From: Synergistetes bacterium ADurb.Bin155
GTDB taxonomy: Bacteria > Synergistota > Synergistia > Synergistales > Thermovirgaceae
Assembly (NCBI GenBank): GCA_002070395.1
Contig: MWDE01000002.1
Coordinates: 62,001-126,000 of the forward strand
Direction of reading: 5' to 3'
Length of the DNA: 64,000 bases
Below are positions 1-64,000 of this stretch, in pieces. The translations under genes and the position numbers were made by a program. The first letter of the stretch is position 1. The number at the start of each line of letters is the position of its first letter. The notes under the pieces were generated by a model. The model made no database searches, was not told where the DNA came from, and worked only from the letters and a program-made list of their open reading frames with translations.

Positions 1-36
1 CTCCAAGGAATCCAGGAACCTGGACAGGTCGCTCAT
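1..36 (-). CDS. 5' end of an unknown gene running off the left edge
   Basis: An ATG on the minus strand at 36-34 opens a frame reading MSDLSRFLDSLE to the window edge. Its start overlaps the TGA of the small upstream ORF (ATGA arrangement), and a GAGGAA-like ribosome site lies about 10 bases upstream. Translational coupling is the only evidence that it is real. The product cannot be named from 12 residues. Confidence 0.4.
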   Translation of the reverse strand, partial: MSDLSRFLDSLE

Positions 37-179
37 TGGAGCTGTTCCTCATCAATGATACCGGGCAACCCACGGGGCTCCGGATCCCAAACTCTCGATG
101 CCATGATCTCCGCCATAACTTCCAATTCCTTCCCCTTTGATCTCCCGGGATCGGGAATAACTTGCCCTTTGGTGTCCAT
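33..179 (-). CDS. Small hypothetical protein, 48 aa
   Basis: A 48-residue minus-strand frame with an ATG at 179-177 ends by overlapping the start of the next frame by 4 bases. The composition is acidic and proline-containing (for example IPDPGRSKGKEL and PGIIDEEQL), which looks more like a real protein than a random GC-rich shadow. There is no strong ribosome binding site and no recognised family. It may be the first gene of an operon continuing left of the window, divergent from the secreted protein at 301. Confidence 0.35.
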   Translation of the reverse strand: MDTKGQVIPDPGRSKGKELEVMAEIMASRVWDPEPRGLPGIIDEEQLQ

Positions 180-300
180 TATATTTCAGATAGATCATAG
201 TAAATCGAGAGCCCTGCCGAAGAAGACCCCCCCATGGGCCGGCCCTTGAAGTAGAATAACAGAAAGATCCGAAAACCATGGCGGTTGGGAGGTGGCAGGG

Positions 301-876
301 GTGAATTGGAAAAGACTGGTCCTTCCGGTTGCTGTTTTATCAATATTGATTTTCTCCGGCTCAGCTTTTGCCGCGGAGTTCAAGGCAGACATGGCCGTGG
401 AAACCGGGGGTGAGACCATCACGAGCAAGGTTTACGTCAGCGGCAGCCTCATGCGGCATGAGACGAAGATTCCCGGCGGCGGGGTGAATATCAGTATCTT
501 TGATGGGGCCAGGGGGGTAATGTATGTCCTTATGCCCGAAGAAAAAATGTTCATGGAATTTCCCAACGACCAGATCGTCCTAGGTGACGAGGATATTGAA
601 AAGAAGCTTTCCGGCGAGGCGGACCTGAAAAAGTTAGGAACGGAGACCATCGATGGTTACCAGTGCGACAAGTATGAGGTGATCTACAAGGATCCCGACA
701 TGAGGGACATGGACAGTTCCGTGGTCTGGGTAGCCCGGAAGCTTAATTTCCCGATCAAGGGAGTCTCCGAGGGGAAAGACGGCACGGTCATCGTGACCTA
801 TAAAAACATCGAGGAAGAGGCCATCGACCGGTCCCTGTTCGAAATACCCAAGGATTATAATAAATTCTCTTTCTAG
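301..876 (+). CDS. Exported DUF4412-like protein
   Basis: The 191-residue protein begins with a typical Sec signal: basic NWKR, a hydrophobic stretch to about residue 22, then a SAFAAEF cleavage region. The mature part has the layout of outer-membrane-sorting/DUF4412 proteins: a test for substrate state (LMRHETK), a run of beta strands, a YVLMPEEKMFMEF segment, and a C-terminal DRSLFEIPKDY motif. Such proteins are periplasmic with a LolA/LppX-like fold and no known enzymatic role. GTG at 301 was chosen because GGGAGG at 287-292 sits 8 bases upstream. A GTG at 292 is in frame but overlaps that site. It stands alone, convergent with the CdaR gene. Confidence 0.7.
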   Translation: MNWKRLVLPVAVLSILIFSGSAFAAEFKADMAVETGGETITSKVYVSGSLMRHETKIPGGGVNISIFDGARGVMYVLMPEEKMFMEFPNDQIVLGDEDIEKKLSGEADLKKLGTETIDGYQCDKYEVIYKDPDMRDMDSSVVWVARKLNFPIKGVSEGKDGTVIVTYKNIEEEAIDRSLFEIPKDYNKFSF

Positions 877-961
877 AGCTATGAAGGACGCCCGTCGTTT
901 GGCCGGGCGCCCTTCAGTCCGCACCCGGTCGTCCCGATACCCGTCGCCCTATGTTCAACGG

Positions 962-2140
962 CTAATCGAGAAGGGTATCGAGCGTCGCTGCTAAAAAAAG
1001 TTCGAAGGCCTCCCCGAGGTCCCTTATATCCAGTCCGGTCAACCTTTTTATCTTTTCTATCCTGTAACCCAGTGTATTCCGGTGGACATTGAGATCCTTC
1101 GCTACGAGTCCGGGGCTGCAGGGGTGACGACACCAGGAATGGAAGGTGTGCAGCATCTCCTCTCCATCAGGGGCCTTCCTGAGCCCTGAAAGGGTTTTGT
1201 CGGCGAAAAGGCGCCCCTTTTTCATGTTAACCGTCGTCAAAAGGTCTTCCAGCCGGTAATCGTCAATAGAATGGGTCCCACCCGGATCATTCTTCTTCAA
1301 CCCTATTGTCAGCGCTTTCCAGGCGTCAAGGTAGGAGTAGTGGAGTTCCTCCAAGACCCGGGCGGGCGAACCCGCCCCCACTGTCAGGATCAACCCCATC
1401 CCCTTCATTTTCTCCCTGCATCTTTGGCATCCCGACACAGCATGATCCAGAACGGACCCTCCTCCCACTTCTTTAATAGCGGCGAAGATCGCGAACCTGG
1501 CGCCTCCCAGGCTGGAACCGAAATTCAAAGGTTCAGGGAAAACAGATAGGATGATCTCATGGATCTCCTTAAAGAGAGAAATCTGTTCCAGGGGATCAAG
1601 CCCTTTTCCGGCCGCCCCGGGCTTGGCCGACCCTGGCTCAAGGACCAGGCAGACTCTTGGGATACCGGGCTCAAAGCCCAATTCCCTGATCCGGGTCGCG
1701 AGGATGCCGGAGTCATCATGACCGGGGGCGAAGGAAGCGATATAGGAGATGAGTTCCTGGACCGCCCTGTCCCTGGCCCCTGCGGATTCCTGGATCATCT
1801 GTTCCCGGAGGAACAGCTCCGCCTGCTTTTGAACGAGGTAACCGTAACGGGCTACCTCCCTGTGATCGCCGGCGATGGCGATAGATCCCACCACCTCTCC
1901 GGCGAGGCAAACCGGCAGGGTTACACCAGGTTTGACGCCTTCAAGGCGAGAGGCCTCTTCACTGTCGGTGAAGGTTTCCGCCCGGGATCTCATGCATTCC
2001 AAGGACGGAGTATGTACTGCGCCGAGCCGGGAAAGGTCACTGCTTCCCAGGGTTAGGCCCTTTTCATCAGTTATCAGGACATGATGCCCAATGATGCCAT
2101 TGGTTATATCGCAAATCTCCTGGGCGAAACGCTTCAACAT
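962..2140 (-). CDS. CdaR/PucR-family transcriptional regulator
   Basis: This 392-residue protein has two recognisable parts. The N-terminal ~135 residues resemble the sugar-diacid recognition domain of CdaR (LKRFAQEICDITNGIIGHHVLITDEKG). The C-terminal ~60 residues are the PucR-type helix-turn-helix (HPCSPGLVAKDLNVHRNTLGYRIEKI, tail LDIRDLGEAFELFLA). CdaR proteins activate transcription in response to small carboxylic acids. It is transcribed divergently from grdE-grdB across a 179-base gap, so it is a natural candidate to control the reductase genes. The effector is unknown; a glycine-like or betaine-like ligand is only inferred. Confidence 0.85.
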   Translation of the reverse strand: MLKRFAQEICDITNGIIGHHVLITDEKGLTLGSSDLSRLGAVHTPSLECMRSRAETFTDSEEASRLEGVKPGVTLPVCLAGEVVGSIAIAGDHREVARYGYLVQKQAELFLREQMIQESAGARDRAVQELISYIASFAPGHDDSGILATRIRELGFEPGIPRVCLVLEPGSAKPGAAGKGLDPLEQISLFKEIHEIILSVFPEPLNFGSSLGGARFAIFAAIKEVGGGSVLDHAVSGCQRCREKMKGMGLILTVGAGSPARVLEELHYSYLDAWKALTIGLKKNDPGGTHSIDDYRLEDLLTTVNMKKGRLFADKTLSGLRKAPDGEEMLHTFHSWCRHPCSPGLVAKDLNVHRNTLGYRIEKIKRLTGLDIRDLGEAFELFLAATLDTLLD

Positions 2141-2269
2141 TGGTTTCCCTCCTCGATCACAAATGAATTATGAATCAATAAAGTCTTTTATTCAAAAGCC
2201 CAAAAATTGGACTGCCTGAAGGGCACAAGTCTTTAAGGGTGAACAATATACTGAAGTCGGCCAGGACAC

Positions 2270-2310
2270 TATAATTCTATTTGAAAGTAAAAGCATCCTA
2301 CGTAAGGAGG
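2270..2310 (+). promoter_or_regulatory. Probable grdE -10 box and ribosome binding site
   Basis: A perfect TATAAT lies at 2270-2275, with no convincing -35 box at the normal distance, which suggests an activator-dependent promoter. A strong TAAGGAGG at 2303-2310 lies 9 bases before the ATG at 2320 and fixes that start over a TTG at 2281. Confidence 0.5.
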
Positions 2311-2319
2311 GAATGGCCC

Positions 2320-3606
2320 ATGAGGTTGGAATTGCACAAAGTCAGGATTGAAAATGTCTCATGGGGAGAAACGACGGAGGTAAGGCGAGGGACCTTGTCC
2401 ATCAACCGGGAGGAGATGCTGGCTGTCGCCATGGAGGAACCGCGGTTCGCCCATGCGGAGCTAGAGATCACCCGCCCCGGCGAGAGTGTCAGGATCATCC
2501 CTGTAAAGGACGTCATCGAACCCAGGTGCAAGCTTTCCGGCCCCGGGGAGGTGTTCCCGGGCTTTGTGGGTGGCACCTGTACCGTGGGAGAGGGTTCGAC
2601 CCTAGTCCTCGAAGGCGCCGCCGTGGTCACCAGTGGCTCCATCGTTGCCTTCCAGGAAGGTCTGATAGATATGTCGGGTCCGGCCGCGGTCTACTCCCCT
2701 TTTTCCCGGACGAACAACGTGGTGCTCGTGGTCGAACCCGTCCAGGGAATCGACCAGCACTCCTACGAGGCCGCCTTGCGCGAGGCGGGGTTCAGGCTCG
2801 CCTGGTATCTGGCGGACAAGAGCAGGGAAGCGGAGGTCGACGAGGTCAAGGTCTACGAAATGGAAGGCCCGGTGAAGGAATCCTTTAAGTATCCACACCT
2901 CCCAAGGGTGGCATATTTCTGCATGTCCATAACCCAAGGGCTTCTTCATGACACCTTCCTTTACGGCGCCGACATGAAGCACCTGGTCCCGACCCTGATC
3001 CACCCCAACGAGAAGATGGACGGAGCCATGGTCTCGGGGAACTGCGTGTCTTCTTGCGATAAGAACACCACCTGGCACCACCTGAATGACCCGATCGTGG
3101 AGGAGCTCTATGAAAGGCATGGGAAGGACCTTGTTTTCCTCGGCGTCATTCCGACCCTGGAGGATACAAGGCTGGCGGGGAAGGAAAGGACCTCCTCCTT
3201 CAACGCGAATCTTGCCAGGTCTCTCGGGGCTGATGGCGTGGTCATTTCCGAGGAGGGTTACGGTAACCCTGATACAGACCTATGCATGAACGCCGCCAAG
3301 TGCGAAAAACTTGGGATAAAAACGGTGGTAATCTCCGATGAGGCCGCGGGGACCGACGGCAGAAGCCAGGGTCTCGCCGACGCTACCCCTGAGATCACGG
3401 CCTTTGTTTCCACCGGCAATGTCAACGAGATGGTGGAGCTCCCCCCCATGGACAGGGTTATCGGCCACGATGGTTCTATTTCCAACCTGTCCGGAGGGGC
3501 CGAGGAGAGCCTCCGGGAAGACGGCTCGATGTTCGTCGAACTCCAGGCGATCATCGGATCCACCAACGAACTCGGCTTCAGCAGGATCGGGGCCCGGTGG
3601 GTCTAG
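2320..3606 (+). CDS. grdE: Glycine/sarcosine/betaine reductase component B, alpha/beta proprotein
   Basis: This 428-residue protein carries GrdE-family hallmarks: an N-terminal MRLELHKV start, FPGFVGGTCTVGEG near residue 85, and SGNCVSSCDKN with the Cys at residue 242. In this family the proprotein is cleaved at an Asn-Cys of this kind, giving two subunits, the C-terminal one carrying a pyruvoyl group from the cysteine. The pyruvoyl group binds the amino substrate for reductive deamination. grdB follows 11 bases downstream. Glycine, sarcosine and betaine versions (GrdE, GrdG, GrdH) cannot be told apart by eye, so the substrate is open. The genes for components A and C are not in the window. 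Confidence 0.92.
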   Translation: MRLELHKVRIENVSWGETTEVRRGTLSINREEMLAVAMEEPRFAHAELEITRPGESVRIIPVKDVIEPRCKLSGPGEVFPGFVGGTCTVGEGSTLVLEGAAVVTSGSIVAFQEGLIDMSGPAAVYSPFSRTNNVVLVVEPVQGIDQHSYEAALREAGFRLAWYLADKSREAEVDEVKVYEMEGPVKESFKYPHLPRVAYFCMSITQGLLHDTFLYGADMKHLVPTLIHPNEKMDGAMVSGNCVSSCDKNTTWHHLNDPIVEELYERHGKDLVFLGVIPTLEDTRLAGKERTSSFNANLARSLGADGVVISEEGYGNPDTDLCMNAAKCEKLGIKTVVISDEAAGTDGRSQGLADATPEITAFVSTGNVNEMVELPPMDRVIGHDGSISNLSGGAEESLREDGSMFVELQAIIGSTNELGFSRIGARWV

Positions 3607-3617
3607 AAGGGGCGGTG

Positions 3618-4973
3618 ATGAAGATGACGACGAAAACAACAACGCAAACAACAACAACAACAACAACAAAGAGAGTTGTCTGCTATATCAACCAGTTTTT
3701 CGCCGGGATGGGAGGAGAGGAACAGGCCCATGTGCCCCCTTTGGTCCGCCCCGGAGCCATCGGTCCCGCAGCCCAGGTTCAAAGCCTCTTTGGCGGCGAA
3801 GCCAAGGTCGTCGCGACGGTGATCTGCGGCGACAGTTTTTACGGGGAACACCTGGAAGCGGCCCGGGAGGAATGCGTAAGGATGATCGGTGAGTTCAAGC
3901 CGGATGTCCTCATGGCGGGACCGGCCTTCAACGCCGGGCGGTACGGCGTGGCCTGCGGCGATGTCTGTGCGGCTGTAACGGAGGGGTTGGGCATTCCTGC
4001 CGTCACGGGGATGTTCAGCGAAAACCCGGGCGTGGAACTCTACAGCCCCCAGGTCTTCATTGTGAAAACCGCTGACAGCGCGAGGGGCATGAAAGATGCC
4101 CTGGGCGCGATGACGTCCCTGGCCCGTAAACTTTTGGGAGGCGCCCCTTTGGGAGCCGCCGAGGAGGAGGGCTATTTCTCGAGGGGGACCAGGAGGAATT
4201 TCTTCTACGAGACCAGCGGAGCCAGGAGAGCCGTCGATATGCTCCTTAAAAAACTCGCGGGGACTCCCTTCTCTACGGAGTACGAGATGCCCGTCTTTAA
4301 GCGCATCACCCCCGCGAAACCACTGGAGAACCTGGAAAAAGCGACTATAGCGCTGGTGAGTTCGGGGGGGATCGTCCCCAGAGGGAACCCGGATCACATA
4401 AGGGTTTCCTCCGCCGAGTCCTACGGGATCTATGATATCTCAGGCCTGGATGATCTCACACCCGATGAGTTCGAATCCATCCATGGCGGTTACGACAGGG
4501 TATGGGCGAATGAGGACCCTGACACGGTCCTTCCCCTTGACGTCATGAGGGAACTGGAAAAAGAAGGCGTTTTCGGTAAACTGTATGATCATGTGTTCAC
4601 CACCACCGGAACGGGGACGGCCGTCGCCCATGCCGAACGTTTCGGTCGCGAGATCGGCGAAAGGCTCAAAAGGGATGGTGTTGATGCCGTCATCCTGACC
4701 TCTACCTGAGGCACCTGTACACGATGCGGCGCATCGATGGTGCGGGAGATCGAAAACGTGGCGGGGATCCCGGTGGTACAGATAGCCACCATTGTCCCGA
4801 TCATGCTTACCGTTGGGGCGAACAGGATCGTGCCCGGCGTGGCCATTCCTCACCCCGTGGGGGACCCGACGAGGGAGGGCGAGGGAGACAGGGCCGTAAG
4901 AAGGCAACTACTGGAAAGAGCCCTGAAGGCCATCATGACCCCTATCGAGGAACAGACCGTCTTCACCTCCTAG
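3618..4973 (+). CDS. grdB: Selenoprotein: reductase component B gamma subunit, UGA at codon 364 = Sec
   Basis: The frame from 3618 reaches TGA at 4707-4709 and continues in the same frame to TAG at 4971-4973, giving 451 residues with selenocysteine at 364. The site reads VILTST-U-GTCTRCGA, the conserved UxxCxxC active site of GrdB-type proteins. Sec attacks the substrate bound by the pyruvoyl subunit and passes a carboxymethyl-selenoether to protein A. After the start, the protein has a Thr-rich tract (residues 4-17) before the usual VVCYINQFFAGMGGEEQ. ATG 3618 has AAGGGG 5 bases upstream. The paralogues GrdF and GrdI look alike, so the substrate is undecided. selA and selB are at 54-58 kb. 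Confidence 0.93.
3627..3668 (+). repeat. ACA trinucleotide tract encoding poly-threonine
   Basis: Codons 4-17 of grdB are almost all ACA or ACG, with AAA and CAA interruptions, ending in seven uninterrupted ACA codons at 3648-3668. The tract is A-rich and lacks G almost completely, very unlike the surrounding GC-rich DNA. It sits right after the start codon and would be unstructured in mRNA. Confidence 0.9.
4707..4743 (+). promoter_or_regulatory. Bacterial SECIS hairpin after the UGA codon
   Basis: Immediately after the TGA (4707-4709) two nested perfect helices can form. The outer pairs GCACC (4711-4715) with GGTGC (4739-4743); the inner pairs CGATGC (4722-4727) with GCATCG (4731-4736). They close a GGC loop at 4728-4730, 18 bases after the TGA. 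A short hairpin with G in the apical loop at this distance is what SelB recognises in bacteria. Confidence 0.85.
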
Positions 4974-5000
4974 TGTGGCCGGGCAGGCTCAAGAAAACCG

Positions 5001-5038
5001 CGGAGGCGGGAGGCTGGGTCTCTCCGCCTCCGTTTTTT
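5001..5038 (+). terminator. Rho-independent terminator after grdB
   Basis: CGGAGGCGG (5001-5009) pairs with CCGCCTCCG (5024-5032), followed by six T (5033-5038). It lies between grdB and grdX, so grdX is reached by read-through or from its own promoter. A TATAAT at 5064-5069 could serve as a -10 box but lacks a clear -35. Confidence 0.85.
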
Positions 5039-5097
5039 ATGGAAATAAGGGAACGGCGGAGGCTATAATAAACTATTCACCTTTGGCGGGAGGTAAA

Positions 5098-5466
5098 GTG
5101 AGACCCTTGAAGGACCTGTTGATCGTGACCAACAACCATTTGGTGGTTGAGAAATACTCGTATTCTCGAAAAGTTGAAGGGTCCCCCGTCGAAGTTGTAG
5201 AGGAGGCCTCCAGGATGCTGCTCGAAGGGTATTGCCTTTTTGGGTCCCCCCTGCCTCCCAATGGAAGGCTGATGAAGAACCCCTACCGGTCGATCGCCTT
5301 GATCGGGGAGAAGAAACAAGCAAAAGAAGGCAGGGACTTTCTTCTCCTGGAAAAGGCCAGGCAGCGCCTCACCGTTACCCCCTTTCTCGGCGGGGAGGGG
5401 AAACGGGGGGAGGACCTGGCCTTCATGGACTTGGCGCTGCTCGAGGCAAGCCTTGACCGACGATGA
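5098..5466 (+). CDS. grdX: GrdX-family protein
   Basis: The 122-residue protein has the GrdX signature near its start (LLIVTNNHLVVEKY), the LFGSPLPPNGRLMKNPYRSIAL middle, and ends with a segment on the aspartate-rich FMDLALLEASL. GrdX proteins are found almost only beside glycine/betaine/D-proline reductase genes; their biochemical role is not established. GTG 5098 was chosen because GGGAGG lies at 5088-5093 and the length matches the family (~120 aa). It is separated from grdB by a terminator. Confidence 0.8.
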   Translation: MRPLKDLLIVTNNHLVVEKYSYSRKVEGSPVEVVEEASRMLLEGYCLFGSPLPPNGRLMKNPYRSIALIGEKKQAKEGRDFLLLEKARQRLTVTPFLGGEGKRGEDLAFMDLALLEASLDRR

Positions 5467-5543
5467 AATGAAGAGCCTATCAGTGATAATAAACTATAAG
5501 AATGAGATCTCCGGGGCGACCCGTAGGAGAAGAGGGGGAAGCA

Positions 5544-7040
5544 ATGCCAGACCTTGATCGACTCGAAGGGATCATTGCGGAACGACTGGAACAGAATGCT
5601 CTTAGTCCGGCGGTATGGTGGAAAGGGTCGTGGATGAAGGGAGCCGAGTTCCTCGAACTCGTGGAGGACACGGAAAGTGCCTTGAGGGTGAGCGGTTTCG
5701 GCCCCGGATCAAGGATCGCGGTCTTCCTTCCCAATTCTCCACTTCTATGGTGTATAGCAGTGGCTGCCTGGAAGCTGGGGGGAGCTATCGCCCCTCTCAA
5801 CGCGAGGAGCGGCGTCAACGCGAGCCTGAAGATAGTGGAACATATTGATCCTGTCGGAGCAGTGCTCGGCGATGGTATGGAGAACCTGGCCGAAGCCCTG
5901 GAAAAAGCCGGCATCCCTGCCGTGATCGCGCCCCCCGTGGGGCCTTTGCCTGGATTCAAAGGCCGGGAATATCAAAAGGAAGATAGCGATATCGCCGTCA
6001 TCTTCGCCACGTCGGGGACTACGGGAGCACCCAAGGCCGTGCAGGTAAGTCACGGTAACCTGATCGACAATTCCCTGAAGGTACACGAGAACATCGAGGG
6101 GTTTGACACGGGGAGGATACTGATGAACGTCCTGCCCAATTTCCATTCCTTCGGCTTCACCATTTGCGGGGTGCTTCCCCTTTGCTTCGGGCTCCCCATG
6201 GTCATTGTCCCTTCCTTCATACCCCTGAAGGAGACCCTCGAAGCCCTGCGTTCAGCGGAAGTAAGCATCCTCATCGCGGTTCCGACCATGCTCCCCTTCC
6301 TCCTGGGCGCCGTATCGAAGGAAGGGATCGCCCTTCCCAAACTTAAGTACATCCTCACCGGTGGCGGCAAGCTGGACCCCACCCTTGAGGGGCGGATCAG
6401 GAGGGAGATGGGTGTAATCTGTTTCGAAGGTTACGGCTTGACGGAATGCTCGCCGGTGGTCTCCTGCAACCCTTCTGAGGCAACCAGGAAGCTCGGCACC
6501 GTCGGGCCGCCCCTTCCGGGGTACGCCGTCCAGTTGAGGGACCTGGAAGGAAAACTTCTTCCCCCGGGAAGTGAAGGCGTGCTATGGGTCAAGGGCCCCT
6601 CGGTGACCTCAGGCTATTTCCGGGCACCAGAACTGACGGCCGAACGTTTCCATGAAGGATGGCTCGATACAGGGGACATTGTGAGCATCGATGAGGACGG
6701 TTTTATCACCATCCTGGACCGCGCTACGGATCTCATAATCGTTGGTGGGTTCAACGTCTACCCCCAGGAGGTTGAAACGGTGCTGAACACGCACCCCGCG
6801 GTTAAAATGAGCGCCGCCATCGGGATCCACTCGTCGATGAGCGGAGAAGTGGTCAAGGCCTTCGTCGTCCCCCACGAGGGTATGGAAGTGACCCAGCATG
6901 AACTGGTCCAGTACGCCAGGGAACACCTCGCCCACTACAAGGTCCCCAGGAAGATCGATATCGTGGAAGAACTGCCTCTTTCCAGCGTAGGGAAGGTGCT
7001 CAGGAGGAAACTCAAGGAGGCGGAGGAAGAGGACCTCTAG
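5544..7040 (+). CDS. AMP-forming acyl-CoA synthetase
   Basis: This 498-residue ANL-superfamily enzyme activates a carboxylic acid with ATP and transfers it to CoA. Motifs in order: P-loop-like FATSGTTGAPKAVQVSH (~residue 155), FEGYGLTECSPVVSCN (~300), WLDTGDIVSIDEDGFITILDR (~375), and the C-terminal SVGKVLRRKL with the catalytic Lys. The closest look is to long-chain/medium-chain fatty acyl-CoA ligases (FadD-like, or the acyl-CoA synthetase half of Aas), but the substrate cannot be read off. ATG 5544 has AGAGGGGG 5 bases upstream. It follows grdX by 77 bases, with an AT-rich stretch (TGATAATAAACTAT near 5483) that may hold a promoter. Confidence 0.88.
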   Translation: MPDLDRLEGIIAERLEQNALSPAVWWKGSWMKGAEFLELVEDTESALRVSGFGPGSRIAVFLPNSPLLWCIAVAAWKLGGAIAPLNARSGVNASLKIVEHIDPVGAVLGDGMENLAEALEKAGIPAVIAPPVGPLPGFKGREYQKEDSDIAVIFATSGTTGAPKAVQVSHGNLIDNSLKVHENIEGFDTGRILMNVLPNFHSFGFTICGVLPLCFGLPMVIVPSFIPLKETLEALRSAEVSILIAVPTMLPFLLGAVSKEGIALPKLKYILTGGGKLDPTLEGRIRREMGVICFEGYGLTECSPVVSCNPSEATRKLGTVGPPLPGYAVQLRDLEGKLLPPGSEGVLWVKGPSVTSGYFRAPELTAERFHEGWLDTGDIVSIDEDGFITILDRATDLIIVGGFNVYPQEVETVLNTHPAVKMSAAIGIHSSMSGEVVKAFVVPHEGMEVTQHELVQYAREHLAHYKVPRKIDIVEELPLSSVGKVLRRKLKEAEEEDL

Positions 7041-7073
7041 TGGAGGTGACAGGCCAGGTTAGAGGAAAATAGC

Positions 7074-9536
7074 ATGGAAAAATGGTATATCCCCTTGAAC
7101 CGCCAGGAACCACGGTCCCCGACTTACTCTAAAAAATTGGCGATGGCGGCCTGCGGACTCGTCGTTTCTCTTGTTCTTTGCGACCTTGCCTCAACAACCG
7201 GGTTCGCCGCCTCCGTCCTTTCCTTCAGGGCCGGCCTTCAGCCCGGGGGGGCGAGGTTGGTCATAGACCTGGACGAACCCGCAGAATACACAGTAACTAC
7301 TGACGCTTCGACGATCCTGTTGCATATTGATGCAATGTCCACGGCGCCGGCCTCGGGGCGCTTCCCCGATAACACCGCCGCCGAGGCTTTCACTTCGAAA
7401 CCTGCCGAGGGGCGCACCTCTCTGGAGGTTCGCCTCAAGTCGCCCTCTGTCACGGTCAGGCACTTTACCGTTCCCATGCCGGATAGGGTTGTGCTGGATC
7501 TATTTCCCTCCCCTCGATCGGGGGGATCGGGTGACGCGAGGCCACAGGTCCAGGCTCTCCACGGGTTGATACCTTCCCAGCCGATCGGAGGCCGCGGAAA
7601 GGGTTATAGAGAACTGCGCCTCTTGCCGGAGGTGCTTCTGCTTGAGAAGGGCCTCGCTGTTAAAACCTTTCCCTTTGATCTGCCGGACACGAAAAGCATC
7701 GTCGGTGGCGGTTCTTTCAGGCCTGTGCTTCGTTTCCACGGACCCTTGAGGCAGGACCGGGCCAGGGTGACTTTTATCCTGAACGGCGTTCCTCTCAAGG
7801 AGATCGTTCTTGACAGCACGGTCGCCGGAAAGCAGGTGACAGATATCGACCTGCCTGCGTCGCTTTTGCGCCCCGGGAAAAACGAGATGACCCTGGCCGC
7901 TATAACCGATCCGAAGAACGGGATCAAGGATGGTGAAGGGACCCTCGCCTTTCTAGACGGCAGTATCTTGCGCCTGGACTATCTGGACGCCTCTGACTTC
8001 AGCCTGGGAGACATGGCGGCCTTCCTTGAAGGAGGACCGCCTTTCCCGGACCGGGACCTGGTAGTGGTCATACCGGATGAGCCGGAGCCGGAAGAGGCCC
8101 AGGCGGCGATGGAACTCTTATTGCAATGGAATGGTGGATCTCCTAGCGGCACGGCATCCGGCAGGGTGCTGTCAGTGCGCTCAGTCACCCCGAGGATAGC
8201 GGACTCTTCCCACATGATCTACCTCGGGCGAAGTCGCTCTTTTCCCCGCTCGGTCCTCAAGGCTTTCCACTGGGAACCTCCTTCGCAGGAGAGCAGTTTC
8301 CTGTCATGCTTCGTGAACAACTACGGGAGGCTCAGACTCCTGATCACCTCGGAGACGGCCGAGGGGATCCTTGGCGGCGCCACCTCCCTGCTGGACCGCG
8401 GGCTTCGTAGTAGTTTGAACGCCAGGAGGATGTACGTATCCCCAATGAAGGTACTTCCGAAACCAGGTGGTGGGTCACGGAAGGACCAGGTCACTTTCAA
8501 GGACCTGACCGGCGGGGACCTGGTTTTCAGCGGTCCGGGGAAGTCATCCCGCCTGATCGAGATCATGGTTCCTCCCGGAGACCTGGTTGGAAGCCGGGCG
8601 GAGGTTTTGCTGTCCTTCCGCTCCTCTCCCCTCATTGACGGTGACCGATCCACCCTGACCCTCTTTCTCAACGGGACATCGGTCGCCTCGGTCAACTTGG
8701 GCAAGTCCAGGATAGGGAAGGATCAGTTGACAACGAGGATTTCCAAGGTGCTCCACGGGGCTAGCGTCCTAGCCGTGGAGATAGAGGCCTACCTTGTGCC
8801 GTTCCCGGGAGGGGAAGAAGTGCCCGGAGAGGCCTGCTGGATGATGGTGGACGGCTCATCCCATGTCCGGGTTCCCCTGGCGGACAAGCGGCCGCCGGCT
8901 CTTCTGGAGTACCTGCCCTTCTTGATGGGCGACAGGGAGGTCACCCTATTCATTGGCCCCGACCCGGGAGACGGTTTGCTATCGGCCTTGGCCGCTCTTC
9001 TTTCGGAGTGGCGGCGGATCTCAGGTGTCGATATCAAGATCACCGTAAAGCCGCTGTCGGCACTGCGTTGGGATAACCTGACCGGTGACGCCGTTATCGC
9101 CGGCAGCCTCGATGAGTTGTTCCTCCAGGGGGTCCTCCTGGCTGCGGCACGACAGGGCGGCGAGGTCGTCATTACTGGTGGGAAGAAGGGTGATCCCGCT
9201 TTCGACGTGGACAGAGATGCCTTTTTCCAACTCCTTCATCGGAAGGGCGCTTCTTCCGTCCTGGTGGTAGGCTGGCCGGCGGAGGGCTTTGATGAGTCCT
9301 TCCCCGGTGAGATCTTGCGGTCGGGAAAGCTGAGGGGCGATGCCTGTGTTATGTCGAGCAAGGGAGAAACCACGCCCCTTTACATCGCGCCTCATAAAAA
9401 GCGCGTCGGCCTGTTCTCTTCGGACCTTTCGGGTGGGTCCGGGGGCCGTGTTCTACTTGGGGCTGCCGCCTTGGGCTTGTCCTTGGCCCTGCTGTGGGTA
9501 CTTGTATTCCTGGGCCGGGGAAGGATAGGTCGATGA
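7074..9536 (+). CDS. Large exported AMIN/BcsB-like protein with C-terminal anchor
   Basis: This 820-residue protein has a long N-terminal region with a signal segment (MAACGLVVSLVLC from residue 24). An AMIN-like domain (~46-145) follows: SFRAGLQPGGARLVIDLDEP, ending MPDRVVLDLFPSP. Then come two copies of a BcsB-like module, each a beta-sandwich with a VTFILNGVPLKEI or LTLFLNGTSVASV strand pair followed by an alpha/beta half. The end is one transmembrane helix (GAAALGLSLALLWVLVFLG) and a basic tail. BcsB binds glucan chains beside the cellulose synthase BcsA. No glycosyltransferase gene lies nearby, so the role is unknown; cell-envelope polysaccharide or peptidoglycan binding is inferred. It overlaps tadA by 4 bases. 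Confidence 0.6.
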   Translation: MEKWYIPLNRQEPRSPTYSKKLAMAACGLVVSLVLCDLASTTGFAASVLSFRAGLQPGGARLVIDLDEPAEYTVTTDASTILLHIDAMSTAPASGRFPDNTAAEAFTSKPAEGRTSLEVRLKSPSVTVRHFTVPMPDRVVLDLFPSPRSGGSGDARPQVQALHGLIPSQPIGGRGKGYRELRLLPEVLLLEKGLAVKTFPFDLPDTKSIVGGGSFRPVLRFHGPLRQDRARVTFILNGVPLKEIVLDSTVAGKQVTDIDLPASLLRPGKNEMTLAAITDPKNGIKDGEGTLAFLDGSILRLDYLDASDFSLGDMAAFLEGGPPFPDRDLVVVIPDEPEPEEAQAAMELLLQWNGGSPSGTASGRVLSVRSVTPRIADSSHMIYLGRSRSFPRSVLKAFHWEPPSQESSFLSCFVNNYGRLRLLITSETAEGILGGATSLLDRGLRSSLNARRMYVSPMKVLPKPGGGSRKDQVTFKDLTGGDLVFSGPGKSSRLIEIMVPPGDLVGSRAEVLLSFRSSPLIDGDRSTLTLFLNGTSVASVNLGKSRIGKDQLTTRISKVLHGASVLAVEIEAYLVPFPGGEEVPGEACWMMVDGSSHVRVPLADKRPPALLEYLPFLMGDREVTLFIGPDPGDGLLSALAALLSEWRRISGVDIKITVKPLSALRWDNLTGDAVIAGSLDELFLQGVLLAAARQGGEVVITGGKKGDPAFDVDRDAFFQLLHRKGASSVLVVGWPAEGFDESFPGEILRSGKLRGDACVMSSKGETTPLYIAPHKKRVGLFSSDLSGGSGGRVLLGAAALGLSLALLWVLVFLGRGRIGR

Positions 9537-10006
9537 AAGGCCCGAGTCCGGCGTTCATGAAGGAACATGAAGCTTTCATGAGGATCGCCATCGAGGAAGC
9601 GCGCAAGGGGTATTCCCAAGGGGAAGTGCCGGTAGGCGCCGTCGTGGTTATTGAAGGTTCGGTGAAAGGCAGGGGACATAACCGGAGGGATAACCTGAAG
9701 GACCCTACGGCCCATGCCGAAATAACGGCCCTTCGGGAGGCCGCCGAGCACCTTGGGAGCTGGCGCCTCGAAGACGCAACCCTCTATTCGACCCTGGAGC
9801 CCTGCCCGATGTGCGCGGCGGCCGCTGTCCTTTCCAGGGTCGGGCGTATCGTTTTTGGCGCGGAGGATCTCCGTTGGGGCGCCTGCGGGACGCTTTACGA
9901 TATTCCAAGGGACTCCAGGCTCAATCATCGGTGCGAGGTGACGGGTGGCGTTCTCGCTGAAGAATGTGCTAAAATGCTCCGGGAGTTCTTTCTGGCCCTC
10001 CGCTGA
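9533..10006 (+). CDS. tadA: tRNA-specific adenosine deaminase
   Basis: TadA converts A34 to inosine in the anticodon wobble position, chiefly in tRNA-Arg(ACG). The 157-residue protein has the zinc and catalytic motifs HAEITALREA (~60) and PCPMCAAAAV (~90), plus a VPVGAVVV start region. The ATG at 9533 overlaps the previous stop (ATGA), and a GGATAGG-like site lies just upstream. An in-frame ATG 24 bases later is possible. tRNA genes follow directly, in the same direction. Confidence 0.95.
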   Translation: MKGPSPAFMKEHEAFMRIAIEEARKGYSQGEVPVGAVVVIEGSVKGRGHNRRDNLKDPTAHAEITALREAAEHLGSWRLEDATLYSTLEPCPMCAAAAVLSRVGRIVFGAEDLRWGACGTLYDIPRDSRLNHRCEVTGGVLAEECAKMLREFFLALR

Positions 10007-10024
10007 AGGCGAAGGAAGAAGGGT

Positions 10025-10117
10025 GGAGAGGTGGCCGAGTGGTCGAAGGCGGGCGACTCGAAATCGTCTAGGCGGTGATGAGCCGTCTCGTGGGTTCAAA
10101 TCCCACTCTCTCCGCCA
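10025..10117 (+). tRNA. tRNA-Ser(CGA)
   Basis: A 93-base type II tRNA with GGAGAGG acceptor, long variable arm, T arm GTGGG-TTCAAAT-CCCAC and encoded CCA. The anticodon loop reads CT-CGA-AA, so it decodes UCG. Confidence 0.95.
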
Positions 10118-10138
10118 AAAATAACAGTGCGATGGAAT

Positions 10139-10226
10139 GGAGAAGTGGCCGAGTGGTCGAAGGCGGGCGCTTGGAGAGCGTCTGGGCGGCGACGTCCCGG
10201 GGGTTCGAATCCCTCCTTCTCCGCCA
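10139..10226 (+). tRNA. tRNA-Ser(GGA)
   Basis: An 88-base type II tRNA 21 bases after the first, with GGAGAAG acceptor, long variable arm and encoded CCA. The anticodon loop reads TT-GGA-GA, decoding UCC and UCU. The D arm is nearly identical to that of its neighbour, suggesting tandem duplication. Confidence 0.95.
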
Positions 10227-10235
10227 GAAGCTTCA

Positions 10236-10264
10236 GGGCCCCGTCAGCGGGGCCCTTGTTTTTG
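10236..10264 (+). terminator. Terminator after the tRNA-Ser pair
   Basis: GGGCCCCG (10236-10243), loop TCAG, CGGGGCCC (10248-10255), then a T-rich tail TTGTTTTTG. Confidence 0.85.
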
Positions 10265-10372
10265 TAAAGCCTTCCCCCCGGGAGAAACGGGTCCCTTGGG
10301 CCTGGAAGGCAACTTGGGCTTGCAGAAGGGCTGCCCAAAACCGCCGGTGATATACTGGATTTCAGTGAAAGA

Positions 10373-10492
10373 TCCTCTGCAGGGGTTCCAGCCCTGTGCG
10401 ACGGAAGACCGTAAAACCCCGCCAGGCCCGGAAGGGAGCAACGGTATACGATCAGCCGGGTGCCGCAGGCAAACTGGATCCCCTGCAGGGGA
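10373..10492 (+). ncRNA. ffs: Signal recognition particle RNA (4.5S, small bacterial type)
   Basis: The conserved Ffh-binding domain is present: GCCAGGCCCGGAAGGGAGCA with a GGAA tetraloop (10421-10440), and the opposite strand ATCAGCCGGGTGCCG (10450-10465). The two ends pair over about 19 bases (TCCTCTGCAGGGGTTCCAG at 10373 with CTGGATCCCCTGCAGGGGA at 10474). The length of about 120 nt fits the small type without an Alu domain. A TATACT at 10351-10356 is a likely -10 box. Confidence 0.9.
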
Positions 10493-10516
10493 CCGTTTCA
10501 ACCCGGAGGTCGAGGG

Positions 10517-10987
10517 ATGGAGGAAGACGAAGTTTTCAGCGGGTGCATCGAGCCGGCCCATGAGTGGGAAGAGGGCGCTGAAGTGGTTTTACAGCCCGTC
10601 TACATGATCCCCGTAGAGGTGTTCAGGACGGGGTTCTTCTCCAGGCCGACCTACAGGACCGTGACAGTCGTCGTGGATGCTTCCGGAGGGAGAGTTCATA
10701 TTACCCGGGGGGCGTCCTTACCCCGGGTAATGGAAACGGAACCCGAAGGGTTAAGGCTTCCCGTGAACCTCTCCCGCAGGAGAGCGATGATGATCGCCGA
10801 GGGGGCCGCTGTGACCGAGGGAAGGGAAGGTTGGAGGTCCCTCGCGGGGTCATGCCATGTTCTGGCACGGGAGGAGAAGGCCCTTGCCTGCTGGAAAGCA
10901 TGGATCCGATCCGCCAGCTTTCTTATCGATTCGACCAGCGGGAAGAAGGTCACCCTCGGAGAAATGCTTGGCTTGTTGCTGCCCTAG
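10517..10987 (+). CDS. Hypothetical protein, 156 aa
   Basis: No family was recognised. ATG 10517 has CGGAGGT 7-13 bases upstream and lies 25 bases after the SRP RNA. The sequence starts acidic (MEEDEVFSGCIEPAHEWEEG), then has regular beta-rich stretches (AEVVLQPVYMIPVEVF, YRTVTVVVDASGGRVHI) and two Trp-rich segments near the C-terminus (REGWRSLAG, ACWKAWIRSA). No signal peptide or membrane helix is seen, so it is probably cytoplasmic. It is convergent with the CsoR-family gene and ends 12 bases from it. Confidence 0.7.
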   Translation: MEEDEVFSGCIEPAHEWEEGAEVVLQPVYMIPVEVFRTGFFSRPTYRTVTVVVDASGGRVHITRGASLPRVMETEPEGLRLPVNLSRRRAMMIAEGAAVTEGREGWRSLAGSCHVLAREEKALACWKAWIRSASFLIDSTSGKKVTLGEMLGLLLP

Positions 10988-10999
10988 GCGAAGTAACCT

Positions 11000-11311
11000 T
11001 CAGGACCCCTCAATTGTTTCACCGGTGATCGGGGCTATGTCGATCAGTGTGGAAATGAGCCTTTCCAGTTCGTCCATGTCGGGGGTGCCGGACTCGGCGA
11101 GGCACTTCCTGACGTAGCCCTTGAGTATCTCGATGCAGGCGTTCTGCATGGCCTTCCTAGCGGCGGATAGCTGCAGCAGGATCTCTTGGCAGGACTTTTC
11201 GTTAATGATCATCCTCTGTATCCCGCGAAGCTGGCCCTCGACCCTCTTTAACCTGTTCAGCATGGCTTTTTGCTGGGGGGGCATGTTGTCGATCCTTTCA
11301 ATCAGTGACAT
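11000..11311 (-). CDS. CsoR/CstR-family (DUF156) transcriptional repressor
   Basis: A 103-residue all-helical repressor of the CsoR/RcnR/FrmR/CstR family, with the MLNRLKRVEGQLRGIQRMI helix at 17-35. The sensing cysteines are at C41 (EKSCQEI) and C70 (VRKCL), the same 29-residue spacing as C36/C65 of CsoR. The His expected four residues before the second Cys is Tyr66. That excludes a standard Cu(I) site and resembles the Cys-only arrangement of the persulfide sensor CstR. The ATG at 11311 has a GAAAGGGG site upstream; an in-frame upstream extension has no such site. It is divergent from rpsB across 225 bases, with no obvious target gene beside it. Confidence 0.88.
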   Translation of the reverse strand: MSLIERIDNMPPQQKAMLNRLKRVEGQLRGIQRMIINEKSCQEILLQLSAARKAMQNACIEILKGYVRKCLAESGTPDMDELERLISTLIDIAPITGETIEGS

Positions 11312-11385
11312 GAATTTCTTCCCCTTTCTCCGCCGCTTTTTTGGACAACAAGTAGACCTGACGGGTATATGGTATTCCACAAATT

Positions 11386-11416
11386 GTTGTCGGTCAATCG
11401 ACAACTGTGATATACT
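11386..11416 (+). promoter_or_regulatory. rpsB promoter with embedded inverted repeat
   Basis: TTGTCG (11387-11392), an 18-base spacer and TATACT (11411-11416) form a promoter toward rpsB. A perfect 7-base inverted repeat, GTTGTCG-N6-CGACAAC, spans the -35 and the spacer (11386-11405) and looks like an operator. The ~120-base leader to rpsB could also carry S2 autoregulation. Confidence 0.6.
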
Positions 11417-11536
11417 CCCCGTTAGCCCTTATCACGCACGCGAACGGGACGGAAACGGTGGTGTCCGCAGGCATGCGGGTCCCGTCTTTCGGATGACCGG
11501 CGCGGAGGGAAAACCAAAACCAGGGAGGCGGAAAAG

Positions 11537-12388
11537 TTGGCAGTGGTAAGCATGAAGCAACTGCTGGAATGCGGGGTGCACTTCGGACACCAGACAAGGC
11601 GCTGGAACCCCAAGATGAAGCCTTATATTTTCACAGAAAGGAACGGCGTCTACATTGTGGACCTTCAAAAGACCGTTAAGGGTCTCGAAAAGGCCTATGA
11701 TTTCCTCCGGGAGGTTTCAAAGAGCGGGGGGAGCGTTCTCTTTGTAGGGACCAAGAAGCAGGCCCAGGAGACCGTAAGGGAGGAGGCTCTCCGCTGCGGG
11801 CAGTACTACATAAACCACCGTTGGCTCGGCGGCCTCCTAACCAACTTTCAAACGATCAAGAAAAGAGTCACCCGCATGGTGGAGCTTGGTTCCCCCGAAT
11901 TCCTGGAGGGATCGACCAAGTGGACCAAGAAAGAGATCGCCGGCTTTGAAAAGGAACGGGCGAAACTTGAAAAGTTCCTGATTGGGATCAAGGAAATGCG
12001 CGATGTCCCCGATGCCCTTGTCGTTGTTGATCCCAAGAGGGAGGATATCGCGGTCCTCGAGGCCCGAAAGCTTGGCATCCCCATAACCGGGATAGTGGAC
12101 ACCAACTGTGATCCCGACCTGATCGATTACCCGATCCCCGGTAACGATGACGCCATTAGGGCCATCAAACTGATCGTAGGCCTCCTTGCCTCGGCCGTCA
12201 TCGAAGGGCGGCAGGGTGTCGACAACCTCGTCGAAGAGAGCGCCGAAGAACCGGGGCCTGTTGTGGAAGAGCCCGATGAGACGCCAAAGGAAGAGATCAG
12301 CGAACAGCTCGAGGAGACCTTTACCGCCGTGGAAGAAGTTATTGTCGACAAGGAGCTTCTCGAGAGAAAAGGTTGGAAGGAGGCCTAG
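11537..12388 (+). CDS. rpsB: 30S ribosomal protein S2
   Basis: S2 is a late-assembling small-subunit protein that helps S1 bind. The 283-residue product has the family start [19 protein letters not shown] and the [23 protein letters not shown] and DTNCDP motifs. Beyond about residue 225 comes an acidic Glu-rich tail ([16 protein letters not shown]), longer than in E. coli S2 (241 aa). The start is TTG at 11537, with GGAGG 10 bases upstream. It heads the rpsB-tsf-pyrH-frr cluster common to most bacteria; tsf begins 6 bases after the stop. Confidence 0.97.
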
Positions 12389-12394
12389 CTCGCC

Positions 12395-12988
12395 ATGTCA
12401 GTCGATCTAAACGCCGTGAAGGAACTGAGATATCGTTCAGGGGCGGGTGTCCTTGATTGCCGCAAGGCCCTGGAAGAGTGCGCCAACGATCTCGAGAAGG
12501 CGGTGGATTACCTCCGCGAAAAAGGCCTTGTCAAGGCCGCGAAGAAAGCGGGAAGGCCCGCCTCCGAGGGGCGCGTCTTCAGTTACATACACACCAACGG
12601 AAAGATCGGCACCCTGGTCGAGATCAACTGTGAGACCGATTTCGTCGCCAGGACCGATTTTTTCCAGGGACTAGGCAAGGAGATCGCGATGCAGATCGCC
12701 GCGGCCTCCCCGTCATACCTCACACCCGAGGATGTCCCTCAGGAGGATCTCGAAAGGGAGAAGGAGATCTATCGCCAGCAGGCTCTCGACGAGGGGAAAC
12801 CCGAACATATCCTTGACAAGATCGCCGAGGGACGTATCGCAAAGTTTTTTGAAGAGAGTTGCCTGATGGAGCAGAAGTACATCAGGGATCCCGAAAGGAA
12901 AGTCAAGGACCTGGTGGTCGAAGAGATAGCCAGGTTGGGCGAGAATATTGTAGTAAGGAGATTCGCCCGTTTTTCCATAGGGGAATAA
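12395..12988 (+). CDS. tsf: Elongation factor Ts, short form
   Basis: EF-Ts is the guanine-nucleotide exchange factor for EF-Tu. The 197-residue protein shows the N-terminal UBA-like module (VKELRYRSGAGVLDCRKALEE) and the GTLVEINCETDFVAR core signature. It is much shorter than the E. coli protein (283 aa), matching the short form of thermophiles and several deep-branching phyla that lack one subdomain. It ends with RRFARFSIGE and is followed by a terminator. Confidence 0.96.
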   Translation: MSVDLNAVKELRYRSGAGVLDCRKALEECANDLEKAVDYLREKGLVKAAKKAGRPASEGRVFSYIHTNGKIGTLVEINCETDFVARTDFFQGLGKEIAMQIAAASPSYLTPEDVPQEDLEREKEIYRQQALDEGKPEHILDKIAEGRIAKFFEESCLMEQKYIRDPERKVKDLVVEEIARLGENIVVRRFARFSIGE

Positions 12989-12995
12989 GGATCCA

Positions 12996-13026
12996 GGGCG
13001 GGGCGCGAAACCCCGCCCTTTTTTTT
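12996..13026 (+). terminator. Terminator after tsf
   Basis: GGGCGGGG (12996-13003), loop CGCGAAA, CCCCGCCC (13011-13018), then eight T. It lies between tsf and pyrH, so pyrH-frr are likely expressed partly by read-through. Confidence 0.92.
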
Positions 13027-13048
13027 CCCAAAGGGAGGTGTTCGCTCC

Positions 13049-13774
13049 ATGGCTTCGTATCACAGGGTACTCCTTAAACTTTCCGGGGAGGTACTGGCCG
13101 GCGATTCCACCTTCGGGCTGGATATGAAGGCCATCAGCAAGATCTGTGGCGAGATCGTTTCCCTGACGAAGAATGGCCTGGAGATAGCCATGGTGGTGGG
13201 CGGCGGCAATATATTCCGGGGCGCCCGGTCGGACGAAGAGTACCTGGACAGGGCGCAGGGTGATTACATGGGCATGTTAGCCACGGTAATAAATGCACTG
13301 GCCCTTCAGAGCGTGCTGGAGCGCCTTGGGGTCCCCACAAGGGTCCAGACGGCCATCGAGATGAGGGAACTGGCCGAACCCTTTATCCGGAGGAAAGCTC
13401 TCCGGCACCTCGAAAAGGGGAGGATAGTCATCTTCGCCGCCGGTACGGGCTCTCCCTTCTTTTCCTCCGACACCGCCGCGGCGCTCAGGGCGGCCGAGAT
13501 ATCTGCCGACTGCCTGTTGAAGGCCACTAAGGTCGATGGTATATATGATAAGGACCCGGCGGTCAACCCCGATGCGAGGCTGCTTCCCCGGGTCACCTAT
13601 GCCGAAGCGCTTCAGAAACAGCTTAAGATCATGGATGCGGCCGCTTTTTCGCTCTGTATGGAGAACCGGATCCCCATCCTGGTAGCAAACATCCTCAAGG
13701 AGGGAACACTCCGGGACATCCTGGTCCTTGGCAGAGAAGCCGGTACGGTCGTCCATTTCGAAAAGGAGTGTTGA
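13049..13774 (+). CDS. pyrH: Uridylate kinase (UMP kinase)
   Basis: PyrH phosphorylates UMP to UDP in pyrimidine synthesis and belongs to the amino-acid-kinase fold. The 241-residue protein has [14 protein letters not shown] at the start, the nucleotide-binding [30 protein letters not shown] near 130-150, and [13 protein letters not shown] near 160. The length equals that of E. coli PyrH. ATG 13049 has AAGGGAGG upstream. The SD of frr lies inside its last codons. Confidence 0.97.
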
Positions 13775-13776
13775 AT

Positions 13777-14334
13777 ATGGCTGATCAAGAGATCAGGAAG
13801 ATGAAGGAAAGGATGGAAAAAGCCGTCGAGCATCTGAAAAAGGAACTCCTGGGCATCAGGACCGGGAGAGCCCACCCGGCCCTCGTGAGTGATATCAAGG
13901 TCGACTATTACGGTAATCCGACACCCATGTCCCAGGTGGGTTCCATTTCGACACCCGACGCGAGGCAGATACTCATAACCCTTTGGGACAAGAACGCAGT
14001 GAAAGCCGCGGAGAAGGCGATCCAGGCGTCGCCCTTGGGGATAAACCCATCGGTGGACGGCGAGAACATCAGGCTGGTCATCCCCGAGTTGACCGGCGAA
14101 AGGCGCGTTGAGCTCACCAAGCTCGTCAAGAAGTGCGCTGAGGATGCCAGGATCGCCGTTAGGAATCTGAGGCGTGAATCGAACGAAGTACTGAAGAAGA
14201 TGGAAAAGGACGGCAGTATAAGTGAGGATTCCATGCACGATCACCTGGATAAGATCCAGAAGGCCACCGACGATTTCGTGAAGAGGATAGACGTCATCGC
14301 CGCCGAAAAAGAGAAAGAAGTATTGGAAGACTGA
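13777..14334 (+). CDS. frr: Ribosome recycling factor
   Basis: RRF splits the post-termination ribosome together with EF-G. The 185-residue protein matches the usual length exactly and has the GIRTGRAHPALV signature, the NPTPMSQVGSIS domain II segment, and the C-terminal helix ending KRIDVIAAEKEKEVLED. ATG 13777 was chosen over the upstream GTG 13768 because AAAAGGAG (13761-13768) is 8 bases away. It starts 2 bases after the pyrH stop. Confidence 0.97.
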   Translation: MADQEIRKMKERMEKAVEHLKKELLGIRTGRAHPALVSDIKVDYYGNPTPMSQVGSISTPDARQILITLWDKNAVKAAEKAIQASPLGINPSVDGENIRLVIPELTGERRVELTKLVKKCAEDARIAVRNLRRESNEVLKKMEKDGSISEDSMHDHLDKIQKATDDFVKRIDVIAAEKEKEVLED

Positions 14335-14355
14335 CGTGATCTATTTTCAGCGAAG

Positions 14356-14388
14356 GGGGGCGTCCCTCGGGTGGGACGTCCCCTTGTT
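14356..14388. terminator. Terminator between frr and the convergent aminotransferase
   Basis: GGGGGCGTCCC (14356-14366) pairs with GGGACGTCCCC (14373-14383, one G-U pair), followed by TTGTT. It lies between convergent genes and could act in both directions, although the minus-strand tail is poor. Confidence 0.75.
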
Positions 14389-14389
14389 A

Positions 14390-15586
14390 CTATACTTCAA
14401 TTGACCCGAGGAATCTTTTCAACCTGGCCATCCCCTCCCGGATCTCAGCCTCGGAGTTGGCGTAACTCAGGCGGATATGCCCGGGGGCCAGGAAAGCAGT
14501 CCCCGGCACCGCCGCGACGTACTCCGTTTCAAGGAGAGCCTCGCAAAAGGTGGCATCATCCTCCAGTTTCTTCCCGTTAAAAAGTCCCCCAAGGGCCCCG
14601 GCGACGTTCAGGAATACATAGAAAGCCCCCTGGGGTTCACTGAAGGAGACCAGGGGCATCTCCTTAAGGAGGTCTGTAATGATTGCGCGCCGCCGGGCGA
14701 ACTCATCCCTCATCCTGACGACGTCCTCCTCGGCCCCTTTCAGAGCGCCCAGAGAGGCCCACTGTGCAATGGTGCAGGCGTTGGATGTGAGGTGTCCCTG
14801 AATAGCCCCGATCTTCGGTGACAGCCACTTTGGGGCGAGGGCGTAGCCTATCCTCCAGCCGGTCATGGCGAAGGCCTTGCTCACCCCATTGATCTGGATT
14901 GTGCGATCGGCGACCTCCGGGACCAACGTTGCGATGTTGAGATGAGTAGAATTTCCGTAGACGAGCCTTTCGTAGATCTCATCGTTGATGATCCATAGGT
15001 CGTGCTCCAGGGCTATTTCGGCGATCTCCCTCAGGGTTTCCTCGCCGTATACCGCTCCAGTCGGGTTGTTAGGCGTATTTATGAGCATACCCACCGTCCG
15101 GGGGGTTACCGCTTCAGCGACCTTGGAGGCAAGGGGTACATTCCCTGTCGTGACGGTATCGACGATGCTCGCTCTCCCATCCAAAAGCCGGATCTGTTCA
15201 ACGTAACTCACCCATGCCGGCGAAAAGACCAGTACTTCGTCCTCGGGGTCCACCAGGGAAGCCAGGGAGCCGTATATCAGTGGTTTCGCCCCCGGTCCAA
15301 TGATGACCTGGTCAGCCGGGTAATCCAATCCGAAGCGGTCCGAGTAGTAGGAAGCGACCGCCTCTCGGAGTTCGAGGATGCCATTGGACTGCGTGTAGTG
15401 CGTCTTTCCCTCTTTTATGGCACTCTCGGCGCAACTCGCCGCCGCCGCGGGGGAGTCGAAGTCGGGTTCGCCGGCGCCGAAGGAAATGACCGGTTTTCCT
15501 TCGTATTTAAGTGCTTTAGCCTTGTTCACGACCGCCAGGGTCGCCGACGGCTCCATCCTGGATGCTCTCACCGAGGTCTTCATCAT
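14390..15586 (-). CDS. Class I aminotransferase, aspartate-aminotransferase type
   Basis: A 398-residue PLP enzyme of fold type I. The motifs are SFGAGEPDFDSP near 35, INTPNNPTGAVY near 170, IINDEIYERLVY near 195, and the PLP-lysine motif GVSKAFAMTGWRIGY near 235. This matches subgroup I-gamma aspartate/prephenate aminotransferases (AspB-type), which move amino groups between aspartate or aromatic amino acids and 2-oxoacids. The exact substrate is not certain. Two adjacent ATG codons (15586 and 15583) could start it. It is a single gene, convergent with frr. Confidence 0.9.
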   Translation of the reverse strand: MMKTSVRASRMEPSATLAVVNKAKALKYEGKPVISFGAGEPDFDSPAAAASCAESAIKEGKTHYTQSNGILELREAVASYYSDRFGLDYPADQVIIGPGAKPLIYGSLASLVDPEDEVLVFSPAWVSYVEQIRLLDGRASIVDTVTTGNVPLASKVAEAVTPRTVGMLINTPNNPTGAVYGEETLREIAEIALEHDLWIINDEIYERLVYGNSTHLNIATLVPEVADRTIQINGVSKAFAMTGWRIGYALAPKWLSPKIGAIQGHLTSNACTIAQWASLGALKGAEEDVVRMRDEFARRRAIITDLLKEMPLVSFSEPQGAFYVFLNVAGALGGLFNGKKLEDDATFCEALLETEYVAAVPGTAFLAPGHIRLSYANSEAEIREGMARLKRFLGSIEV

Positions 15587-15708
15587 CTACCATCGCCGTT
15601 CCTTTCGTGATCAGGGGTGTAAATGCCTTTGGGTCATTATAGGGCAAGGAGAGAAGGATCGATACTATCATTAGATTAGGATGTCATAGGGATGAAGAGG
15701 TAGGATCA

Positions 15709-15737
15709 TTGTTTGGCCGCCCCTTCGATGGTAAAAT
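15709..15737 (+). promoter_or_regulatory. Promoter of hpf
   Basis: TTGTTT (15709-15714), a 17-base spacer, TAAAAT (15732-15737). It gives a leader of about 40 bases before the ATG at 15784. Confidence 0.5.
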
Positions 15738-15783
15738 CTGAACTATGTCGTCCCTGAAGATATCGCGGATTGGGGGGAACACG

Positions 15784-16326
15784 ATGGATGTCAGGTTTGT
15801 CACGCGTAACGTAGACCTTCAGGACGAACTTCGGGATTACATGGAGAAAAAACTGGCCAAGCTGGAAAAATTTTTTGACAGGATCCTCGATACACAAGTT
15901 GAGGTCAGTTTCAACCGGGGCATGAAAGTAGTGGAGATAACCGCCGACGTGAATGGCGTGATCATGAGAGGCGAGGACTATGCCTCTGATGTCAGGAAGG
16001 CTTTTGATAAGTGCCTGAAGAATATCGAACGCCAGATCAAGAAGCACAAATCCTTCCTGAAGGAAAAAGCCAGGATGAAGACGGCCGAGGTGTCCTTCGA
16101 GATCGAGGGTTTTGTCAACGAGATCGCCGAACCGGAGGAGAAAAAGGAAGGGATCGTGAAGACCAAGAAGTTTCCCTTCCGACCCATGACCCCCGAGGAG
16201 GCGACCATGCAGATGGGTCTGCTGGGGCATACTTTCTTCGTGTTCAGAAACGCCGACGATGGGAAAGTGAACGTGGTCTACAGGAGGAAAGATGGAGGTT
16301 TCGGGCTCCTTATTCCCGAAGAGTGA
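15784..16326 (+). CDS. hpf: Ribosome hibernation promoting factor, long form
   Basis: The 180-residue protein has the YfiA/HPF N-terminal domain (MDVRFVTRNVDLQDELRDYMEKKL...) with the basic KNIERQIKKHK helix, a linker, and a C-terminal dimerisation domain (KKFPFRPMTPEEATMQMGLL, VFRNADDGKVNVVYRR). Long HPF pairs 70S ribosomes into inactive 100S dimers in stationary phase. The ATG at 15784 has GGGGGGAA 6 bases upstream. It is monocistronic, with its own promoter and terminator. Confidence 0.95.
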   Translation: MDVRFVTRNVDLQDELRDYMEKKLAKLEKFFDRILDTQVEVSFNRGMKVVEITADVNGVIMRGEDYASDVRKAFDKCLKNIERQIKKHKSFLKEKARMKTAEVSFEIEGFVNEIAEPEEKKEGIVKTKKFPFRPMTPEEATMQMGLLGHTFFVFRNADDGKVNVVYRRKDGGFGLLIPEE

Positions 16327-16358
16327 TCGGTCGACCCAAGAAAGAGAACGGACCCGAC

Positions 16359-16387
16359 GGGTGGGGTCTTAGCCGACCCCACCCTTT
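16359..16387 (+). terminator. Terminator after hpf
   Basis: GGGTGGGGTC (16359-16368), loop TTAGCC, GACCCCACCC (16375-16384), then TTTC. The stem is perfect but the T tail is short. Confidence 0.75.
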
Positions 16388-16758
16388 CGCTCCCCCCCTC
16401 GGTTATCCCCGCGAATGATCAAAAGGCGGCCTTTTGATAGCGTCCGATCGACCCGTTTGCCCCGCTCAGTTCATCGATCGATGTGCCATGGCCGAAGGGT
16501 TATGGTTCGACGGTATAAGTTCTGAGTGACCGAGGGGTCATCCCTGGCTAGCGGGAAAACTCCCGCCTCGAGGGGCTTCAATGATCCGGGATCTGTCGGG
16601 AATGAGGCTCCCTTGAGGGATCCCGATAGATAAGGATCCCTGAAGGGTTATACTACAAAAGAAGATCCAGTGTCCGCCCGGTGTAAGGCCATGCCTGGGC
16701 TCGTTCCGGATAGTATTCCAGTCACCCTTTGTTCAACGGGATCGAAAAGAGGTTCCAA
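16388..16758 (+). other. Non-coding stretch before hypA, with a hairpin of unknown role
   Basis: No open frame or known RNA family was recognised in this ~370-base stretch. Near 16580-16640, GGGATC and TGTCGGGA can pair with TCCCGATAGA and GGATCCC around a small inner CTCCC/GGGA hairpin. A TATACT (16649-16654) follows and may be the hypA -10 box. The hairpin could be a small RNA or a leader element; nothing here decides. Confidence 0.3.
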
Positions 16759-17097
16759 ATGCACGAGTTGTCCTTGGTCGGAGCTGTGGTCGAATCCTTG
16801 GAGGAGATGGCCATGGAAAAGGGATGGAAGAAAGTGACGAAGGTCACCTTGAGGATCGGCCGGATGAGACAGGTCATCCCCGAGGTAATGATCTTTTCCT
16901 TTTCCGTGGTCACCGAGGGCACTATTATGGAGGGGTCCTCGCTGGAGATCCTTGAAGTACCCCTCATGAGCCGGTGCTCTTTTTGCGGGGAGGAATGGGA
17001 GGGCCTATCATTTCAATGTCCCCGCTGCGGGAGCGATCAAGTCGAGACCGTGAGCGGCATGGAGATGGACCTGGAGTCGGTGGAGGTGGAAGAGTAA
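16759..17097 (+). CDS. hypA: Hydrogenase maturation nickel chaperone HypA
   Basis: HypA delivers Ni(II) for assembly of [NiFe] hydrogenase. The 112-residue product begins MHELSLV, with the invariant Met-His-Glu that binds nickel. It carries the two zinc CxxC motifs CSFCGEEWEG and CPRCGSD (~75-95). ATG 16759 was chosen because the His must be residue 2, and AGAGG lies upstream. hypB begins one base after its stop. No hydrogenase or other hyp genes are in the window. Confidence 0.95.
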   Translation: MHELSLVGAVVESLEEMAMEKGWKKVTKVTLRIGRMRQVIPEVMIFSFSVVTEGTIMEGSSLEILEVPLMSRCSFCGEEWEGLSFQCPRCGSDQVETVSGMEMDLESVEVEE

Positions 17098-17098
17098 T

Positions 17099-17755
17099 AT
17101 GCCACGAAGGATAGCGATTCAGCGGTCAGTCATGGCCGCCGACGAAAAAATTGCCGAAAAGATCAGGAAGGATCTCTCAAAAAGAGGGGTACTTATGCTC
17201 AACCTGATCGGATCCCCGGGATCAGGCAAGACCTCCCTCCTTGAATGGACCCTGAAGGACACCCTTTTCCGTTCGGTGGTCCTCGAAGGCGATGTGGCCA
17301 CATCGAGGGACGCCGAGAGGATTGCCCGTACCGGGACCCCGGTGGTGCAGATCAACACCAGGGGAGGGTGTCACCTGGAGGCCAACCTCGTTGAAAAAGC
17401 ACTTGAGGGCCTCGAGATGGATGGCGTGGACGTCGTCTTCGTCGAGAACGTGGGAAACCTCGTATGCCCCGCAGAATTCGATCTCGGCGAGGATCACAAG
17501 GTTGCCCTTTGCAGCGTTCCGGAAGGACCGGACAAGCCCCTCAAGTACCCTCATCTGTTCATGCGGGCCGAGGCAGTTTTGCTCACCAAGGTTGACCTGC
17601 TCGAACTCCTGGGTTTTGACAGGGACCTTTTCTGGAAGGATGTCAAGGAATTGAACCCTCGGGCTGAAAGGTTGGAAGTATCGGCCCTCAGGGGAGATGG
17701 CATGTCCGATTGGGTTTCATTGGTCCAAAGCTGGGTCAGGGCAAAGAGGCCATGA
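17099..17755 (+). CDS. hypB: Hydrogenase maturation GTPase HypB
   Basis: HypB is the SIMIBI GTPase partner of HypA in nickel delivery. The 218-residue protein has the P-loop LIGSPGSGKTSLLE (~40), the metal-site motif TRGGCHLEANLV, ENVGNLVCPAEFDLGE and the G4-like LLTKVDLLEL. The N-terminus (MPRRIAIQRSVMAADEKIAEKI) has neither the His-rich stretch nor the CxxCGC motif of some HypB proteins, so it has only the G-domain metal site. The last codon overlaps the next gene's ATG. Confidence 0.95.
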   Translation: MPRRIAIQRSVMAADEKIAEKIRKDLSKRGVLMLNLIGSPGSGKTSLLEWTLKDTLFRSVVLEGDVATSRDAERIARTGTPVVQINTRGGCHLEANLVEKALEGLEMDGVDVVFVENVGNLVCPAEFDLGEDHKVALCSVPEGPDKPLKYPHLFMRAEAVLLTKVDLLELLGFDRDLFWKDVKELNPRAERLEVSALRGDGMSDWVSLVQSWVRAKRP

Positions 17756-19728
17756 ACCAGAAAAGTGGCCCTAACCTGATAGCGACACTCAACGATAGCC
17801 AGGCGGAGGCCGTCCGCTATTGTTCGGGGCCGCTGCTCGTCCTGGCCGGGGCGGGGAGCGGCAAGACCCGCGTCCTGGCCCATAAGTTCGCGTGGCTTGT
17901 ATCCGAACAGGGCCTCGATCCCCGTTCCATCATGGCCGTGACCTTTACAAACAAGGCCGCCCGGGAGATGCGGGAGAGGATAAACAGGCTCATGGGGGTA
18001 GACCTTGACGGGTTGGAGATCGGGACCTTCCACTCCTGGGGCCTTCGCTTTCTCATAAGAAACTACCGTGACCTTGAAAGGATCACCGGGCGAAGGGCCG
18101 CGACTGTCTTTGACCGGGCCGACACGAGGTCCCTGGTAAAGGGCATCATGAAAGAACTAGATATTGACCCGAGACAGTACGAACCGGGCTGGGTGGTGGA
18201 ACGCCTTTGCAGGGCCAAGAGCGAGGGAGACCCCAGGACCCTCGACATCGGGGAACTGGACTTCCCGATCGGGCCGATCTACTCAAAGTACCAGGAAGGG
18301 CTGGCCAGGCAGGGTGCTGTAGATTTTGAGGACCTGCTTGTTTTACCCTTGCACCTCCTGGTCAATGATAGCAATGTGCGCGAAAGAGAGAGGGAGCGCA
18401 TCGACTGGATCCTGGTGGATGAATACCAGGACGTAAACCGTCCCCAGTACCTGCTCCTAAAGGCCCTCTCCTCGGGGCGGGAAAGGATCATGGTCGTCGG
18501 CGACCCGGACCAGTCGATATACGGGTGGCGAGGGGCCGATATGAATATGATCCTTAATTTCGAAAAGGACTTCCCCGACGCCAGGGTTTTCGTCCTGGAG
18601 CAAAACTACCGTTCCACGCCGAATATTCTCGGCGGTGCCAACGGCGTCATCAGGAACAACTTCCGCAGAAAACCGAAAAAGCTCTGGACTTCGAGGAGCG
18701 GCGGCGAGAAGATCCACGTCCTGCTGGCGGGTAACGAGAGGGTCGAGGCGAACTTCATCACTGAAGAGGTACTGAGGCTAAGGGGGCTCGGTTTTAGATT
18801 TGGGGACATGGCCATTCTATACAGGATAAACGCCATGAGCCGGCTTTACGAGGAGGTTTTTCTCCGCAACGATATCCCCTACAGGATAGTACGGGGGACG
18901 GCTTTTTACGAGAGGCGAGAGGTCAAGGACGCCCTCTCCTTCATGAGACTCGCCGTCAACCCCTTCGATGAGGCCGCGCTGGAGAGGATAGGGAACATGC
19001 CCTCTCGAAGTCTCGGCCAAAAATCCCTGGAAAGATTGAAGGACCATATCCACGCTTCGGGAGAGCAGGGGATCGCGTTATGGGCAAAACTGTCCAAAAA
19101 CGGGGCCGAACTCCCCGGTAAGGCCGGCAAGGGGGTCATGGAACTGGGGGCCCACATGGTTGAGATCAATAGGCGAAGCGGTGATATCCCCTCTGTAATA
19201 GATTATATCTTGGCGGGGATCGGTTACCAGGCGGAATTGACCAGGATGGACCCCGAAGGCTGGGGGGAGAGGGTGGACAACATACGGGAACTCCTGTCGG
19301 TCACTTCTTCCGCCGAAGGGCTCGAGAGGATGCTTGCGGAGATAGCCCTGGTGACCGACCTGGATCTTGCGCCCGACGAGGCGGAGTCGGTGAACCTGAT
19401 GAGCCTCCACGCCGCTAAGGGGCTGGAGTTCCCGGTGGTTTTCATGGTAGGCCTTGAGGAAGCACTGTTCCCCCATTACCGATGCCTCGATGACCCGGAC
19501 GATCTTGAAGAGGAAAGACGCCTTTGCTACGTGGGCATGACCAGGGCCGAGGAGAGGCTCTACTTGACCGGCGCAGGTAGCAGGGTCCTTTTCGGGACCA
19601 TCCAGAGGAACGGTTTTTCCAGGTTCCTCTGGGAGATCCCCGACGAATTCAAAGAAACCGGGGAGATGAGCGGGGAGGAAGCATCCTATGCTGGTGATAG
19701 GTCTTACGGGAGACGTTGGGGCTGGTAA
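17752..19728 (+). CDS. UvrD/PcrA/Rep-family DNA helicase
   Basis: A 658-residue superfamily 1A 3'-5' helicase. Motifs: LNDSQAEAVRY (Q motif), LAGAGSGKTRVL (Walker A, ~35), VTFTNKAAREM (Ia), WILVDEYQDVNRPQY (II), VVGDPDQSIYGWRGA (III), EQNYRST (IV), NLMSLHAAKGLEFPVVFM (V) and LCYVGMTRAEERLYL (VI). It is slightly shorter than PcrA/UvrD (~720 aa) and lacks most of their C-terminal tail. Likely roles are repair and removal of proteins from DNA. ATG 17752 overlaps the hypB stop. Its last 41 bases overlap coaE. Confidence 0.93.
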   Translation: MNQKSGPNLIATLNDSQAEAVRYCSGPLLVLAGAGSGKTRVLAHKFAWLVSEQGLDPRSIMAVTFTNKAAREMRERINRLMGVDLDGLEIGTFHSWGLRFLIRNYRDLERITGRRAATVFDRADTRSLVKGIMKELDIDPRQYEPGWVVERLCRAKSEGDPRTLDIGELDFPIGPIYSKYQEGLARQGAVDFEDLLVLPLHLLVNDSNVRERERERIDWILVDEYQDVNRPQYLLLKALSSGRERIMVVGDPDQSIYGWRGADMNMILNFEKDFPDARVFVLEQNYRSTPNILGGANGVIRNNFRRKPKKLWTSRSGGEKIHVLLAGNERVEANFITEEVLRLRGLGFRFGDMAILYRINAMSRLYEEVFLRNDIPYRIVRGTAFYERREVKDALSFMRLAVNPFDEAALERIGNMPSRSLGQKSLERLKDHIHASGEQGIALWAKLSKNGAELPGKAGKGVMELGAHMVEINRRSGDIPSVIDYILAGIGYQAELTRMDPEGWGERVDNIRELLSVTSSAEGLERMLAEIALVTDLDLAPDEAESVNLMSLHAAKGLEFPVVFMVGLEEALFPHYRCLDDPDDLEEERRLCYVGMTRAEERLYLTGAGSRVLFGTIQRNGFSRFLWEIPDEFKETGEMSGEEASYAGDRSYGRRWGW

Positions 19729-20578
19729 ATCGACGGTTTCATCCGCCTGGGGATCCCAGGGGGCCCGGGTGATCAGTGCGGACCCGATAGTGGCTGAACT
19801 CTGGAAGAGAGAAGACCTGGTGACTCTGGCAGTCGAAAGGTGGGGGAGGAGTGTCCTCACCGCCGCGGGGACCCTGGATCATGGGGCCGTCTCCCGGGTG
19901 ATCTTCAGCGACGCGAAGGAGTACCGCTGGGCGTGCGGGATCATTCACCCCCTCGTCCGGGAGGAGATGGAAAGGCGGATCGAGGACCTAGACGGCTGGA
20001 TTGTCGCGGAGATCCCCCTTTTGTTCGAAAACGGGGTACCGGAATGGGTCGACCTCACCGTTTACGTCGAGGCGTCGGAGGAAGATAGAGTGCGCCGCAA
20101 CGCCTTCCGTGGTTGGGACAGGGAAGAACTCCACAGGCGTGAACGCTGGCTTCTTGAATCGGGAAGCAAGAAAACCAGGGCCGACCTGATCATTAGTAAT
20201 GACGGCACCCTGGATGAACTGGAAGAAAAGACCAGAGACCTGGGATCGCGGTTTTACTTTCTTTCCTCCCTCGCAAGGGTATGTTTCGGTTCGGTCACGC
20301 CGGTGGTATCCTGTCGCCTGTTCAGGGAGTTGTCCAGAGACGAAAGGGTCATCGAGGTGGGGATCGCTTCCCGGGAGGAGTGCGAGGTCGCGGGCACTGA
20401 CCGAGACGGTCCTGATCTTATCGTCACGGCTTTCGTGGGATCCTGCGACTTGGAGGGGATCAAGGCCCTGGCTGAAAAGATCGGCGGCGTTGGTATCTTT
20501 GTCCGATCGAGCCAACCTGAGGGGCGGCGGTTCCCCAAGGAGGTTTTGTTACGAGCTATGAAGGTAGATAAGTGTTGA
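19688..20578 (+). CDS. coaE: Dephospho-CoA kinase with a C-terminal extension of unknown function
   Basis: The first ~195 residues are CoaE, which phosphorylates dephospho-CoA in the last step of CoA synthesis: P-loop LTGDVGAGKSTVSSAWGSQGA, ISADPIVAELW, HPLVREEMERRI, and VAEIPLLFENG. CoaE is normally about 200 residues; here the frame continues to 296. The extra ~100 residues (from about FYFLSSLARVCFG) look like a compact alpha/beta domain (SREECEVAGTDRDGPDLIVTAF, AEKIGGVGIFVRS) that I do not recognise. ATG 19688 lies inside the helicase gene with GGGGAGG upstream. It overlaps the next gene by 7 bases. Confidence 0.88.
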   Translation: MLVIGLTGDVGAGKSTVSSAWGSQGARVISADPIVAELWKREDLVTLAVERWGRSVLTAAGTLDHGAVSRVIFSDAKEYRWACGIIHPLVREEMERRIEDLDGWIVAEIPLLFENGVPEWVDLTVYVEASEEDRVRRNAFRGWDREELHRRERWLLESGSKKTRADLIISNDGTLDELEEKTRDLGSRFYFLSSLARVCFGSVTPVVSCRLFRELSRDERVIEVGIASREECEVAGTDRDGPDLIVTAFVGSCDLEGIKALAEKIGGVGIFVRSSQPEGRRFPKEVLLRAMKVDKC

Positions 20579-23214
20579 AGGTCATCACCACCCACATCGG
20601 TGCTGATTTCGATTCCTTGGCCAGCATGGTGGCCGCAGCGAAGCTCTACCCAGGAGCACGGGCCTGCTTCTCCGGGTCGGCGGGGAGAAATGTCAGGGAA
20701 TTCCTCAAGAGGACGCCGGGAAGATGGGAGATCCTGACACCCAGCCAGATCGATATGGAAGAGATCACGATGCTGATCGTCGTGGATGCGCGCTCTCCCG
20801 CCAGGATCGCTTCCTTCGCGGGTATCCTTGGCCGCCCTGGACTCGAGGTTCATGTTTACGACCACCATGCGGCAGTGCAGGATGAGATCGAGGCCTCTTT
20901 TTCGCTGATTGAACCCGTGGGGGCCACGACCACCATCCTCGTAGCGAAACTGCTTGAAAAAGGGATCCCCATATCGCCCCAGGAAGCCACCCTTTTCGCT
21001 ATGGGCATATACGAGGATACCGGAGCGCTGACCTTCGGAGCCACAACCGAAAAGGACTTCCGGGCTATCCTCAACCTGAAGAACCTGGGGGCGGACATGA
21101 CCGCCATCCCCGCCCATATTGAACTCTCCCTTGACAGTTCCGAGAGAAAGATACAGGACAAAATGATCGAAAACGCACGTGAGAGGTACATCAACGGGGC
21201 CAAGGTGGTCCTGTCGTCTATGACCAGCTCGACCTATGTCGAGGGACTCTCGCTCTTCGTCCATCGTCTCAGGGATTATTTCGACGCTGATGTGGCCCTG
21301 GCGGCCGTTCAGATGGAAAAAAGAGTGTACGTCGTGGCCCGGGGACGGGAGGAGGTCCTCGATGTCGCCGGCCTGCTTTCCCCCCTTGGGGGAGGGGGGC
21401 ATTCCCAGGCCGCGGCGGTGACCTTGACCGGGGTCACTCCCCAGGAGGTGCTGGCTGACCTGGAGATGAGGCTTGAAAGGTCCATCCAACCCCTCGTGAC
21501 CGTTGGTGAGGTCATGACCAGCCCGGTGATGGTTATATCACCGGAAAAATCAGTGGAAGACGCTTACCGGCTGATGATCAGGTATGGGCACTCCGCTCTT
21601 CCCGTTGCACTTGAGGGCAGGGTCAGGGGGATCATTACGAGAAAGGACCTCGACAGGGCTACGACCCACGGCCTAGGCGCGGCCAAGGTTGAAGATTACA
21701 TGACGGAGGATCCTCTCTCCATCGGTCCTGGGGCCGCCGTTGCCGAAGCGCACAGGATCATGGTCTCCCGAAACATCGGCAGGTTGATGGTGACAAGGGA
21801 CAGACGATTGATGGGGATCGTCACCAGGACCGATATCCTCAGGGCCCTCTTCCCCAGGTCCCTGCCCGCCGAGACAAGGGCGGTGGCACCGGAGATGCCA
21901 TGGGTTGAGAATATTTCGGGCCTGATGGCATCCCTTCTCAATGACCCGGTCTCCTCCCTCCTGAAAAGGATGGGAGAAAGGGCCACCTCCATGGGGATGA
22001 AAGCCTACGTTGTCGGCGGTTTCGTGCGAGACCTGCTCCTTGGGAGACTTAACGAGGACCTGGATATTGTTGTCGAAGGGGATGCTGTGGCTTTCCTCGA
22101 ATCGTGGGTAAGAAATGGGGCGCGAGTGGCGATCCACCAGAGATTCCGGACGGGGACCGTCATTTTCCCCGACGGCCGGAAGGTTGACGTGGCCACCGCC
22201 AGAAGGGAGTTCTATGAATACCCCGTCGCACAACCCCAGGTATCCATCGACTCGATAAAGCACGACCTTTACCGTCGGGATTTCTCGGTTAACGCGATGG
22301 CCCTTTCGATAAACGCCGAGGATTGGGGAACCCTGGTCGACTATTTCGGCGGCAGGCGGGATATCAAGGACAGACTTTTGAGGGTCCTCCACAACCTGAG
22401 CTTCGTCGAGGACCCGACAAGGGTTATAAGGGGGATACGCCTGGAACAAAGACTGGGTCTCCGGATCGAGGACAACACCCTCAGGCTTTTAGAAAACTGC
22501 ATCCATGGGGGTTTGCTTACCCTGCTGTCGGGTGTGCGCCTCAGGAGCGAGATAGAGCCTCTTTTCCAGGAGAAGAACGTCCTGGCGCAGATCAAAAGGC
22601 TTAACTCCGTCGGTTTCTGGGGGGCGGTCTTTCCCGGCGTCGTCGTTGATAAGGGGGCTCTCAGGGCAACCAGGCGCCTTGAGGTTTTCAAGAAGAGGCT
22701 TACCAGGGATATTCCCGACATGGGCAACAGGCAGTGGCTTTTCTTTTTGATGGCGCTCCTCACCGACTCAACCGATACGGTTGCCCTGCAAGTCCTGGAC
22801 AGGCTCAACCTTTCGCCCGCCGAAAGAGACTTGATCATGAAGGGGCTCTTTGAACTTGGACCGGCTGAACACAGACTCGGCGGGAGGGGACAAAAGAAAC
22901 CTTCGAACATTTTTATGTTCCTGAAGGAGTTTAACCCCATAACGGCTTTCTACTGGGCCGCCGCCACGGAACGCTGGCGGGTGAGGAGGAGGATACTCCT
23001 TTACCTGACCCGTCTCCAAAAGGTCGAGCCCATGCTGGTTGGCCGTGAACTGCTGGAGATGGGATACGAGGAAGGCCCTCTCATCGGGAGTATCCTTTCC
23101 CGGCTGCAGATGGCCCGGCTGGATGGGGAAGTGGAAACCCGCGAAGATGAAATAGAATGGGTCAGGGATAATTTCCACCTCTCCCTTTTGGGGCCGGAAC
23201 GGGCTAAAGTTTAG
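20572..23214 (+). CDS. DHH phosphoesterase - CBS pair - tRNA nucleotidyltransferase fusion
   Basis: This 880-residue protein joins three modules. Residues 1-~310 are a DHH/DHHA1 phosphoesterase (THIGADFDSLAS; DHH at 97-99; GGGGHSQAAAV near 272), as in nanoRNases and pAp phosphatases. Residues ~311-430 are two CBS domains (GEVMTSPVMVISPEKSVEDAY; VEDYMTEDPLSI), which usually bind adenine nucleotides. Residues ~475-880 are a class II CCA-adding/poly(A) polymerase (VVGGFVRDLLLGRLNEDLDIVVEG near 478; DLYRRDFSVNAMAL). CCA-adding or A-adding activity is likely; no other such gene is in the window. The start is GTG 20572 or TTG 20575, overlapping coaE. Confidence 0.9.
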   Translation: MLKVITTHIGADFDSLASMVAAAKLYPGARACFSGSAGRNVREFLKRTPGRWEILTPSQIDMEEITMLIVVDARSPARIASFAGILGRPGLEVHVYDHHAAVQDEIEASFSLIEPVGATTTILVAKLLEKGIPISPQEATLFAMGIYEDTGALTFGATTEKDFRAILNLKNLGADMTAIPAHIELSLDSSERKIQDKMIENARERYINGAKVVLSSMTSSTYVEGLSLFVHRLRDYFDADVALAAVQMEKRVYVVARGREEVLDVAGLLSPLGGGGHSQAAAVTLTGVTPQEVLADLEMRLERSIQPLVTVGEVMTSPVMVISPEKSVEDAYRLMIRYGHSALPVALEGRVRGIITRKDLDRATTHGLGAAKVEDYMTEDPLSIGPGAAVAEAHRIMVSRNIGRLMVTRDRRLMGIVTRTDILRALFPRSLPAETRAVAPEMPWVENISGLMASLLNDPVSSLLKRMGERATSMGMKAYVVGGFVRDLLLGRLNEDLDIVVEGDAVAFLESWVRNGARVAIHQRFRTGTVIFPDGRKVDVATARREFYEYPVAQPQVSIDSIKHDLYRRDFSVNAMALSINAEDWGTLVDYFGGRRDIKDRLLRVLHNLSFVEDPTRVIRGIRLEQRLGLRIEDNTLRLLENCIHGGLLTLLSGVRLRSEIEPLFQEKNVLAQIKRLNSVGFWGAVFPGVVVDKGALRATRRLEVFKKRLTRDIPDMGNRQWLFFLMALLTDSTDTVALQVLDRLNLSPAERDLIMKGLFELGPAEHRLGGRGQKKPSNIFMFLKEFNPITAFYWAAATERWRVRRRILLYLTRLQKVEPMLVGRELLEMGYEEGPLIGSILSRLQMARLDGEVETREDEIEWVRDNFHLSLLGPERAKV

Positions 23215-23227
23215 GAGGTGTGAAGAT

Positions 23228-23833
23228 TTGGGCAACATGCCCGCCCTAGGGGACTTGCTTCTGAGCTTACCGGCGGTCCTCTGGGCTATAACTTTTCATG
23301 AATTCTGTCACGGCTACGCCGCCGATCTTCTCGGCGACCCTACTCCGGCGAGGATGGGGCGGCTCACGCTCAACCCCTTGGCCCATCTTGACCCTATAGG
23401 AGCCCTGATGCTGCTAGTTTTCCGTTTTGGCTGGGCGAAGCCGGTACCCATCGACCCCAGGTTCTTCAGGCACCCGGGACGCGACATGGCGATCGTATCC
23501 CTGGCCGGTTCGGCCGGCAACCTGGTCACCGCTGTCGCCTGTGGGGTCGTGGTGAGACTTCTCCCTGGCCCCTTCATTTCAATCCCGGCCCTGGGAAGAT
23601 TCGTGGCCCTCATGATCCTGATCAATCTTGGGCTGGGTGTTTTCAACCTTGTCCCCATTCCGCCCCTTGACGGCTCGAAACTGCTATCCCTATTCCTGCC
23701 TCCGTCATGGTTGAGGGGTTTTTTCTGGCTTGAAAGGTACGGCATCTTCATCCTGATGATCCTTCTGGCCCTCGGGGTGGTCCAGATGTTGATCACTCCC
23801 ATGATAATGACCCTGTTCCACTTGATACTTTGA
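23228..23833 (+). CDS. Site-2-protease-like M50 membrane metalloprotease
   Basis: A 201-residue polytopic protein of the compact M50 family. The zinc motif HEFCH (ITFHEFCHGYAADLLGD, ~20-36) lies in the first helix, and the second metal-site motif FNLVPIPPLDGSKLL is near 140. There are four or five hydrophobic helices and no PDZ domain. These short proteins cleave membrane-embedded substrates, but the targets of this subfamily are mostly unknown. The start is TTG 23228 behind GGAGGTG, or ATG 23237. It lies 13 bases after the fusion gene. Confidence 0.87.
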   Translation: MGNMPALGDLLLSLPAVLWAITFHEFCHGYAADLLGDPTPARMGRLTLNPLAHLDPIGALMLLVFRFGWAKPVPIDPRFFRHPGRDMAIVSLAGSAGNLVTAVACGVVVRLLPGPFISIPALGRFVALMILINLGLGVFNLVPIPPLDGSKLLSLFLPPSWLRGFFWLERYGIFILMILLALGVVQMLITPMIMTLFHLIL

Positions 23834-23858
23834 TGACCGGAAGGAGTGAAAGGGCCCC

Positions 23859-24635
23859 TTGAGAATTCTTGTCTCCAACGACGATGGTGCATTCGCCCCG
23901 GGGATCGTTACCCTGGTCAGAAAGCTTCACGACCAAGGCTACCGACCCTGCGTGGTGGCCCCGGACAGGGAGCGCAGCAGCGTGGGTCACGCGATAACGC
24001 TACACAGGCCCCTCAGGCTGAGGTCGATCCAGGGAGGAGGGTACCCTGAACATCTGGAAGCCTTTTCCTGCGACGGCACCCCTTCCGACTGCGTGGTCCT
24101 TGGCCTGGAGGCTGTAGCCCCTGATTCAGAGATGGTGCTCTCGGGGATCAACAAGGGCCCCAACCTCGCCGACGACCTGACCTACTCTGGGACCGTTTCG
24201 GCGGCCATGGAAGGATTGTTCCTTGGCAAGCCATCCATCGCTGTATCCCTTGATTGCAGGCCTGACGATGAAGAGGAACATTACTGTACGGCCGCTGAGG
24301 CAGTGGTCTATATCCTTGGCAGGGTAAGGGAGCACCCCCTGCCAAAGAACATTCTTTTGAATGTGAATGTACCCAATGTCCCGGTGAGTGAAGTTCAGGG
24401 CTACAGGATCACGAGGAAAGGAGTCCGGGTCTATAAGGAAAAGGTCACCCCTCTCAAGGACCCTAAAGGCCGGTCCTGTTACTGGATATCCGGCAAGCCG
24501 GAGGACGTCAGCGAGGACGGGAGTGATATCGGGGCGGTTGCCGAAGGGTATGTGTCGATAACCCCCATCCACATGGACATGACCCATTATCCCTCCATAA
24601 CGGCCCTTCGCGAAGCCGGGTTCGAGGATTATTGA
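23859..24635 (+). CDS. surE: 5'-nucleotidase / survival protein SurE
   Basis: SurE is a metal-dependent 5'/3'-nucleotidase acting on nucleoside monophosphates. The 258-residue product begins ILVSNDDGAFAPGI (the Asp-Asp metal site) and contains PDRERSSVGHAITLHRPL, CDGTPSDCVVLGL, and SGINKGPNLADDLTYSGTVSAAMEG. All catalytic motifs are intact and the length is normal. The start is TTG 23859, with AAGGAG 13 bases upstream, so initiation may be weak. Confidence 0.96.
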   Translation: MRILVSNDDGAFAPGIVTLVRKLHDQGYRPCVVAPDRERSSVGHAITLHRPLRLRSIQGGGYPEHLEAFSCDGTPSDCVVLGLEAVAPDSEMVLSGINKGPNLADDLTYSGTVSAAMEGLFLGKPSIAVSLDCRPDDEEEHYCTAAEAVVYILGRVREHPLPKNILLNVNVPNVPVSEVQGYRITRKGVRVYKEKVTPLKDPKGRSCYWISGKPEDVSEDGSDIGAVAEGYVSITPIHMDMTHYPSITALREAGFEDY

Positions 24636-24759
24636 GCCAATGGGGTCCGCTTCGGCATCAATGGACCCGGATTGAACTCGCTTTGGAGCAGCCTCCTTCC
24701 TGCCTTTTCAGGAAAGGAACCAAAATGAAGTTTTTCATCGCCTCTCGAAGGTATCCAAG

Positions 24760-24787
24760 TTGACATTTCCTGAGAGCGGTGTATTAT
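24760..24787 (+). promoter_or_regulatory. argG leader promoter
   Basis: A perfect TTGACA (24760-24765), a 16-base spacer and TATTAT (24782-24787), about 110 bases before the T-box stem I. Confidence 0.8.
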
Positions 24788-24900
24788 ATTCGGCAATTAT
24801 TGAAAGGATTGGGGAGGCTTTTGTGGTTATGACCCTTAACCGCTTAAGACGAGCTGGACGAATAAGACCTGGTCTGTCTGCGTCGGAATTCGCGGATTAC

Positions 24901-25143
24901 GCGGTGATGACGGGGAAGAGTAGGTTGTGTGCTCGTCGACAGAGAGGGGATGCAAACCGCTGAAAGCGTTCCTCGCCGAGACCGACCGAATAGAGCCCCT
25001 GAACCGACCCCCGAAGAAAGTCCTTAAAAAAGGCAATTAGGGGGTAAACGGTTTCAAACCGTGAGAGTAGGCCAAAGAGGCCGAAAAGTAGGGTGGCACC
25101 GCGGGCAAGGCTCGCCCCTTCGTAAGAAGGGGCGAGCCTTTTT
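24901..25143 (+). promoter_or_regulatory. T-box riboswitch controlling argG, probable Arg (AGA) specifier
   Basis: The T-box sequence AGGGTGGCACCGCGGG (25090-25105) is unmistakable. It is followed by a strong terminator: GGCTCGCCCCTT (25109-25120) pairs with AAGGGGCGAGCC (25127-25138), then T5. Upstream are the stem I features AGTA (24919-24922), AGAGAG (24941-24946) and an apical CGCT-GAA-AGCG hairpin. GGTTG after AGTA pairs with CGACC before GAA (24988-24990), placing AGA (24992-24994) in the specifier position, an Arg codon. The bulge TGGC would pair with a tRNA ending GCCA. Uncharged tRNA-Arg would switch argG on. The specifier assignment is manual. Confidence 0.85.
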
Positions 25144-25166
25144 GTTATTTTAAGGAGGGAACCAGG

Positions 25167-26408
25167 ATGGAATACAAGGGAAAGGTAATTCTTGCTTACA
25201 GTGGGGGCCTGGACACATCGGTGGCGATAAAGTGGTTGAGCGACAAGGGTTACGATGTGGTGACCCTGACGGCCGATGTGGGGCAGATCCTCGATACGGA
25301 AGAGGTCAAGGAGAAGGCACTCAAGGTGGGAGCCGTCAACGCCTACGTCATGGATCTCAGGCAGGAGTTTGTGGAGACCATGGTGTGGCCGGCACTGAAG
25401 GCCAACGCCCTCTACCAGGGCAAATATCCCCTGAATTCAGCTCTTTCCAGGCCGATCATCGCGAAGTATCTTGTGTGGGTGGCCGGGATGGAAGGGGCCG
25501 TCGCCGTCGCCCATGGTTGTACCGGGAAAGGTCAGGACCAGGTCAGGATAGAGGTCTGTTCCAATGCCCTGGACCCGGAACTAAAGGTTATAGCGCCGGT
25601 CAGGGAATGGCATTTCTCCAGGGATGCAGAGATCGCTTATGCCAAGGAAAACGGTATCCCCGTCCCTGTAACGGCGGAAAGCCCTTACTCCATTGACGGG
25701 AACTTGTGGGGCAGGTCCATTGAATGCGGTCCCCTTGAGGATCCCTGGACGGAGCCTCCCAGTGATGCTTTCGCCCTTACGGTGGATCCCTGGGAAGCTC
25801 CGGATGGGCAGGAATACATCGAGATCACCTTTAAAAAGGGTATTCCGGTGGCGATCAACAGCACCGTTATGGACGGTGTTACGTTGATCGCTGAACTGAA
25901 CAGGATCGCTGGAGCGCATGGGGTGGGCAGGATCGACATGATCGAAGACCGGCTGGTGGGATTCAAAAGCAGGGAGGTTTATGAATGCCCCGCTACGGTA
26001 TGCCTCCTCCAGGCCCACCAGGCGCTGGAGAGCATGACCCTGACGAAGGACGTCATAGCGGCCAAGGCGGACCTCTCGCTAAAATACGCGGAACTCACCT
26101 ACACCGGTTTCTGGTTTTCGCCACTGAAAAAGGCTCTCGATGCCTTCTTCGATTCCATCCAGGAGAACGTGTCCGGCACTGTCAGGGTGCGACTTTTCAA
26201 GGGCGCGTCGGTGGTGGTGGGGATAAAGGCCGAAAAGTCACTTTACGTCGAATCCATGGCCACCTATTCTGAGGGGGATGCCTTCGACCACGAGGCTGCG
26301 GCCGGGTTCATAAAGATCTGGGGGCTCCCCGTCAAACTCTGGAGGCAGGTCCACCCTGAAGTCGAAACGAAGGTGCCCGAGCTTAAGGTAGTAGGTGGTG
26401 CCAAGTGA
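25167..26408 (+). CDS. argG: Argininosuccinate synthase
   Basis: ArgG joins citrulline and aspartate using ATP, the penultimate step of arginine synthesis. The 413-residue protein has the P-loop-like [17 protein letters not shown] near residue 9, [14 protein letters not shown] near 115, and [23 protein letters not shown] near 175. The length is normal for the type without a C-terminal extension. ATG 25167 has AAGGAGGGA 8 bases upstream, directly after the T-box terminator. argH is not in the window. Confidence 0.97.
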
Positions 26409-26423
26409 CGGTAACCGTGTCAG

Positions 26424-26711
26424 TTAAGTGGATCTCAGGATGAGGAAGTCGGATCGGCCAAGGTCCGGGTCACAGTGGAGGTACATGACCTCCCTCACTA
26501 CGGCTCCGGGGGGTCCAACCCGGACCCACTCGATCATTTGATCCACCGATTCTGGAGGACCCTGGAAAACCGCCTCGACCCCTCCGTCGAGGCGGTTTTT
26601 TATCCATCCGGATAGTCCCAGCGAAAGGGCGGTCTGCCTTGCCCTCCACCGGAAACCTACTCCCTGGACCGTCCCTGTTATAATGACCCTGACACACTTT
26701 TCTTGGCCCAT
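26424..26711 (-). CDS. acyP: Acylphosphatase
   Basis: A 95-residue acylphosphatase that hydrolyses acyl phosphates such as carbamoyl or acetyl phosphate. The signature GTVQGVGFRWRARQTA holds the catalytic Arg, and GWIKNRLDGGVEAVFQG holds the catalytic Asn. ATG 26711 was chosen because GGAGG lies 8 bases upstream; in-frame ATGs further up have no such site. It is divergent from the AlaX-like gene. Confidence 0.94.
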   Translation of the reverse strand: MGQEKCVRVIITGTVQGVGFRWRARQTALSLGLSGWIKNRLDGGVEAVFQGPPESVDQMIEWVRVGPPGAVVREVMYLHCDPDLGRSDFLILRST

Positions 26712-26730
26712 TAAGTGATCCTCCGCGGGT

Positions 26731-26744
26731 GTAAACAAGTTTAC
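26731..26744. promoter_or_regulatory. Palindrome between divergent genes
   Basis: GTAAACAAGTTTAC is a perfect inverted repeat (two 6-base arms around AA) in the 65-base gap between acyP and the AlaX-like gene. It has the size and symmetry of a repressor operator; no matching regulator is identifiable. Confidence 0.35.
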
Positions 26745-26776
26745 CATCCAGCGAAGGATCATTTGGGAGTGTTCCC

Positions 26777-27970
26777 ATGGGGAGGTTGGTCAATGAAATG
26801 AATGAAAAGATTCAGATAGAAGAGGTTCTGGAACGGAAAGGGGAAAAAGCAAAAATAAGGGTTTCGGGTAGAGTTTTTCACCCATCCGGAGGGGGCCAGC
26901 CCGGCGACAGCGGTCGCCTCGAAAGCGAGAGTTTCAAGGCCAGGGTTCTCGATTGCCGCACCAGCAATGAAGGTGATGTCCTGGATATAGTGGTCAAGGA
27001 GGGTGACATCCCCCTGGGCCGCCCGATCGACGCCACAGTCGATTTTGAAAGGAACCGACGTTTTTCGAGAATGCACACTGCCGAACACATCCTTTCCAGG
27101 ACGCTCGAAAACCAGCTACCCGGGCTGGACGTGCAAAAAGTCTCCATAGGTGAAAAGGAGAGCGTGGTTTTCATGACCTATCCTGGGGATATCGCTTGGG
27201 ATGACCTGTTCAGGGCGGAGGAGGCCGCCAACAGGGTTATCGCGGCGGACCTCCCGGTCGGTGTTAAAAGGGTCTCGAGGGAAAGAGACGATAGTTTCGA
27301 AGGAGTAAAGATCAAGTGGGACAGGATCGACGAAAGAGAAGTGACTATTGTCACCATCGGTGAATTCGACAGCATGGCTTGCTCGGGGAGCCACGTCGGA
27401 TCCACATCGGAGGTCGGGGGGGTGGTTGTCACCGGCTTCAAGGGTGGCAATGGGCAATGGGAGGTCAAGTTCACCGTTGATCGCCAGGAGACATTACAGA
27501 GGCACAGCAGGATAACGAGGGTGCTTTCAAGGGAGATCGGCTGCGAAGAGGAAAACCTCCCCTCGGTGGTCGCCAGACTCAGGGAGGAGCGGAGGGAAGC
27601 AACCAGAAAACTGGACAAGGTCAGGAAATATATCGAGATCCCCTGGGAGGATATCGGCGAGACTCCGGGGAAGTTGTTCTTCTTCGCCATAGAGAATTTC
27701 CCCCCGGAGTTGGCTTCTTCGGGAGTTAAAAGAAAAATTGAAAAGGAAACCGGTTGCGTCGTCGGCTTTCTCTCCCCGGATCAAAGCGGGGGGGCTGTGT
27801 TCATACTCGGTGCCGGGAAGGATCTCAAGGTGGACCTTAAGGGCTTGTTAGAGGAAGCCGATACGTTGCAGGCAAGGGGTGGAGGTGCGGCCGATTGGGT
27901 CCAGGGAAGGGCCGGGAATGGATCGCCCTCTGAATGGAGGAGATTCCTTCTTTCAATAGTTGACAAATAG
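26777..27970 (+). CDS. AlaX-like alanyl-tRNA editing protein
   Basis: This 397-residue protein resembles the AlaRS editing domain, which removes Ser or Gly wrongly attached to tRNA-Ala. The first ~240 residues contain FHPSGGGQPGDSG, the zinc motif RMHTAEHILSRTL, and CSGSHVGSTSEVGG, which supplies the last Cys and His ligands. A coiled-coil-like middle (ARLREERREATRKLDKV) and a DHHA1-like C-terminal part (SPDQSGGAVFILGAGK, LEEADTLQARGGGAADWVQG) follow, as in long AlaX forms. The aminoacylation domain is absent. ATG 26777 follows GGGAG closely; ATG 26798 behind GGGGAGG is an alternative. Confidence 0.85.
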   Translation: MGRLVNEMNEKIQIEEVLERKGEKAKIRVSGRVFHPSGGGQPGDSGRLESESFKARVLDCRTSNEGDVLDIVVKEGDIPLGRPIDATVDFERNRRFSRMHTAEHILSRTLENQLPGLDVQKVSIGEKESVVFMTYPGDIAWDDLFRAEEAANRVIAADLPVGVKRVSRERDDSFEGVKIKWDRIDEREVTIVTIGEFDSMACSGSHVGSTSEVGGVVVTGFKGGNGQWEVKFTVDRQETLQRHSRITRVLSREIGCEEENLPSVVARLREERREATRKLDKVRKYIEIPWEDIGETPGKLFFFAIENFPPELASSGVKRKIEKETGCVVGFLSPDQSGGAVFILGAGKDLKVDLKGLLEEADTLQARGGGAADWVQGRAGNGSPSEWRRFLLSIVDK

Positions 27971-28069
27971 TTTACACAATGTCACTATTGATCTCATGAA
28001 ATGACTTGGGATGCTCCGCCGGGGTCCAAGTGTCAGCGAACCCAGGGAAGCTGAAGGGAGGAATTATCC

Positions 28070-28258
28070 TTGATCATTCGGAAGGCATCTTCAGTTACGG
28101 AAAATAGTACCCGGGGAACGGGAGGCTTCCTCCAAGGGTTGCCGCTGGAAGTCCTTTTTGACGGCAACAGGGCTCCTTCGAACGTCCAGTTGAGAAAGAT
28201 GATACTCCTTCACGACCTGGCCACGAAAGACGAGGTCAAAAAAATGGGAGAGCCGTAG
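28070..28258 (+). CDS. Small hypothetical protein, 62 aa
   Basis: The TTG at 28070 has a good GGGAGG site (28057-28062). The sequence is mixed charged and hydrophobic (PLEVLFDGNRAPSNVQLRKMILLHDLATKDEVKKMGEP) with no membrane helix and no recognised family. It lies between two real genes in the same direction. A hairpin-free gap separates it from the membrane protein at 28324. Confidence 0.45.
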   Translation: MIIRKASSVTENSTRGTGGFLQGLPLEVLFDGNRAPSNVQLRKMILLHDLATKDEVKKMGEP

Positions 28259-28323
28259 TCTCCCCTTTTTGAGATATAGTATCCTTCAGGGCATTTTCCC
28301 AGTGAAACCCGAGGAGGTCCTTC

Positions 28324-28812
28324 ATGCGCATTCTTTTCTTTTTGTCCATGAGCGGTGCGGCGATCACTTTCGCCCTTTTTTACACCTGGTGCATTCAAAA
28401 GCCGGTCATGACAGTCATGCGGTTTTTCCAAGGTGAAGACCTGCCCGAGGAGGCGCCCTACGGCGAGACCGAAAAGTTGCCGCCGGCCGTTCTCCCCCTG
28501 GTGTGGTATCCCCTGAGGATTGTTTTCTTTTTCGGGGAGACTTATATACTGGCGGCCTGGGGGGCCTATTGCATCCTCCGGACCTTAGAGGCGATGCAAA
28601 AGGCAGGCATCGAAAAAGGGCCGGCCTTCCACGTACCAGCCTTTATAGCTTGTGTCGGAGCCCTGGGGTACCTGGCAAGGAAAGAGCCCCGAAAGGACAT
28701 TTTGACCATTATCCAGTCCTGCATCGGGATGGGGAGCTATCTTGTCTTTGTCCTGAACCGGGCTGCCTTGATGACCTATTACCCCTGGCTGGTCGATTTC
28801 TTTGCGAAGTAA
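28324..28812 (+). CDS. Hypothetical integral membrane protein
   Basis: A 162-residue protein with four probable membrane helices: 2-22, ~60-80, ~97-112 and ~130-150. Between helices 1 and 2 is a soluble loop with FFQGEDLPEEAPYGETEKLPP. No family was recognised. ATG 28324 has GAGGAGG about 7 bases upstream. It is convergent with tupC, and only 23 bases separate them. Confidence 0.65.
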   Translation: MRILFFLSMSGAAITFALFYTWCIQKPVMTVMRFFQGEDLPEEAPYGETEKLPPAVLPLVWYPLRIVFFFGETYILAAWGAYCILRTLEAMQKAGIEKGPAFHVPAFIACVGALGYLARKEPRKDILTIIQSCIGMGSYLVFVLNRAALMTYYPWLVDFFAK

Positions 28813-28835
28813 GCCATTAATGCCTTTCCGCGGCA

Positions 28836-29858
28836 TCAGGCCCAACGGATCGAATTCGACTTGAAGACCAGGATCACCGTTGACCCTGGAACGATGCCAA
28901 GCCTGGAGAGCGATCCCTTCGTGATCCTGGAGGTGAGGACCGTATCCTGGATATTCACCGTAACAAGAATGCTTCGTCCCTCGTCCTCCAGGTTCATCCT
29001 GGTGACTGTTCCCCTCAGGGTGTTCCTTGCCGAAGAATTTCCGGGGTAGTCCAAGGAAAGGATAATATCACCAGGGTCCAGTAAGCCCATGGAATATTCG
29101 TTCCCTGGTTTTCCCGCCGCCGTTATGATCTGGCCATCCTCTAGGTACCTGAGGACGGTACCATCGTTTCCCTCTTCCCAGGGACCCTGGATGATGTTTT
29201 CGATATTTTTGGATCTGATCTTGCCTGAAAACATGGAGATCACTTCGTCGGCGGCGCTGTAGGACCATTCAATATCATGACTTACAAGAACGATGGACGC
29301 GCCGAACTTTTCCCTGGCGTCCACGATTGCACGGGCGATGATCCTCGCGCTGTTGGCATCGATACTGGCCGTAGGTTCATCGAGGATCAATACTTCCGGC
29401 CTTAAAACCAGCCTTGAAGCCAAGGCCACCCTTTGTGACTCTCCACCGGATAGCTGGAACCAGTGCCTGCCGGCGAAATCCTCTGGATCGAGCCCGACCA
29501 TCTCGAGAGCCGAATGCACTTTTCGGGTAAGACCCTCCTTGATGGCCCTGGCCTTGAGGCCGTAAACCACGTTTTCAAAAACCGTCCTCTTTAGAAGCCT
29601 GGTTTCCTGGAGAAGGAGCGTGGCCTCTCTTCTCAACTGTTCATTAATGTCATGCACCGGTATGCTCTTGAAAAGAAGCCGCCCGCTCCGGGGCCTTTCA
29701 AGAAAAGCCAGTATTCTCAAGAGTGTACTTTTCCCACAACCGTTGGGACCGGTAATCCCCAGGATGGAGCCTCTTTCTATTTTCAGCTCTGAGACCTCAA
29801 GTACGGTGCGTCCGGCGTAGGACTGGGTGATATTCTCTAGTTCGTAGATGTAGGTCAA
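28836..29858 (-). CDS. tupC: Tungstate ABC transporter ATP-binding protein
   Basis: The 340-residue protein has an ABC ATPase domain (~1-235): Walker A ITGPNGCGKSTLLRIL, Q-loop LLQETRLLKRTVFENVVYGL, signature LSGGESQRVALASRL, and Walker B VLILDEPTASID. A C-terminal ~100-residue extension (DPGDIILSLDYPGNSSARNTLRGTVTRMNLEDEGR) matches a TOBE-like oxyanion-binding domain, common in molybdate/tungstate ATPases, where it senses the anion. The gene overlaps tupB by 4 bases and is last in the unit. Substrate is assigned from TupA. Confidence 0.92.
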   Translation of the reverse strand: MTYIYELENITQSYAGRTVLEVSELKIERGSILGITGPNGCGKSTLLRILAFLERPRSGRLLFKSIPVHDINEQLRREATLLLQETRLLKRTVFENVVYGLKARAIKEGLTRKVHSALEMVGLDPEDFAGRHWFQLSGGESQRVALASRLVLRPEVLILDEPTASIDANSARIIARAIVDAREKFGASIVLVSHDIEWSYSAADEVISMFSGKIRSKNIENIIQGPWEEGNDGTVLRYLEDGQIITAAGKPGNEYSMGLLDPGDIILSLDYPGNSSARNTLRGTVTRMNLEDEGRSILVTVNIQDTVLTSRITKGSLSRLGIVPGSTVILVFKSNSIRWA

Positions 29859-30550
29859 CTGGCGGCCCTCTTCCTTGCCACCGAAACGGCCCCGTTGACG
29901 ATAAAGGCTATGGACAGCAGAACGATTCCCAGGGCTATCCCCTCGGCGAACTGGCCCTTACCCGTCTCAAGGGCGATGGCGGTGGTGATCGTCCGGGTTC
30001 TCCATTTAATGTTGCCTCCGATCATCATGGAGACACCCACCTCGGAGATGATCCTGCTGTACGCCGTCATGGCCGCTGCCACGACGGCGTATCGACCCTC
30101 CCAGAGGGAGCTGGCAGCCAGTTGCCCGGGAGAAGCCCCCAGCGTCATCAAAGTGAGGCGGGTTGAATCCTCCATCTGTTCCGTGGCCGACGCGGTCAGG
30201 GACACCACCACCGGGAGCCCGAGGAAAAATTGGCCGATGGCGACCCCTCGCAATGTGAAAAGGAGACCCAGCCCCCCGAAGGGTCCGCTCCTGGAGATGA
30301 AGGCGTAGATCAGCAACCCCACGACTACTGTGGGTATCGCCATCAAGGTATCTGATATAGCCCTGCAGGCGTGTTTGCCGGGGAAGGAATAGTATCCCAG
30401 AATGAATCCCAAGGGTATCCCCGCCGCCAGGGTGAGGAGGATCGAAAAGGTCGATACCTTCAGGGTCGTGAAAATGGCGTTGAAGGTCTCCTCTTGTCCT
30501 GAAAGAAGGATGGTAAAAGCCGCTTTAAACCCGTCGGACAGATAATGCAT
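29855..30550 (-). CDS. tupB: Tungstate ABC transporter permease
   Basis: A 231-residue permease with about five or six membrane helices. It has the EAA-like cytoplasmic loop LMTLGASPGQLAASSLWEGRYAVVAA and a SEVGVSMMIGGNIKWRTRTITTAI segment typical of TupB/WtpB proteins. It forms the membrane channel for TupC and TupA. It overlaps tupC; a 150-base gap with a terminator separates it from tupA, so the periplasmic protein gene may be expressed more strongly. Confidence 0.92.
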   Translation of the reverse strand: MHYLSDGFKAAFTILLSGQEETFNAIFTTLKVSTFSILLTLAAGIPLGFILGYYSFPGKHACRAISDTLMAIPTVVVGLLIYAFISRSGPFGGLGLLFTLRGVAIGQFFLGLPVVVSLTASATEQMEDSTRLTLMTLGASPGQLAASSLWEGRYAVVAAAMTAYSRIISEVGVSMMIGGNIKWRTRTITTAIALETGKGQFAEGIALGIVLLSIAFIVNGAVSVARKRAAS

Positions 30551-30628
30551 TGCCGCCTCCAGTTTTCTTCTCCTTGTATCCTACCTTGGAAGCCTCCGAC
30601 GAGCCTTGGCCGGCCTCCTGGTTCTTGT

Positions 30629-30678
30629 AAAAAGGAACCCCGCAAGATCCCCAGGGGGGTGGGGAGGATGCGGGGTCC
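30629..30678 (-). terminator. Terminator between tupA and tupB
   Basis: On the minus strand CCCCGCA (30675-30669) and TGCGGGG (30644-30638) pair, with an inner TCCCC/GGGGA helix, followed by TTCCTTTTT. It would reduce read-through from tupA into tupBC. Confidence 0.7.
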
Positions 30679-30700
30679 CCTGCTGATTGGCAAAGCCCGG

Positions 30701-31525
30701 TTACTTCGCGTTAGGGACAAACAGGGGTTTGCCTAGAAGGCTGAACTCCCCGATCATCTTCTGGACCTTGTCGGAGCGCATCCAGTCGGAAAATTTCAAG
30801 GCCAGGTCGTAACGGAGATGGTCTCCCCTTACCGGGTTGACGGCGATAACGCTGTACTGGTTGAAGAGCGCTTCATCGCCCTCGACCAGTATCACCAGGG
30901 GGGGATTGCCCTTGTAATTGTCCTCGTACTTAATGAAGGTGCCCCTGTCGGTCAAGGTGTAGCCGACCTTCTCGGCAGCTATGTTGATCGTATCGAGCAT
31001 GCCCTGCCCGGTTTGGATGTACCAGTTCTCCTTCTCGGGTTGACCGTATCCAAATCTCTCCCAAAGGTCTAGTTCCAGAACGTGGGTTCCGGATTTATCG
31101 CCCCGGCTGGCGAAGGGAGCCCCCTTGGTAGCGATAGAGATAAACGCCTCTTTGACGGTTTTGCCCTTGATCTTCGCGGGGTCGGAAGGGGGACCTATTA
31201 TTATAAAATCGTTGTACATGACCTGCCGGCGGTTGACCCCAAAGCCGTCCTGGACGTACTGCTTTTCCACTTCGGGAGCGTGGACAAGGAGGACGTCCAC
31301 ATCGAGATTTTTACCCAATTCGAGGGCCTTCCCGGTCCCAACTGAAACCCACTGGAGTTCGATCCCTGTATCCTTGAGAAACTCCGGGGCCAGGTAATCC
31401 AGGAGTCCCGTGTTGTCCGTGCTGGTCGTAGTGGCCATGCGCAATACTTCGGCGGAAAAAGCGGAATAAGCTGCGATGGACAGAACGAGAACTGAAAAGA
31501 AGAGGATCCTCAAAGAACGTTTCAT
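30701..31525 (-). CDS. tupA: Tungstate ABC transporter substrate-binding protein
   Basis: The 274-residue protein has a signal peptide (MKRSLRILFFSVLVLSIAAYSAFSA). It carries the TupA oxyanion signature RMATTTSTDNTGLL, plus DVLLVHAPEVEKQYVQDGFGVNRRQVMYNDFIIIGP and ASRGDKSGTHVLE. TupA binds tungstate very tightly in the periplasm. Tungsten serves aldehyde:ferredoxin oxidoreductases and formate dehydrogenases in such anaerobes. ATG 31525 has a full AAAGGAGG site 8 bases upstream. The gene sits directly behind the riboswitch. Confidence 0.94.
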   Translation of the reverse strand: MKRSLRILFFSVLVLSIAAYSAFSAEVLRMATTTSTDNTGLLDYLAPEFLKDTGIELQWVSVGTGKALELGKNLDVDVLLVHAPEVEKQYVQDGFGVNRRQVMYNDFIIIGPPSDPAKIKGKTVKEAFISIATKGAPFASRGDKSGTHVLELDLWERFGYGQPEKENWYIQTGQGMLDTINIAAEKVGYTLTDRGTFIKYEDNYKGNPPLVILVEGDEALFNQYSVIAVNPVRGDHLRYDLALKFSDWMRSDKVQKMIGEFSLLGKPLFVPNAK

Positions 31526-31565
31526 TGCAACAACCTCCTTTAGTTGAAGTGGGGTCATTTTTCAT

Positions 31566-31600
31566 AAAAAAACCGTCTCCCCGCGTTGAGGGGAGACGGT
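31566..31600 (-). terminator. Terminator in the tupA leader
   Basis: On the minus strand ACCGTCTCCCC (31600-31590) pairs with GGGGAGACGGT (31582-31572), followed by seven T. It stands between the riboswitch and the tupA ribosome binding site, so it is probably the expression platform. Confidence 0.88.
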
Positions 31601-31609
31601 CTACAAGGC

Positions 31610-31716
31610 CGACCACTCCTTCCTCCTTTCCAAACGCGGGAGGCGTTCCTGTTTCCGGGAACGCCCTTCGGCCCGCCGCCGTGGGAAAACCTTTAGGCGG
31701 TAGGGCTCGGAGGTTT
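31610..31716 (-). promoter_or_regulatory. Molybdenum/tungsten cofactor (Moco/Tuco) riboswitch
   Basis: The minus-strand leader contains CTCCGAGCCC near its start, then CGCCTAAAGG, a stem GGCGTTCC-CGGAAACA-GGAACGCC, and CTCCCGCG. As I recall the Moco RNA motif, these are its conserved blocks. The position, between a promoter and a terminator ahead of a tungstate transporter, fits cofactor-responsive control. Whether it senses the molybdenum or tungsten form cannot be told. Confidence 0.72.
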
Positions 31717-31725
31717 TGTAACGGA

Positions 31726-31754
31726 AATATATCATGTAAAGAAAGGAAGGTAAA
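31726..31754 (-). promoter_or_regulatory. Promoter of the tup unit
   Basis: On the minus strand TTTACC (31754-31749), a 17-base spacer and TATATT (31731-31726). Transcription would begin just before the riboswitch. Confidence 0.6.
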
Positions 31755-31939
31755 GGGGTCCGGTAATTAGGGTGGAGTAATGAAGCCCAGGTCGTTGAAG
31801 AAAGAAAAGAGAGGATCCGGCGATGGTGCCTCCTGGTGAGGCCGGAGGGAAGGACAGCCGCCGCCCGAGCCGGTAGGTCTTCGCAGTAACAGGGGATATA
31901 ATATTTTCACAAGCGAAAAGAGAAACGGGGGAGTTGAAG

Positions 31940-33151
31940 GTGGAAGGCAAAAAGACCGGCATCGATGCTGTCCACTCGGGGGACCGTGTTCACGAAGGGG
32001 TGGCGAGGCCGAAGGTTCCTCCAATCTATGCCAGTTCAGTTTATTCTTTTGAATCCTTTTCAGACCTGGAGGATGTGTTCGACGGCAAAAAAACGGGGTA
32101 CATCTACGCCAGGATGGGCCACCCCAATGCCTCCCTCCTGGAGGAAACCCTGTCAGCCCTGGAGAAGACCGAAGCCGCCCTGGTTTTTTCCTCGGGGATG
32201 GCGGCTATTACCACCGCTTTCCTTTCGGCGGTGGAGCCGGGGGACCACGTGGTGGCCGACCGCGTGCTTTACGGGGGGACCTTCTCATTTATCGATGGAT
32301 TCTTAAGAAATTGGGGGGTTGAGGTAACCCTTGTGGATACCCTTGACCCCGACCAGGTAAGGAAAGCCCTCCTCCCCAGGACCAAGGTGATCTACCTTGA
32401 GACCATCTCAAACCCCCTCATGAGAGTCGCCGATATCCCAACCCTCGCGGAGATCGCTTCTTCCTCTAGGGCGATGCTCTTCGTCGATAACACCTTTGCC
32501 AGCCCCATCCTCTGCAAGCCGGCCACGATGGGCGCCGATGTGGTCATTCACAGCCTTACCAAGTACATCAATGGGCACAGTGACGTGACCGGGGGGAGTA
32601 TTGCCGGGGGGAGGCAATTTATGGAAAAGGCCTCCCGGTTGCGCTCCATGATGGGCGGGAGCATGAGTCCTTTCGATGCCTGGCTTGTGCAGAGAGGGGC
32701 GAGAACCCTGCACCTGAGAATGGTGGCTCATTCTGCTAACGCACTTCATATCGCAAGAGCCCTTGAGAAGCACCCGCAGGTTATCAGGGTCGAGTACCCA
32801 GGGCTGGAGAGGCATCCCAGTTATGGTATGGCCCGAAGGATCCTCGAAGGGGGATTCGGGGGGATGTTGAGCTTCGAGCTAAAGGGAGGCGAAAAAGCCG
32901 CGGCCAGGTTCGTTGACGCCCTGGGGCTTGTTGACCTGGTCCCAAGCCTGGCTTCCACGTCGACGATCGTTTCCTACCCGGCTAAGACATCCCACCGGTC
33001 CCTTTCCGATGACCAGCGTGCGGCGGCGGGTATCTCAGGAGGCCTGTTAAGGCTCTCCGCGGGCGTCGAGCCCGTGGAGCCCATCCTTGAGGATGTCCTT
33101 CGAGCCCTGGACCCGATGGCCGGGGAAAAGGGAGAGGGGAGCGCCCGGTGA
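31940..33151 (+). CDS. Cys/Met-metabolism PLP enzyme (cystathionine gamma-synthase/lyase family)
   Basis: A 403-residue PLP fold-type I enzyme. The motifs are RMGHPNASLLEETLSALE, FSSGMAAITTAFLSAVEPGDHVV, FVDNTFASPILCKP, and the PLP-lysine site VVIHSLTKYINGHSDVTGG. The family includes cystathionine gamma-synthase and lyase, O-acetylhomoserine sulfhydrylase and methionine gamma-lyase. The loop reads LYGGTF; methionine gamma-lyases usually have Cys where the second Gly stands, so that activity is less likely. GTG 31940 has GGGGGAG 6 bases upstream. The stop overlaps the next gene (GTGA). Confidence 0.9.
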   Translation: MEGKKTGIDAVHSGDRVHEGVARPKVPPIYASSVYSFESFSDLEDVFDGKKTGYIYARMGHPNASLLEETLSALEKTEAALVFSSGMAAITTAFLSAVEPGDHVVADRVLYGGTFSFIDGFLRNWGVEVTLVDTLDPDQVRKALLPRTKVIYLETISNPLMRVADIPTLAEIASSSRAMLFVDNTFASPILCKPATMGADVVIHSLTKYINGHSDVTGGSIAGGRQFMEKASRLRSMMGGSMSPFDAWLVQRGARTLHLRMVAHSANALHIARALEKHPQVIRVEYPGLERHPSYGMARRILEGGFGGMLSFELKGGEKAAARFVDALGLVDLVPSLASTSTIVSYPAKTSHRSLSDDQRAAAGISGGLLRLSAGVEPVEPILEDVLRALDPMAGEKGEGSAR

Positions 33152-34128
33152 AAAAAGTGCTGGTCACCTTCCCTGACGACCAGGCCGCCGACCTCGCCGT
33201 GGCGGAGGCCCTCCGCGGTGTCGCGGAGTGTCTGAGGATCCCGAAGGCCGGCGATCCTTCCCGATCCGACGCCTTGAAGGGGGCCGACGCGGTCATAACG
33301 TTCATTACGCAAAAAGAGATGGACCAGGAAGAGCTCGCCCTTCTTAAGGAAGGGTGCCTGCTGCAATCCATGCAGGCCGGGGTCGATGCCCTCCCTTTCG
33401 ACGATATACCCGAAAGGGTGATCATCTGCGCCAATACCGGGGCCTGGGCTGACCCCATGGGCGAACATATTCTTGGCATGATCCTTTCCCTGGGCAAACA
33501 CCTTCAAAAGTGCCACGATCGGCTTTCGAAAGGAATTTTCGACCGCGGCATCATCAATACTTGGTTCCGGGGGAAGACCTGTGGGTTCGTCGGTTTCGGG
33601 GGCATCGCCAAGGCAGTCGCCAGGCTTGTCCGCCCCATCGGGATGAAAGTGATCGCGGTGAATACCAGCGGCAGTACCGATGAAGAGGTCGAATTTATCG
33701 GGACCTTGCAGGACCTTCCGAGGGTACTGGAGGGATCGGACGTGCTGGTGATCGCCGTCCCCCTGACTAGGAAGACCAGGGGGCTCATCGGGCAGAAGGA
33801 ATTGGCCTTGATGAAGGACGACGCGATCCTGATAAACCCCGCCCGCGGTGCGATCATTGATCAAAAGGCTCTCTACGAACGGATGAAGGCCTTTCCGGAG
33901 TTCCGGGTCGGGATCGACGCATGGTGGGAAGAGCCCCTCGTCCAGGGAGAATTCAGGCTGGATCATCCCTTCTTCGAACTGGACAACCTGCTCGGGTCGC
34001 CCCATAACACCAACCTCGTGGGGGGGATCTTCCCCGTAGCGGCTGGGATAGCAGCGAAGAACGTCAGGATCTTCCTGGAGGGGGGAGAACCTAAGAGCGT
34101 TGTGGACAGGAAGGATTACCAGTTCTAG
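33148..34128 (+). CDS. D-2-hydroxyacid dehydrogenase
   Basis: A 326-residue NAD-dependent dehydrogenase of the SerA/lactate family. The NAD site is GFVGFGGIAKAVARLVRPIGM (~150), then VAVPLTRKTRGLIG, ILINPARGAIIDQKAL with the catalytic Arg region, and a catalytic His near LLGSPHNTNLVGG. It overlaps the PLP enzyme gene by 4 bases. A lyase producing a 2-oxoacid followed by a dehydrogenase reducing it would make a redox-balancing pair; this is inference. The substrate is unknown. Confidence 0.88.
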   Translation: MKKVLVTFPDDQAADLAVAEALRGVAECLRIPKAGDPSRSDALKGADAVITFITQKEMDQEELALLKEGCLLQSMQAGVDALPFDDIPERVIICANTGAWADPMGEHILGMILSLGKHLQKCHDRLSKGIFDRGIINTWFRGKTCGFVGFGGIAKAVARLVRPIGMKVIAVNTSGSTDEEVEFIGTLQDLPRVLEGSDVLVIAVPLTRKTRGLIGQKELALMKDDAILINPARGAIIDQKALYERMKAFPEFRVGIDAWWEEPLVQGEFRLDHPFFELDNLLGSPHNTNLVGGIFPVAAGIAAKNVRIFLEGGEPKSVVDRKDYQF

Positions 34129-34147
34129 CGGGGAGGCACGTTAAGTC

Positions 34148-34750
34148 TCAATTCCGCGTCTCGCCGTCACCCCAAATGTTTTCCCTGTCGGCGACCTCGT
34201 AGAGGTGGTCGAGGATCTCGGCGAAGAGGGGGTCGGTTTCGCGGGGCGGATCGGTCCTGAGAAAGGTCCTCTCCCTGGAGATCCCGTTCTCCTTCCAGGA
34301 TTTTCCCTTGGAAATGCAGTTCTGGGTGAAACCCTGCAAGTGGTCCAGGGCCTTGGCGAAGCGGGCCTCGGGTGTTCGGGCCTCCTCGAATTCGTCCCAT
34401 AGGCCTCGGAATTTACCGGCCAGGTCGTTGGGGAGGGAAGAGAACAGGGCCTCCGCCGCCTCTTCCTCCCTTGCCCTTTGCCCTGCCACGGCCGCCTCGT
34501 CGAAGGCGTAGGTGTCGCCGGCGTAGATCTCGACCAGGTCATGGGTCAGGACCAGTTCCAGGGTCCTCAGGAGGTCCGCCTTGAACCCGATCTCGTCCCG
34601 GAGGAGCATGGCCCACAGGGCCAGGTGCCACATATGTTCTGCTATGCTTTCACGGCGGCTGCCGTTACCGAGGTAACCCTTCCTCAGGATGGTCTTGGCC
34701 TTGTCCAGAGTAAAAAGGAATTCCAGGATCATGCCAGTGCGTTCATTCAT
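34148..34750 (-). CDS. HD-domain hydrolase (YfbR/HDDC2-like)
   Basis: A 200-residue HD phosphohydrolase. Metal motifs: SIAEHMWHLALWAMLL (His), LTHDLVEIYAGDTYAFDE (His-Asp) and KALDHLQG (Asp). The pattern is that of YfbR/HDDC2, which dephosphorylates deoxynucleoside 5'-monophosphates. ATG 34750 was chosen because GGAGGG lies about 7 bases upstream. It is convergent with the dehydrogenase and divergent from the gene at 34903. Confidence 0.86.
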   Translation of the reverse strand: MNERTGMILEFLFTLDKAKTILRKGYLGNGSRRESIAEHMWHLALWAMLLRDEIGFKADLLRTLELVLTHDLVEIYAGDTYAFDEAAVAGQRAREEEAAEALFSSLPNDLAGKFRGLWDEFEEARTPEARFAKALDHLQGFTQNCISKGKSWKENGISRERTFLRTDPPRETDPLFAEILDHLYEVADRENIWGDGETRN

Positions 34751-34902
34751 CAAAAACCCTCCAGTGTAAGATGTCGGCCCAGGAAAGTCTGAAACGGTCA
34801 TTGGCCTTTGGGGTCGGATGCATTATATATAAAGGGTCGTGCAGCCTATCCAGCTCCCCCAGTTTTTTTGGGGGGGATAATTCCAAGGAGGTGCTATTTC
34901 GG

Positions 34903-36153
34903 ATGATCGATACCAGGTACAGGGATATACCCCAGCGAAGGGAAGATTTTCCCGCCCTCGCCAGGGTCCACAACGGCTACCCGCTGGCTTTCTTCGATGG
35001 CCCTGGAGGCACCCAGGTCCCCCAGGCGGTGATAGATGCCGTAACATCTTACTACCATACGTGCAATTCCAATACCCACGGTTTTTTCGTGACCACCAAC
35101 GAGACGGACAAGATCATCGAGGACACGAGGGAAAGGGTGGCCGAATTCCTGGGCGCTGACAGCGGCAGGCTTATCTCCTTCGGCCACAACATGACCAGCC
35201 TGAACTTCGCCCTGAGCCGTGGTATAGGCAAGATGCTTATGCCGGGCGAGGAAGTCCTTATCACCCAACTGGACCATGAGGCCAACAGGGGTCCATGGCT
35301 CTCCCTAAGGGAGGAGGGGGTGGTCGTCAGGGAGGTGTCTCTCCTTCCCGACGGAACGCTGGACTATGATGATCTCGCCGCCAAGATCAACGAGAACACG
35401 CGGCTCGTGGCGATGGGTTTTTCTTCAAACGCTCTCGGTACCGTCAACGATGTGGCCCTTGCCAGGGAATTGACTCACAAGGTAGGAGCCCTGCTCCTCG
35501 TCGATGCCGTCCATTACGTCCCGCACTTTCCCGTCGACGTCAAGGCCCTCGGCATGGACTTCCTGCTTTGCTCGGCTTACAAGTTCTACGGGACCCACAT
35601 AGGCATCCTCTACTCGAGGGAGGGGCTCCTTGACCGGGTACCTGTGCAAAACCTAAGGACCCAGGAACAACAGGCGCCCTACCGGATCGAGACGGGCACC
35701 CTCAACCACGCAGCCATCGCCGGCGTCAAATCAGCGGTGGAATACCTTTCCACCTTCGGCGCGGGGAATGATCTGCGTTCGAGGATCGTAACCGGGATGG
35801 AAAGGATCGGCGAGTACGAACACATCCTTGGCAAGGAGATCTACCTGGGCCTAAGAGAAATTAAGGGGGTAGAGGTCGTCGGTCCGGCCTTCACTTCAGA
35901 GAGGAGGGCCCCGACGGTCTCCTTCACCATGGAAGGCATGAACCCCATCGAAGTATGCCGGCTGCTCGACAGGCGGGGTATCTGCGCTTGGGATGGGCAC
36001 TTCTACGCGGTGCGCCCCATCGAGGTCCTCGGCCTTCTGGAAAAGGGTGGGGTCACCAGGGTGGGTGTATCGCTCTACAACACCTCCGAGGAAGTCAAGA
36101 GGCTGCTGGAAGCCGTCAGCGATATCGCCGGAGGAAGGCTCCGGGGGGATTGA
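34903..36153 (+). CDS. Class V aminotransferase, cysteine desulfurase-like
   Basis: A 416-residue PLP enzyme close to the SufS/CsdA fold. Motifs: FFDGPGGTQVPQAVIDAV, HNMTSLNFALSRGIG, LDHEANRGPWLSL, LLLVDAVHYVPHFPVDVKALG, and the PLP-lysine site LLCSAYKFYGTHIGILY. It matches the cysteine-desulfurase-like subfamily known from TIGR01976, whose reaction is not settled. The active-site Cys expected in desulfurases is not obvious. AAGGAGG lies 11 bases before ATG 34903. Homoserine dehydrogenase follows after 2 bases. Confidence 0.87.
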   Translation: MIDTRYRDIPQRREDFPALARVHNGYPLAFFDGPGGTQVPQAVIDAVTSYYHTCNSNTHGFFVTTNETDKIIEDTRERVAEFLGADSGRLISFGHNMTSLNFALSRGIGKMLMPGEEVLITQLDHEANRGPWLSLREEGVVVREVSLLPDGTLDYDDLAAKINENTRLVAMGFSSNALGTVNDVALARELTHKVGALLLVDAVHYVPHFPVDVKALGMDFLLCSAYKFYGTHIGILYSREGLLDRVPVQNLRTQEQQAPYRIETGTLNHAAIAGVKSAVEYLSTFGAGNDLRSRIVTGMERIGEYEHILGKEIYLGLREIKGVEVVGPAFTSERRAPTVSFTMEGMNPIEVCRLLDRRGICAWDGHFYAVRPIEVLGLLEKGGVTRVGVSLYNTSEEVKRLLEAVSDIAGGRLRGD

Positions 36154-36155
36154 AG

Positions 36156-37181
36156 ATGAGGGTCCTCTTCATCGGGTTCGGCAACGTGGGGAGAAGGATG
36201 GCCAGGATCCTCACCGTTGAGAGATCGAAATTCCCAGGGATGAAACCCCTTGACGATCTCGTCACGGTGGGAATAGTCACAAGGAAGAGCGGGGCCCTGA
36301 TCTCTCCTTTCGGGGTGGACCTTGAGGGAGCCCTGAAGGAGATGGAAAGCCACGGCTCTTTCAATGAAAAGAACAGGGGTTTCTGCCCTCTCACTGCCGA
36401 GGAGGCTGTATCCAGCCTGGATTTCGATGTTTTGCTGGAATTATCGACCCTTTCGATCGAAAACAGGGGCGAACCGGCGATATCCCATGTCAGGAAGGCC
36501 CTTGAAAGAGGCCGTCACGTGGTCTCCGCCAATAAGGGCCCCGTGGCTTTCGCGTACAGGGAATTATCGCAATTAGCCGACCTTGCCGGAAGACGATTCC
36601 TTTTCGAGACGACCGTTATGGACGGTGCGCCGGTTTTCAATCTTTACAGGTCTTGCCTGAAGGGTTGTGTTGTTCGATCGGTCGACGGGATACTGAACTC
36701 CACGACCAACTACATCCTGGGAAGAATGGAAGAAGGCACGGAGTTCGCCCAGGCTGTGCGCGAGGCACAGGATATAGGGGTGGCGGAAGCAGACCCTGGT
36801 CACGATATCGACGGGTGGGACGCGGCGGCGAAGGTGGCCGCCCTGGCAAACGTCCTGCTCGGAGGCGATGTGAACCCTTACGATGTTCAAAGGGAAGGGA
36901 TCGGCGCTGTCGATAGGAGGCGGGTGGGGGAGGCGATACGGTCGGGCAGAAGGCTGAAGCTTGTCTGCCGGGCATGGCGTGATGAAAAGGGCGTCCAGGG
37001 AAAGGTCGGCCTGGAAGAGTTGCCGATGGATCACCCCTTTTCGATGATCGGCGGAGGCGGTGCGGTACTGAGGATCCACACGGACCTCATGGGTCCCATC
37101 CTCGTGACCCAGGAGAACCCCGACCTTTACGACACGGCCTATGGGGTCCTGGCGGACCTGCTAAGCCTGAAGCATGGGTAA
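36156..37181 (+). CDS. hom: Homoserine dehydrogenase
   Basis: A 341-residue NAD(P)-dependent enzyme reducing aspartate semialdehyde to homoserine for threonine and methionine synthesis. The N-terminal nucleotide site is VLFIGFGNVGRRMARIL. Catalytic-domain motifs are ANKGPVAFAYREL, FETTVMDGAPVFNLYR, and ILNSTTNYILGRME...AEADPGHDIDGWDAAAK. It has no C-terminal ACT regulatory domain, as in the short forms. ATG 36156 sits 2 bases after the preceding stop with GGGGGGAT upstream. Confidence 0.93.
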   Translation: MRVLFIGFGNVGRRMARILTVERSKFPGMKPLDDLVTVGIVTRKSGALISPFGVDLEGALKEMESHGSFNEKNRGFCPLTAEEAVSSLDFDVLLELSTLSIENRGEPAISHVRKALERGRHVVSANKGPVAFAYRELSQLADLAGRRFLFETTVMDGAPVFNLYRSCLKGCVVRSVDGILNSTTNYILGRMEEGTEFAQAVREAQDIGVAEADPGHDIDGWDAAAKVAALANVLLGGDVNPYDVQREGIGAVDRRRVGEAIRSGRRLKLVCRAWRDEKGVQGKVGLEELPMDHPFSMIGGGGAVLRIHTDLMGPILVTQENPDLYDTAYGVLADLLSLKHG

Positions 37182-37202
37182 CAATGGTCCCCCTGAAGGG
37201 GC

Positions 37203-37231
37203 TTGCACCAAGCGGGTTTGAAAGGTATATT
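37203..37231 (+). promoter_or_regulatory. Rubrerythrin promoter
   Basis: TTGCAC (37203-37208), a 17-base spacer and TATATT (37226-37231), shortly before the strong AAGGAGGG site. Confidence 0.7.
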
Positions 37232-37261
37232 TAAAATAGTTTTGAAAAAGGAGGGATGGAT

Positions 37262-37762
37262 TTGGCCAGGGAGAAAACGAAGAAGAACCTGGAGGAAGCT
37301 TTTTGCGGAGAATCACAGGCAAATCGAAAGTACCTTGCTTTTGCGAAAAAGGCTGACGATGAGGGTAACCATCAGGTAGGAAAGCTTTTCAGGGCAGTCG
37401 CCGAGGCTGAGACGATCCATGCCCATTCGCATATGAGGTCTTTGGGTATGATCGGTTCTACCGTCGAGAACCTGGATGCCGCCATCGCCGGCGAGACCTA
37501 CGAGTTCACGAGCATGTACCCTTCGTTTATTGAAGATGCGGTGATGGAAGGTGAGAAGCAGTCCGAGAGGTCCTTCCACTTTGCCAATGAAGCGGAAAAG
37601 GTCCATGCCAACCTGTTCCGGAAGGCCAGGGAGAACCTGCTTTCCGCAAGGGACGTCGATTATTTTGTATGTTCCGTCTGTGGCTACATAGCCGAGGAGG
37701 AAGCACCCGACACCTGCCCTATATGCGGGGCCAAAAAAGAGGCTTTCAAACTGGTCGAGTAA
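37262..37762 (+). CDS. rbr: Rubrerythrin
   Basis: Rubrerythrin is a di-iron peroxidase that protects anaerobes from hydrogen peroxide. The 166-residue protein has the four-helix di-iron ligands in ESQANRKY, EAETIHAHSH, EGEKQSER and NEAEKVHAN. The C-terminal rubredoxin domain has CSVCGYIAEEEAPDTCPICGA. TTG 37262 is preferred because AAGGAGGG (37248-37255) is 6 bases upstream; an ATG at 37256 touches that site. tpx follows 29 bases later, so two peroxide-removing systems are linked. Confidence 0.95.
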   Translation: MAREKTKKNLEEAFCGESQANRKYLAFAKKADDEGNHQVGKLFRAVAEAETIHAHSHMRSLGMIGSTVENLDAAIAGETYEFTSMYPSFIEDAVMEGEKQSERSFHFANEAEKVHANLFRKARENLLSARDVDYFVCSVCGYIAEEEAPDTCPICGAKKEAFKLVE

Positions 37763-37791
37763 GGTCGACCTTTTCAAAGGAGGTTGCCGTC

Positions 37792-38304
37792 TTGGAAAGG
37801 AAAGGGGTTGTGACCATGAAAGGAGCTCCGGTGACGCTGCTGGGCCCGGAGCTGGACGTCGGGGAGAAGGTGCCCGGTTTTACAGTCCTTGACCGGTCAC
37901 TCAAGGAAGTGACCCTTGATGATTTTGAGGGAAAGATAAAGGTCATTTCGGTCACACCTTCTCTCGACACCCCGGTCTGTGATCTCCAAGCCCACTGGTT
38001 CAACGAGGAAGCGTCATCCCTCCCCGGCGACGTCGCCGTACTCAACGTCAGCATGGACCTCCCCTTCGCCATCGACAGGTTCTGCATTGCCGGCGGCATC
38101 GATTCCATCGAGGTCCTATCGGACCACCGGGATGCGTCCTTCGGGCAGGGGTGGGGTGTTCTCATCAAGGAACTTCGCCTGCTCGCTAGGTCCGTGTTCA
38201 TCATCGACAGGAACAACATTCTCCGGTACAAGGAGATCGTGCCCGAGGCCACGACGCCCCCCGACTACGATTCCGCCCTGGCCGCGTTGAAAGTGCTTCG
38301 ATAA
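37792..38304 (+). CDS. tpx: Thiol peroxidase
   Basis: Tpx is an atypical 2-Cys peroxiredoxin reducing peroxides with thioredoxin-like donors. The 170-residue product has the peroxidatic motif TPSLDTPVCDLQ and the resolving-Cys motif DLPFAIDRFC. The start is TTG 37792 (product MERKGVVTMKGAPVTLLGPEL, typical of the family), with AAAGGAGG (37776-37783) 8 bases upstream; the ATG at 37816 would remove the conserved N-terminus. Confidence 0.94.
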   Translation: MERKGVVTMKGAPVTLLGPELDVGEKVPGFTVLDRSLKEVTLDDFEGKIKVISVTPSLDTPVCDLQAHWFNEEASSLPGDVAVLNVSMDLPFAIDRFCIAGGIDSIEVLSDHRDASFGQGWGVLIKELRLLARSVFIIDRNNILRYKEIVPEATTPPDYDSALAALKVLR

Positions 38305-38322
38305 AGCCGATCTTCGAGTTTG

Positions 38323-38346
38323 AAGGGCCCCCTGGGGCCCTTTTTT
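38323..38346 (+). terminator. Terminator after tpx
   Basis: An AAGGGCC/GGCCCTT hairpin with a GC-rich short loop (38323-38342) followed by six T. A TATATT soon after (38363-38368) may be the -10 box of the next unit. Confidence 0.75.
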
Positions 38347-38403
38347 GTTGGTGGGGATGGGGTATATTATCAGGGGAGAGCGATCCTGGAAGGGGTTGAA
38401 AGA

Positions 38404-39399
38404 ATGTACAAGATCAGGGTCCTGAACAGCGAAGATCTGAAAAAACTTCTGGACATCAAGGACGTTATCTCCGCCGTAGAGACCGCTTATGAGCAGTATT
38501 CCAGGGGCGAGGCTGAACTTTTTCCCGTTATTGCCCATGAATTCGAGCGGGGGTCACGGGAGTTGGATATCAAGTCGGGGTTCCTCTCAGGGACGGGCCT
38601 CGCGGGACTCAAGGTGATCGGATACGTGGCCGACAACCCGGAGAAGCGGAGGATACCGGCGATATCAGGGATCGTCATCGTGCTCAGCCTTGAGACGGGG
38701 AGACCGGTGGGCATGCTGGACGGCATGGTCATCACCAATATCAGGACTGGAGCCGCTGGTGCCATAGGCGCGAAGCATCTGGCCAGGGAGGGATCCAGCA
38801 ATATCCTGGTGGTCGGCACCGGTGCCCAGGGGAGGGTTCAGGTGCAAGGCCTGACCAAGGTCCTCCCGGGGATCGAGGTTATACGGGCAGCAGGGAGGGA
38901 TCCCGAGAAACTCTCACGGTTCGTGGGCGAAATGTCAGTTCTCTACCCCCAGATACACTTCCAGGAAGTCCCGATGGGTGGGCTTCCGGAGGCCGTCTCC
39001 TTGTCCGATGTCGTCGTGAGCTGCACACCTTCTCACGAACCCTTGATCAGGGCGGAATGGGTCCGTCCCGGGACCCATATTAACGCGATCGGCGCTGACT
39101 TCCCAGGTAAACAGGAGTTGGACGAGCACCTGCTGCCCCTTGCCCGGCTCGTCGCCGACAGTAAGGCTCAATCGTTGGAGATAGGCGAGTTCCAGACGGC
39201 CTTCAAAAAGGGGCTCATTGGGGAGTCCGACGTGATCGAGATCGGGAGCATCCTATCCGGCGAAGCCCGAGGGAGGGTAAACGATGAGGAGATCACCATC
39301 TTTGACACCTCCGGCATGGCTCTTCAGGATATAGTCACCGCCAATCTCGCACTGGTCAGGGCCCTGGAACGCGGGATCGGTTCGCTGGTGAACCTGTAA
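38404..39399 (+). CDS. Ornithine cyclodeaminase/mu-crystallin family protein
   Basis: A 331-residue NAD-binding protein. Motifs: GLAGLKVIGYVADNPEKRRIPAISG, GMVITNIRTGAAGAIGAKHLA, the Rossmann motif ILVVGTGAQGRVQV, and VVVSCTPSHEPLI, GTHINAIGADFPGKQELD. The family includes ornithine cyclodeaminase, alanine dehydrogenase (archaeal type), ketimine reductase and others, so the reaction is not fixed. An operon with a threonine-dehydratase-like gene 18 bases downstream suggests amino-acid breakdown. ATG 38404 was preferred over the longer upstream frame, which runs into the terminator. Confidence 0.87.
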   Translation: MYKIRVLNSEDLKKLLDIKDVISAVETAYEQYSRGEAELFPVIAHEFERGSRELDIKSGFLSGTGLAGLKVIGYVADNPEKRRIPAISGIVIVLSLETGRPVGMLDGMVITNIRTGAAGAIGAKHLAREGSSNILVVGTGAQGRVQVQGLTKVLPGIEVIRAAGRDPEKLSRFVGEMSVLYPQIHFQEVPMGGLPEAVSLSDVVVSCTPSHEPLIRAEWVRPGTHINAIGADFPGKQELDEHLLPLARLVADSKAQSLEIGEFQTAFKKGLIGESDVIEIGSILSGEARGRVNDEEITIFDTSGMALQDIVTANLALVRALERGIGSLVNL

Positions 39400-39417
39400 C
39401 GTCGGGGGTGGTTCTTC

Positions 39418-40401
39418 ATGGTGATAGCTCCAGAGATGAAAGATGTGCTTAAAGCGGCGAGATTTCTCGTGGGCAGGATAAGAAAAACCCCCGTCGAGAA
39501 GTCTTACTCCCTTTCGGATATGGCGGGCTCCGAGGTATTCCTCAAGTGGGAGAATCAACAGCTTTGCGGTTCCTTCAAGATAAGAGGAGCCCTTAACAAG
39601 ATGTATTCCCTCACCTCTCTGGAAAGGGGTAGGGGAGTCATTACCGCCTCGTCGGGGAATCACGCCCAGGGTGTGGCCATGGCGGCAAGCCTTCTCGGGG
39701 TCAGGGCGGTCATCTGTGTCCCCGGTTCGTGTCCCGAAACGAAGAGGGAAGCGATCCTCTCGAGGGGCTCAGGGTTGGTTGACCTCAGGGTCATCGGGCG
39801 CTTTTACGATGAAGCCGAGGCCGAAGCCAAGGCAGTTGCCGAAAGAGATGGGCTCGTCTATGTCTCGGCCTATGAAGATCACCATATCGTCAGCGGCCAG
39901 GGGACCCTGGGCCTTGAGTTCCTTATGGAGGTGCCCGACCTGGACCTATTGATCGTTCCCATCAGCGGTGGGGGGTTGATCTCGGGGGTTGCCACGGCGG
40001 CCAGGGCCCTGAGGCCCGGCATAGAGGTCATAGGAGTCCATGCCTCGGCCAACCCCTCCTGGAAGGTAGCCTGGGAGAACGGTGCCGTGATGCCGGTGGC
40101 AGAGAATGACACCTATGCCGATGCCCTTTCGGGAGCGGCTTCGGGGATACTTTTCCCGTTGGTCAGGAAGATAGTGTCGGGTCTTTCCGACGTTTCGGAG
40201 CGTGAGATAGCAAAGGCGATCGTTTTTTTACACTCAAACCATCACCAGGTGGTTGAGGGCGCCGGTTCCATCGGCGTGGCCGCGCTTATGGCGCGGCGGA
40301 TCGTAACCAGTGGCCGGAAGACGGGCATAGTGATAAGCGGGGGCAATATAAGCGACAGAACGATCCTCAAGGCTTACAAGGAAGCAGGTGATTTCAAATG
40401 A
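39418..40401 (+). CDS. Threonine/serine dehydratase
   Basis: A 327-residue fold-type II PLP enzyme without the C-terminal ACT domain of biosynthetic IlvA, so it resembles catabolic TdcB. The PLP lysine is in LCGSFKIRGALNK. Other motifs are ASSGNHAQGVAMAA (substrate loop), SGGGLISGVATAA (phosphate loop), and GIVISGGNIS at the end. The reaction would be Thr (or Ser) to 2-oxobutyrate (or pyruvate) plus ammonia. The start ATG 39418 follows CGGGGGTGG. The stop overlaps the next small gene. Confidence 0.9.
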   Translation: MVIAPEMKDVLKAARFLVGRIRKTPVEKSYSLSDMAGSEVFLKWENQQLCGSFKIRGALNKMYSLTSLERGRGVITASSGNHAQGVAMAASLLGVRAVICVPGSCPETKREAILSRGSGLVDLRVIGRFYDEAEAEAKAVAERDGLVYVSAYEDHHIVSGQGTLGLEFLMEVPDLDLLIVPISGGGLISGVATAARALRPGIEVIGVHASANPSWKVAWENGAVMPVAENDTYADALSGAASGILFPLVRKIVSGLSDVSEREIAKAIVFLHSNHHQVVEGAGSIGVAALMARRIVTSGRKTGIVISGGNISDRTILKAYKEAGDFK

Positions 40402-40622
40402 GCGGTAAGGATGGGAAGGATGGGGATGAAAAAGGCAAGGAGGGTGGGAGGAAGCATTCACCCTTGACAGCGCTCCTTTTCCTGACCGTTACGTTGGCCC
40501 TGGCCGTCAAGTTCCTGATCAACGTTCCCTTTTTTCGGCAATTTTTTTCGGGTTACGGGAAGTTTGCCCTCCTTCCGGTACTGTTCTACCTGGGGTACAT
40601 TGGTATCCACCGTAAAAGCTGA
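40398..40622 (+). CDS. Small membrane protein, 74 aa
   Basis: The N-terminal 20 residues are Lys/Gly/Asp-rich (MSGKDGKDGDEKGKEGGRK). Two hydrophobic helices follow: SPLTALLFLTVTLALAVKFLI and KFALLPVLFYLGYIGI. It overlaps the dehydratase by 4 bases, suggesting translational coupling. No family was recognised. Confidence 0.65.
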   Translation: MSGKDGKDGDEKGKEGGRKHSPLTALLFLTVTLALAVKFLINVPFFRQFFSGYGKFALLPVLFYLGYIGIHRKS

Positions 40623-40787
40623 AGGACCCTCCTTTTATGCTTTATGCCCCCGACCCTTACGTTTTTGGGGGCGCCGGGGTTCATAGTCTTTACCTCGGGA
40701 GCCCGGCATCCTCGCGGCCCTTCCGTGGGTCCCATCTTTCTTCTTGTCGAGGTCAAAGGTCGCGGTCCGATTGAAGATTCCTGCAGG

Positions 40788-41312
40788 CTACACTTCCCGG
40801 AAAGCGGATGAAGGGGGCGATGGGAGGTCCCTGATCTCCTCCCTGGACTCGACCACTTTCAGCTTGGCCGCCGCCGAATCCTCCCAGACCTTTTCATGGA
40901 CCGCTTCGTCGAAAAGGGCGATGATCCTGGCCGCGAAAAGAGCCGCATTCCGGGCAGCCGCTATCCCCACTGCCCCCACGGGGACGCCCGGCGGCATCTG
41001 GGCCACCGAAAGCAGCGCATCCATGCCTCCCAGGGTTCCCGCCGGCGCGGGGACCCCAATGACCGGGAGGGTGGTATGGGCTGCCAGCGCCCCGGGAAGA
41101 GCGGCCGAAAGACCTGCCACGGCGATGATGACCTTGAGACCCCTCGCCCTGGCGTTCCTCGCGTAGTTGGCCACGTCGTCGGGGGTGCGGTGGGCTGAAG
41201 CCACCGTCATCTCAAAGGGTATCCCCAGGGTCCCGAGGACTTCCTTGGCTTTGACCCCCAGCTCGAGGTCCGAAATAGAGCCCAGGACTATCCCGACAAC
41301 CGGTCCTTCCAA
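40788..41312 (-). CDS. purE: 5-(carboxyamino)imidazole ribonucleotide mutase / AIR carboxylase PurE
   Basis: PurE makes CAIR in purine synthesis. The 174-residue product has VGIVLGSISDLELG, the active-site ASAHRTPDDV, and MPPGVPVGAVGIAAARNAALFAARII. The loop usually reading GAGGAAHLPG in class I reads AVAGLSAALPG, so its His is Ala and it partly resembles class II AIR carboxylases. No purK is in the operon. The start is TTG 41312 with AAGGTGG upstream, inside the end of purD (25-base overlap). It is the last gene of the purine operon. Confidence 0.9.
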   Translation of the reverse strand: MEGPVVGIVLGSISDLELGVKAKEVLGTLGIPFEMTVASAHRTPDDVANYARNARARGLKVIIAVAGLSAALPGALAAHTTLPVIGVPAPAGTLGGMDALLSVAQMPPGVPVGAVGIAAARNAALFAARIIALFDEAVHEKVWEDSAAAKLKVVESREEIRDLPSPPSSAFREV

Positions 41313-42589
41313 GGCGTTCCACCACCTTTCAGCGCGATGTCGCTTCTGAACCTGGCCCCCTGAAAACTGATCCTGTCAACAGTCCTATAGGCCTTTGAAC
41401 GGGCATCGGCTATGTTTTTCCCCGTTCCGACCACTGTAAGGACCCTTCCCCCGGAGGTGACCATCCTCCCGGCTTGATCTCGTGCGGTCCCTGAGTGGAA
41501 GATGAACGTGTCCTCTTCACCTTGGAGTGCGGTGAGTCCCGACAAGGGGTGCCCCTTCTCGTAAGGGCCAGGGTAACCTCCCGAGGCGAGGACCACGCCC
41601 ACGGCGGTCCTGGACGATCCTTGGTGGGGGAGGTCGTCGAGGGCGCCGCCGGCGCAGGCTTCGGCCAGGAGCGCGAAGTCGCCGTCGTAAGCGGGCAATA
41701 CCACTTGAGTTTCGGGGTCGCCCATCCGGACGTTATATTCAAGGACCTTCGCGTCCCCGGCCCGGTCAACCATCAGGCCGAAATACAGCACCCCCCTGAA
41801 TGGGATGGATTCTTTTTTCAGTCCCGACACGGTGGGCCCGATAACCCTGTCGATGACTCTCTCCATGAAAGGCCCGTCCGCCCAGGGGACGGGGGCGAAG
41901 GCACCCATGCCTCCCGTGTTAGGACCCTTGTCACCGTCAAAGGCCCTCTTATGGTCCTGGCTCGTGGGCAGGACGTGAAAAGAGTCTCCGTCGGTTACCA
42001 CCAGCACGGTCAGTTCTTCCCCGGGAAGATGGTCCTCGATCACGATCTTTTTCCCCGCCCGGCCCAGGAACCCCTTGACCAGGAGGCCGGCGCAGGTGTC
42101 CCTTGCCTCCAGGAATGATCCAATTATGAAGGCGCCCTTACCAGCCGCGAGCCCGTCGGCTTTTACCACGTAGGGCGGTCGCCTCTTGAGGAGGGCCTTT
42201 TCAGCCTGGTCCAGGTTTTCACAGATGTCGAAATGCGCAGTGGGTATCCCATGATTGGACATGAAGAGTTTCGCGAAGGCCTTGCTTCCTTCGAGGTTGG
42301 CTCCCTTTTTCCCGGGACCGAAGACGGAGAGGCCCTCTTCCCGTAAAATATCGGCCAACCCCGCCACTAGGGGAGCTTCCGGCCCGATGATTACCAGGTC
42401 CGGAGAGAGGGAGCGCGCCAAGTCGAGGGTCATCACCGGGTCGGAAATATCCAGCCGGTGGACCGTGGCGTTCTTTTCGATGCCGGCGTTGCCGGGAGCG
42501 CAATGGACGGCACTGACCGAAGGAGACCTCGATAGGGCCCAGCAAAGGGCGTGTTCCCTGCCGCCGCCGCCCAGGACAAGGGTTCTCAT
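41288..42589 (-). CDS. purD: Phosphoribosylamine-glycine ligase
   Basis: PurD joins phosphoribosylamine and glycine using ATP (GAR synthetase). The 433-residue protein has an ATP-grasp layout: MRTLVLGGGGREHALCWAL at the start, KADGLAAGKGAFI, SFHVLPTSQDHKRAFDGDKGPNTGGMGAFAP, and LEYNVRMGDPETQVVLP. The length is normal. It lies 15 bases after purH and overlaps purE. Confidence 0.97.
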   Translation of the reverse strand: MRTLVLGGGGREHALCWALSRSPSVSAVHCAPGNAGIEKNATVHRLDISDPVMTLDLARSLSPDLVIIGPEAPLVAGLADILREEGLSVFGPGKKGANLEGSKAFAKLFMSNHGIPTAHFDICENLDQAEKALLKRRPPYVVKADGLAAGKGAFIIGSFLEARDTCAGLLVKGFLGRAGKKIVIEDHLPGEELTVLVVTDGDSFHVLPTSQDHKRAFDGDKGPNTGGMGAFAPVPWADGPFMERVIDRVIGPTVSGLKKESIPFRGVLYFGLMVDRAGDAKVLEYNVRMGDPETQVVLPAYDGDFALLAEACAGGALDDLPHQGSSRTAVGVVLASGGYPGPYEKGHPLSGLTALQGEEDTFIFHSGTARDQAGRMVTSGGRVLTVVGTGKNIADARSKAYRTVDRISFQGARFRSDIALKGGGTPWKDRLSG

Positions 42590-42604
42590 GGTTCGATCAC
42601 TCCC

Positions 42605-44131
42605 TCAGTGGCGGAAGGTTCTCCACCCGCTGATGAACATGCTGATACCAAGTTTCGCGGCGACGTCCCGGATGTCACTGTCCCTTATGGAGCCTCCCGG
42701 CTGTATCACCGCGGCGATCCCGGCTTCGGCGGCCGCCTCGATGCTGTCGGGGAAGGGGAAGAACCCGTCGGAACCCAAGACCGCGCCGGCCGCCTTCCCC
42801 CCCGCTTGCATGCAAGCCCACTTAACAGCGTCCACTCGGCTGGTGAACCCTCGCCCCAGTCCAACGGTCATGCCCTCACGGACGATCGATATGGAGTTGC
42901 TCTTGCCTAGGGCGGCCGCCTTCCAAGCCAGGAGCAGGTCGGCCCAGAGGTCGCCCCGGGGTTCACCCACCCATTCCCCCGAATCGGGGTCCGGCAGCGG
43001 GGGAGTGATGTCCTCCTGGACAAGGGTACCGCTCCAAGTCCTCAAAAGTGAAGTGCCGCCTGAATGATCACCGTCCCATTCCAAGAGGCGCAAGTTGGGC
43101 CTTTCGGAAGCCAGCGCCCCGACCGCCTCTTCCGTGAAAGACGGGGCCACCAGTACTTCGGAGAACTGCTCCGCCACGCGCCGCGCGACGCGGAGATCCA
43201 CCTCCCTGGTGAAGGCGATCACGCCGCCGAAGGCCGAAACCGGGTCGCAATCAAAGGCTTTAAGGTAAGCTTCGACGGCATCTTCCGATAGGCCTATCCC
43301 GCAGGGCGTCGTGTGCTTGATGATCACGCAGGCGCAATCGTCGTGGAGAATGTCCATTGCTCTCATGGCGCAGTCGATATCGAGCAGGTTGTTGTATGAA
43401 AGGGGTTTCCCGGACACCAGCCTCCAGGGTATGTCCTCGAGGGGGTTCCCGTAAAGTGATGCCCGTTGGTGAGAGTTTTCGCCGTAGCGCAGATCCAGTC
43501 TCTTGGAGAGGGGTAGTACGCGAAGGGGTGCGAAGGGTTCTTCCCTGCCGCAGGATCTCGAGAGGCCTCCATGGATGACGGCGTCGTAGTAGGAGGTTTT
43601 CAGGAAAGCCCTGGCAGCGAGCCTTTCCCTCGTGGGGAGTGTGACGTTGCCCTCGGACCTGATCTCTTCCACCACGGCGGCGTAGTCCTCAGGGTCCGTA
43701 ACGGGAACCACGTGGCGGAAATTTTTCGCGGCGGCCCGGATCAGGGTGACCCCCCCGATATCGATATTCTCCAGCAGTTCATCCAGGGCGGCGCCCTTTT
43801 TCAGGGTTTCCTCGAAGGGGTAAAGGTTGCACACGACCATATCGATCATGGGAATCCCATATTTTTCAACATCGGCCTTGTCACCCTCGAAATGTCTTCG
43901 CGCCAGGATCCCGCCGAAGACCGAGGGGTGAAGGGTTTTGACCCTGCCGCCAAGCAAATGAGGGTACCCGGTAAGGTCTTCCACCTCCTTGACGGGCACA
44001 CCCCCCTCCCTGATGTGCTTCGCGGTCCCGGAACTGGAGACGATCTCCCAACCCAGGTCGGCCAGGTCCTTCGCCAGGCCGGCCACATTTCTCTTGTCGA
44101 AGACCGAGATAAGAGCTCGCTTCTGGCCCAT
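42605..44131 (-). CDS. purH: AICAR transformylase / IMP cyclohydrolase
   Basis: PurH catalyses the last two steps to IMP. The 508-residue protein has an N-terminal MGS-like cyclohydrolase domain (RALISVFDKRNVAGLAKDL, SSSGTAKHIREGG, GGRVKTLHPSVFGGIL). The C-terminal transformylase domain has LRYGENSHQRAS, LSYNNLLDID, CVIIKHTTPCGIGLS, SAFGGVIAF and a final GGSIRDSDIRDVA. AAAGGAG lies 8 bases before the ATG. It lies between purN and purD. Confidence 0.97.
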   Translation of the reverse strand: MGQKRALISVFDKRNVAGLAKDLADLGWEIVSSSGTAKHIREGGVPVKEVEDLTGYPHLLGGRVKTLHPSVFGGILARRHFEGDKADVEKYGIPMIDMVVCNLYPFEETLKKGAALDELLENIDIGGVTLIRAAAKNFRHVVPVTDPEDYAAVVEEIRSEGNVTLPTRERLAARAFLKTSYYDAVIHGGLSRSCGREEPFAPLRVLPLSKRLDLRYGENSHQRASLYGNPLEDIPWRLVSGKPLSYNNLLDIDCAMRAMDILHDDCACVIIKHTTPCGIGLSEDAVEAYLKAFDCDPVSAFGGVIAFTREVDLRVARRVAEQFSEVLVAPSFTEEAVGALASERPNLRLLEWDGDHSGGTSLLRTWSGTLVQEDITPPLPDPDSGEWVGEPRGDLWADLLLAWKAAALGKSNSISIVREGMTVGLGRGFTSRVDAVKWACMQAGGKAAGAVLGSDGFFPFPDSIEAAAEAGIAAVIQPGGSIRDSDIRDVAAKLGISMFISGWRTFRH

Positions 44132-44145
44132 GACAGGTTCTCCTT

Positions 44146-44718
44146 TCAGCGCCTGGAACTCAGCAGGTCGATCAGGGTCCTGGTATAGAGGACATGCTCC
44201 ACCCGGTGGATGCGGTCCTCCAGCATTTCAAGTGTATCACCTGGGTGGATCCTTACGGGCTCCTGGGCGAGTATCTCTCCGTGGTCAACTTCCTCATCGA
44301 CGAGATGGACTGTGACACCGGTCACCTTCACCCCTTTCTCATAGGCCGCCCTTATGGAGTCCCTGCCGGGGAAGGAGGGAAGCAGCGAGGGGTGAATGTT
44401 GACGATCCTCCCCATCCTGGGGGCGACGAACCGTGGGGAAAGGATCCTCATGAACCCGGCGAGGACCACCCATCCGGCGGAGTACTCTTCAAGAAGTCCT
44501 TCCAGGTGTTTTTCGGCCCCCTCCCAGTCCCTTTCGGGGTTGGGGAGGATATGGGTGGCGATCTTCTTCTGGACCGCGAATAAGAGCCCTTCGGCGTCGG
44601 GTTTGTCGCTCGCAACGAAGGCCACTTCAGCGTTTAGAAGGCCCGATCGACAGTTATCCACGATGGAGGCCATGTTTGTCCCCTTGCCGGAAATGAGGAT
44701 GGCCAGCCGGGGTTTCAT
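44146..44718 (-). CDS. purN: Phosphoribosylglycinamide formyltransferase
   Basis: PurN transfers formyl from 10-formyl-THF to GAR. The 190-residue protein has LAILISGKGTNMASIVDN, AGFMRILSPRFVA, the catalytic stretch NIHPSLLPSFPGRDSI, and GVTVHLVDEEVDHGEILAQEPV. The ATG overlaps the purM stop (TGATG), showing tight coupling. Confidence 0.97.
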   Translation of the reverse strand: MKPRLAILISGKGTNMASIVDNCRSGLLNAEVAFVASDKPDAEGLLFAVQKKIATHILPNPERDWEGAEKHLEGLLEEYSAGWVVLAGFMRILSPRFVAPRMGRIVNIHPSLLPSFPGRDSIRAAYEKGVKVTGVTVHLVDEEVDHGEILAQEPVRIHPGDTLEMLEDRIHRVEHVLYTRTLIDLLSSRR

Positions 44719-45707
44719 CAGGAGACCTGCCCCAGGACGATCGCCTTTTCACCCAACGCGGCCAGTAGTGAAATGACCCTTTGCTCATCGCGGGGTTTAA
44801 CCGCCATGACAAAACCTATACCGAGGTTGAATACCCTTCTCATCTCCACCTCGTCTACTCCCCGCTCCTTGATGAGATCGAAGATCGGCGGCCGTTCCCA
44901 GGAGGCGTAGTCGATCGAAGGTTTGAGGGTCGCGGGGAGCATCCTGGCGATGTTCTCTTCCAGGCCGCCACCGGTGATGTGGGCCATGCCGCCGATCGCC
45001 CCTGACGATGCCGCTTTCAGCGCCTGGGTGACGTAGAGCCTGGTAGGCTCCATCAGGACTTCCGAAAGGGGCTTCCCGTAGCCGGCGGTGTTATGGTCCA
45101 GGGCGAGAGCCCTTCGGCCATTGAGGAGGCATTTTCTCACCAGGGAGAAGCCGTTGCTGTGCAAGCCGGAACTCGGCAGGCCGAGGAGAAGGTCCCCCTT
45201 TGAAATGTCCCTTCCGTCGATGATCTTGTCCTCCTCAACGATCCCTACGGCGAACCCGGCCAGGTCGAACATGCCCCGGTCATAAACGCCGGGCATCTCG
45301 GCCGTCTCCCCGCCAAGCAGGTCGCACCCGCAGGACGAACAGGCCTCGGCGATGCCCTCCATCACGGGGCCGAAGATGCCCGCATCCAGTTGGCCGCAGG
45401 CGATGTAGTCCAGGAAAATAAGAGGTTTCGCCCCACAGGTGACGAGGTCATTAACATTCATGGCCACCAGGTCCTGGCCCAGGCCGCGGTACCGCCCCGT
45501 GAGACGAGCGACATCCAGTTTTGTCCCCACACCGTCGGTGCAGGCCGCAAGGGCTTTCCCCCCGCCGATCCTGTAAAGACCGGAAAAACCTCCGACGCCT
45601 GAGATCACTCGGGAGGAGGAAGCACCCGAGGCGATCTTCTTGACAAGACCGATCCAGGTATCGCTCCTCTCCAGGCTGACGCCGGCTTTTTCATAGGTCC
45701 ACGCCAT
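44718..45707 (-). CDS. purM: Phosphoribosylformylglycinamidine cyclo-ligase
   Basis: PurM closes the imidazole ring to give AIR. The 329-residue product shows ISGVGGFSGLYRIG, CTDGVGTKLDVA, AMNVNDLVTCGAKPLIFLDYIA, LLGGETAEMPGVY, and LGLPSSGLHSNGFSLVR, all typical. ATG 45707 was chosen for the GGAGGAGAGG site upstream. It overlaps the end of purF by 17 bases. Confidence 0.97.
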   Translation of the reverse strand: MAWTYEKAGVSLERSDTWIGLVKKIASGASSSRVISGVGGFSGLYRIGGGKALAACTDGVGTKLDVARLTGRYRGLGQDLVAMNVNDLVTCGAKPLIFLDYIACGQLDAGIFGPVMEGIAEACSSCGCDLLGGETAEMPGVYDRGMFDLAGFAVGIVEEDKIIDGRDISKGDLLLGLPSSGLHSNGFSLVRKCLLNGRRALALDHNTAGYGKPLSEVLMEPTRLYVTQALKAASSGAIGGMAHITGGGLEENIARMLPATLKPSIDYASWERPPIFDLIKERGVDEVEMRRVFNLGIGFVMAVKPRDEQRVISLLAALGEKAIVLGQVS

Positions 45708-47067
45708 TATCCTCTCCTCCGTCAAGGTATTCCCCGCTGAAGCAGGCGGTGCAGATATCCGACGGCGGGAGACCGATCGATGAGACAAGGTCTTCGATGC
45801 CCAGGTAGTGCAGCGAGTCAGCCCCTACCGTCGCGCGCAGGGTATCGATATCCAGTTTGGCGGCGGCCAATTCTTCGCAGGAAAGCATATCTATGCCATA
45901 GTAACAGGGGAAACGGACGGGCGGGGAGGCGATCCTGATATGGACCCTGGCGGCCCCGTCCTGCCTGATCATTGAAATGGCCCGTTCCGCCGTGGTGCCC
46001 CTCACGATCGAATCATCGACGACGGCCAGTTCCTTGCCGGCGACGAGCTTCTTGATCGGGTTGAGCTTGATCTTCACTCCGAGGGCCCTGACTCTCTGGG
46101 TGGGCTGGATAAAAGTCCTCCCGACGAACCTGTTCCTCACGATGGCCGCCTCGTAACGCTGACCGGCACAACCGGCATAACCGATCGCCGCGATGGTCCC
46201 GCTGTCGGGCATGCCCGTGACGATGTCCGCGGTGGGGCAGGGAGCGCTGGCCGACAATTTGCAACCCAGGGTTTTTCTCACTTCGTAGACGGATTTCCCG
46301 TCGACCACGCTGTCAGGCCTTGCGAAATAGACGTACTCGAAGGCGCAGGAGTAAAGCCGGGAAGCCTCGACGGGGATCCTGATGCTCTTGATCCCGGCCT
46401 CATCAATTACGATGATCTCGCCGGGTTTCACGTCCCGGACCAGTGAGGCGCCCACTATGTCAAGGGCGCAGCTCTCGGAGGCCACGTAAAAGGTGTCCTC
46501 CCGCCTCCCCAGGACGAGGGGTCGAAAACCCCAGGGGTCGCGGGCCGCGACAAGCCGGTTCCCCAGCAACACCGCGAGGCTGTAGGCTCCCTTGAGGCGC
46601 CTGAGGGCGTCCACCAGCGCGTCCAGGGGCGGTTTGTGCGACTGGTGCGCCATCAGGTGGATGATGGTCTCCGTGTCGGTGGTCGACTGGAATATGGCGC
46701 CCCTCGACTCGAGCATGTGCCTTATCCCCATGGCGTTGGTGATGTTGCCGTTATGGGCGACGGCCACAGAGCCCATGGAATAGTTGGCTGTGATCGGGTG
46801 TACGTTGGCCAGGCCGGAAGGGCCGGCGGCAGAGTACCTGACGTGCCCGATGGCAGAGTTTGCCCTCAGGCCGGCCAGGTATTTCTGATCGAGGGCTATA
46901 TGGACCAGCCCCATCCCCTTTACGGAGTTGACTTCGCCTCCTTCGTTGGAGTTCCAGGCAATGCCCGCTGATTCCTGTCCCCGGTGCTGAAGGGCGTAAA
47001 GCCCCAGGTAGACATCCTCCAACACGGAATGGCCGTTTTTGCAAAAGGCGCCGAAAACCCCAGCCAT
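45691..47067 (-). CDS. purF: Amidophosphoribosyltransferase lacking the glutaminase nucleophile
   Basis: PurF makes phosphoribosylamine from PRPP, the first purine step. The 458-residue protein is the iron-sulfur type, with Cys ligands in YSCAFEYVYFARPDS, FPCYYGIDM and DICTACFSGEY. The PRPP site is LAVVDDSIVRGTT. The glutaminase domain keeps ALQHRGQESAGI, GHVRYS, HNGNITN and TDTET. However, residue 2, the mature N-terminal Cys in all studied PurF (CGVFG), is Ala (MAGVFGAF), and RYSTAG reads RYSAAG. AAGGAGG 9 bases upstream fixes the start; no alternative start offers a Cys. Glutamine use is therefore doubtful; ammonia use is inferred. Confidence 0.96.
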   Translation of the reverse strand: MAGVFGAFCKNGHSVLEDVYLGLYALQHRGQESAGIAWNSNEGGEVNSVKGMGLVHIALDQKYLAGLRANSAIGHVRYSAAGPSGLANVHPITANYSMGSVAVAHNGNITNAMGIRHMLESRGAIFQSTTDTETIIHLMAHQSHKPPLDALVDALRRLKGAYSLAVLLGNRLVAARDPWGFRPLVLGRREDTFYVASESCALDIVGASLVRDVKPGEIIVIDEAGIKSIRIPVEASRLYSCAFEYVYFARPDSVVDGKSVYEVRKTLGCKLSASAPCPTADIVTGMPDSGTIAAIGYAGCAGQRYEAAIVRNRFVGRTFIQPTQRVRALGVKIKLNPIKKLVAGKELAVVDDSIVRGTTAERAISMIRQDGAARVHIRIASPPVRFPCYYGIDMLSCEELAAAKLDIDTLRATVGADSLHYLGIEDLVSSIGLPPSDICTACFSGEYLDGGEDNGVDL

Positions 47068-47071
47068 GGCT

Positions 47072-49225
47072 CTAGGCCTCCTTGACCTTTTCTTGGGGTG
47101 TCTTTCCGGGGTATATTTCCCGCTCCTCGAGAGCGAGCACGCCGCCGGTTATCTTACCGATCCTCCGGGCGGGGAAACCCTCCCAGCAAGAAAGGAAAAG
47201 GTCGGTCGATCCTTCCGGGACGAGGTAAACCGCCCTCGCGCCCCATTCTCCGAAGAGGCGGTCGGTGGAAAGGTCGAGATTCCCGGCATCGAGACTGATC
47301 CCTATCCCCGTGTCCCGGCAGATCTTCGCGAGGGCGACCAACAGCCCACCGCCGGCCAGCGCTCGTCCCGCCGCGGCGGCCTCCTCGCGGGCGGTGCGAT
47401 GGGCCCTTTCCATGAAGGCCCTTTCCTTCGAGGGGTTATAGGGTCCCGCCGTGTAGGTACCGGCCGGGTCAACGATCCTCGAGTAGGCGCTTCCCCCTAA
47501 AAATCCTTGTTCTTCTCCCACCAGGAAGACCGAGCCGGCTTCCAGCTCGGCGGCATCAGCCAGGGGGGCCTTTCCCTCTTCAAGGAGCCCCACAACGGCG
47601 ACAAGAGGGCTGGCAAGGATCTTCCCATCAGGGCTTTCATTGTAGAGGCTGACATTACCCGAAACAACGGGGCAGGCGAGGTCACCGCCCACGACTGACA
47701 GGCCCAAGACAGACCGCTCCAGCACCCAGAAGTTCTCCGGGTCTTCCGGCGACGGGAAGTTCAGGCAGTTCGTCATGCCCAGGTGAGCGGCACCGCTCAC
47801 CCAAAGGGGTCTCAGGCACTTGAGGAAGGTTTCGGCCGTTCCCAGGAAGGGCTCAAGTTGACATTTCCAGGGGTCCGCCTCCATGGTCACCACCACGAGG
47901 TTCCCATTCTCCCGGACCCGGAAGATGGATACGCTTTTCCCGGGAGGGGTGACAGTGTTGGACTGGGCCCCGGAGTCGAAACGGCCGAAAATACCGGATT
48001 TGTCAGCCAGGTTCGGATCTTCAAGGATAGCCGCCAGGGAGCGCGAGACCTCTTCCGGGTCGAGGGAACCCTTGCTTTTGGCCTCAAGGGTCTTCTCCGC
48101 GGAGGGCTTTTTCGAAGGCCAGTGGATCGGGGGAGAGCCGCCCCCGACCATCTCCGCCGGAAGGTTGACCACGGTCCTCCCCTCCCGGGTCATGACGAAG
48201 TCGCCGTCGCCGGTGATCTCGCCGATCACCGACCAATCCAGCCGCCACTTGGCGGCTATGGCACCGATCTCACCCAGGTCTTCTTTCTTAACGATAAGGA
48301 GCATCCTTTCCTGGGTTTCCGAAAGGGCTATCTCCCAGGGCTCCATCTTTTCCTTGAGGGGAACCAGGTCGACGTTAACCAGGATCCCGGTGCCGCTTTT
48401 CGAGGCTATTTCGCTCGAGGATGAAACGATCCCCGCGGCTCCCATGTCCTGCATGGCGACTATCAAGCCCTTCGAATGGATCTCGAGGCAGCCTTCGATC
48501 AGTCTTTTTTCCAGGAGGGGATCCCCTTTTGGGACCCGGGGAAGGTTCGGGGCCTTGGTGCCGATCAACTCGGAAGAAGCGAAGGCGGCGCCAGCGACCC
48601 CTTCTTTCCCGGTCCTTGAACCTATCAGCACAGCCCGGTGTCCCGGTTTTGCCGTCTTGGAGCTGACGATACCGCCCAGCGGCACCAGCCCGAGGCACAT
48701 CGCATTGACCAGGGGATTGAAGTCGAAGCATTCATCGTAAACGGTCTTGCCACCTATGGTGGGCACACCGAGGGTGTTCCCGTACCCTGCGATGCCCTCC
48801 ACGATCCCATCGGCGGTCTCCGCGGCTTGGGGTGAATCCTTCCTCCCCAGGCAGAGTCCATTCAACAGGGCCACCGGCCTGGCTCCCATGGCCAAGACGT
48901 CCCTGACGATACCGCCCACACCGGTGGCGGCGCCGTCGTAGGGAGCCACTGCGGAGGGGTGGTTGTGACTCTCCAGCTTGAAAGCTACCCCCCAACCTCC
49001 GCCGATATCGACGACGCCGGCATTCTCCCCGGGTCCCAGCACCACGAAGTCCCCCTTGGTGGGCAAGCCGGCCAGGAGCCTTCTTGTGGACTTGTAACTG
49101 CAGTGCTCGGACCACATGACACCAAGGATCCTGAGTTCCGCCTGGTTCGGTTGCCGCCCCAGGGCTTCGACGATCGCGCTGTATTCGGAGTCGCTGAGTC
49201 CTACCGATCGGTGGTCCATTTCCAT
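47072..49225 (-). CDS. purL: Phosphoribosylformylglycinamidine synthase, small PurL type
   Basis: PurL is the ATP-dependent synthetase making FGAM. The 717-residue protein is the small form that works with separate PurQ (glutaminase) and PurS, neither encoded in this operon or window. Motifs: MWSEHCSYKSTRRLL, GENAGVVDIGGGWGVAFKLESHNHPSAVAPYDGAATGVGGIVRD (recognised in pieces), and MQDMGAAGIVSSSSEIA. Two PurM-like halves are visible. ATG 49225 has GGGAGG 8-10 bases upstream. It is the first gene of the operon, behind a ~235-base leader; purF's ribosome site lies in its last codons. Confidence 0.96.
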   Translation of the reverse strand: MEMDHRSVGLSDSEYSAIVEALGRQPNQAELRILGVMWSEHCSYKSTRRLLAGLPTKGDFVVLGPGENAGVVDIGGGWGVAFKLESHNHPSAVAPYDGAATGVGGIVRDVLAMGARPVALLNGLCLGRKDSPQAAETADGIVEGIAGYGNTLGVPTIGGKTVYDECFDFNPLVNAMCLGLVPLGGIVSSKTAKPGHRAVLIGSRTGKEGVAGAAFASSELIGTKAPNLPRVPKGDPLLEKRLIEGCLEIHSKGLIVAMQDMGAAGIVSSSSEIASKSGTGILVNVDLVPLKEKMEPWEIALSETQERMLLIVKKEDLGEIGAIAAKWRLDWSVIGEITGDGDFVMTREGRTVVNLPAEMVGGGSPPIHWPSKKPSAEKTLEAKSKGSLDPEEVSRSLAAILEDPNLADKSGIFGRFDSGAQSNTVTPPGKSVSIFRVRENGNLVVVTMEADPWKCQLEPFLGTAETFLKCLRPLWVSGAAHLGMTNCLNFPSPEDPENFWVLERSVLGLSVVGGDLACPVVSGNVSLYNESPDGKILASPLVAVVGLLEEGKAPLADAAELEAGSVFLVGEEQGFLGGSAYSRIVDPAGTYTAGPYNPSKERAFMERAHRTAREEAAAAGRALAGGGLLVALAKICRDTGIGISLDAGNLDLSTDRLFGEWGARAVYLVPEGSTDLFLSCWEGFPARRIGKITGGVLALEEREIYPGKTPQEKVKEA

Positions 49226-49459
49226 ATTCGCAACCTCCCTTGATCCCGGCTGTCAACCCATCTCAACAAGGGGTCGCCGCCATTGGAGGCAATCACCCCA
49301 GTGACGGTCCGTCCCTTTGATCCTACCTGCCCCGGTGACCATCTCCGCCGGGCGGAAGCTCTACCATCAGGGTGGCCCCTCGCCGACAACACCGTGGTCT
49401 GGGGCCCTTGAGCCACAGAGCACCATTCTTTGATAAAAAATGATCCTCAATCTACTTAC
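49226..49459 (-). other. Long structured leader of the purine operon
   Basis: About 230 bases separate the promoter from purL. The minus-strand RNA is GC-rich and can form several hairpins, for example CCGCCCGGCGG near 49350 and GGGGTGATTGCC with GGCGGCGACCCC followed by TTGTT (near 49300-49268), which resembles an attenuator. I found no match to purine, PRPP, ZTP or cobalamin riboswitch consensus by eye. It has no ORF of note. Confidence 0.4.
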
Positions 49460-49488
49460 ATTATTCGCACTTCGAGCATAAATGTCAA
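49460..49488 (-). promoter_or_regulatory. Promoter of the purine operon
   Basis: On the minus strand TTGACA (49488-49483), a 17-base spacer and AATAAT (49465-49460). Three CGAA motifs in the same orientation lie just before, within and at the end of the spacer; they are reminiscent of the CGAA core of PurR boxes. Confidence 0.75.
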
Positions 49489-49667
49489 TATTTTCGAGAG
49501 TCATGTGAAAGGATGAGTGGAAAGTAGGGTCTATTAGTGTAAAAAATAACATTCCATGTTAGAATACCAGGCGTGCCGCTGGGGGTCTCTGATCATCCCC
49601 ACAGGAATGAGGGTTTTATCACCGGCCCCCTCGGGGGGACTAATATTCATGAGGAGGAATCGCTTTA

Positions 49668-50498
49668 ATGGAAGGTTTCAAGACTCCTGTTGAATTGGCC
49701 AAGTCAGCATGTCTTGCAGCAAAGGCCAAGGTGGCCTGGAGCATTCCCCAGATGCTTCTGTTGGGGGTCATGGCCGGGGCCTACATTGCTTTCGGGGGAT
49801 GGCTGATGACCGTCGTGACCCACGACCTTGCAGCTCATATGGGCCTGGGTTTCTCGAAGTTTCTCGGCGGCGCGATATTCAGCGTCGGCCTGATGCTAGT
49901 GGTCATTGCCGGGGCGGAACTTTTCACGGGGAACTGCATGATGCCCCTTGGCGTCATGGCGGGCTGCATCCCCATGAGCGGAGTCGTCAGGAATTGGTTC
50001 TGGGTCTACGTGGCCAACTTGCTCGGGAGTGTTATTGTAGCGTTACTGATCTTTTATTCCGGCCTCTGGAAGGGACCGATCGGCATCAACGCCTTCAAGA
50101 TCGCGGCCGGCAAGATGAGCCTCCCCATAGGCGAGGCCATTTTCCGAGGCATCCTCTGTAACTGGCTCGTAGTGCTTGCCGTGTGGATGAGCATGGCGGC
50201 CACCGACATCATCGGGAAGATCTGGGCTATATTCTTCCCCATCATGGCCTTCGTCGCCTCCGGTTACGAACACTCCATCGCCAACATGTACTTTATGGCC
50301 CTGGGGATCCTCCTCAAGGGCGACCCCACGACCGTAAGCGGCGCCGGCCTTTCCCAGGAGGTGCTATCCCAGGTCTCTATAGGGGGTTACTTCCATAACC
50401 TGATCCCTGTGACTATCGGCAACTTGGTCGGAGGGATCCTGTTCGTTGCAATATTCTACTACCTGGTCTTCAGGACGCATCTTGAGGACATTGTGTAA
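49668..50498 (+). CDS. focA: Formate/nitrite-family transporter
   Basis: A 276-residue FNT-family pentameric channel with six membrane helices. Family features: FKTPVELAKSACLAAKAK at the start, GAELFTGNCMMP (the Thr-containing omega loop), and GYEHSIANMYFMALG with the pore His. It most resembles FocA formate channels; nitrite or hydrosulfide channels are alternatives. GAGGAGGAA lies about 11 bases before ATG 49668. The ~100-base leader holds two small hairpins (CCCCCTCGGGGG type) and a TAGAAT (49560-49565) as possible -10 box. Confidence 0.92.
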   Translation: MEGFKTPVELAKSACLAAKAKVAWSIPQMLLLGVMAGAYIAFGGWLMTVVTHDLAAHMGLGFSKFLGGAIFSVGLMLVVIAGAELFTGNCMMPLGVMAGCIPMSGVVRNWFWVYVANLLGSVIVALLIFYSGLWKGPIGINAFKIAAGKMSLPIGEAIFRGILCNWLVVLAVWMSMAATDIIGKIWAIFFPIMAFVASGYEHSIANMYFMALGILLKGDPTTVSGAGLSQEVLSQVSIGGYFHNLIPVTIGNLVGGILFVAIFYYLVFRTHLEDIV

Positions 50499-50553
50499 AG
50501 GCATCAAAAGCCGATCCTGTTCTAATAACCTAGATACCTGCGGCGGCAGCGGG

Positions 50554-51183
50554 GTGATCGACGCTGCCGCCGTCATTCTTGCCGGCGGCAGGGGCAAAAG
50601 GGCTGGAGGGGCCAAGGTGTTCCTCACCGTCGAAGGGCGCTGCCTCATCCTGGTGGTTCTGGAAAGGGTCCTGTCTCTTTTCAGCCAGGTCATCATTTCC
50701 TGCCGAAGAGAAGATAGCGAGCCGCTCAGCAGGATCATCCAGTCCTTGCCGGAAAGGGACCGTGTTAAGACCGTATCTGACCGGGTGGAGGGCCTGGGCC
50801 CCCTGGAAGGGATGGCCATGAGCCTTAAGGCTTCCGAAAGGGAATGGGCCTTTGTGATGGGGTGCGATATGCCCCTCGTCGACCCTGCCGTGGTGAGGTT
50901 GATGTGGTCGAAGAAGGGGGAGGAAGAGGATGCCGTCATCGCGAGGATAGGGGGCTTCCTTGAGCCTCTTCATGCCTTTTACCACAAAAGGTGCGCCGAC
51001 GCTGTGGAAAGGGCTATTTCTAGATCCAGGCACAAGATAACCTCCTTTTTATCGGACATTAGCACCCATGTCATCGAAGAGCGGGAGCTCGCCCACATCC
51101 CAGGTTACCGCCGCTCTTTCCTGAACGTTAATACCCCGGAAGACATTCGATCCTGGCTCGAGGAAAGGCACCGGTGCCCCTGA
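50554..51183 (+). CDS. mobA: Molybdenum cofactor guanylyltransferase
   Basis: MobA links GMP to molybdopterin to make the bis-MGD or related cofactor. The 209-residue protein has the nucleotidyltransferase signature AAVILAGGRGKRAGGAKVFL, the substrate stretch GLGPLEGMAMSLKAS, FVMGCDMPLVDPAVV, and the final FLNVNTPEDI. In the first motif, the usual SSRMGGxDK is shortened. GTG 50554 was chosen by homology; no strong ribosome site is visible and an upstream in-frame TTG is possible. It fits the tungstate transporter in the same window. Confidence 0.88.
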   Translation: MIDAAAVILAGGRGKRAGGAKVFLTVEGRCLILVVLERVLSLFSQVIISCRREDSEPLSRIIQSLPERDRVKTVSDRVEGLGPLEGMAMSLKASEREWAFVMGCDMPLVDPAVVRLMWSKKGEEEDAVIARIGGFLEPLHAFYHKRCADAVERAISRSRHKITSFLSDISTHVIEERELAHIPGYRRSFLNVNTPEDIRSWLEERHRCP

Positions 51184-51229
51184 ATTCTCCGGCGCCGGCC
51201 ATCAGTGTTCCTTCAAACGCCCGCCACCG

Positions 51230-51258
51230 ATGACATTTCCCCTCCTGTTGGTTAGAAT
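51230..51258 (+). promoter_or_regulatory. lepA promoter
   Basis: ATGACA (51230-51235), a 17-base spacer and TAGAAT (51253-51258), about 35 bases ahead of the start. Confidence 0.7.
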
Positions 51259-51291
51259 TGGTTTCGTTTCTCAAGCCAGAGGTGTCTCATA

Positions 51292-53109
51292 ATGAAGGTA
51301 CCCATAGAACGAATCAGGAACTTCTGCATCATAGCCCACGTTGACCACGGGAAATCGACCCTCGCCGATCGCCTGCTCGAGGCTACGACCACTGTCAGTG
51401 CCAGAGAGATGCGCGAACAGATCCTCGATACCCTCGAGCTTGAACGCGAGCGGGGGATCACGATCAAGCTCGTGCCGGTGCAGATGAAGTACAGGGCTTC
51501 CGATGGCCTGGATTACGTCCTGAACCTCATCGACACCCCTGGCCATGTGGATTTCACCTACGAGGTCTCCAGGTCCCTTGCTGCCTGCGAAGGGGCTCTC
51601 CTTATCGTGGATGCCGCCCAGGGAGTTGAAGCCCAGACCGTGGCCAACGCCTATCTTGCCGTTGATCAGGGCCTCGAGATCATTCCTGTAATAAATAAGA
51701 TCGACCTACCCTCGGCCCAGCCCGAGCAGGCAGCGAAAGAAATCGAGGAAGTGGTCGGACTCGACAGCTCGGAGGCGATCCTGGCCAGCGCCAAGGAGGG
51801 CATCGGGGTAAAGGAGATCCTGGAAGCGGTGATCAAGAAGATCCCCCCTCCCTTTAAAGATCGCGTGGGCCCCCTCCAGGCCCTTGTCTTCGACTCCACC
51901 TACAACAACTTCAGGGGGGTCATCTGCTACATAAAGGTGGCCAACGGCACCCTCAGGACCGGCGACATGGTGACCTTCATGGCGACCAGGAGAAGTTTCC
52001 AGGTGGAGGAGATAGGGATCTTCGGGCCCGAGATGCGCCCCGTCGACGAGTTGGGGCCCGGGGAGGTCGGGTACCTTATCTGCAATATCAAGTCCGTGGA
52101 AGAGGCCAGGGTCGGCGATACGGTAACTAGCCAGAGGAACCCGGCTTCTACACCTTTACCTGGTTATCGGAAGGTCAAGCCCGTAGTCTTCTGCGGTTTT
52201 TTCCCCATAGAAAGGGATGAGTATCCCCAGCTGAGAGATTCCCTCGAAAAATTGCAGATGAACGATGCGGCCCTGTTTTTCGAACCGGAGACTTCGACGG
52301 CCCTTGGATTTGGCTTCCGGTGCGGGTTCCTTGGGCTTTTGCACATGGAGATCGCGAAGGAACGGCTGAACAGGGAGTTCGGTGTGGACTTGGTCGCCAC
52401 GGTACCCAACGTGGTATACCAGGTCAAGACCACGAGCGGAGAGATCATTGAAGCGCACCGTCCTTCGGACTTTCCCGAAGCCTCTCTCATCGAGGAGGTC
52501 CTCGAACCCTTCATAAAGGTCACCGGCTTCGTCCCGGCGGAATACGTGGGCAAGGTGATGCAGCTCTGCCAGGACCGCAGGGGCGTCTTCCTGGGGATGG
52601 ACTACATCACCCCCCAGAGAACCCGCCTGGTCTATGAGCTCCCTCTGGCGGAATTCATAATAGACTTCCATGACAGGCTCAAGTCAGTGACGAGGGGATT
52701 CGCCTCGATAGACTACGAGCATTCCGGTTTCAAGGTTTCCAACCTTGTCAAGGTTGATATCCTGATCGGCGGTGAGCCCGTCGATGCTTTCTGCTTCGTA
52801 TCCCACGCTGACCAGGCGTATCACCGCGGCCAGGATGTGGTCCGGAAGCTCAAGGAGATCATCCCGAGGCAGCTCTTCGAGGTCTCCCTCCAGGCCGCGA
52901 TAGGCAAAAGGGTGATCGTCCGCCAGAACGTCAAGCCTTTACGCAAGGACGTCCTCGCCAAGTGCTATGGCGGAGACATCACCAGGAAGAGGAAATTGCT
53001 CGAAAAGCAGAAGGAGGGGAAAAAGAGGATGAAACAGATCGGCAGGATCTCCTTGCCCCAGGAGGCTTTCCTCGCCTTTCTCAAGTCCGGCGATGAGGAG
53101 GAGGAATAA
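51292..53109 (+). CDS. lepA: Elongation factor 4 (LepA)
   Basis: LepA is a translational GTPase that acts on stalled or assembling ribosomes. The 605-residue protein has [21 protein letters not shown] (G1), [10 protein letters not shown] (G2), [18 protein letters not shown] (G3), VINKIDLP (G4), and the unique C-terminal domain with [19 protein letters not shown]. The length is normal. Its last 17 bases overlap hemW. Confidence 0.97.
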
Positions 53110-54238
53110 CACGCGCCTCGAGCCTACATCGCCGGTTTCTCTTTACGTTCACATTCCTTTCTGCCGGAGCAAATGCCCCTACTGTGCTTTTTACAGCGTT
53201 ATCCCCACGCCGGTCGAAGTGACGGCCTTTCTTGAGGCTCTTGAAGGTGAGATAGGCTTTCTCTCGAAAAGTTCAGATCGTCCGCTTTTAAGGACGGCCT
53301 ACATAGGCGGTGGGACTCCTACGCTCCTGTCCCCTGCCGACTGGGAAAGACTTATAACTGTCCTCGAAAGTGCCTTTTCCTTTCTACCTACCGCCGAAGT
53401 GACCGTGGAGGCCAACCCCGGGTCCCTGGCGAGGGAGCATCTCGCCCTCTGGAAGGACTGGAGGGTTTCCAGGGTCAGCCTCGGTGTCCAGAGCCTCCAG
53501 GACGAAGACCTCCTGGCGATGGGCAGGCCCCATGATAGCAGGCAGGCCCTTGAATCCATGGCGGAGATCAAAGGAAAGGGCCTTAGCCTTTCGGTGGACC
53601 TGCTCTTCGGCCTGCCGGCCCAAAAGCTCCAGGGGTGGTCCGATACTCTCAGGAGAGTACTCGATGAAGGTGCGGAACACCTTTCGATCTACGAACTGAC
53701 CCTCGAAGATGGAACACCCTGGGGTAGTCACCCCCCGCGGGACCTCGCCGCGGGCTATCCCTTTTACCGCTGGGCCCAGTACTATCTGGAGAAGAAGGGC
53801 TTGCTGCAATACGAGATAGCCAGTTTTTCCAAACCCCGTCGGTGGTGCAGGCACAACGTGGCCTACTGGTCCGGTGCCCCCTTCCTTGGGATCGGGCCTT
53901 CGGCCTGGGGGTACGACGGAACCGTAAGGACAGGTAACGTGGCTGACCTGGAGCGCTACCGATGGTTGATAGAAAAGGGGATAAGGCCGACCCTGTTTTC
54001 AGAGAGGCTTGAAGGCAAGCGCCGGGCCTTCGAGTTGTCGGTCCTGGCCCTGAGGACCCGCTGGGGCATAAGGATACAGGAGTACCGGCGCCTATGGGGC
54101 GATCAAATGCTGAAGGACCTTCAAGATTCCCTGGAAGGTCTACCCCCGTGTCTTTTCAGAAAAGCGCCCGGAAGGATCGCCCTGAGCAAGCAGGGCATGA
54201 GGGTGGGGAATACTATCTGGGAAAGGCTCGTACCGTGA
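53093..54238 (+). CDS. hemW: HemW-like radical SAM protein (heme chaperone)
   Basis: A 381-residue radical SAM protein of the HemN/HemW group. The cluster motif is [13 protein letters not shown] near 24; then [51 protein letters not shown] and [11 protein letters not shown]. HemW proteins bind heme and are usually not true coproporphyrinogen oxidases. The very common lepA-hemW gene order supports HemW. The ATG overlaps the lepA end. Confidence 0.92.
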
Positions 54239-54476
54239 CGAACTAGAGAGGCCTGTGCCGGGCGGGGGCGTCTTCTCCGGTAGCCCTTGTCGCGTGTGCT
54301 CTCTCGAAGACCGCCCCTCGTCATGGTATACGCCCAGGTCTACCTTTCACCCGTTATACTGATATGAAGGGTGGGGCAAAACCCCTGTCCACCGCTTTGG
54401 TATGATCCTGTCAGGTTCAGTGAATACGGGGTTCGGTCCGGGGCGTGACCGATCCCCCTTGAGGGAAGGTGCGAAG

Positions 54477-55892
54477 ATGCGGGATGAGATCAAGTCGATG
54501 CTTAAGGACCTGCCCCCTATGGACGAACTACTCCAGAAACCTTGGACAAGCCGGTACCAGGAAATTCTTGGGCGCGAAGCCGTCAGATCGACCTTCGCCG
54601 ATGTGATCGGCGAGGTCAGGAGGGACCTGCTCAAGGGGCTCATCCATTCCTTCGACCCCACCCTCATCGAATCGGAGACCAGGGTCCGGTTGGAAAAACG
54701 CTCCAGGAAGAGCCTCAGGAGAGTGGTGAACGCCACCGGGGTCGTCATCCACACGAACCTGGGAAGGTCCTGCCTTGGGAGTGAGGTCCTGGATAATGTG
54801 AGGACGGTTTCGGCTTCTTACAGCAACCTGGAATACGACCTCGAAGAGGGGGCAAGGGGACAAAGGCACTCCCATGTCGAATGGCTCCTGTCAAGCGTCA
54901 CCGGAGCCGACGCGGCCCTGGTCGTAAATAACAACGCCGGCGCCGTCCTGCTTTGCCTGGCTGCTTTGGGGCGGAGCAAGGAAGTCATCGTCTCCAGGGG
55001 AGAACTGGTGGAGATAGGAGGTTCCTTCAGGATCCCCGACATTATGGATTTTTCCGGAGCCATCTTAAGAGAGGTTGGGACGACCAACAGGACACACCTA
55101 TCCGATTATCTCAAAGCCATAAACACCCAGACCGCCATGATCCTCAAGGTGCACCCTTCCAACTTCAGGGTGGTGGGTTTTCATTCGGAAGCCTCGAGGG
55201 AGGAGCTGGCGGCCCTGGCTAGGGAGAAGGAACTCATCTTCATGGAGGATCTTGGGAGCGGGGTGGTGGCGGATCTATCACCCTGGGGACTCCAGGGCGA
55301 ACCGACGGTTAGACAATGCGTCGAGTCAGGAGTGGACCTGGTGACCTTCTCCGGTGACAAACTGCTCGGCGGACCCCAGATAGGTGTTATCGTCGGGAGA
55401 AGCCAGCTGGTGGACAGGATCCGGCATTATCCCCTGTTGAGGGCGATCAGGGTTGACAAGATGACCTTGGCCGCTTTTGAGGCGACCCTGAGGCTTTACT
55501 TGGAAGGCAGAACGGGCGAGATCCCCACATTGAGTATGATCTCCCAGCCGGGGGAAACCTTGAGGAAAAGGGCCCGCAACCTGGCCTCCATGATCAGGCG
55601 AGTGACTGGCTTGCAGGCAAGGGTGGTCATGACCCAGGATGCGGTCGGCGGGGGAGCTTACCCTGCCGCGGTCCTCGAGGGTTTCGGGGTCGAGGTGGAA
55701 CCGCCGGAAGGGGTTTCTGACGGTTCGGCCCTTGAACGGCTTAGAAATGCCCCTGTCCCCGTGATCGCCTCGGCAAAAGAGGGGAAGATCCTCCTCCATG
55801 TCAGGACCATGCTTGACGGGGACGGGATGGATGTGATCGGGGCGCTAAAAGACCTGTCGCCCAGGGAGGCCGGCAATGATGGAGAAGACTGA
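54477..55892 (+). CDS. selA: L-seryl-tRNA(Sec) selenium transferase
   Basis: SelA converts seryl-tRNA(Sec) to selenocysteyl-tRNA using selenophosphate and PLP. The 471-residue protein has VVNATGVVIHTNLGRSCLG, VNNNAGAVLLCLAAL, REVGTTNRTHLSDY, EDLGSGVVADLSPWG and the PLP-lysine motif FSGDKLLGGPQIGVIVG (Lys295). ATG 54477 has GGGAAGG upstream. It overlaps selB by 17 bases. The 238-base gap to hemW holds a long imperfect hairpin (GGGGGCGTCTTC with GAAGACCGCCCC, ~54266-54318) and no gene. Confidence 0.96.
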   Translation: MRDEIKSMLKDLPPMDELLQKPWTSRYQEILGREAVRSTFADVIGEVRRDLLKGLIHSFDPTLIESETRVRLEKRSRKSLRRVVNATGVVIHTNLGRSCLGSEVLDNVRTVSASYSNLEYDLEEGARGQRHSHVEWLLSSVTGADAALVVNNNAGAVLLCLAALGRSKEVIVSRGELVEIGGSFRIPDIMDFSGAILREVGTTNRTHLSDYLKAINTQTAMILKVHPSNFRVVGFHSEASREELAALAREKELIFMEDLGSGVVADLSPWGLQGEPTVRQCVESGVDLVTFSGDKLLGGPQIGVIVGRSQLVDRIRHYPLLRAIRVDKMTLAAFEATLRLYLEGRTGEIPTLSMISQPGETLRKRARNLASMIRRVTGLQARVVMTQDAVGGGAYPAAVLEGFGVEVEPPEGVSDGSALERLRNAPVPVIASAKEGKILLHVRTMLDGDGMDVIGALKDLSPREAGNDGED

Positions 55893-57810
55893 GGTCTCCA
55901 TCGTGCTCGGTACCGCCGGCCATATCGATCACGGTAAGACCACCCTGGTACGGGCGCTCAGTGGGGTCGACTGCGACAGGTTGAGGGACGAGAAACGGCG
56001 CGGGATCACCATCGAACTGGGGTTCGCCCCCCTCACACTTCCGAGCGGCAAAACTATTAGCATTGTCGATGTCCCCGGCCATGAGAAGTTCATAAGGCAG
56101 ATGGTCGCCGGTGCAGTCGGGGTTGACGGCATCATCCTGGTCGTGGCCTCCGACGAGGGAGTGAGGCCCCAGACAAGGGAACACCTAGAGATCCTCGGGT
56201 TAATAGGGATCGAGCACGGACTGATAGCCTTAACGAAGGCCGATCTTGTGGAAGAAGAATTCCTGGAACTGGCCATAGAGGAAGTGAAGGAAGAGATCAG
56301 GGGGACCTTTCTTGAGGGGGCTGAAGTGATACCTGTCTCATCGGTGACGGGGTTCAACCTGGACGTCCTCCTCGAATCACTGGAAAAGCTTGTGGCGGGG
56401 ATATCCCCAAGGGGTTCCGAAGGCCCCTTTTTCATGCCCATTGACAGGGCTTTTCCCGTGAAGGGTTTCGGCGCCGTCGTCACCGGTACCGCTTACCGGG
56501 GCAGGGTAAGGAAGGACGACGTACTGTCGGTCCTGCCCCGGGGGATCAAAACGGATATTCGTTCGGTCCAAGTCCATGACAACCCGGTGGATGAGGCTCG
56601 AAGCGGCCAGAGAGTCGCCTTGAGCCTTGGCGGGGTTTCGCTTTCGGACCTGGAAAGGGGCGACGTCCTATGTACCCCTGGAATATTCGTCCCTTCAGGC
56701 AGGCTTGACGTCGATCTCAAGATACTGGCTTCCTCTCCGGATCCTCTGCGCCACTGGCAGAGAGTGCGGATCCATCTCGGGACTACCGATACGGTCGGCC
56801 GGATCGCCCTGCTTGGTGGAGATAGGATCGAACCCGGCGAGAGGGCCTTCGCCCAGATCGTTACCGAAACACCGGTTGTGGCCGTCAGGGGGGAACCCTT
56901 CATCATCCGCTTTTACAGCCCCTTGACCACGATCGGCGGCGGGAAGGTACTGATGCCCATCGCCAGAAGGCCGAAGGGACCACGGGGTCGAAAGGGTCAC
57001 CAAGAACTGCTGGATAAGGTCTCCAGGGCGGAAGACCCCGGCGAGCTCCTCCTGGCGGTCACTTTGGACCAACCGGTGGTCACCGTCGACGAGGCTTCTA
57101 TCCTGATGCAGGAACAAACAGGGGTTATCGTCTCCCTGGCCGGTGAGCTGGACAGGTCCGGACGGTTGCTCCTGGTTGACTCGGGGGAAGGGTTGATAGT
57201 CAATGGCGATATGGCAAGGAAAAAACTGGGTCAGGTCCTGTCGTTTTTGAAAGAGTACCACCAGGAAGAGCCGGACAGTCCGGGAGCGCCGGCGGATGCT
57301 CTCACCAGAAGGATCCTCCCCGAAATGGAGCTCCGCCACGCGAAAAAGGTGGTAGAACGATGGGCACGAGAAGGGGAGATCGAAGTTGAGGACCAGAGGG
57401 TCAGGCTTCCCGGTTTTTCCCCTGGAGACGCGGCCAGGAGAGGTGCCGCCGGGGCCGTCATTTTGGATCTCTGTTCGAGCCGATCCTTCCAGTTGCCGGA
57501 GATAGCCGATGTTTTGGAAGGTACAGGACTCCGTCAGAACGAGGTGGAGAAAGCACTGGAAGCCCTGAGATCCCAGGGGCAGATCTTCTTCGCGGGCAGC
57601 GGGTTCATCGTATCCAGGGAAGTCCTGGAGGGACTCATCGGTATCCTTGAAGGTTTCAAGGACGATATCACCGTCGCTTCCGTCAGGGATGCTACCGGGA
57701 GCAGTCGGAAGTATATCCTGCCTCTACTGGAGATGCTCGATTCGATGGGGGTGACCAGGAGAGTCCAGGATAAACGTATCCTCAGGAAAGGCAAGCTTGG
57801 CCAGGATTAG
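55876..57810 (+). CDS. selB: Selenocysteine-specific elongation factor
   Basis: SelB delivers Sec-tRNA to UGA codons marked by a SECIS hairpin. The 644-residue protein has the GTPase motifs LGTAGHIDHGKTTLVRALSG, RRGITIELGFAPL, IVDVPGHEKFI and ALTKADLVEE. EF-Tu-like beta domains follow to ~residue 365, then C-terminal winged helices (~430-644) that bind the SECIS RNA. The client in this window is grdB. Two adjacent ATGs (55876, 55879) can start it. selC and selD are not present here. Confidence 0.96.
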   Translation: MMEKTEVSIVLGTAGHIDHGKTTLVRALSGVDCDRLRDEKRRGITIELGFAPLTLPSGKTISIVDVPGHEKFIRQMVAGAVGVDGIILVVASDEGVRPQTREHLEILGLIGIEHGLIALTKADLVEEEFLELAIEEVKEEIRGTFLEGAEVIPVSSVTGFNLDVLLESLEKLVAGISPRGSEGPFFMPIDRAFPVKGFGAVVTGTAYRGRVRKDDVLSVLPRGIKTDIRSVQVHDNPVDEARSGQRVALSLGGVSLSDLERGDVLCTPGIFVPSGRLDVDLKILASSPDPLRHWQRVRIHLGTTDTVGRIALLGGDRIEPGERAFAQIVTETPVVAVRGEPFIIRFYSPLTTIGGGKVLMPIARRPKGPRGRKGHQELLDKVSRAEDPGELLLAVTLDQPVVTVDEASILMQEQTGVIVSLAGELDRSGRLLLVDSGEGLIVNGDMARKKLGQVLSFLKEYHQEEPDSPGAPADALTRRILPEMELRHAKKVVERWAREGEIEVEDQRVRLPGFSPGDAARRGAAGAVILDLCSSRSFQLPEIADVLEGTGLRQNEVEKALEALRSQGQIFFAGSGFIVSREVLEGLIGILEGFKDDITVASVRDATGSSRKYILPLLEMLDSMGVTRRVQDKRILRKGKLGQD

Positions 57811-58286
57811 CTCTTTCTAAAGAGGAAGGAAACTCTCAAACCTGAAGACATAGGTTCGTCAAGGCGAAAGACCACCGCAATTGCGGAAAGGCACGATGCT
57901 GAGAAGGCTGGTCCATCCGTTAAAATAACCGTATGTCACCCGTGCGCCGGCTAACCTGTGTTCTCCGGGACCTTGGGCGGAACCTGGAAAACAAGGCAAG
58001 GGCTTCCTCGGAACTCCTGATGAAGCTCCAAGCTCACAGGGACAATTAACTATTATCCCCCCACCGGTTACCCAGGGGCCGCGCTACCTGTCAAAGGCCC
58101 GTCGTCCCTTACCCTGTTGGGCAGCCAAGCTTTGCCCCGGTTTTCAATACTTTAGACTTCGGCTAAGGGCTCGATGGTGCCTCCGAAATCTGAAATGAAA
58201 CAACAACGGCCAAGATTGTGATAATGGGGGTAGCGGTGCGGTGAAGGGAGAAATGATATTCCTATTTAATTTTCCTTCCCGCCACA
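57811..58286. other. Unassigned intergenic region between selB and veg
   Basis: This ~475-base stretch holds no convincing gene on either strand. It contains a perfect palindrome CCGCAATTGCGG near 57885 and several short stems, for example CCGGTTACCCAGGGGCC near 58073. I looked for tRNA-Sec (selC), tmRNA, RNase P and c-di-GMP riboswitch signatures and found none. It may hold an unknown RNA or decayed sequence. Confidence 0.4.
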
Positions 58287-58315
58287 TTGAAAGATGTGAA
58301 CATTTGTGGTAAAAT
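58287..58315 (+). promoter_or_regulatory. veg promoter
   Basis: TTGAAA (58287-58292), a 17-base spacer and TAAAAT (58310-58315). Confidence 0.75.
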
Positions 58316-58347
58316 CTTAGGAAACCAACTACAGGAGTGAACCTGAG

Positions 58348-58599
58348 ATGAGTCCTAACCTAGCCACGATCAGGGACCGGGTGAACGAGTTCAAGGGCTC
58401 CAAGGTGCGGTACAAGGCTCTCAAGGGCAGAAGAAAGATGGAAGAACGGATGGCTGTGATCGTTGAGACTTACCCGCACCTTTTCACGTTGTATGTCGAG
58501 TCCCAGAGAAGCACAGTTTCCTTCAGTTACGCCGAACTGCTCACCCGCGAGGTCGAAATGGAGATCCTTCCCGGAAACAAGAAACTTATCCCTTACTGA
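58348..58599 (+). CDS. veg: Veg-family protein (DUF1021)
   Basis: An 83-residue protein matching Veg/DUF1021: VNEFKGSKVRYKALKGRRKMEERMAVIVETYPHLFTLYVE and VSFSYAELLTREVEM. Veg in Bacillus affects biofilm formation; its biochemical role is unclear. The ATG follows ACAGGAG by 7 bases. It has its own promoter and terminator, and ispE lies downstream as in many Gram-positive genomes. Confidence 0.9.
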   Translation: MSPNLATIRDRVNEFKGSKVRYKALKGRRKMEERMAVIVETYPHLFTLYVESQRSTVSFSYAELLTREVEMEILPGNKKLIPY

Positions 58600-58619
58600 C
58601 CCTGCCCCCTCGCACTTTT

Positions 58620-58651
58620 CCCCGGTGCTCGACGCACCGGGGTTTCTTTTT
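58620..58651 (+). terminator. Terminator after veg
   Basis: CCCCGGTGC (58620-58628), loop TCGAC, GCACCGGGG (58634-58642), then TTTCTTTTT. Confidence 0.92.
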
Positions 58652-58665
58652 AAGAGGTGTCCGTC

Positions 58666-59535
58666 ATGACCCATGAGATCAACTCCCCCGGAAAAATTAA
58701 CCTGACATTGAGGATAACTGGCATCAGGAGCGACGGCATGCACGACATCGCCTCTTTATTTATGAGGCTGCCTGCCTTGGAAAAGTTGACACTGGAGATC
58801 CGCCGTGAAGATAATGGCGACAAAGATCTCGTAAGGGTCCACGGCCAGAGGATCAAAGGCAGGAATATCCTCCAGGCGGTCCTTGAAGTCGCCAGGAAGA
58901 AGGACCCGAATATGCCGCCCGTCATTGTAGACATTTGGAAAGAGGTGCCCCCAGGGAGCGGGCTCGGTGCGGGAAGCGGTAACGCCGCTGCGTTGGCTTC
59001 ATGGCTTTCCAGGGATCTGGGCGTAAGGTTTTCGCTCGAAGAATTGGTTGGGATCGGTTCCGACGTTCCCTTCCTTTTTCAAGGCGGGGACCTTTCCTGG
59101 ATGACCGGTGCCGGGGAAAAGCTCCTCCATAGGATCAACGGGGTCGCCGATCTTTTTAGGGTGGTTATTGCCATTCCTGGGTGGTCCTGTTCTACCCCGG
59201 TTATGTACAGGAGGGCCGACGGGTTTTACCGAAAAGAAGGGTGGAAATACTGCGAGGAGGAAGCCTGTGAAGAGGCCGTGGGCATCCTCGGGTCTCTGAA
59301 AAGGCGACGGAGGGTCGGTCTTCTCCCCAATGACTTCCTTCCGGTGCTTTTACAAATGCATCCGGGGTACCGATCCCTCTTCGAAGCCGCGGAAAACAGC
59401 GGCGCGCTGGCCTGGGGTATAAGCGGGAGCGGAAGCGCTTTTTTTTGCCTTTTCAACCACGAAAATGGCGATGCCTCTCCCTTGGGTTTGTTTGAAGAAG
59501 CTGACTTCGTGCGGAAAATCCTTGTCTTGGGGTGA
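58666..59535 (+). CDS. ispE: 4-diphosphocytidyl-2-C-methyl-D-erythritol kinase
   Basis: IspE is the GHMP kinase of the MEP isoprenoid pathway. The 289-residue protein has the N-terminal SPGKINLTLRITGIRSDGMHDI, the ATP-binding PPGSGLGAGSGNAAALASWL, IGSDVPFLFQGG and the late WGISGSGSAFFCLF. ATG 58666 was preferred over GTG 58657 because AAGAGGTG lies 6 bases upstream. The purR-type gene starts 7 bases after its stop. Confidence 0.93.
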   Translation: MTHEINSPGKINLTLRITGIRSDGMHDIASLFMRLPALEKLTLEIRREDNGDKDLVRVHGQRIKGRNILQAVLEVARKKDPNMPPVIVDIWKEVPPGSGLGAGSGNAAALASWLSRDLGVRFSLEELVGIGSDVPFLFQGGDLSWMTGAGEKLLHRINGVADLFRVVIAIPGWSCSTPVMYRRADGFYRKEGWKYCEEEACEEAVGILGSLKRRRRVGLLPNDFLPVLLQMHPGYRSLFEAAENSGALAWGISGSGSAFFCLFNHENGDASPLGLFEEADFVRKILVLG

Positions 59536-59542
59536 TGGCCTT

Positions 59543-60340
59543 ATGAAAAGTACCAGGACCGAGAGGTTGATCAGGATCGCATCGCGTTTTTTGGCCTTGC
59601 CCTCGAGGCAGATCTCCATGACCGAGATGTCGGAACAGTTCAAAGTGTCCAAGACGGTCATCAGCGAAGACATGGCCATCATTGATAAAGCCTTCCGCGA
59701 AGAGGGTGTCGGAACCTTGAAGATAGGAAGAGGCCGAAGCGGTGGAGCAGCGATGAAACCAGGTTTTTCAGGAAATGACCGCTCATCCTTTCTCGGGAAG
59801 GTTGCCGCTGTGCTTTCATCCAATGACAGGATCCTACCCGGCATGCTCATCCATTACTCGGACATCCTTTTTAACCCCGCTTTTGCCCGGCCCCTGGGTT
59901 ATGCCCTGGCTTCGGATTTCGCCGGCAAGGAACCTGATGTGGTCATGACCTCCGAGGTCAAGGGGATACCCCTGGCGATCTTTACCGCCCATGCCCTGGG
60001 GGTGCCTATGGCAGTGTGCCGTTTCCGGAACAGGCCGGGAGATGGTCCGGCCGTGGCGGTCCACTACCCCTCCGGCAGCGGTGAGGTGAGGACCATGTTC
60101 ATGGGGACGAGGTTCCTTACTTCGGGGAAGAGGGCCCTCATCATCGATGACTTCATGAGAGGCGGCAGCACCGCAGCAGGCATGCTTCTCGTCGCCAAGG
60201 AATTCGGAGCCCAGGTGATCGGGATAGGGATCTTCATCGCAGCATCGGAACCGGAAAAGAAAGCTGTTTCGGAATACCGATCCCTGCTCAGGCTGGAGAG
60301 GGGACCCGATGGTACGCCCGTAGTGAAGGTACGGCGATGA
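59543..60340 (+). CDS. purR: Purine operon repressor, PurR type (Bacillus family)
   Basis: A 265-residue protein with an N-terminal winged helix (TERLIRIASRFLALPSRQISMTEMSEQFKVSKTVISEDMAII, read in parts). A phosphoribosyltransferase-like domain follows, with the PRPP motif ALIIDDFMRGGSTAAGML. In Bacillus subtilis this protein represses purine genes and is released by PRPP. The purL-purE operon in this window is the obvious target. ATG 59543 follows GGGGTGATGG. It lies downstream of ispE. Confidence 0.93.
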   Translation: MKSTRTERLIRIASRFLALPSRQISMTEMSEQFKVSKTVISEDMAIIDKAFREEGVGTLKIGRGRSGGAAMKPGFSGNDRSSFLGKVAAVLSSNDRILPGMLIHYSDILFNPAFARPLGYALASDFAGKEPDVVMTSEVKGIPLAIFTAHALGVPMAVCRFRNRPGDGPAVAVHYPSGSGEVRTMFMGTRFLTSGKRALIIDDFMRGGSTAAGMLLVAKEFGAQVIGIGIFIAASEPEKKAVSEYRSLLRLERGPDGTPVVKVRR

Positions 60341-60436
60341 TGGCCGTGTTTCGGACTTACGGCTCTTGACCCTGTTGTTTGACGTGGGCTCTCAAGTGGG
60401 ATAGAATCACCCAATGGGAGGAGGTGGCTCGTCTCC

Positions 60437-60619
60437 ATGAAGGTGAAGATCAATACTGAAGAGTGTATCGGTTGCGGTGTATGTGCTCAGATATGTCCCG
60501 AGGTTTTTGAACTTGATGAGGACGCCGGAAAGGCCAGGGTGATCCGTCCCGAAGGGGCGGAGTGTGCCCCAGAAGCCGCTGACAGCTGCCCTGTAAGTTG
60601 TATAACCGTCGAAGAATAA
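60437..60619 (+). CDS. 4Fe-4S ferredoxin
   Basis: A 60-residue single-cluster ferredoxin. The ligands are CIGCGVCAQICPEVF plus a distant Cys in DSCPVSCITVEE. It carries low-potential electrons in anaerobic metabolism. GGGAGGAGG lies upstream of ATG 60437. It is monocistronic; the tRNA gene follows. Confidence 0.94.
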   Translation: MKVKINTEECIGCGVCAQICPEVFELDEDAGKARVIRPEGAECAPEAADSCPVSCITVEE

Positions 60620-60672
60620 GAGACCTGTCGGCGGTAGAACGGATCCTCCCGTCTTGCGGTTTTTCCAAGAAT

Positions 60673-60749
60673 GGGCCCATAGCTCAACTGGTCAGAGCCA
60701 CCGGCTCATAACCGGAAGGTTCCTGGTTCGAGTCCAGGTGGGCCCACCA
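60673..60749 (+). tRNA. tRNA with CAT anticodon (Met elongator or Ile2)
   Basis: A 77-base tRNA with GGGCCCA acceptor, T arm CCTGG-TTCGAGT-CCAGG, discriminator A and encoded CCA. The anticodon loop is CT-CAT-AA. The first acceptor pair is G-C, so it is not initiator tRNA. Elongator Met and lysidine-modified Ile2 cannot be separated by eye. Confidence 0.93.
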
Positions 60750-60761
60750 CGCTAAATGATG

Positions 60762-60791
60762 ATAAAGCCACCTGCGGTGGCTTTATTTTTT
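60762..60791 (+). terminator. Terminator after the CAT tRNA
   Basis: ATAAAGCCACC (60762-60772), loop TGC, GGTGGCTTTAT (60776-60786), then TTTTT. Confidence 0.88.
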
Positions 60792-60796
60792 AGGCG

Positions 60797-61594
60797 GTGA
60801 GCACGTTGCTTCGGGTCAGGGATATCATTGATGGGATCGATACCTTCGCCCCCTTTTCCTCATGCCGCGATTGGGACAACTCGGGCCTGCAGGTAGGTAG
60901 CCTCGATTGGGAAGTTAGCCGATTGGCGGTATCGCTGGACTTGACCGACAGGGCCATCGACGAATCCCTGGAAAAGGGATGTTCCTGCATCGTCACCCAT
61001 CACCCCGTTATTTTTGAGCCCCTCAGAAATATCGAGACCGGGACGACCCTGGGAAGAAAGATCCTGACATGCCTTGAAAGGCATCTTTCGGTGATCTCGG
61101 TCCACACGAACTGGGATACATGCACCGGTGGAGTCAACTGCACCCTGGCCGGATTGATCGGCCTGGAGCCGATCTCTTCTCTGGATGGAGGCGACGGCGC
61201 GACCGGGTGGATGGGGGTTCACGGTGCTTTTACGATCCCGGTAAAGGGAACCGCCCTCCCCGCCGTACTCCGGGAAAAGTGGGGTCTATCCTGGTCCCGG
61301 GATTACCGCATACCCGATACCGTGTCCTATCTCGCCCTTGCGGGTGGGGCAGGCGGGGATCTATGGCCGGAGGCGAAGTCGAGGGGCTCGGAAGTGTTCG
61401 TCACCGCCGATATGAAGTACCATCAGGTCATGGAAGCCGTCGAAAGCAGCCTTGGGGTGATCGTCGTGGACCATGGAGAAATGGAGAGGACCACCCTCCC
61501 CGCCCTTGGGTCCCTTCTGTCCGCAACTCTCCACCTGGAAGTCCTCCAGGTCGATGCCCAGGGCTTCGAGGCTGGGAATATCGCGACGGAATGA
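60797..61594 (+). CDS. Nif3-like dinuclear metal center protein
   Basis: A 265-residue Nif3/YbgI family protein with DWDNSGLQVG, VTHHPVIFEPLRNI (metal-binding His pair), VHTNWDTCTGGVN, and a late VIVVDHGEMERTTL supplying the last ligands. It lacks the middle insertion of longer relatives. The fold binds two metals and forms hexamers; a GTP cyclohydrolase-like or protein-protein role has been proposed but is unproven. The start is GTG 60797, immediately after the terminator. Confidence 0.88.
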   Translation: MSTLLRVRDIIDGIDTFAPFSSCRDWDNSGLQVGSLDWEVSRLAVSLDLTDRAIDESLEKGCSCIVTHHPVIFEPLRNIETGTTLGRKILTCLERHLSVISVHTNWDTCTGGVNCTLAGLIGLEPISSLDGGDGATGWMGVHGAFTIPVKGTALPAVLREKWGLSWSRDYRIPDTVSYLALAGGAGGDLWPEAKSRGSEVFVTADMKYHQVMEAVESSLGVIVVDHGEMERTTLPALGSLLSATLHLEVLQVDAQGFEAGNIATE

Positions 61595-61631
61595 CCGTTT
61601 TTCGCCAAATCTTCAAACGGGGTGAGCATTG

Positions 61632-62624
61632 ATGAAAAAACGCGTTTTCAGCGGCATGAGGCCGACCGGGAGGCTCCATCTCGGGCACCTTGCTGGGGCT
61701 CTGTCCAACTGGATCAGGTTCCAGGACGAGTATGATTGTTTTTATTGTATTGTGGATTGGCATGCCATGATGTCGGACTATTCCGACACGCGCTTCATGA
61801 AAGACAATTGCCGCGAAGTGCTTCTTGACTGGCTTGGTGTGGGCCTCGATCCCGACCGGAGCACTCTATTTCTGCAGTCCCATGTGCCTCATCACGCCGA
61901 ACTCCATCTGGCCCTTTCCATGATAACGCCCCTTGGCTGGCTCGAAAGGTGCCCCACCTACAAGGACCAGATCCTCAATATCCAGAACAAGGATCTCAGC
62001 ACCTACGCTTTCCTCGGTTACCCCGTGCTGATGGCGGGGGATATAATGCTCTACAAGGCCGAACTGGTTCCCGTGGGGGAGGACCAGTCGGCCCACCTGG
62101 AACTGACGAGGGAGGTCGTCCGGCGGTTCAACCACTTTTTTGGGGAGGTATTCCAGGAGCCCCAGACCATTCTCACGAAGACCCCCAAGATCCCTGGTAC
62201 TGACGGCCGAAAAATGAGCAAGTCCTATGGAAATGCTATCAATATCGCCGATGATCCGGAGGAGATATGGGAAAAGTTGAGGACCATGGTCACCGATACC
62301 GCTAGGGAGAGGCGGAGTGACCCGGGCAACCCGGACAAGTGTCCCGTCTGGGACCTGCACAAGGCCTTCAACCAAGATATGGAACAGAGAGCCTTCATCG
62401 ACAAGGGATGCCGTACCGCCGGTATCGGCTGCATCGAATGTAAACAAGCACTTTATTCGCATCTGATGGCCATCCTGGAGCCGATCCAATCCAGGCGCAG
62501 GGCCTTTGAGGCCAATGAGGAGGACCTTCTTGAGGTCCTGAAAAAGGGAGCGATGAAAGCCGAGAAGGTATCAGAAGTGACCATAGAGGAAGTAATAAAG
62601 GCTATCGGTTTTATCAGTCGATGA
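61632..62624 (+). CDS. trpS: Tryptophanyl-tRNA synthetase
   Basis: TrpS charges tRNA-Trp. The 330-residue class I enzyme has the HIGH-like TGRLHLGHLAGALSNW, LMAGDIMLYKAELVPVGEDQ, and the KMSKS motif TDGRKMSKSYGN. The length matches bacterial TrpS. ATG 61632 with GGGGTGAG upstream was preferred over the adjoining TTG 61629. Confidence 0.97.
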   Translation: MKKRVFSGMRPTGRLHLGHLAGALSNWIRFQDEYDCFYCIVDWHAMMSDYSDTRFMKDNCREVLLDWLGVGLDPDRSTLFLQSHVPHHAELHLALSMITPLGWLERCPTYKDQILNIQNKDLSTYAFLGYPVLMAGDIMLYKAELVPVGEDQSAHLELTREVVRRFNHFFGEVFQEPQTILTKTPKIPGTDGRKMSKSYGNAINIADDPEEIWEKLRTMVTDTARERRSDPGNPDKCPVWDLHKAFNQDMEQRAFIDKGCRTAGIGCIECKQALYSHLMAILEPIQSRRRAFEANEEDLLEVLKKGAMKAEKVSEVTIEEVIKAIGFISR

Positions 62625-62653
62625 AGGGCGAACTTACCAAGATGGAGGCCTGA

Positions 62654-63388
62654 ATGAGACTCGATGTAGAGCTTGAGGGTTTTTCAGGGCCGCTCGATGT
62701 GCTCTGCCATCTTGTCGAGTCAGGGGGCATAAGCGCCTCAGGAATAAGCGTCAGCCAATTGATCAGGGTGTATTCCGAATTTTTGATCGAGAACGAGAGG
62801 GCGACTATCAACGAGATGGCCGCCTTTTTCTCCCTTATCGCCCGGCTTTTGCTTGGTAAACTCAAGGCCCTTCTGCCTCCTTCCCCCGGGAATGAGCAAG
62901 CCGAGTTTGAAAGAGGATCCGAGGCCGAGTTGATCGAAAGCGTCCTGGAAAGGTACAGACCTTACAGGGCGGCGGCGGCCGGCCTGGCGGGAATGATGCA
63001 AGCCCGGGGGCGCAGTTTCACCAGGGGCGGTTCTGAGGAAGGTCCCCCCTGGTTCGACCTGGGCGACCTCTATTCGCTTTGCATGGTGTGGTGGGAGATG
63101 GTTCGCCGGAGACGAGAAGGCGCCGGTGCCGCGCCCGCGGTTCTCGAAGAGGAATGGGACGGCATTCCAACGGTGACCCCGGAGGAGGAGCAGGTAGAGA
63201 AAAGAATGGTGGAGATCGAAATACTGCTCTCGAGCAAAGGGAGCCTTCAAATGAGCGAGGTCTTCGGGACCGTTTTTTCAAGGCAGGCTTTCGTGGTGAC
63301 CTTCCTGGCTATCCTTGAAATGGCCAGGCTGGGGAGAGTCCACCTGGTCCAGGAGGTTCTTTTTGGTGACGTCCGGTTATCGCGGTGA
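62654..63388 (+). CDS. scpA: Segregation and condensation protein A
   Basis: ScpA is the kleisin of the SMC-ScpAB condensin that organises the chromosome. The 244-residue protein begins MRLDVELEGFSGPLDVLCHLVESGGIS, the conserved N-terminal helix binding the SMC neck, and ends with a winged helix (FSRQAFVVTFLAILEMARLGRVHLVQ). Its end overlaps scpB by 23 bases. Confidence 0.93.
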   Translation: MRLDVELEGFSGPLDVLCHLVESGGISASGISVSQLIRVYSEFLIENERATINEMAAFFSLIARLLLGKLKALLPPSPGNEQAEFERGSEAELIESVLERYRPYRAAAAGLAGMMQARGRSFTRGGSEEGPPWFDLGDLYSLCMVWWEMVRRRREGAGAAPAVLEEEWDGIPTVTPEEEQVEKRMVEIEILLSSKGSLQMSEVFGTVFSRQAFVVTFLAILEMARLGRVHLVQEVLFGDVRLSR

Positions 63389-63956
63389 AAATCCCCTTTC
63401 TCCGATAGCAAGGGCCGTTGAGGCCGTCCTCTTCGTCGCTGTCCAGCCCGTGGGCGTAAAGGAACTGGCTTCAGTCACGGGATCGACGGAGGAGGTCGTG
63501 GCCGGAGCTCTCGAGGAGATAAAGGAAAGGTATCGAGATTGCCATGGACTCCGCCTTTTGAATATAGCCGGCGGGTGGTCGATGGCCACTTCCCCTGAAC
63601 AGGAGGAAGTGGTCACACTGTTTCGTGACGTGGCGCTCTCCCAGAGGGTGCGGTTAAGCAAGGCGGCCCTAGAAACCCTCGCCGTTGTCGCCTACTCGCA
63701 GCCTACAACACGGTCGGAGATCGAAGAGATCAGGGGGGTCAGGTCCGAAAGGGTACTCGATACACTTCTCGGCCATGGTCTAATAAAGGTGGCCGGGAGG
63801 AGGAAAGGTTCGGGAACACCGCTGCTTTATCGAACTACTGATTCGTTCCTCTCACTCTTCGGGCTCAACTCGATATCGGACCTACCAACCCTCGAGGAGA
63901 TGCAGGATATTCTTCCTGTAGACGAAATGTCCGATGACGGGGGAAGGGATATATGA
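63366..63956 (+). CDS. scpB: Segregation and condensation protein B
   Basis: ScpB dimers bind ScpA in the condensin. The 196-residue product has two winged helices: SPIARAVEAVLFVAVQPVGVKELASV and LSKAALETLAVVAYSQPTTRSEIEEIRGVRSERVLDTLLGHGLI (the family signature, in parts). GTG 63366 has AGGAGG 9 bases upstream inside scpA. The stop overlaps the rluB start. Confidence 0.94.
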   Translation: MTSGYRGENPLSPIARAVEAVLFVAVQPVGVKELASVTGSTEEVVAGALEEIKERYRDCHGLRLLNIAGGWSMATSPEQEEVVTLFRDVALSQRVRLSKAALETLAVVAYSQPTTRSEIEEIRGVRSERVLDTLLGHGLIKVAGRRKGSGTPLLYRTTDSFLSLFGLNSISDLPTLEEMQDILPVDEMSDDGGRDI

Positions 63957-64000
63957 TCGAGAAGCAACGGATAAACAGATTTTTGGCCTCCTGCGGCGTA
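63953..64000 (+). CDS. rluB: Start of an RluB-like pseudouridine synthase
   Basis: The frame reads MIEKQRINRFLASCGV to the window edge. This matches the S4 domain start of RsuA/RluB-family pseudouridine synthases (RLNKFLA-CGVAS). The start overlaps the scpB stop (ATGA), and scpA-scpB-rluB is a very common order. It is truncated by the window only. Confidence 0.8.
   Translation, partial: MIEKQRINRFLASCGV

Follow-up and report, generated by a model that had tools for sequence, protein, structure and literature searches.

The leader of the tungstate importer operon tupABC, on the minus strand of the 64,000-nucleotide stretch of DNA analysed here (the window), is by its sequence a real, complete and ordinary member of a known riboswitch family, the Moco RNA (RF01055), in its tungsten-type form. 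The original prediction of a Moco/Tuco riboswitch of tungsten form before a tungstate transporter is supported at this level. On balance, we think that the leader acts as a P3-less (Tuco-type) transcriptional OFF switch, that the cofactor involved is probably the tungsten form, and that a second importer operon of the same genome, wtpBCA, is under the same feedback.

The Moco RNA family, together with the proposal that copies without the P3 stem sense the tungsten cofactor (Tuco), was described by Regulski et al. (2008, PMC2408646). In that study 58 of 176 examples were without P3, tungsten genes were present in 17 of the 19 organisms with P3-less RNAs, and the E. coli RNA lost regulation when its P3 was deleted, with no switch in specificity (PMC2408646). 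The question raised in 2008 was whether an RNA can discriminate between two cofactors that are identical except for a tungsten or a molybdenum atom. A regulon survey of 2013 gave the ligand of the motif as 'molybdenum or tungsten cofactor?' and included molybdenum and tungsten transporters as a class (PMC3766115), and a review of 2022 accepts MoCo and WCo riboswitches, associated with molybdate or tungstate transporters (PMC9971707). In the open-licence literature, no joint report of tungsten, riboswitch and Synergistetes was found, and the portions of text available there held no biochemical proof of Tuco binding and no later direct test of Mo/W discrimination.

The tupABC leader and its host genome

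The scan with the Moco RNA covariance model that the original prediction had proposed returned RF01055 at 31724..31607 on the minus strand (cmscan, 74.2 bits, about twice the gathering score of 36; E 4.5e-16), and the match is full length (model 1-135). R1, a covariance model built from 15 P3-bearing sequences and adopted after a motif parser had missed many aptamers, scored 77.7 bits at the same site on L001. The proposed comparison with the stem that is absent from Tuco variants was equally clear: the P3 positions of RF01055 are deleted in the alignment to this leader, which is the P3-less form. P1 (31713-31709 with 31626-31622), P2 (starting at 31706), P4 with its GAAA loop (31666-31641) and P5 with its loop (31640-31630), all on the minus strand, were read from the sequence and checked by folding, and the leader folds better than its shuffled versions (z -3.2). 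A4 is an alignment of 118 aptamers (111 distinct) from Synergistota and from further genomes with TupA. Of its 33 base pairs, 29 vary on both sides, and 91.7% of the cells are paired, against 72.0% in shuffles (0 of 500 as high); A4 was fitted to R1, so that these covariation counts lean towards R1. Membership of RF01055 is indicated by the score above gathering, by covarying P1, P2, P4 and P5 and by an expression platform before molybdenum/tungsten transport genes. The Tuco type is indicated by the missing P3 stem and by the tungsten metabolism genes of the host (tup and wtp importers, AFOR_C genes).

On the minus strand, a candidate promoter is followed by the aptamer, a terminator, a ribosome-binding site, tupA, tupB and tupC. 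From the order of promoter, riboswitch-like blocks, terminator and tupA proposed originally, the aptamer, the 13-bp terminator and tupA stand, whereas the promoter (TTTACC, 17 nt, TATATT with an extended -10 TG; 31726..31754, -) is weak: the scan found one promoter-like site against 1.5 in shuffles, so the candidate, well placed as it is, is by itself no better than chance. The tupA gene (30701..31525, -) encodes the substrate-binding protein of the tungstate ABC transporter (NF041772, 352.5 bits, E 1e-105; cut-off 400), and its ATG at 31525 is preceded by AAAGGAGG. It is followed by the permease gene tupB (29855..30550, -; NF041773, 285 bits, cut-off 320) and by tupC (28836..29858, -; NF041774, 173.9 bits, cut-off 400), which encodes an ATP-binding protein with a TOBE domain (Pfam). 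Each of the three proteins has TupA, TupB or TupC, respectively, as its best curated family, with a score below the NCBI curated cut-off. The mobA gene expected in the window corresponds to a MobA-like gene at 50446-51183 (+), which was missed by the motif search and detected by Pfam and NCBIfam; its best matches are indeed MobA models, but the scores of 130.8 and 126 bits are below the cut-offs of 379 and 164. A formate/nitrite channel gene adjoins it (window 49668-51183, +), and no Rfam riboswitch match was found at these positions.

The host genome is a 1.9-Mb draft of the phylum Synergistota (88% complete). Two RF01055 copies were found in this incomplete draft, with 150 of 238 first-look candidates scored, and both are P3-less. 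The second copy (L003:9242-9121, 65.3 bits) is followed by three genes. Their products are a permease and an ATPase, for which WtpB and WtpC are the best families, below cut-off, and a binding protein that scores above the curated cut-off for WtpA. Because one copy precedes tupABC and the other wtpBCA, both copies found serve tungstate import, which strengthens the original suggestion that a copy before tupA could be a tungsten-type form. There are also six AFOR_C (AOR-family) genes, a family that we take to be tungsten enzymes. No ModA above cut-off was found in the draft, and the one moaA above cut-off is on a contig with no RF01055 match. The genome offers a clean test of the question of 2008: the two P3-less leaders found both precede tungstate importers, AOR-type enzymes are encoded, and no ModA importer was recognised.

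Compared with the Moco riboswitch RF01055 as published (PMC2408646), the tupABC leader has the same core, P1, P2, P4 with GAAA loop, P5, leader position and terminator platform, but it is without P3 and precedes tungstate import genes instead of moa genes. With the Tuco (WCo) variant it shares the absence of P3, tungsten-related genes in the host and a tungstate importer downstream; it differs in belonging to a phylum absent from the 2008 abstract and in a genome where both copies found serve importers.

Two further genes were observed in the host. On its contig C2 (L366, C2:21585-22862), a formate dehydrogenase-like gene has an in-frame TGA in the context DHCAHL-TGA-HSA and likely encodes a selenocysteine enzyme. 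Near the wtpBCA operon, L003:4750-5859 (+) is an MFS_MOT1 molybdate transporter-like gene; the single RF01055 match of the L003 stretch is on the opposite strand to it, before wtpB.

Distribution of the RNA and of P3 among relatives

RF01055 was found in 92 of 185 Synergistota genomes, and TupA at E 1e-40 in 74 of 183. Of the 72 listed Synergistota tupA genes scoring 400 bits or above, at least 55 (in at least 53 of 69 genomes) are preceded by the RNA at a distance of up to 1200 nt and in the same orientation; this is a lower bound, since only the best 150 RNA matches were used. These matches are 115-131 nt long, and the longest (L052) is without P3. Among 50 named TupA-bearing genomes, any RNA copy was found in 12; four of these are Synergistota, leaving 8 of 46 others. 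Within the fetched stretch (at most 4 kb), a copy was found at 8 of 80 named TupA loci, three of them from Synergistota. The link between the RNA and tupA is sparser outside Synergistota. The phylum samples, each named after its centre, contained RF01055 in 220 of 398 genomes (Clostridiaceae centre, here Bacillota), 79 of 395 (Geobacter centre, Desulfobacterota) and 48 of 398 (Sedimenticola centre, Pseudomonadota). In the available portion of a paper on Geobacter bemidjiensis, modE, a protein regulator gene, adjoins tupABC; the accessible parts of the literature on this species and on tungsten formate dehydrogenase yielded no mention of the Moco/Tuco RNA. Eight Moco RNA pattern matches on viral contigs were taken as chance, as R1 matched none of them at E 0.01.

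R1 identified 321 aptamers in the fetched loci, of which 302 remained after removal of 15 duplicates (306) and of four sequences under 100 nt. A first MAFFT alignment of both forms had been dropped because it confused P3 with the 3' arm of P2. The spacer between P2 and P4 in the survey aptamers is either 2-12 or 16-27 nt, with none between. All P3-bearing calls under 122 nt and both P3-bearing calls from Desulfobacterota were rechecked by eye, and five automatic P3-bearing calls with a misplaced P2 3' arm (L342:7876, L159, L168, L354 and L356) were changed to P3-less. In the 98 calls kept as P3-bearing, the spacer stem has 4 bp or more in 92 and 3 bp in five, and in one (L261) no stem is clear.

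The 302 aptamers were then sorted by the first downstream gene (BLAST clusters, with NCBIfam on representatives). The ratio of P3-less to P3-bearing forms was 59:0 for tupA (58:1 before correction), 5:0 for tupB, 4:0 for wtpA, 4:2 for wtpB and 7:0 for AOR, while it was 10:20 for modA, 13:32 for moaA (automatic 12:33), 17:17 for moeA and moeA-like genes together and 12:2 for the XDH family (automatic 11:3). The 98 aptamers before untyped genes ('other') gave 73:25 (automatic 71:27). In these counts, the 'moeA-like' cluster f6 and the singleton f44, which was included under modA, gave no NCBIfam match at 1e-25, and BLAST was the sole basis for placing the AOR cluster f14. One Atribacteria genome carries two identical P3-bearing copies before a WtpB-like gene, and a P3-less modA-like leader (L040) occurs in the window's own genus.

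On a per-genome basis, and with L168 as corrected, the ratio of P3-less to P3-bearing leaders is 57:1 for tungstate importers, compared with 9:18 for modA (p 6.4e-11). The same difference is seen within Bacillota (8:0 versus 2:15, p 4.2e-5) and within Synergistota (35:0 versus 1:2, p 0.0043), while Desulfobacterota give no signal (7:0 versus 6:0). The split by importer type inside Bacillota bears on the idea that the RNA senses the molybdenum cofactor, or molybdenum and tungsten forms alike, and that its placement before tup and wtp genes merely follows the metal supply of the lineage. This idea is unlikely, though it deserves to be taken seriously: importer and cofactor genes could share one non-selective sensor, and P3-less RNAs of Desulfobacterota do precede modA (6 of 6 genomes) and moaA (9 of 9 aptamers, corrected) as well as tupA. 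Such a sensor would not lead one to expect the Bacillota split, and it would make needless the presence of both forms, which are carried together by 8 of the 204 sampled genomes.

It is also conceivable, but rather improbable, that the P3 split records the lineage history of leaders travelling with their genes instead of a specificity code. A leader and its importer can be inherited together, and whole samples are uniform, with 30 of 30 RNAs P3-bearing, before moaA, in Pseudomonadota and 56 of 56 P3-less in Desulfobacterota. Merging near-identical aptamers reduced the modA leaders from 30 to 20, as such a history would suggest, but the link of P3 with importer type survived merging at 85% similarity (56:1 for importers versus 10:10 for modA, p 1.6e-6) and holds inside a single phylum.

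The P3 rule, under which loss of P3 marks tungsten, is therefore supported, at the level of sequence comparison, where both forms occur side by side, and it is not universal. Its limitation to phyla with both forms follows from the sampling, which was not random (loci came from top-scoring matches, some regions were picked for long matches, and related genomes are not independent), and from Desulfobacterota, in which P3-less RNAs also precede modA and moaA, so that loss of P3 alone is no tungsten mark there. The survey is a larger test of the rule than the 19 organisms with P3-less RNAs of 2008, uninformative in Desulfobacterota. Its value, together with the clean regulon of the host genome, lies in both supporting the rule and showing its limit.

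Terminator, predicted antiterminator and proposed direction of control

The expression platform of the tupABC leader is an intrinsic terminator with a 13-bp stem and a T run (31570..31602, -). The terminator scan found 7 terminator-like sites against 4.4 in shuffles (sd 2.1), and the stem at 31602..31570 is the longest of the seven. The segment CCCGCGUU in the P5 loop (31633..31640, -) is a perfect 8-nt complement of 31587-31580, where AACGCGGG occupies part of the terminator loop and 3' arm (31580..31587, -); by complementarity, the two segments are the halves of a predicted antiterminator. In ViennaRNA, the terminator fold (P1 plus terminator) and the antiterminator fold both reach -72.6 kcal/mol, with -71.8 kcal/mol when P2 and P4 are enforced as well, and in the ensemble for this leader the antiterminator has a probability of 0.70 and the terminator one of 0.28.

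Since the predicted antiterminator consumes the P5 loop, a formed aptamer, and hence cofactor binding, should free the terminator, which would make the leader an OFF switch. In the proposed mechanism, when the pyranopterin cofactor (probably the tungsten form) is scarce, CCCGCGUU would pair with AACGCGGG, a second small hairpin would capture the 5' arm of the terminator, and RNA polymerase would read into tupABC. Abundant cofactor would stabilise the aptamer with its P1 and P5 helices, the terminator would form and tungstate import would be turned off; through the second P3-less copy, the wtpBCA importer would come under the same feedback. Ligand binding, the preference for tungsten and the direction of control of this leader are all inferred here, from the structures and gene contexts described. 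A leader that acts as an ON switch, or as some other type of attenuator that works through a leader peptide or a bound protein, is very unlikely: terminator-antiterminator leaders can be built either way and the two folds are isoenergetic, but the covariance match is full length with covariation, the use of the P5 loop by the predicted antiterminator means that a formed aptamer would favour the terminator, and an OFF switch is expected where a product feeds back on its own uptake. In addition, the E. coli moaA member represses (PMC2408646).

The pairing was also compared across the 38 importer leaders that have, within 40 nt, a stem of 8 bp or more. In these, complementarity between the P5 loop and the leader's own terminator averaged 4.47 nt, compared with 4.15 nt when terminators were swapped, and 15 of 2000 swaps reached as high a value. 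The tupABC leader and L310 have an 8-nt match, and the 36 other leaders one of 2-7 nt. Capture of the terminator arm by the 3' strand of P1 was considered as a general antiterminator; this pairing beat composition shuffles (0 of 100 as good), and it was rejected as not leader-specific because 50 of 300 swaps were as good. Of 49 Synergistota importer leaders, 29 have a terminator that starts at most 25 nt from the aptamer, and the terminator scan found none within that distance in the other 20; some terminator was found in 45 of 74 importer leaders overall.

Tandem and divergent copies

In the Bacillota genomes G295 and G564 (L191:1501-1911, + and L268:2796-2398, -), two Moco RNAs stand in series, the first P3-less and the second P3-bearing. 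Each is followed by a terminator as judged by eye, and a formate dehydrogenase alpha/NuoG-like gene comes next. The formate dehydrogenase-like frame of L268 contains an in-frame TGA flanked as HCART-TGA-H, and the gene of L191 is cut by the locus end. These series are possible two-input Mo/W gates. A broader reading, in which P3-less RNAs would be true sensors of the tungsten cofactor, Synergistota would dedicate them to tup and wtp, and some Bacillota series pairs, in which each copy has a terminator and a selenocysteine formate dehydrogenase gene lies downstream, would form an RNA-only two-input Mo/W gate, is tentative, and we rate its chance as somewhat short of even. Homotypic tandems of MoCo and of WCo riboswitches have been reported (PMC9481103); no pair of a P3-less with a P3-bearing RNA was found in the rows of Table 2 of that paper that were consulted, nor by title among the papers listed. 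In S. wolfei, three P3-less RNAs in a row precede a molybdate/tungstate transport operon (PMC2408646). This array resembles the arrangement in the window in having P3-less RNAs and terminators before metal transport genes, but a single copy precedes tupABC here, and tandem pairs were seen only in relatives.

Eight Synergistota genomes (L012, L022, L023, L031, L032, L033, L336 and L341) have two consecutive P3-less copies before tupA. The second copies score lower, their CCGAG motif is CTGAA in L012 and L341, and L025 has a short second piece. Divergent P3-less pairs, spaced by about 140-155 nt, were found in L057 (2717-2828, - and 2971-3082, +; same contig as L018), facing tupA and wtpB-like genes, and in L058 (3028-3140, - and 3294-3405, +), facing tupB-like and tupA genes. 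Furthermore, P3-less copies precede a DcuR/DpiA-type response regulator gene, an unusual target, in four Synergistota loci (L043, L046, L152 and L337); the cluster concerned (f16) is P3-less in 4 of 4 cases and was typed from its representative L337 only.
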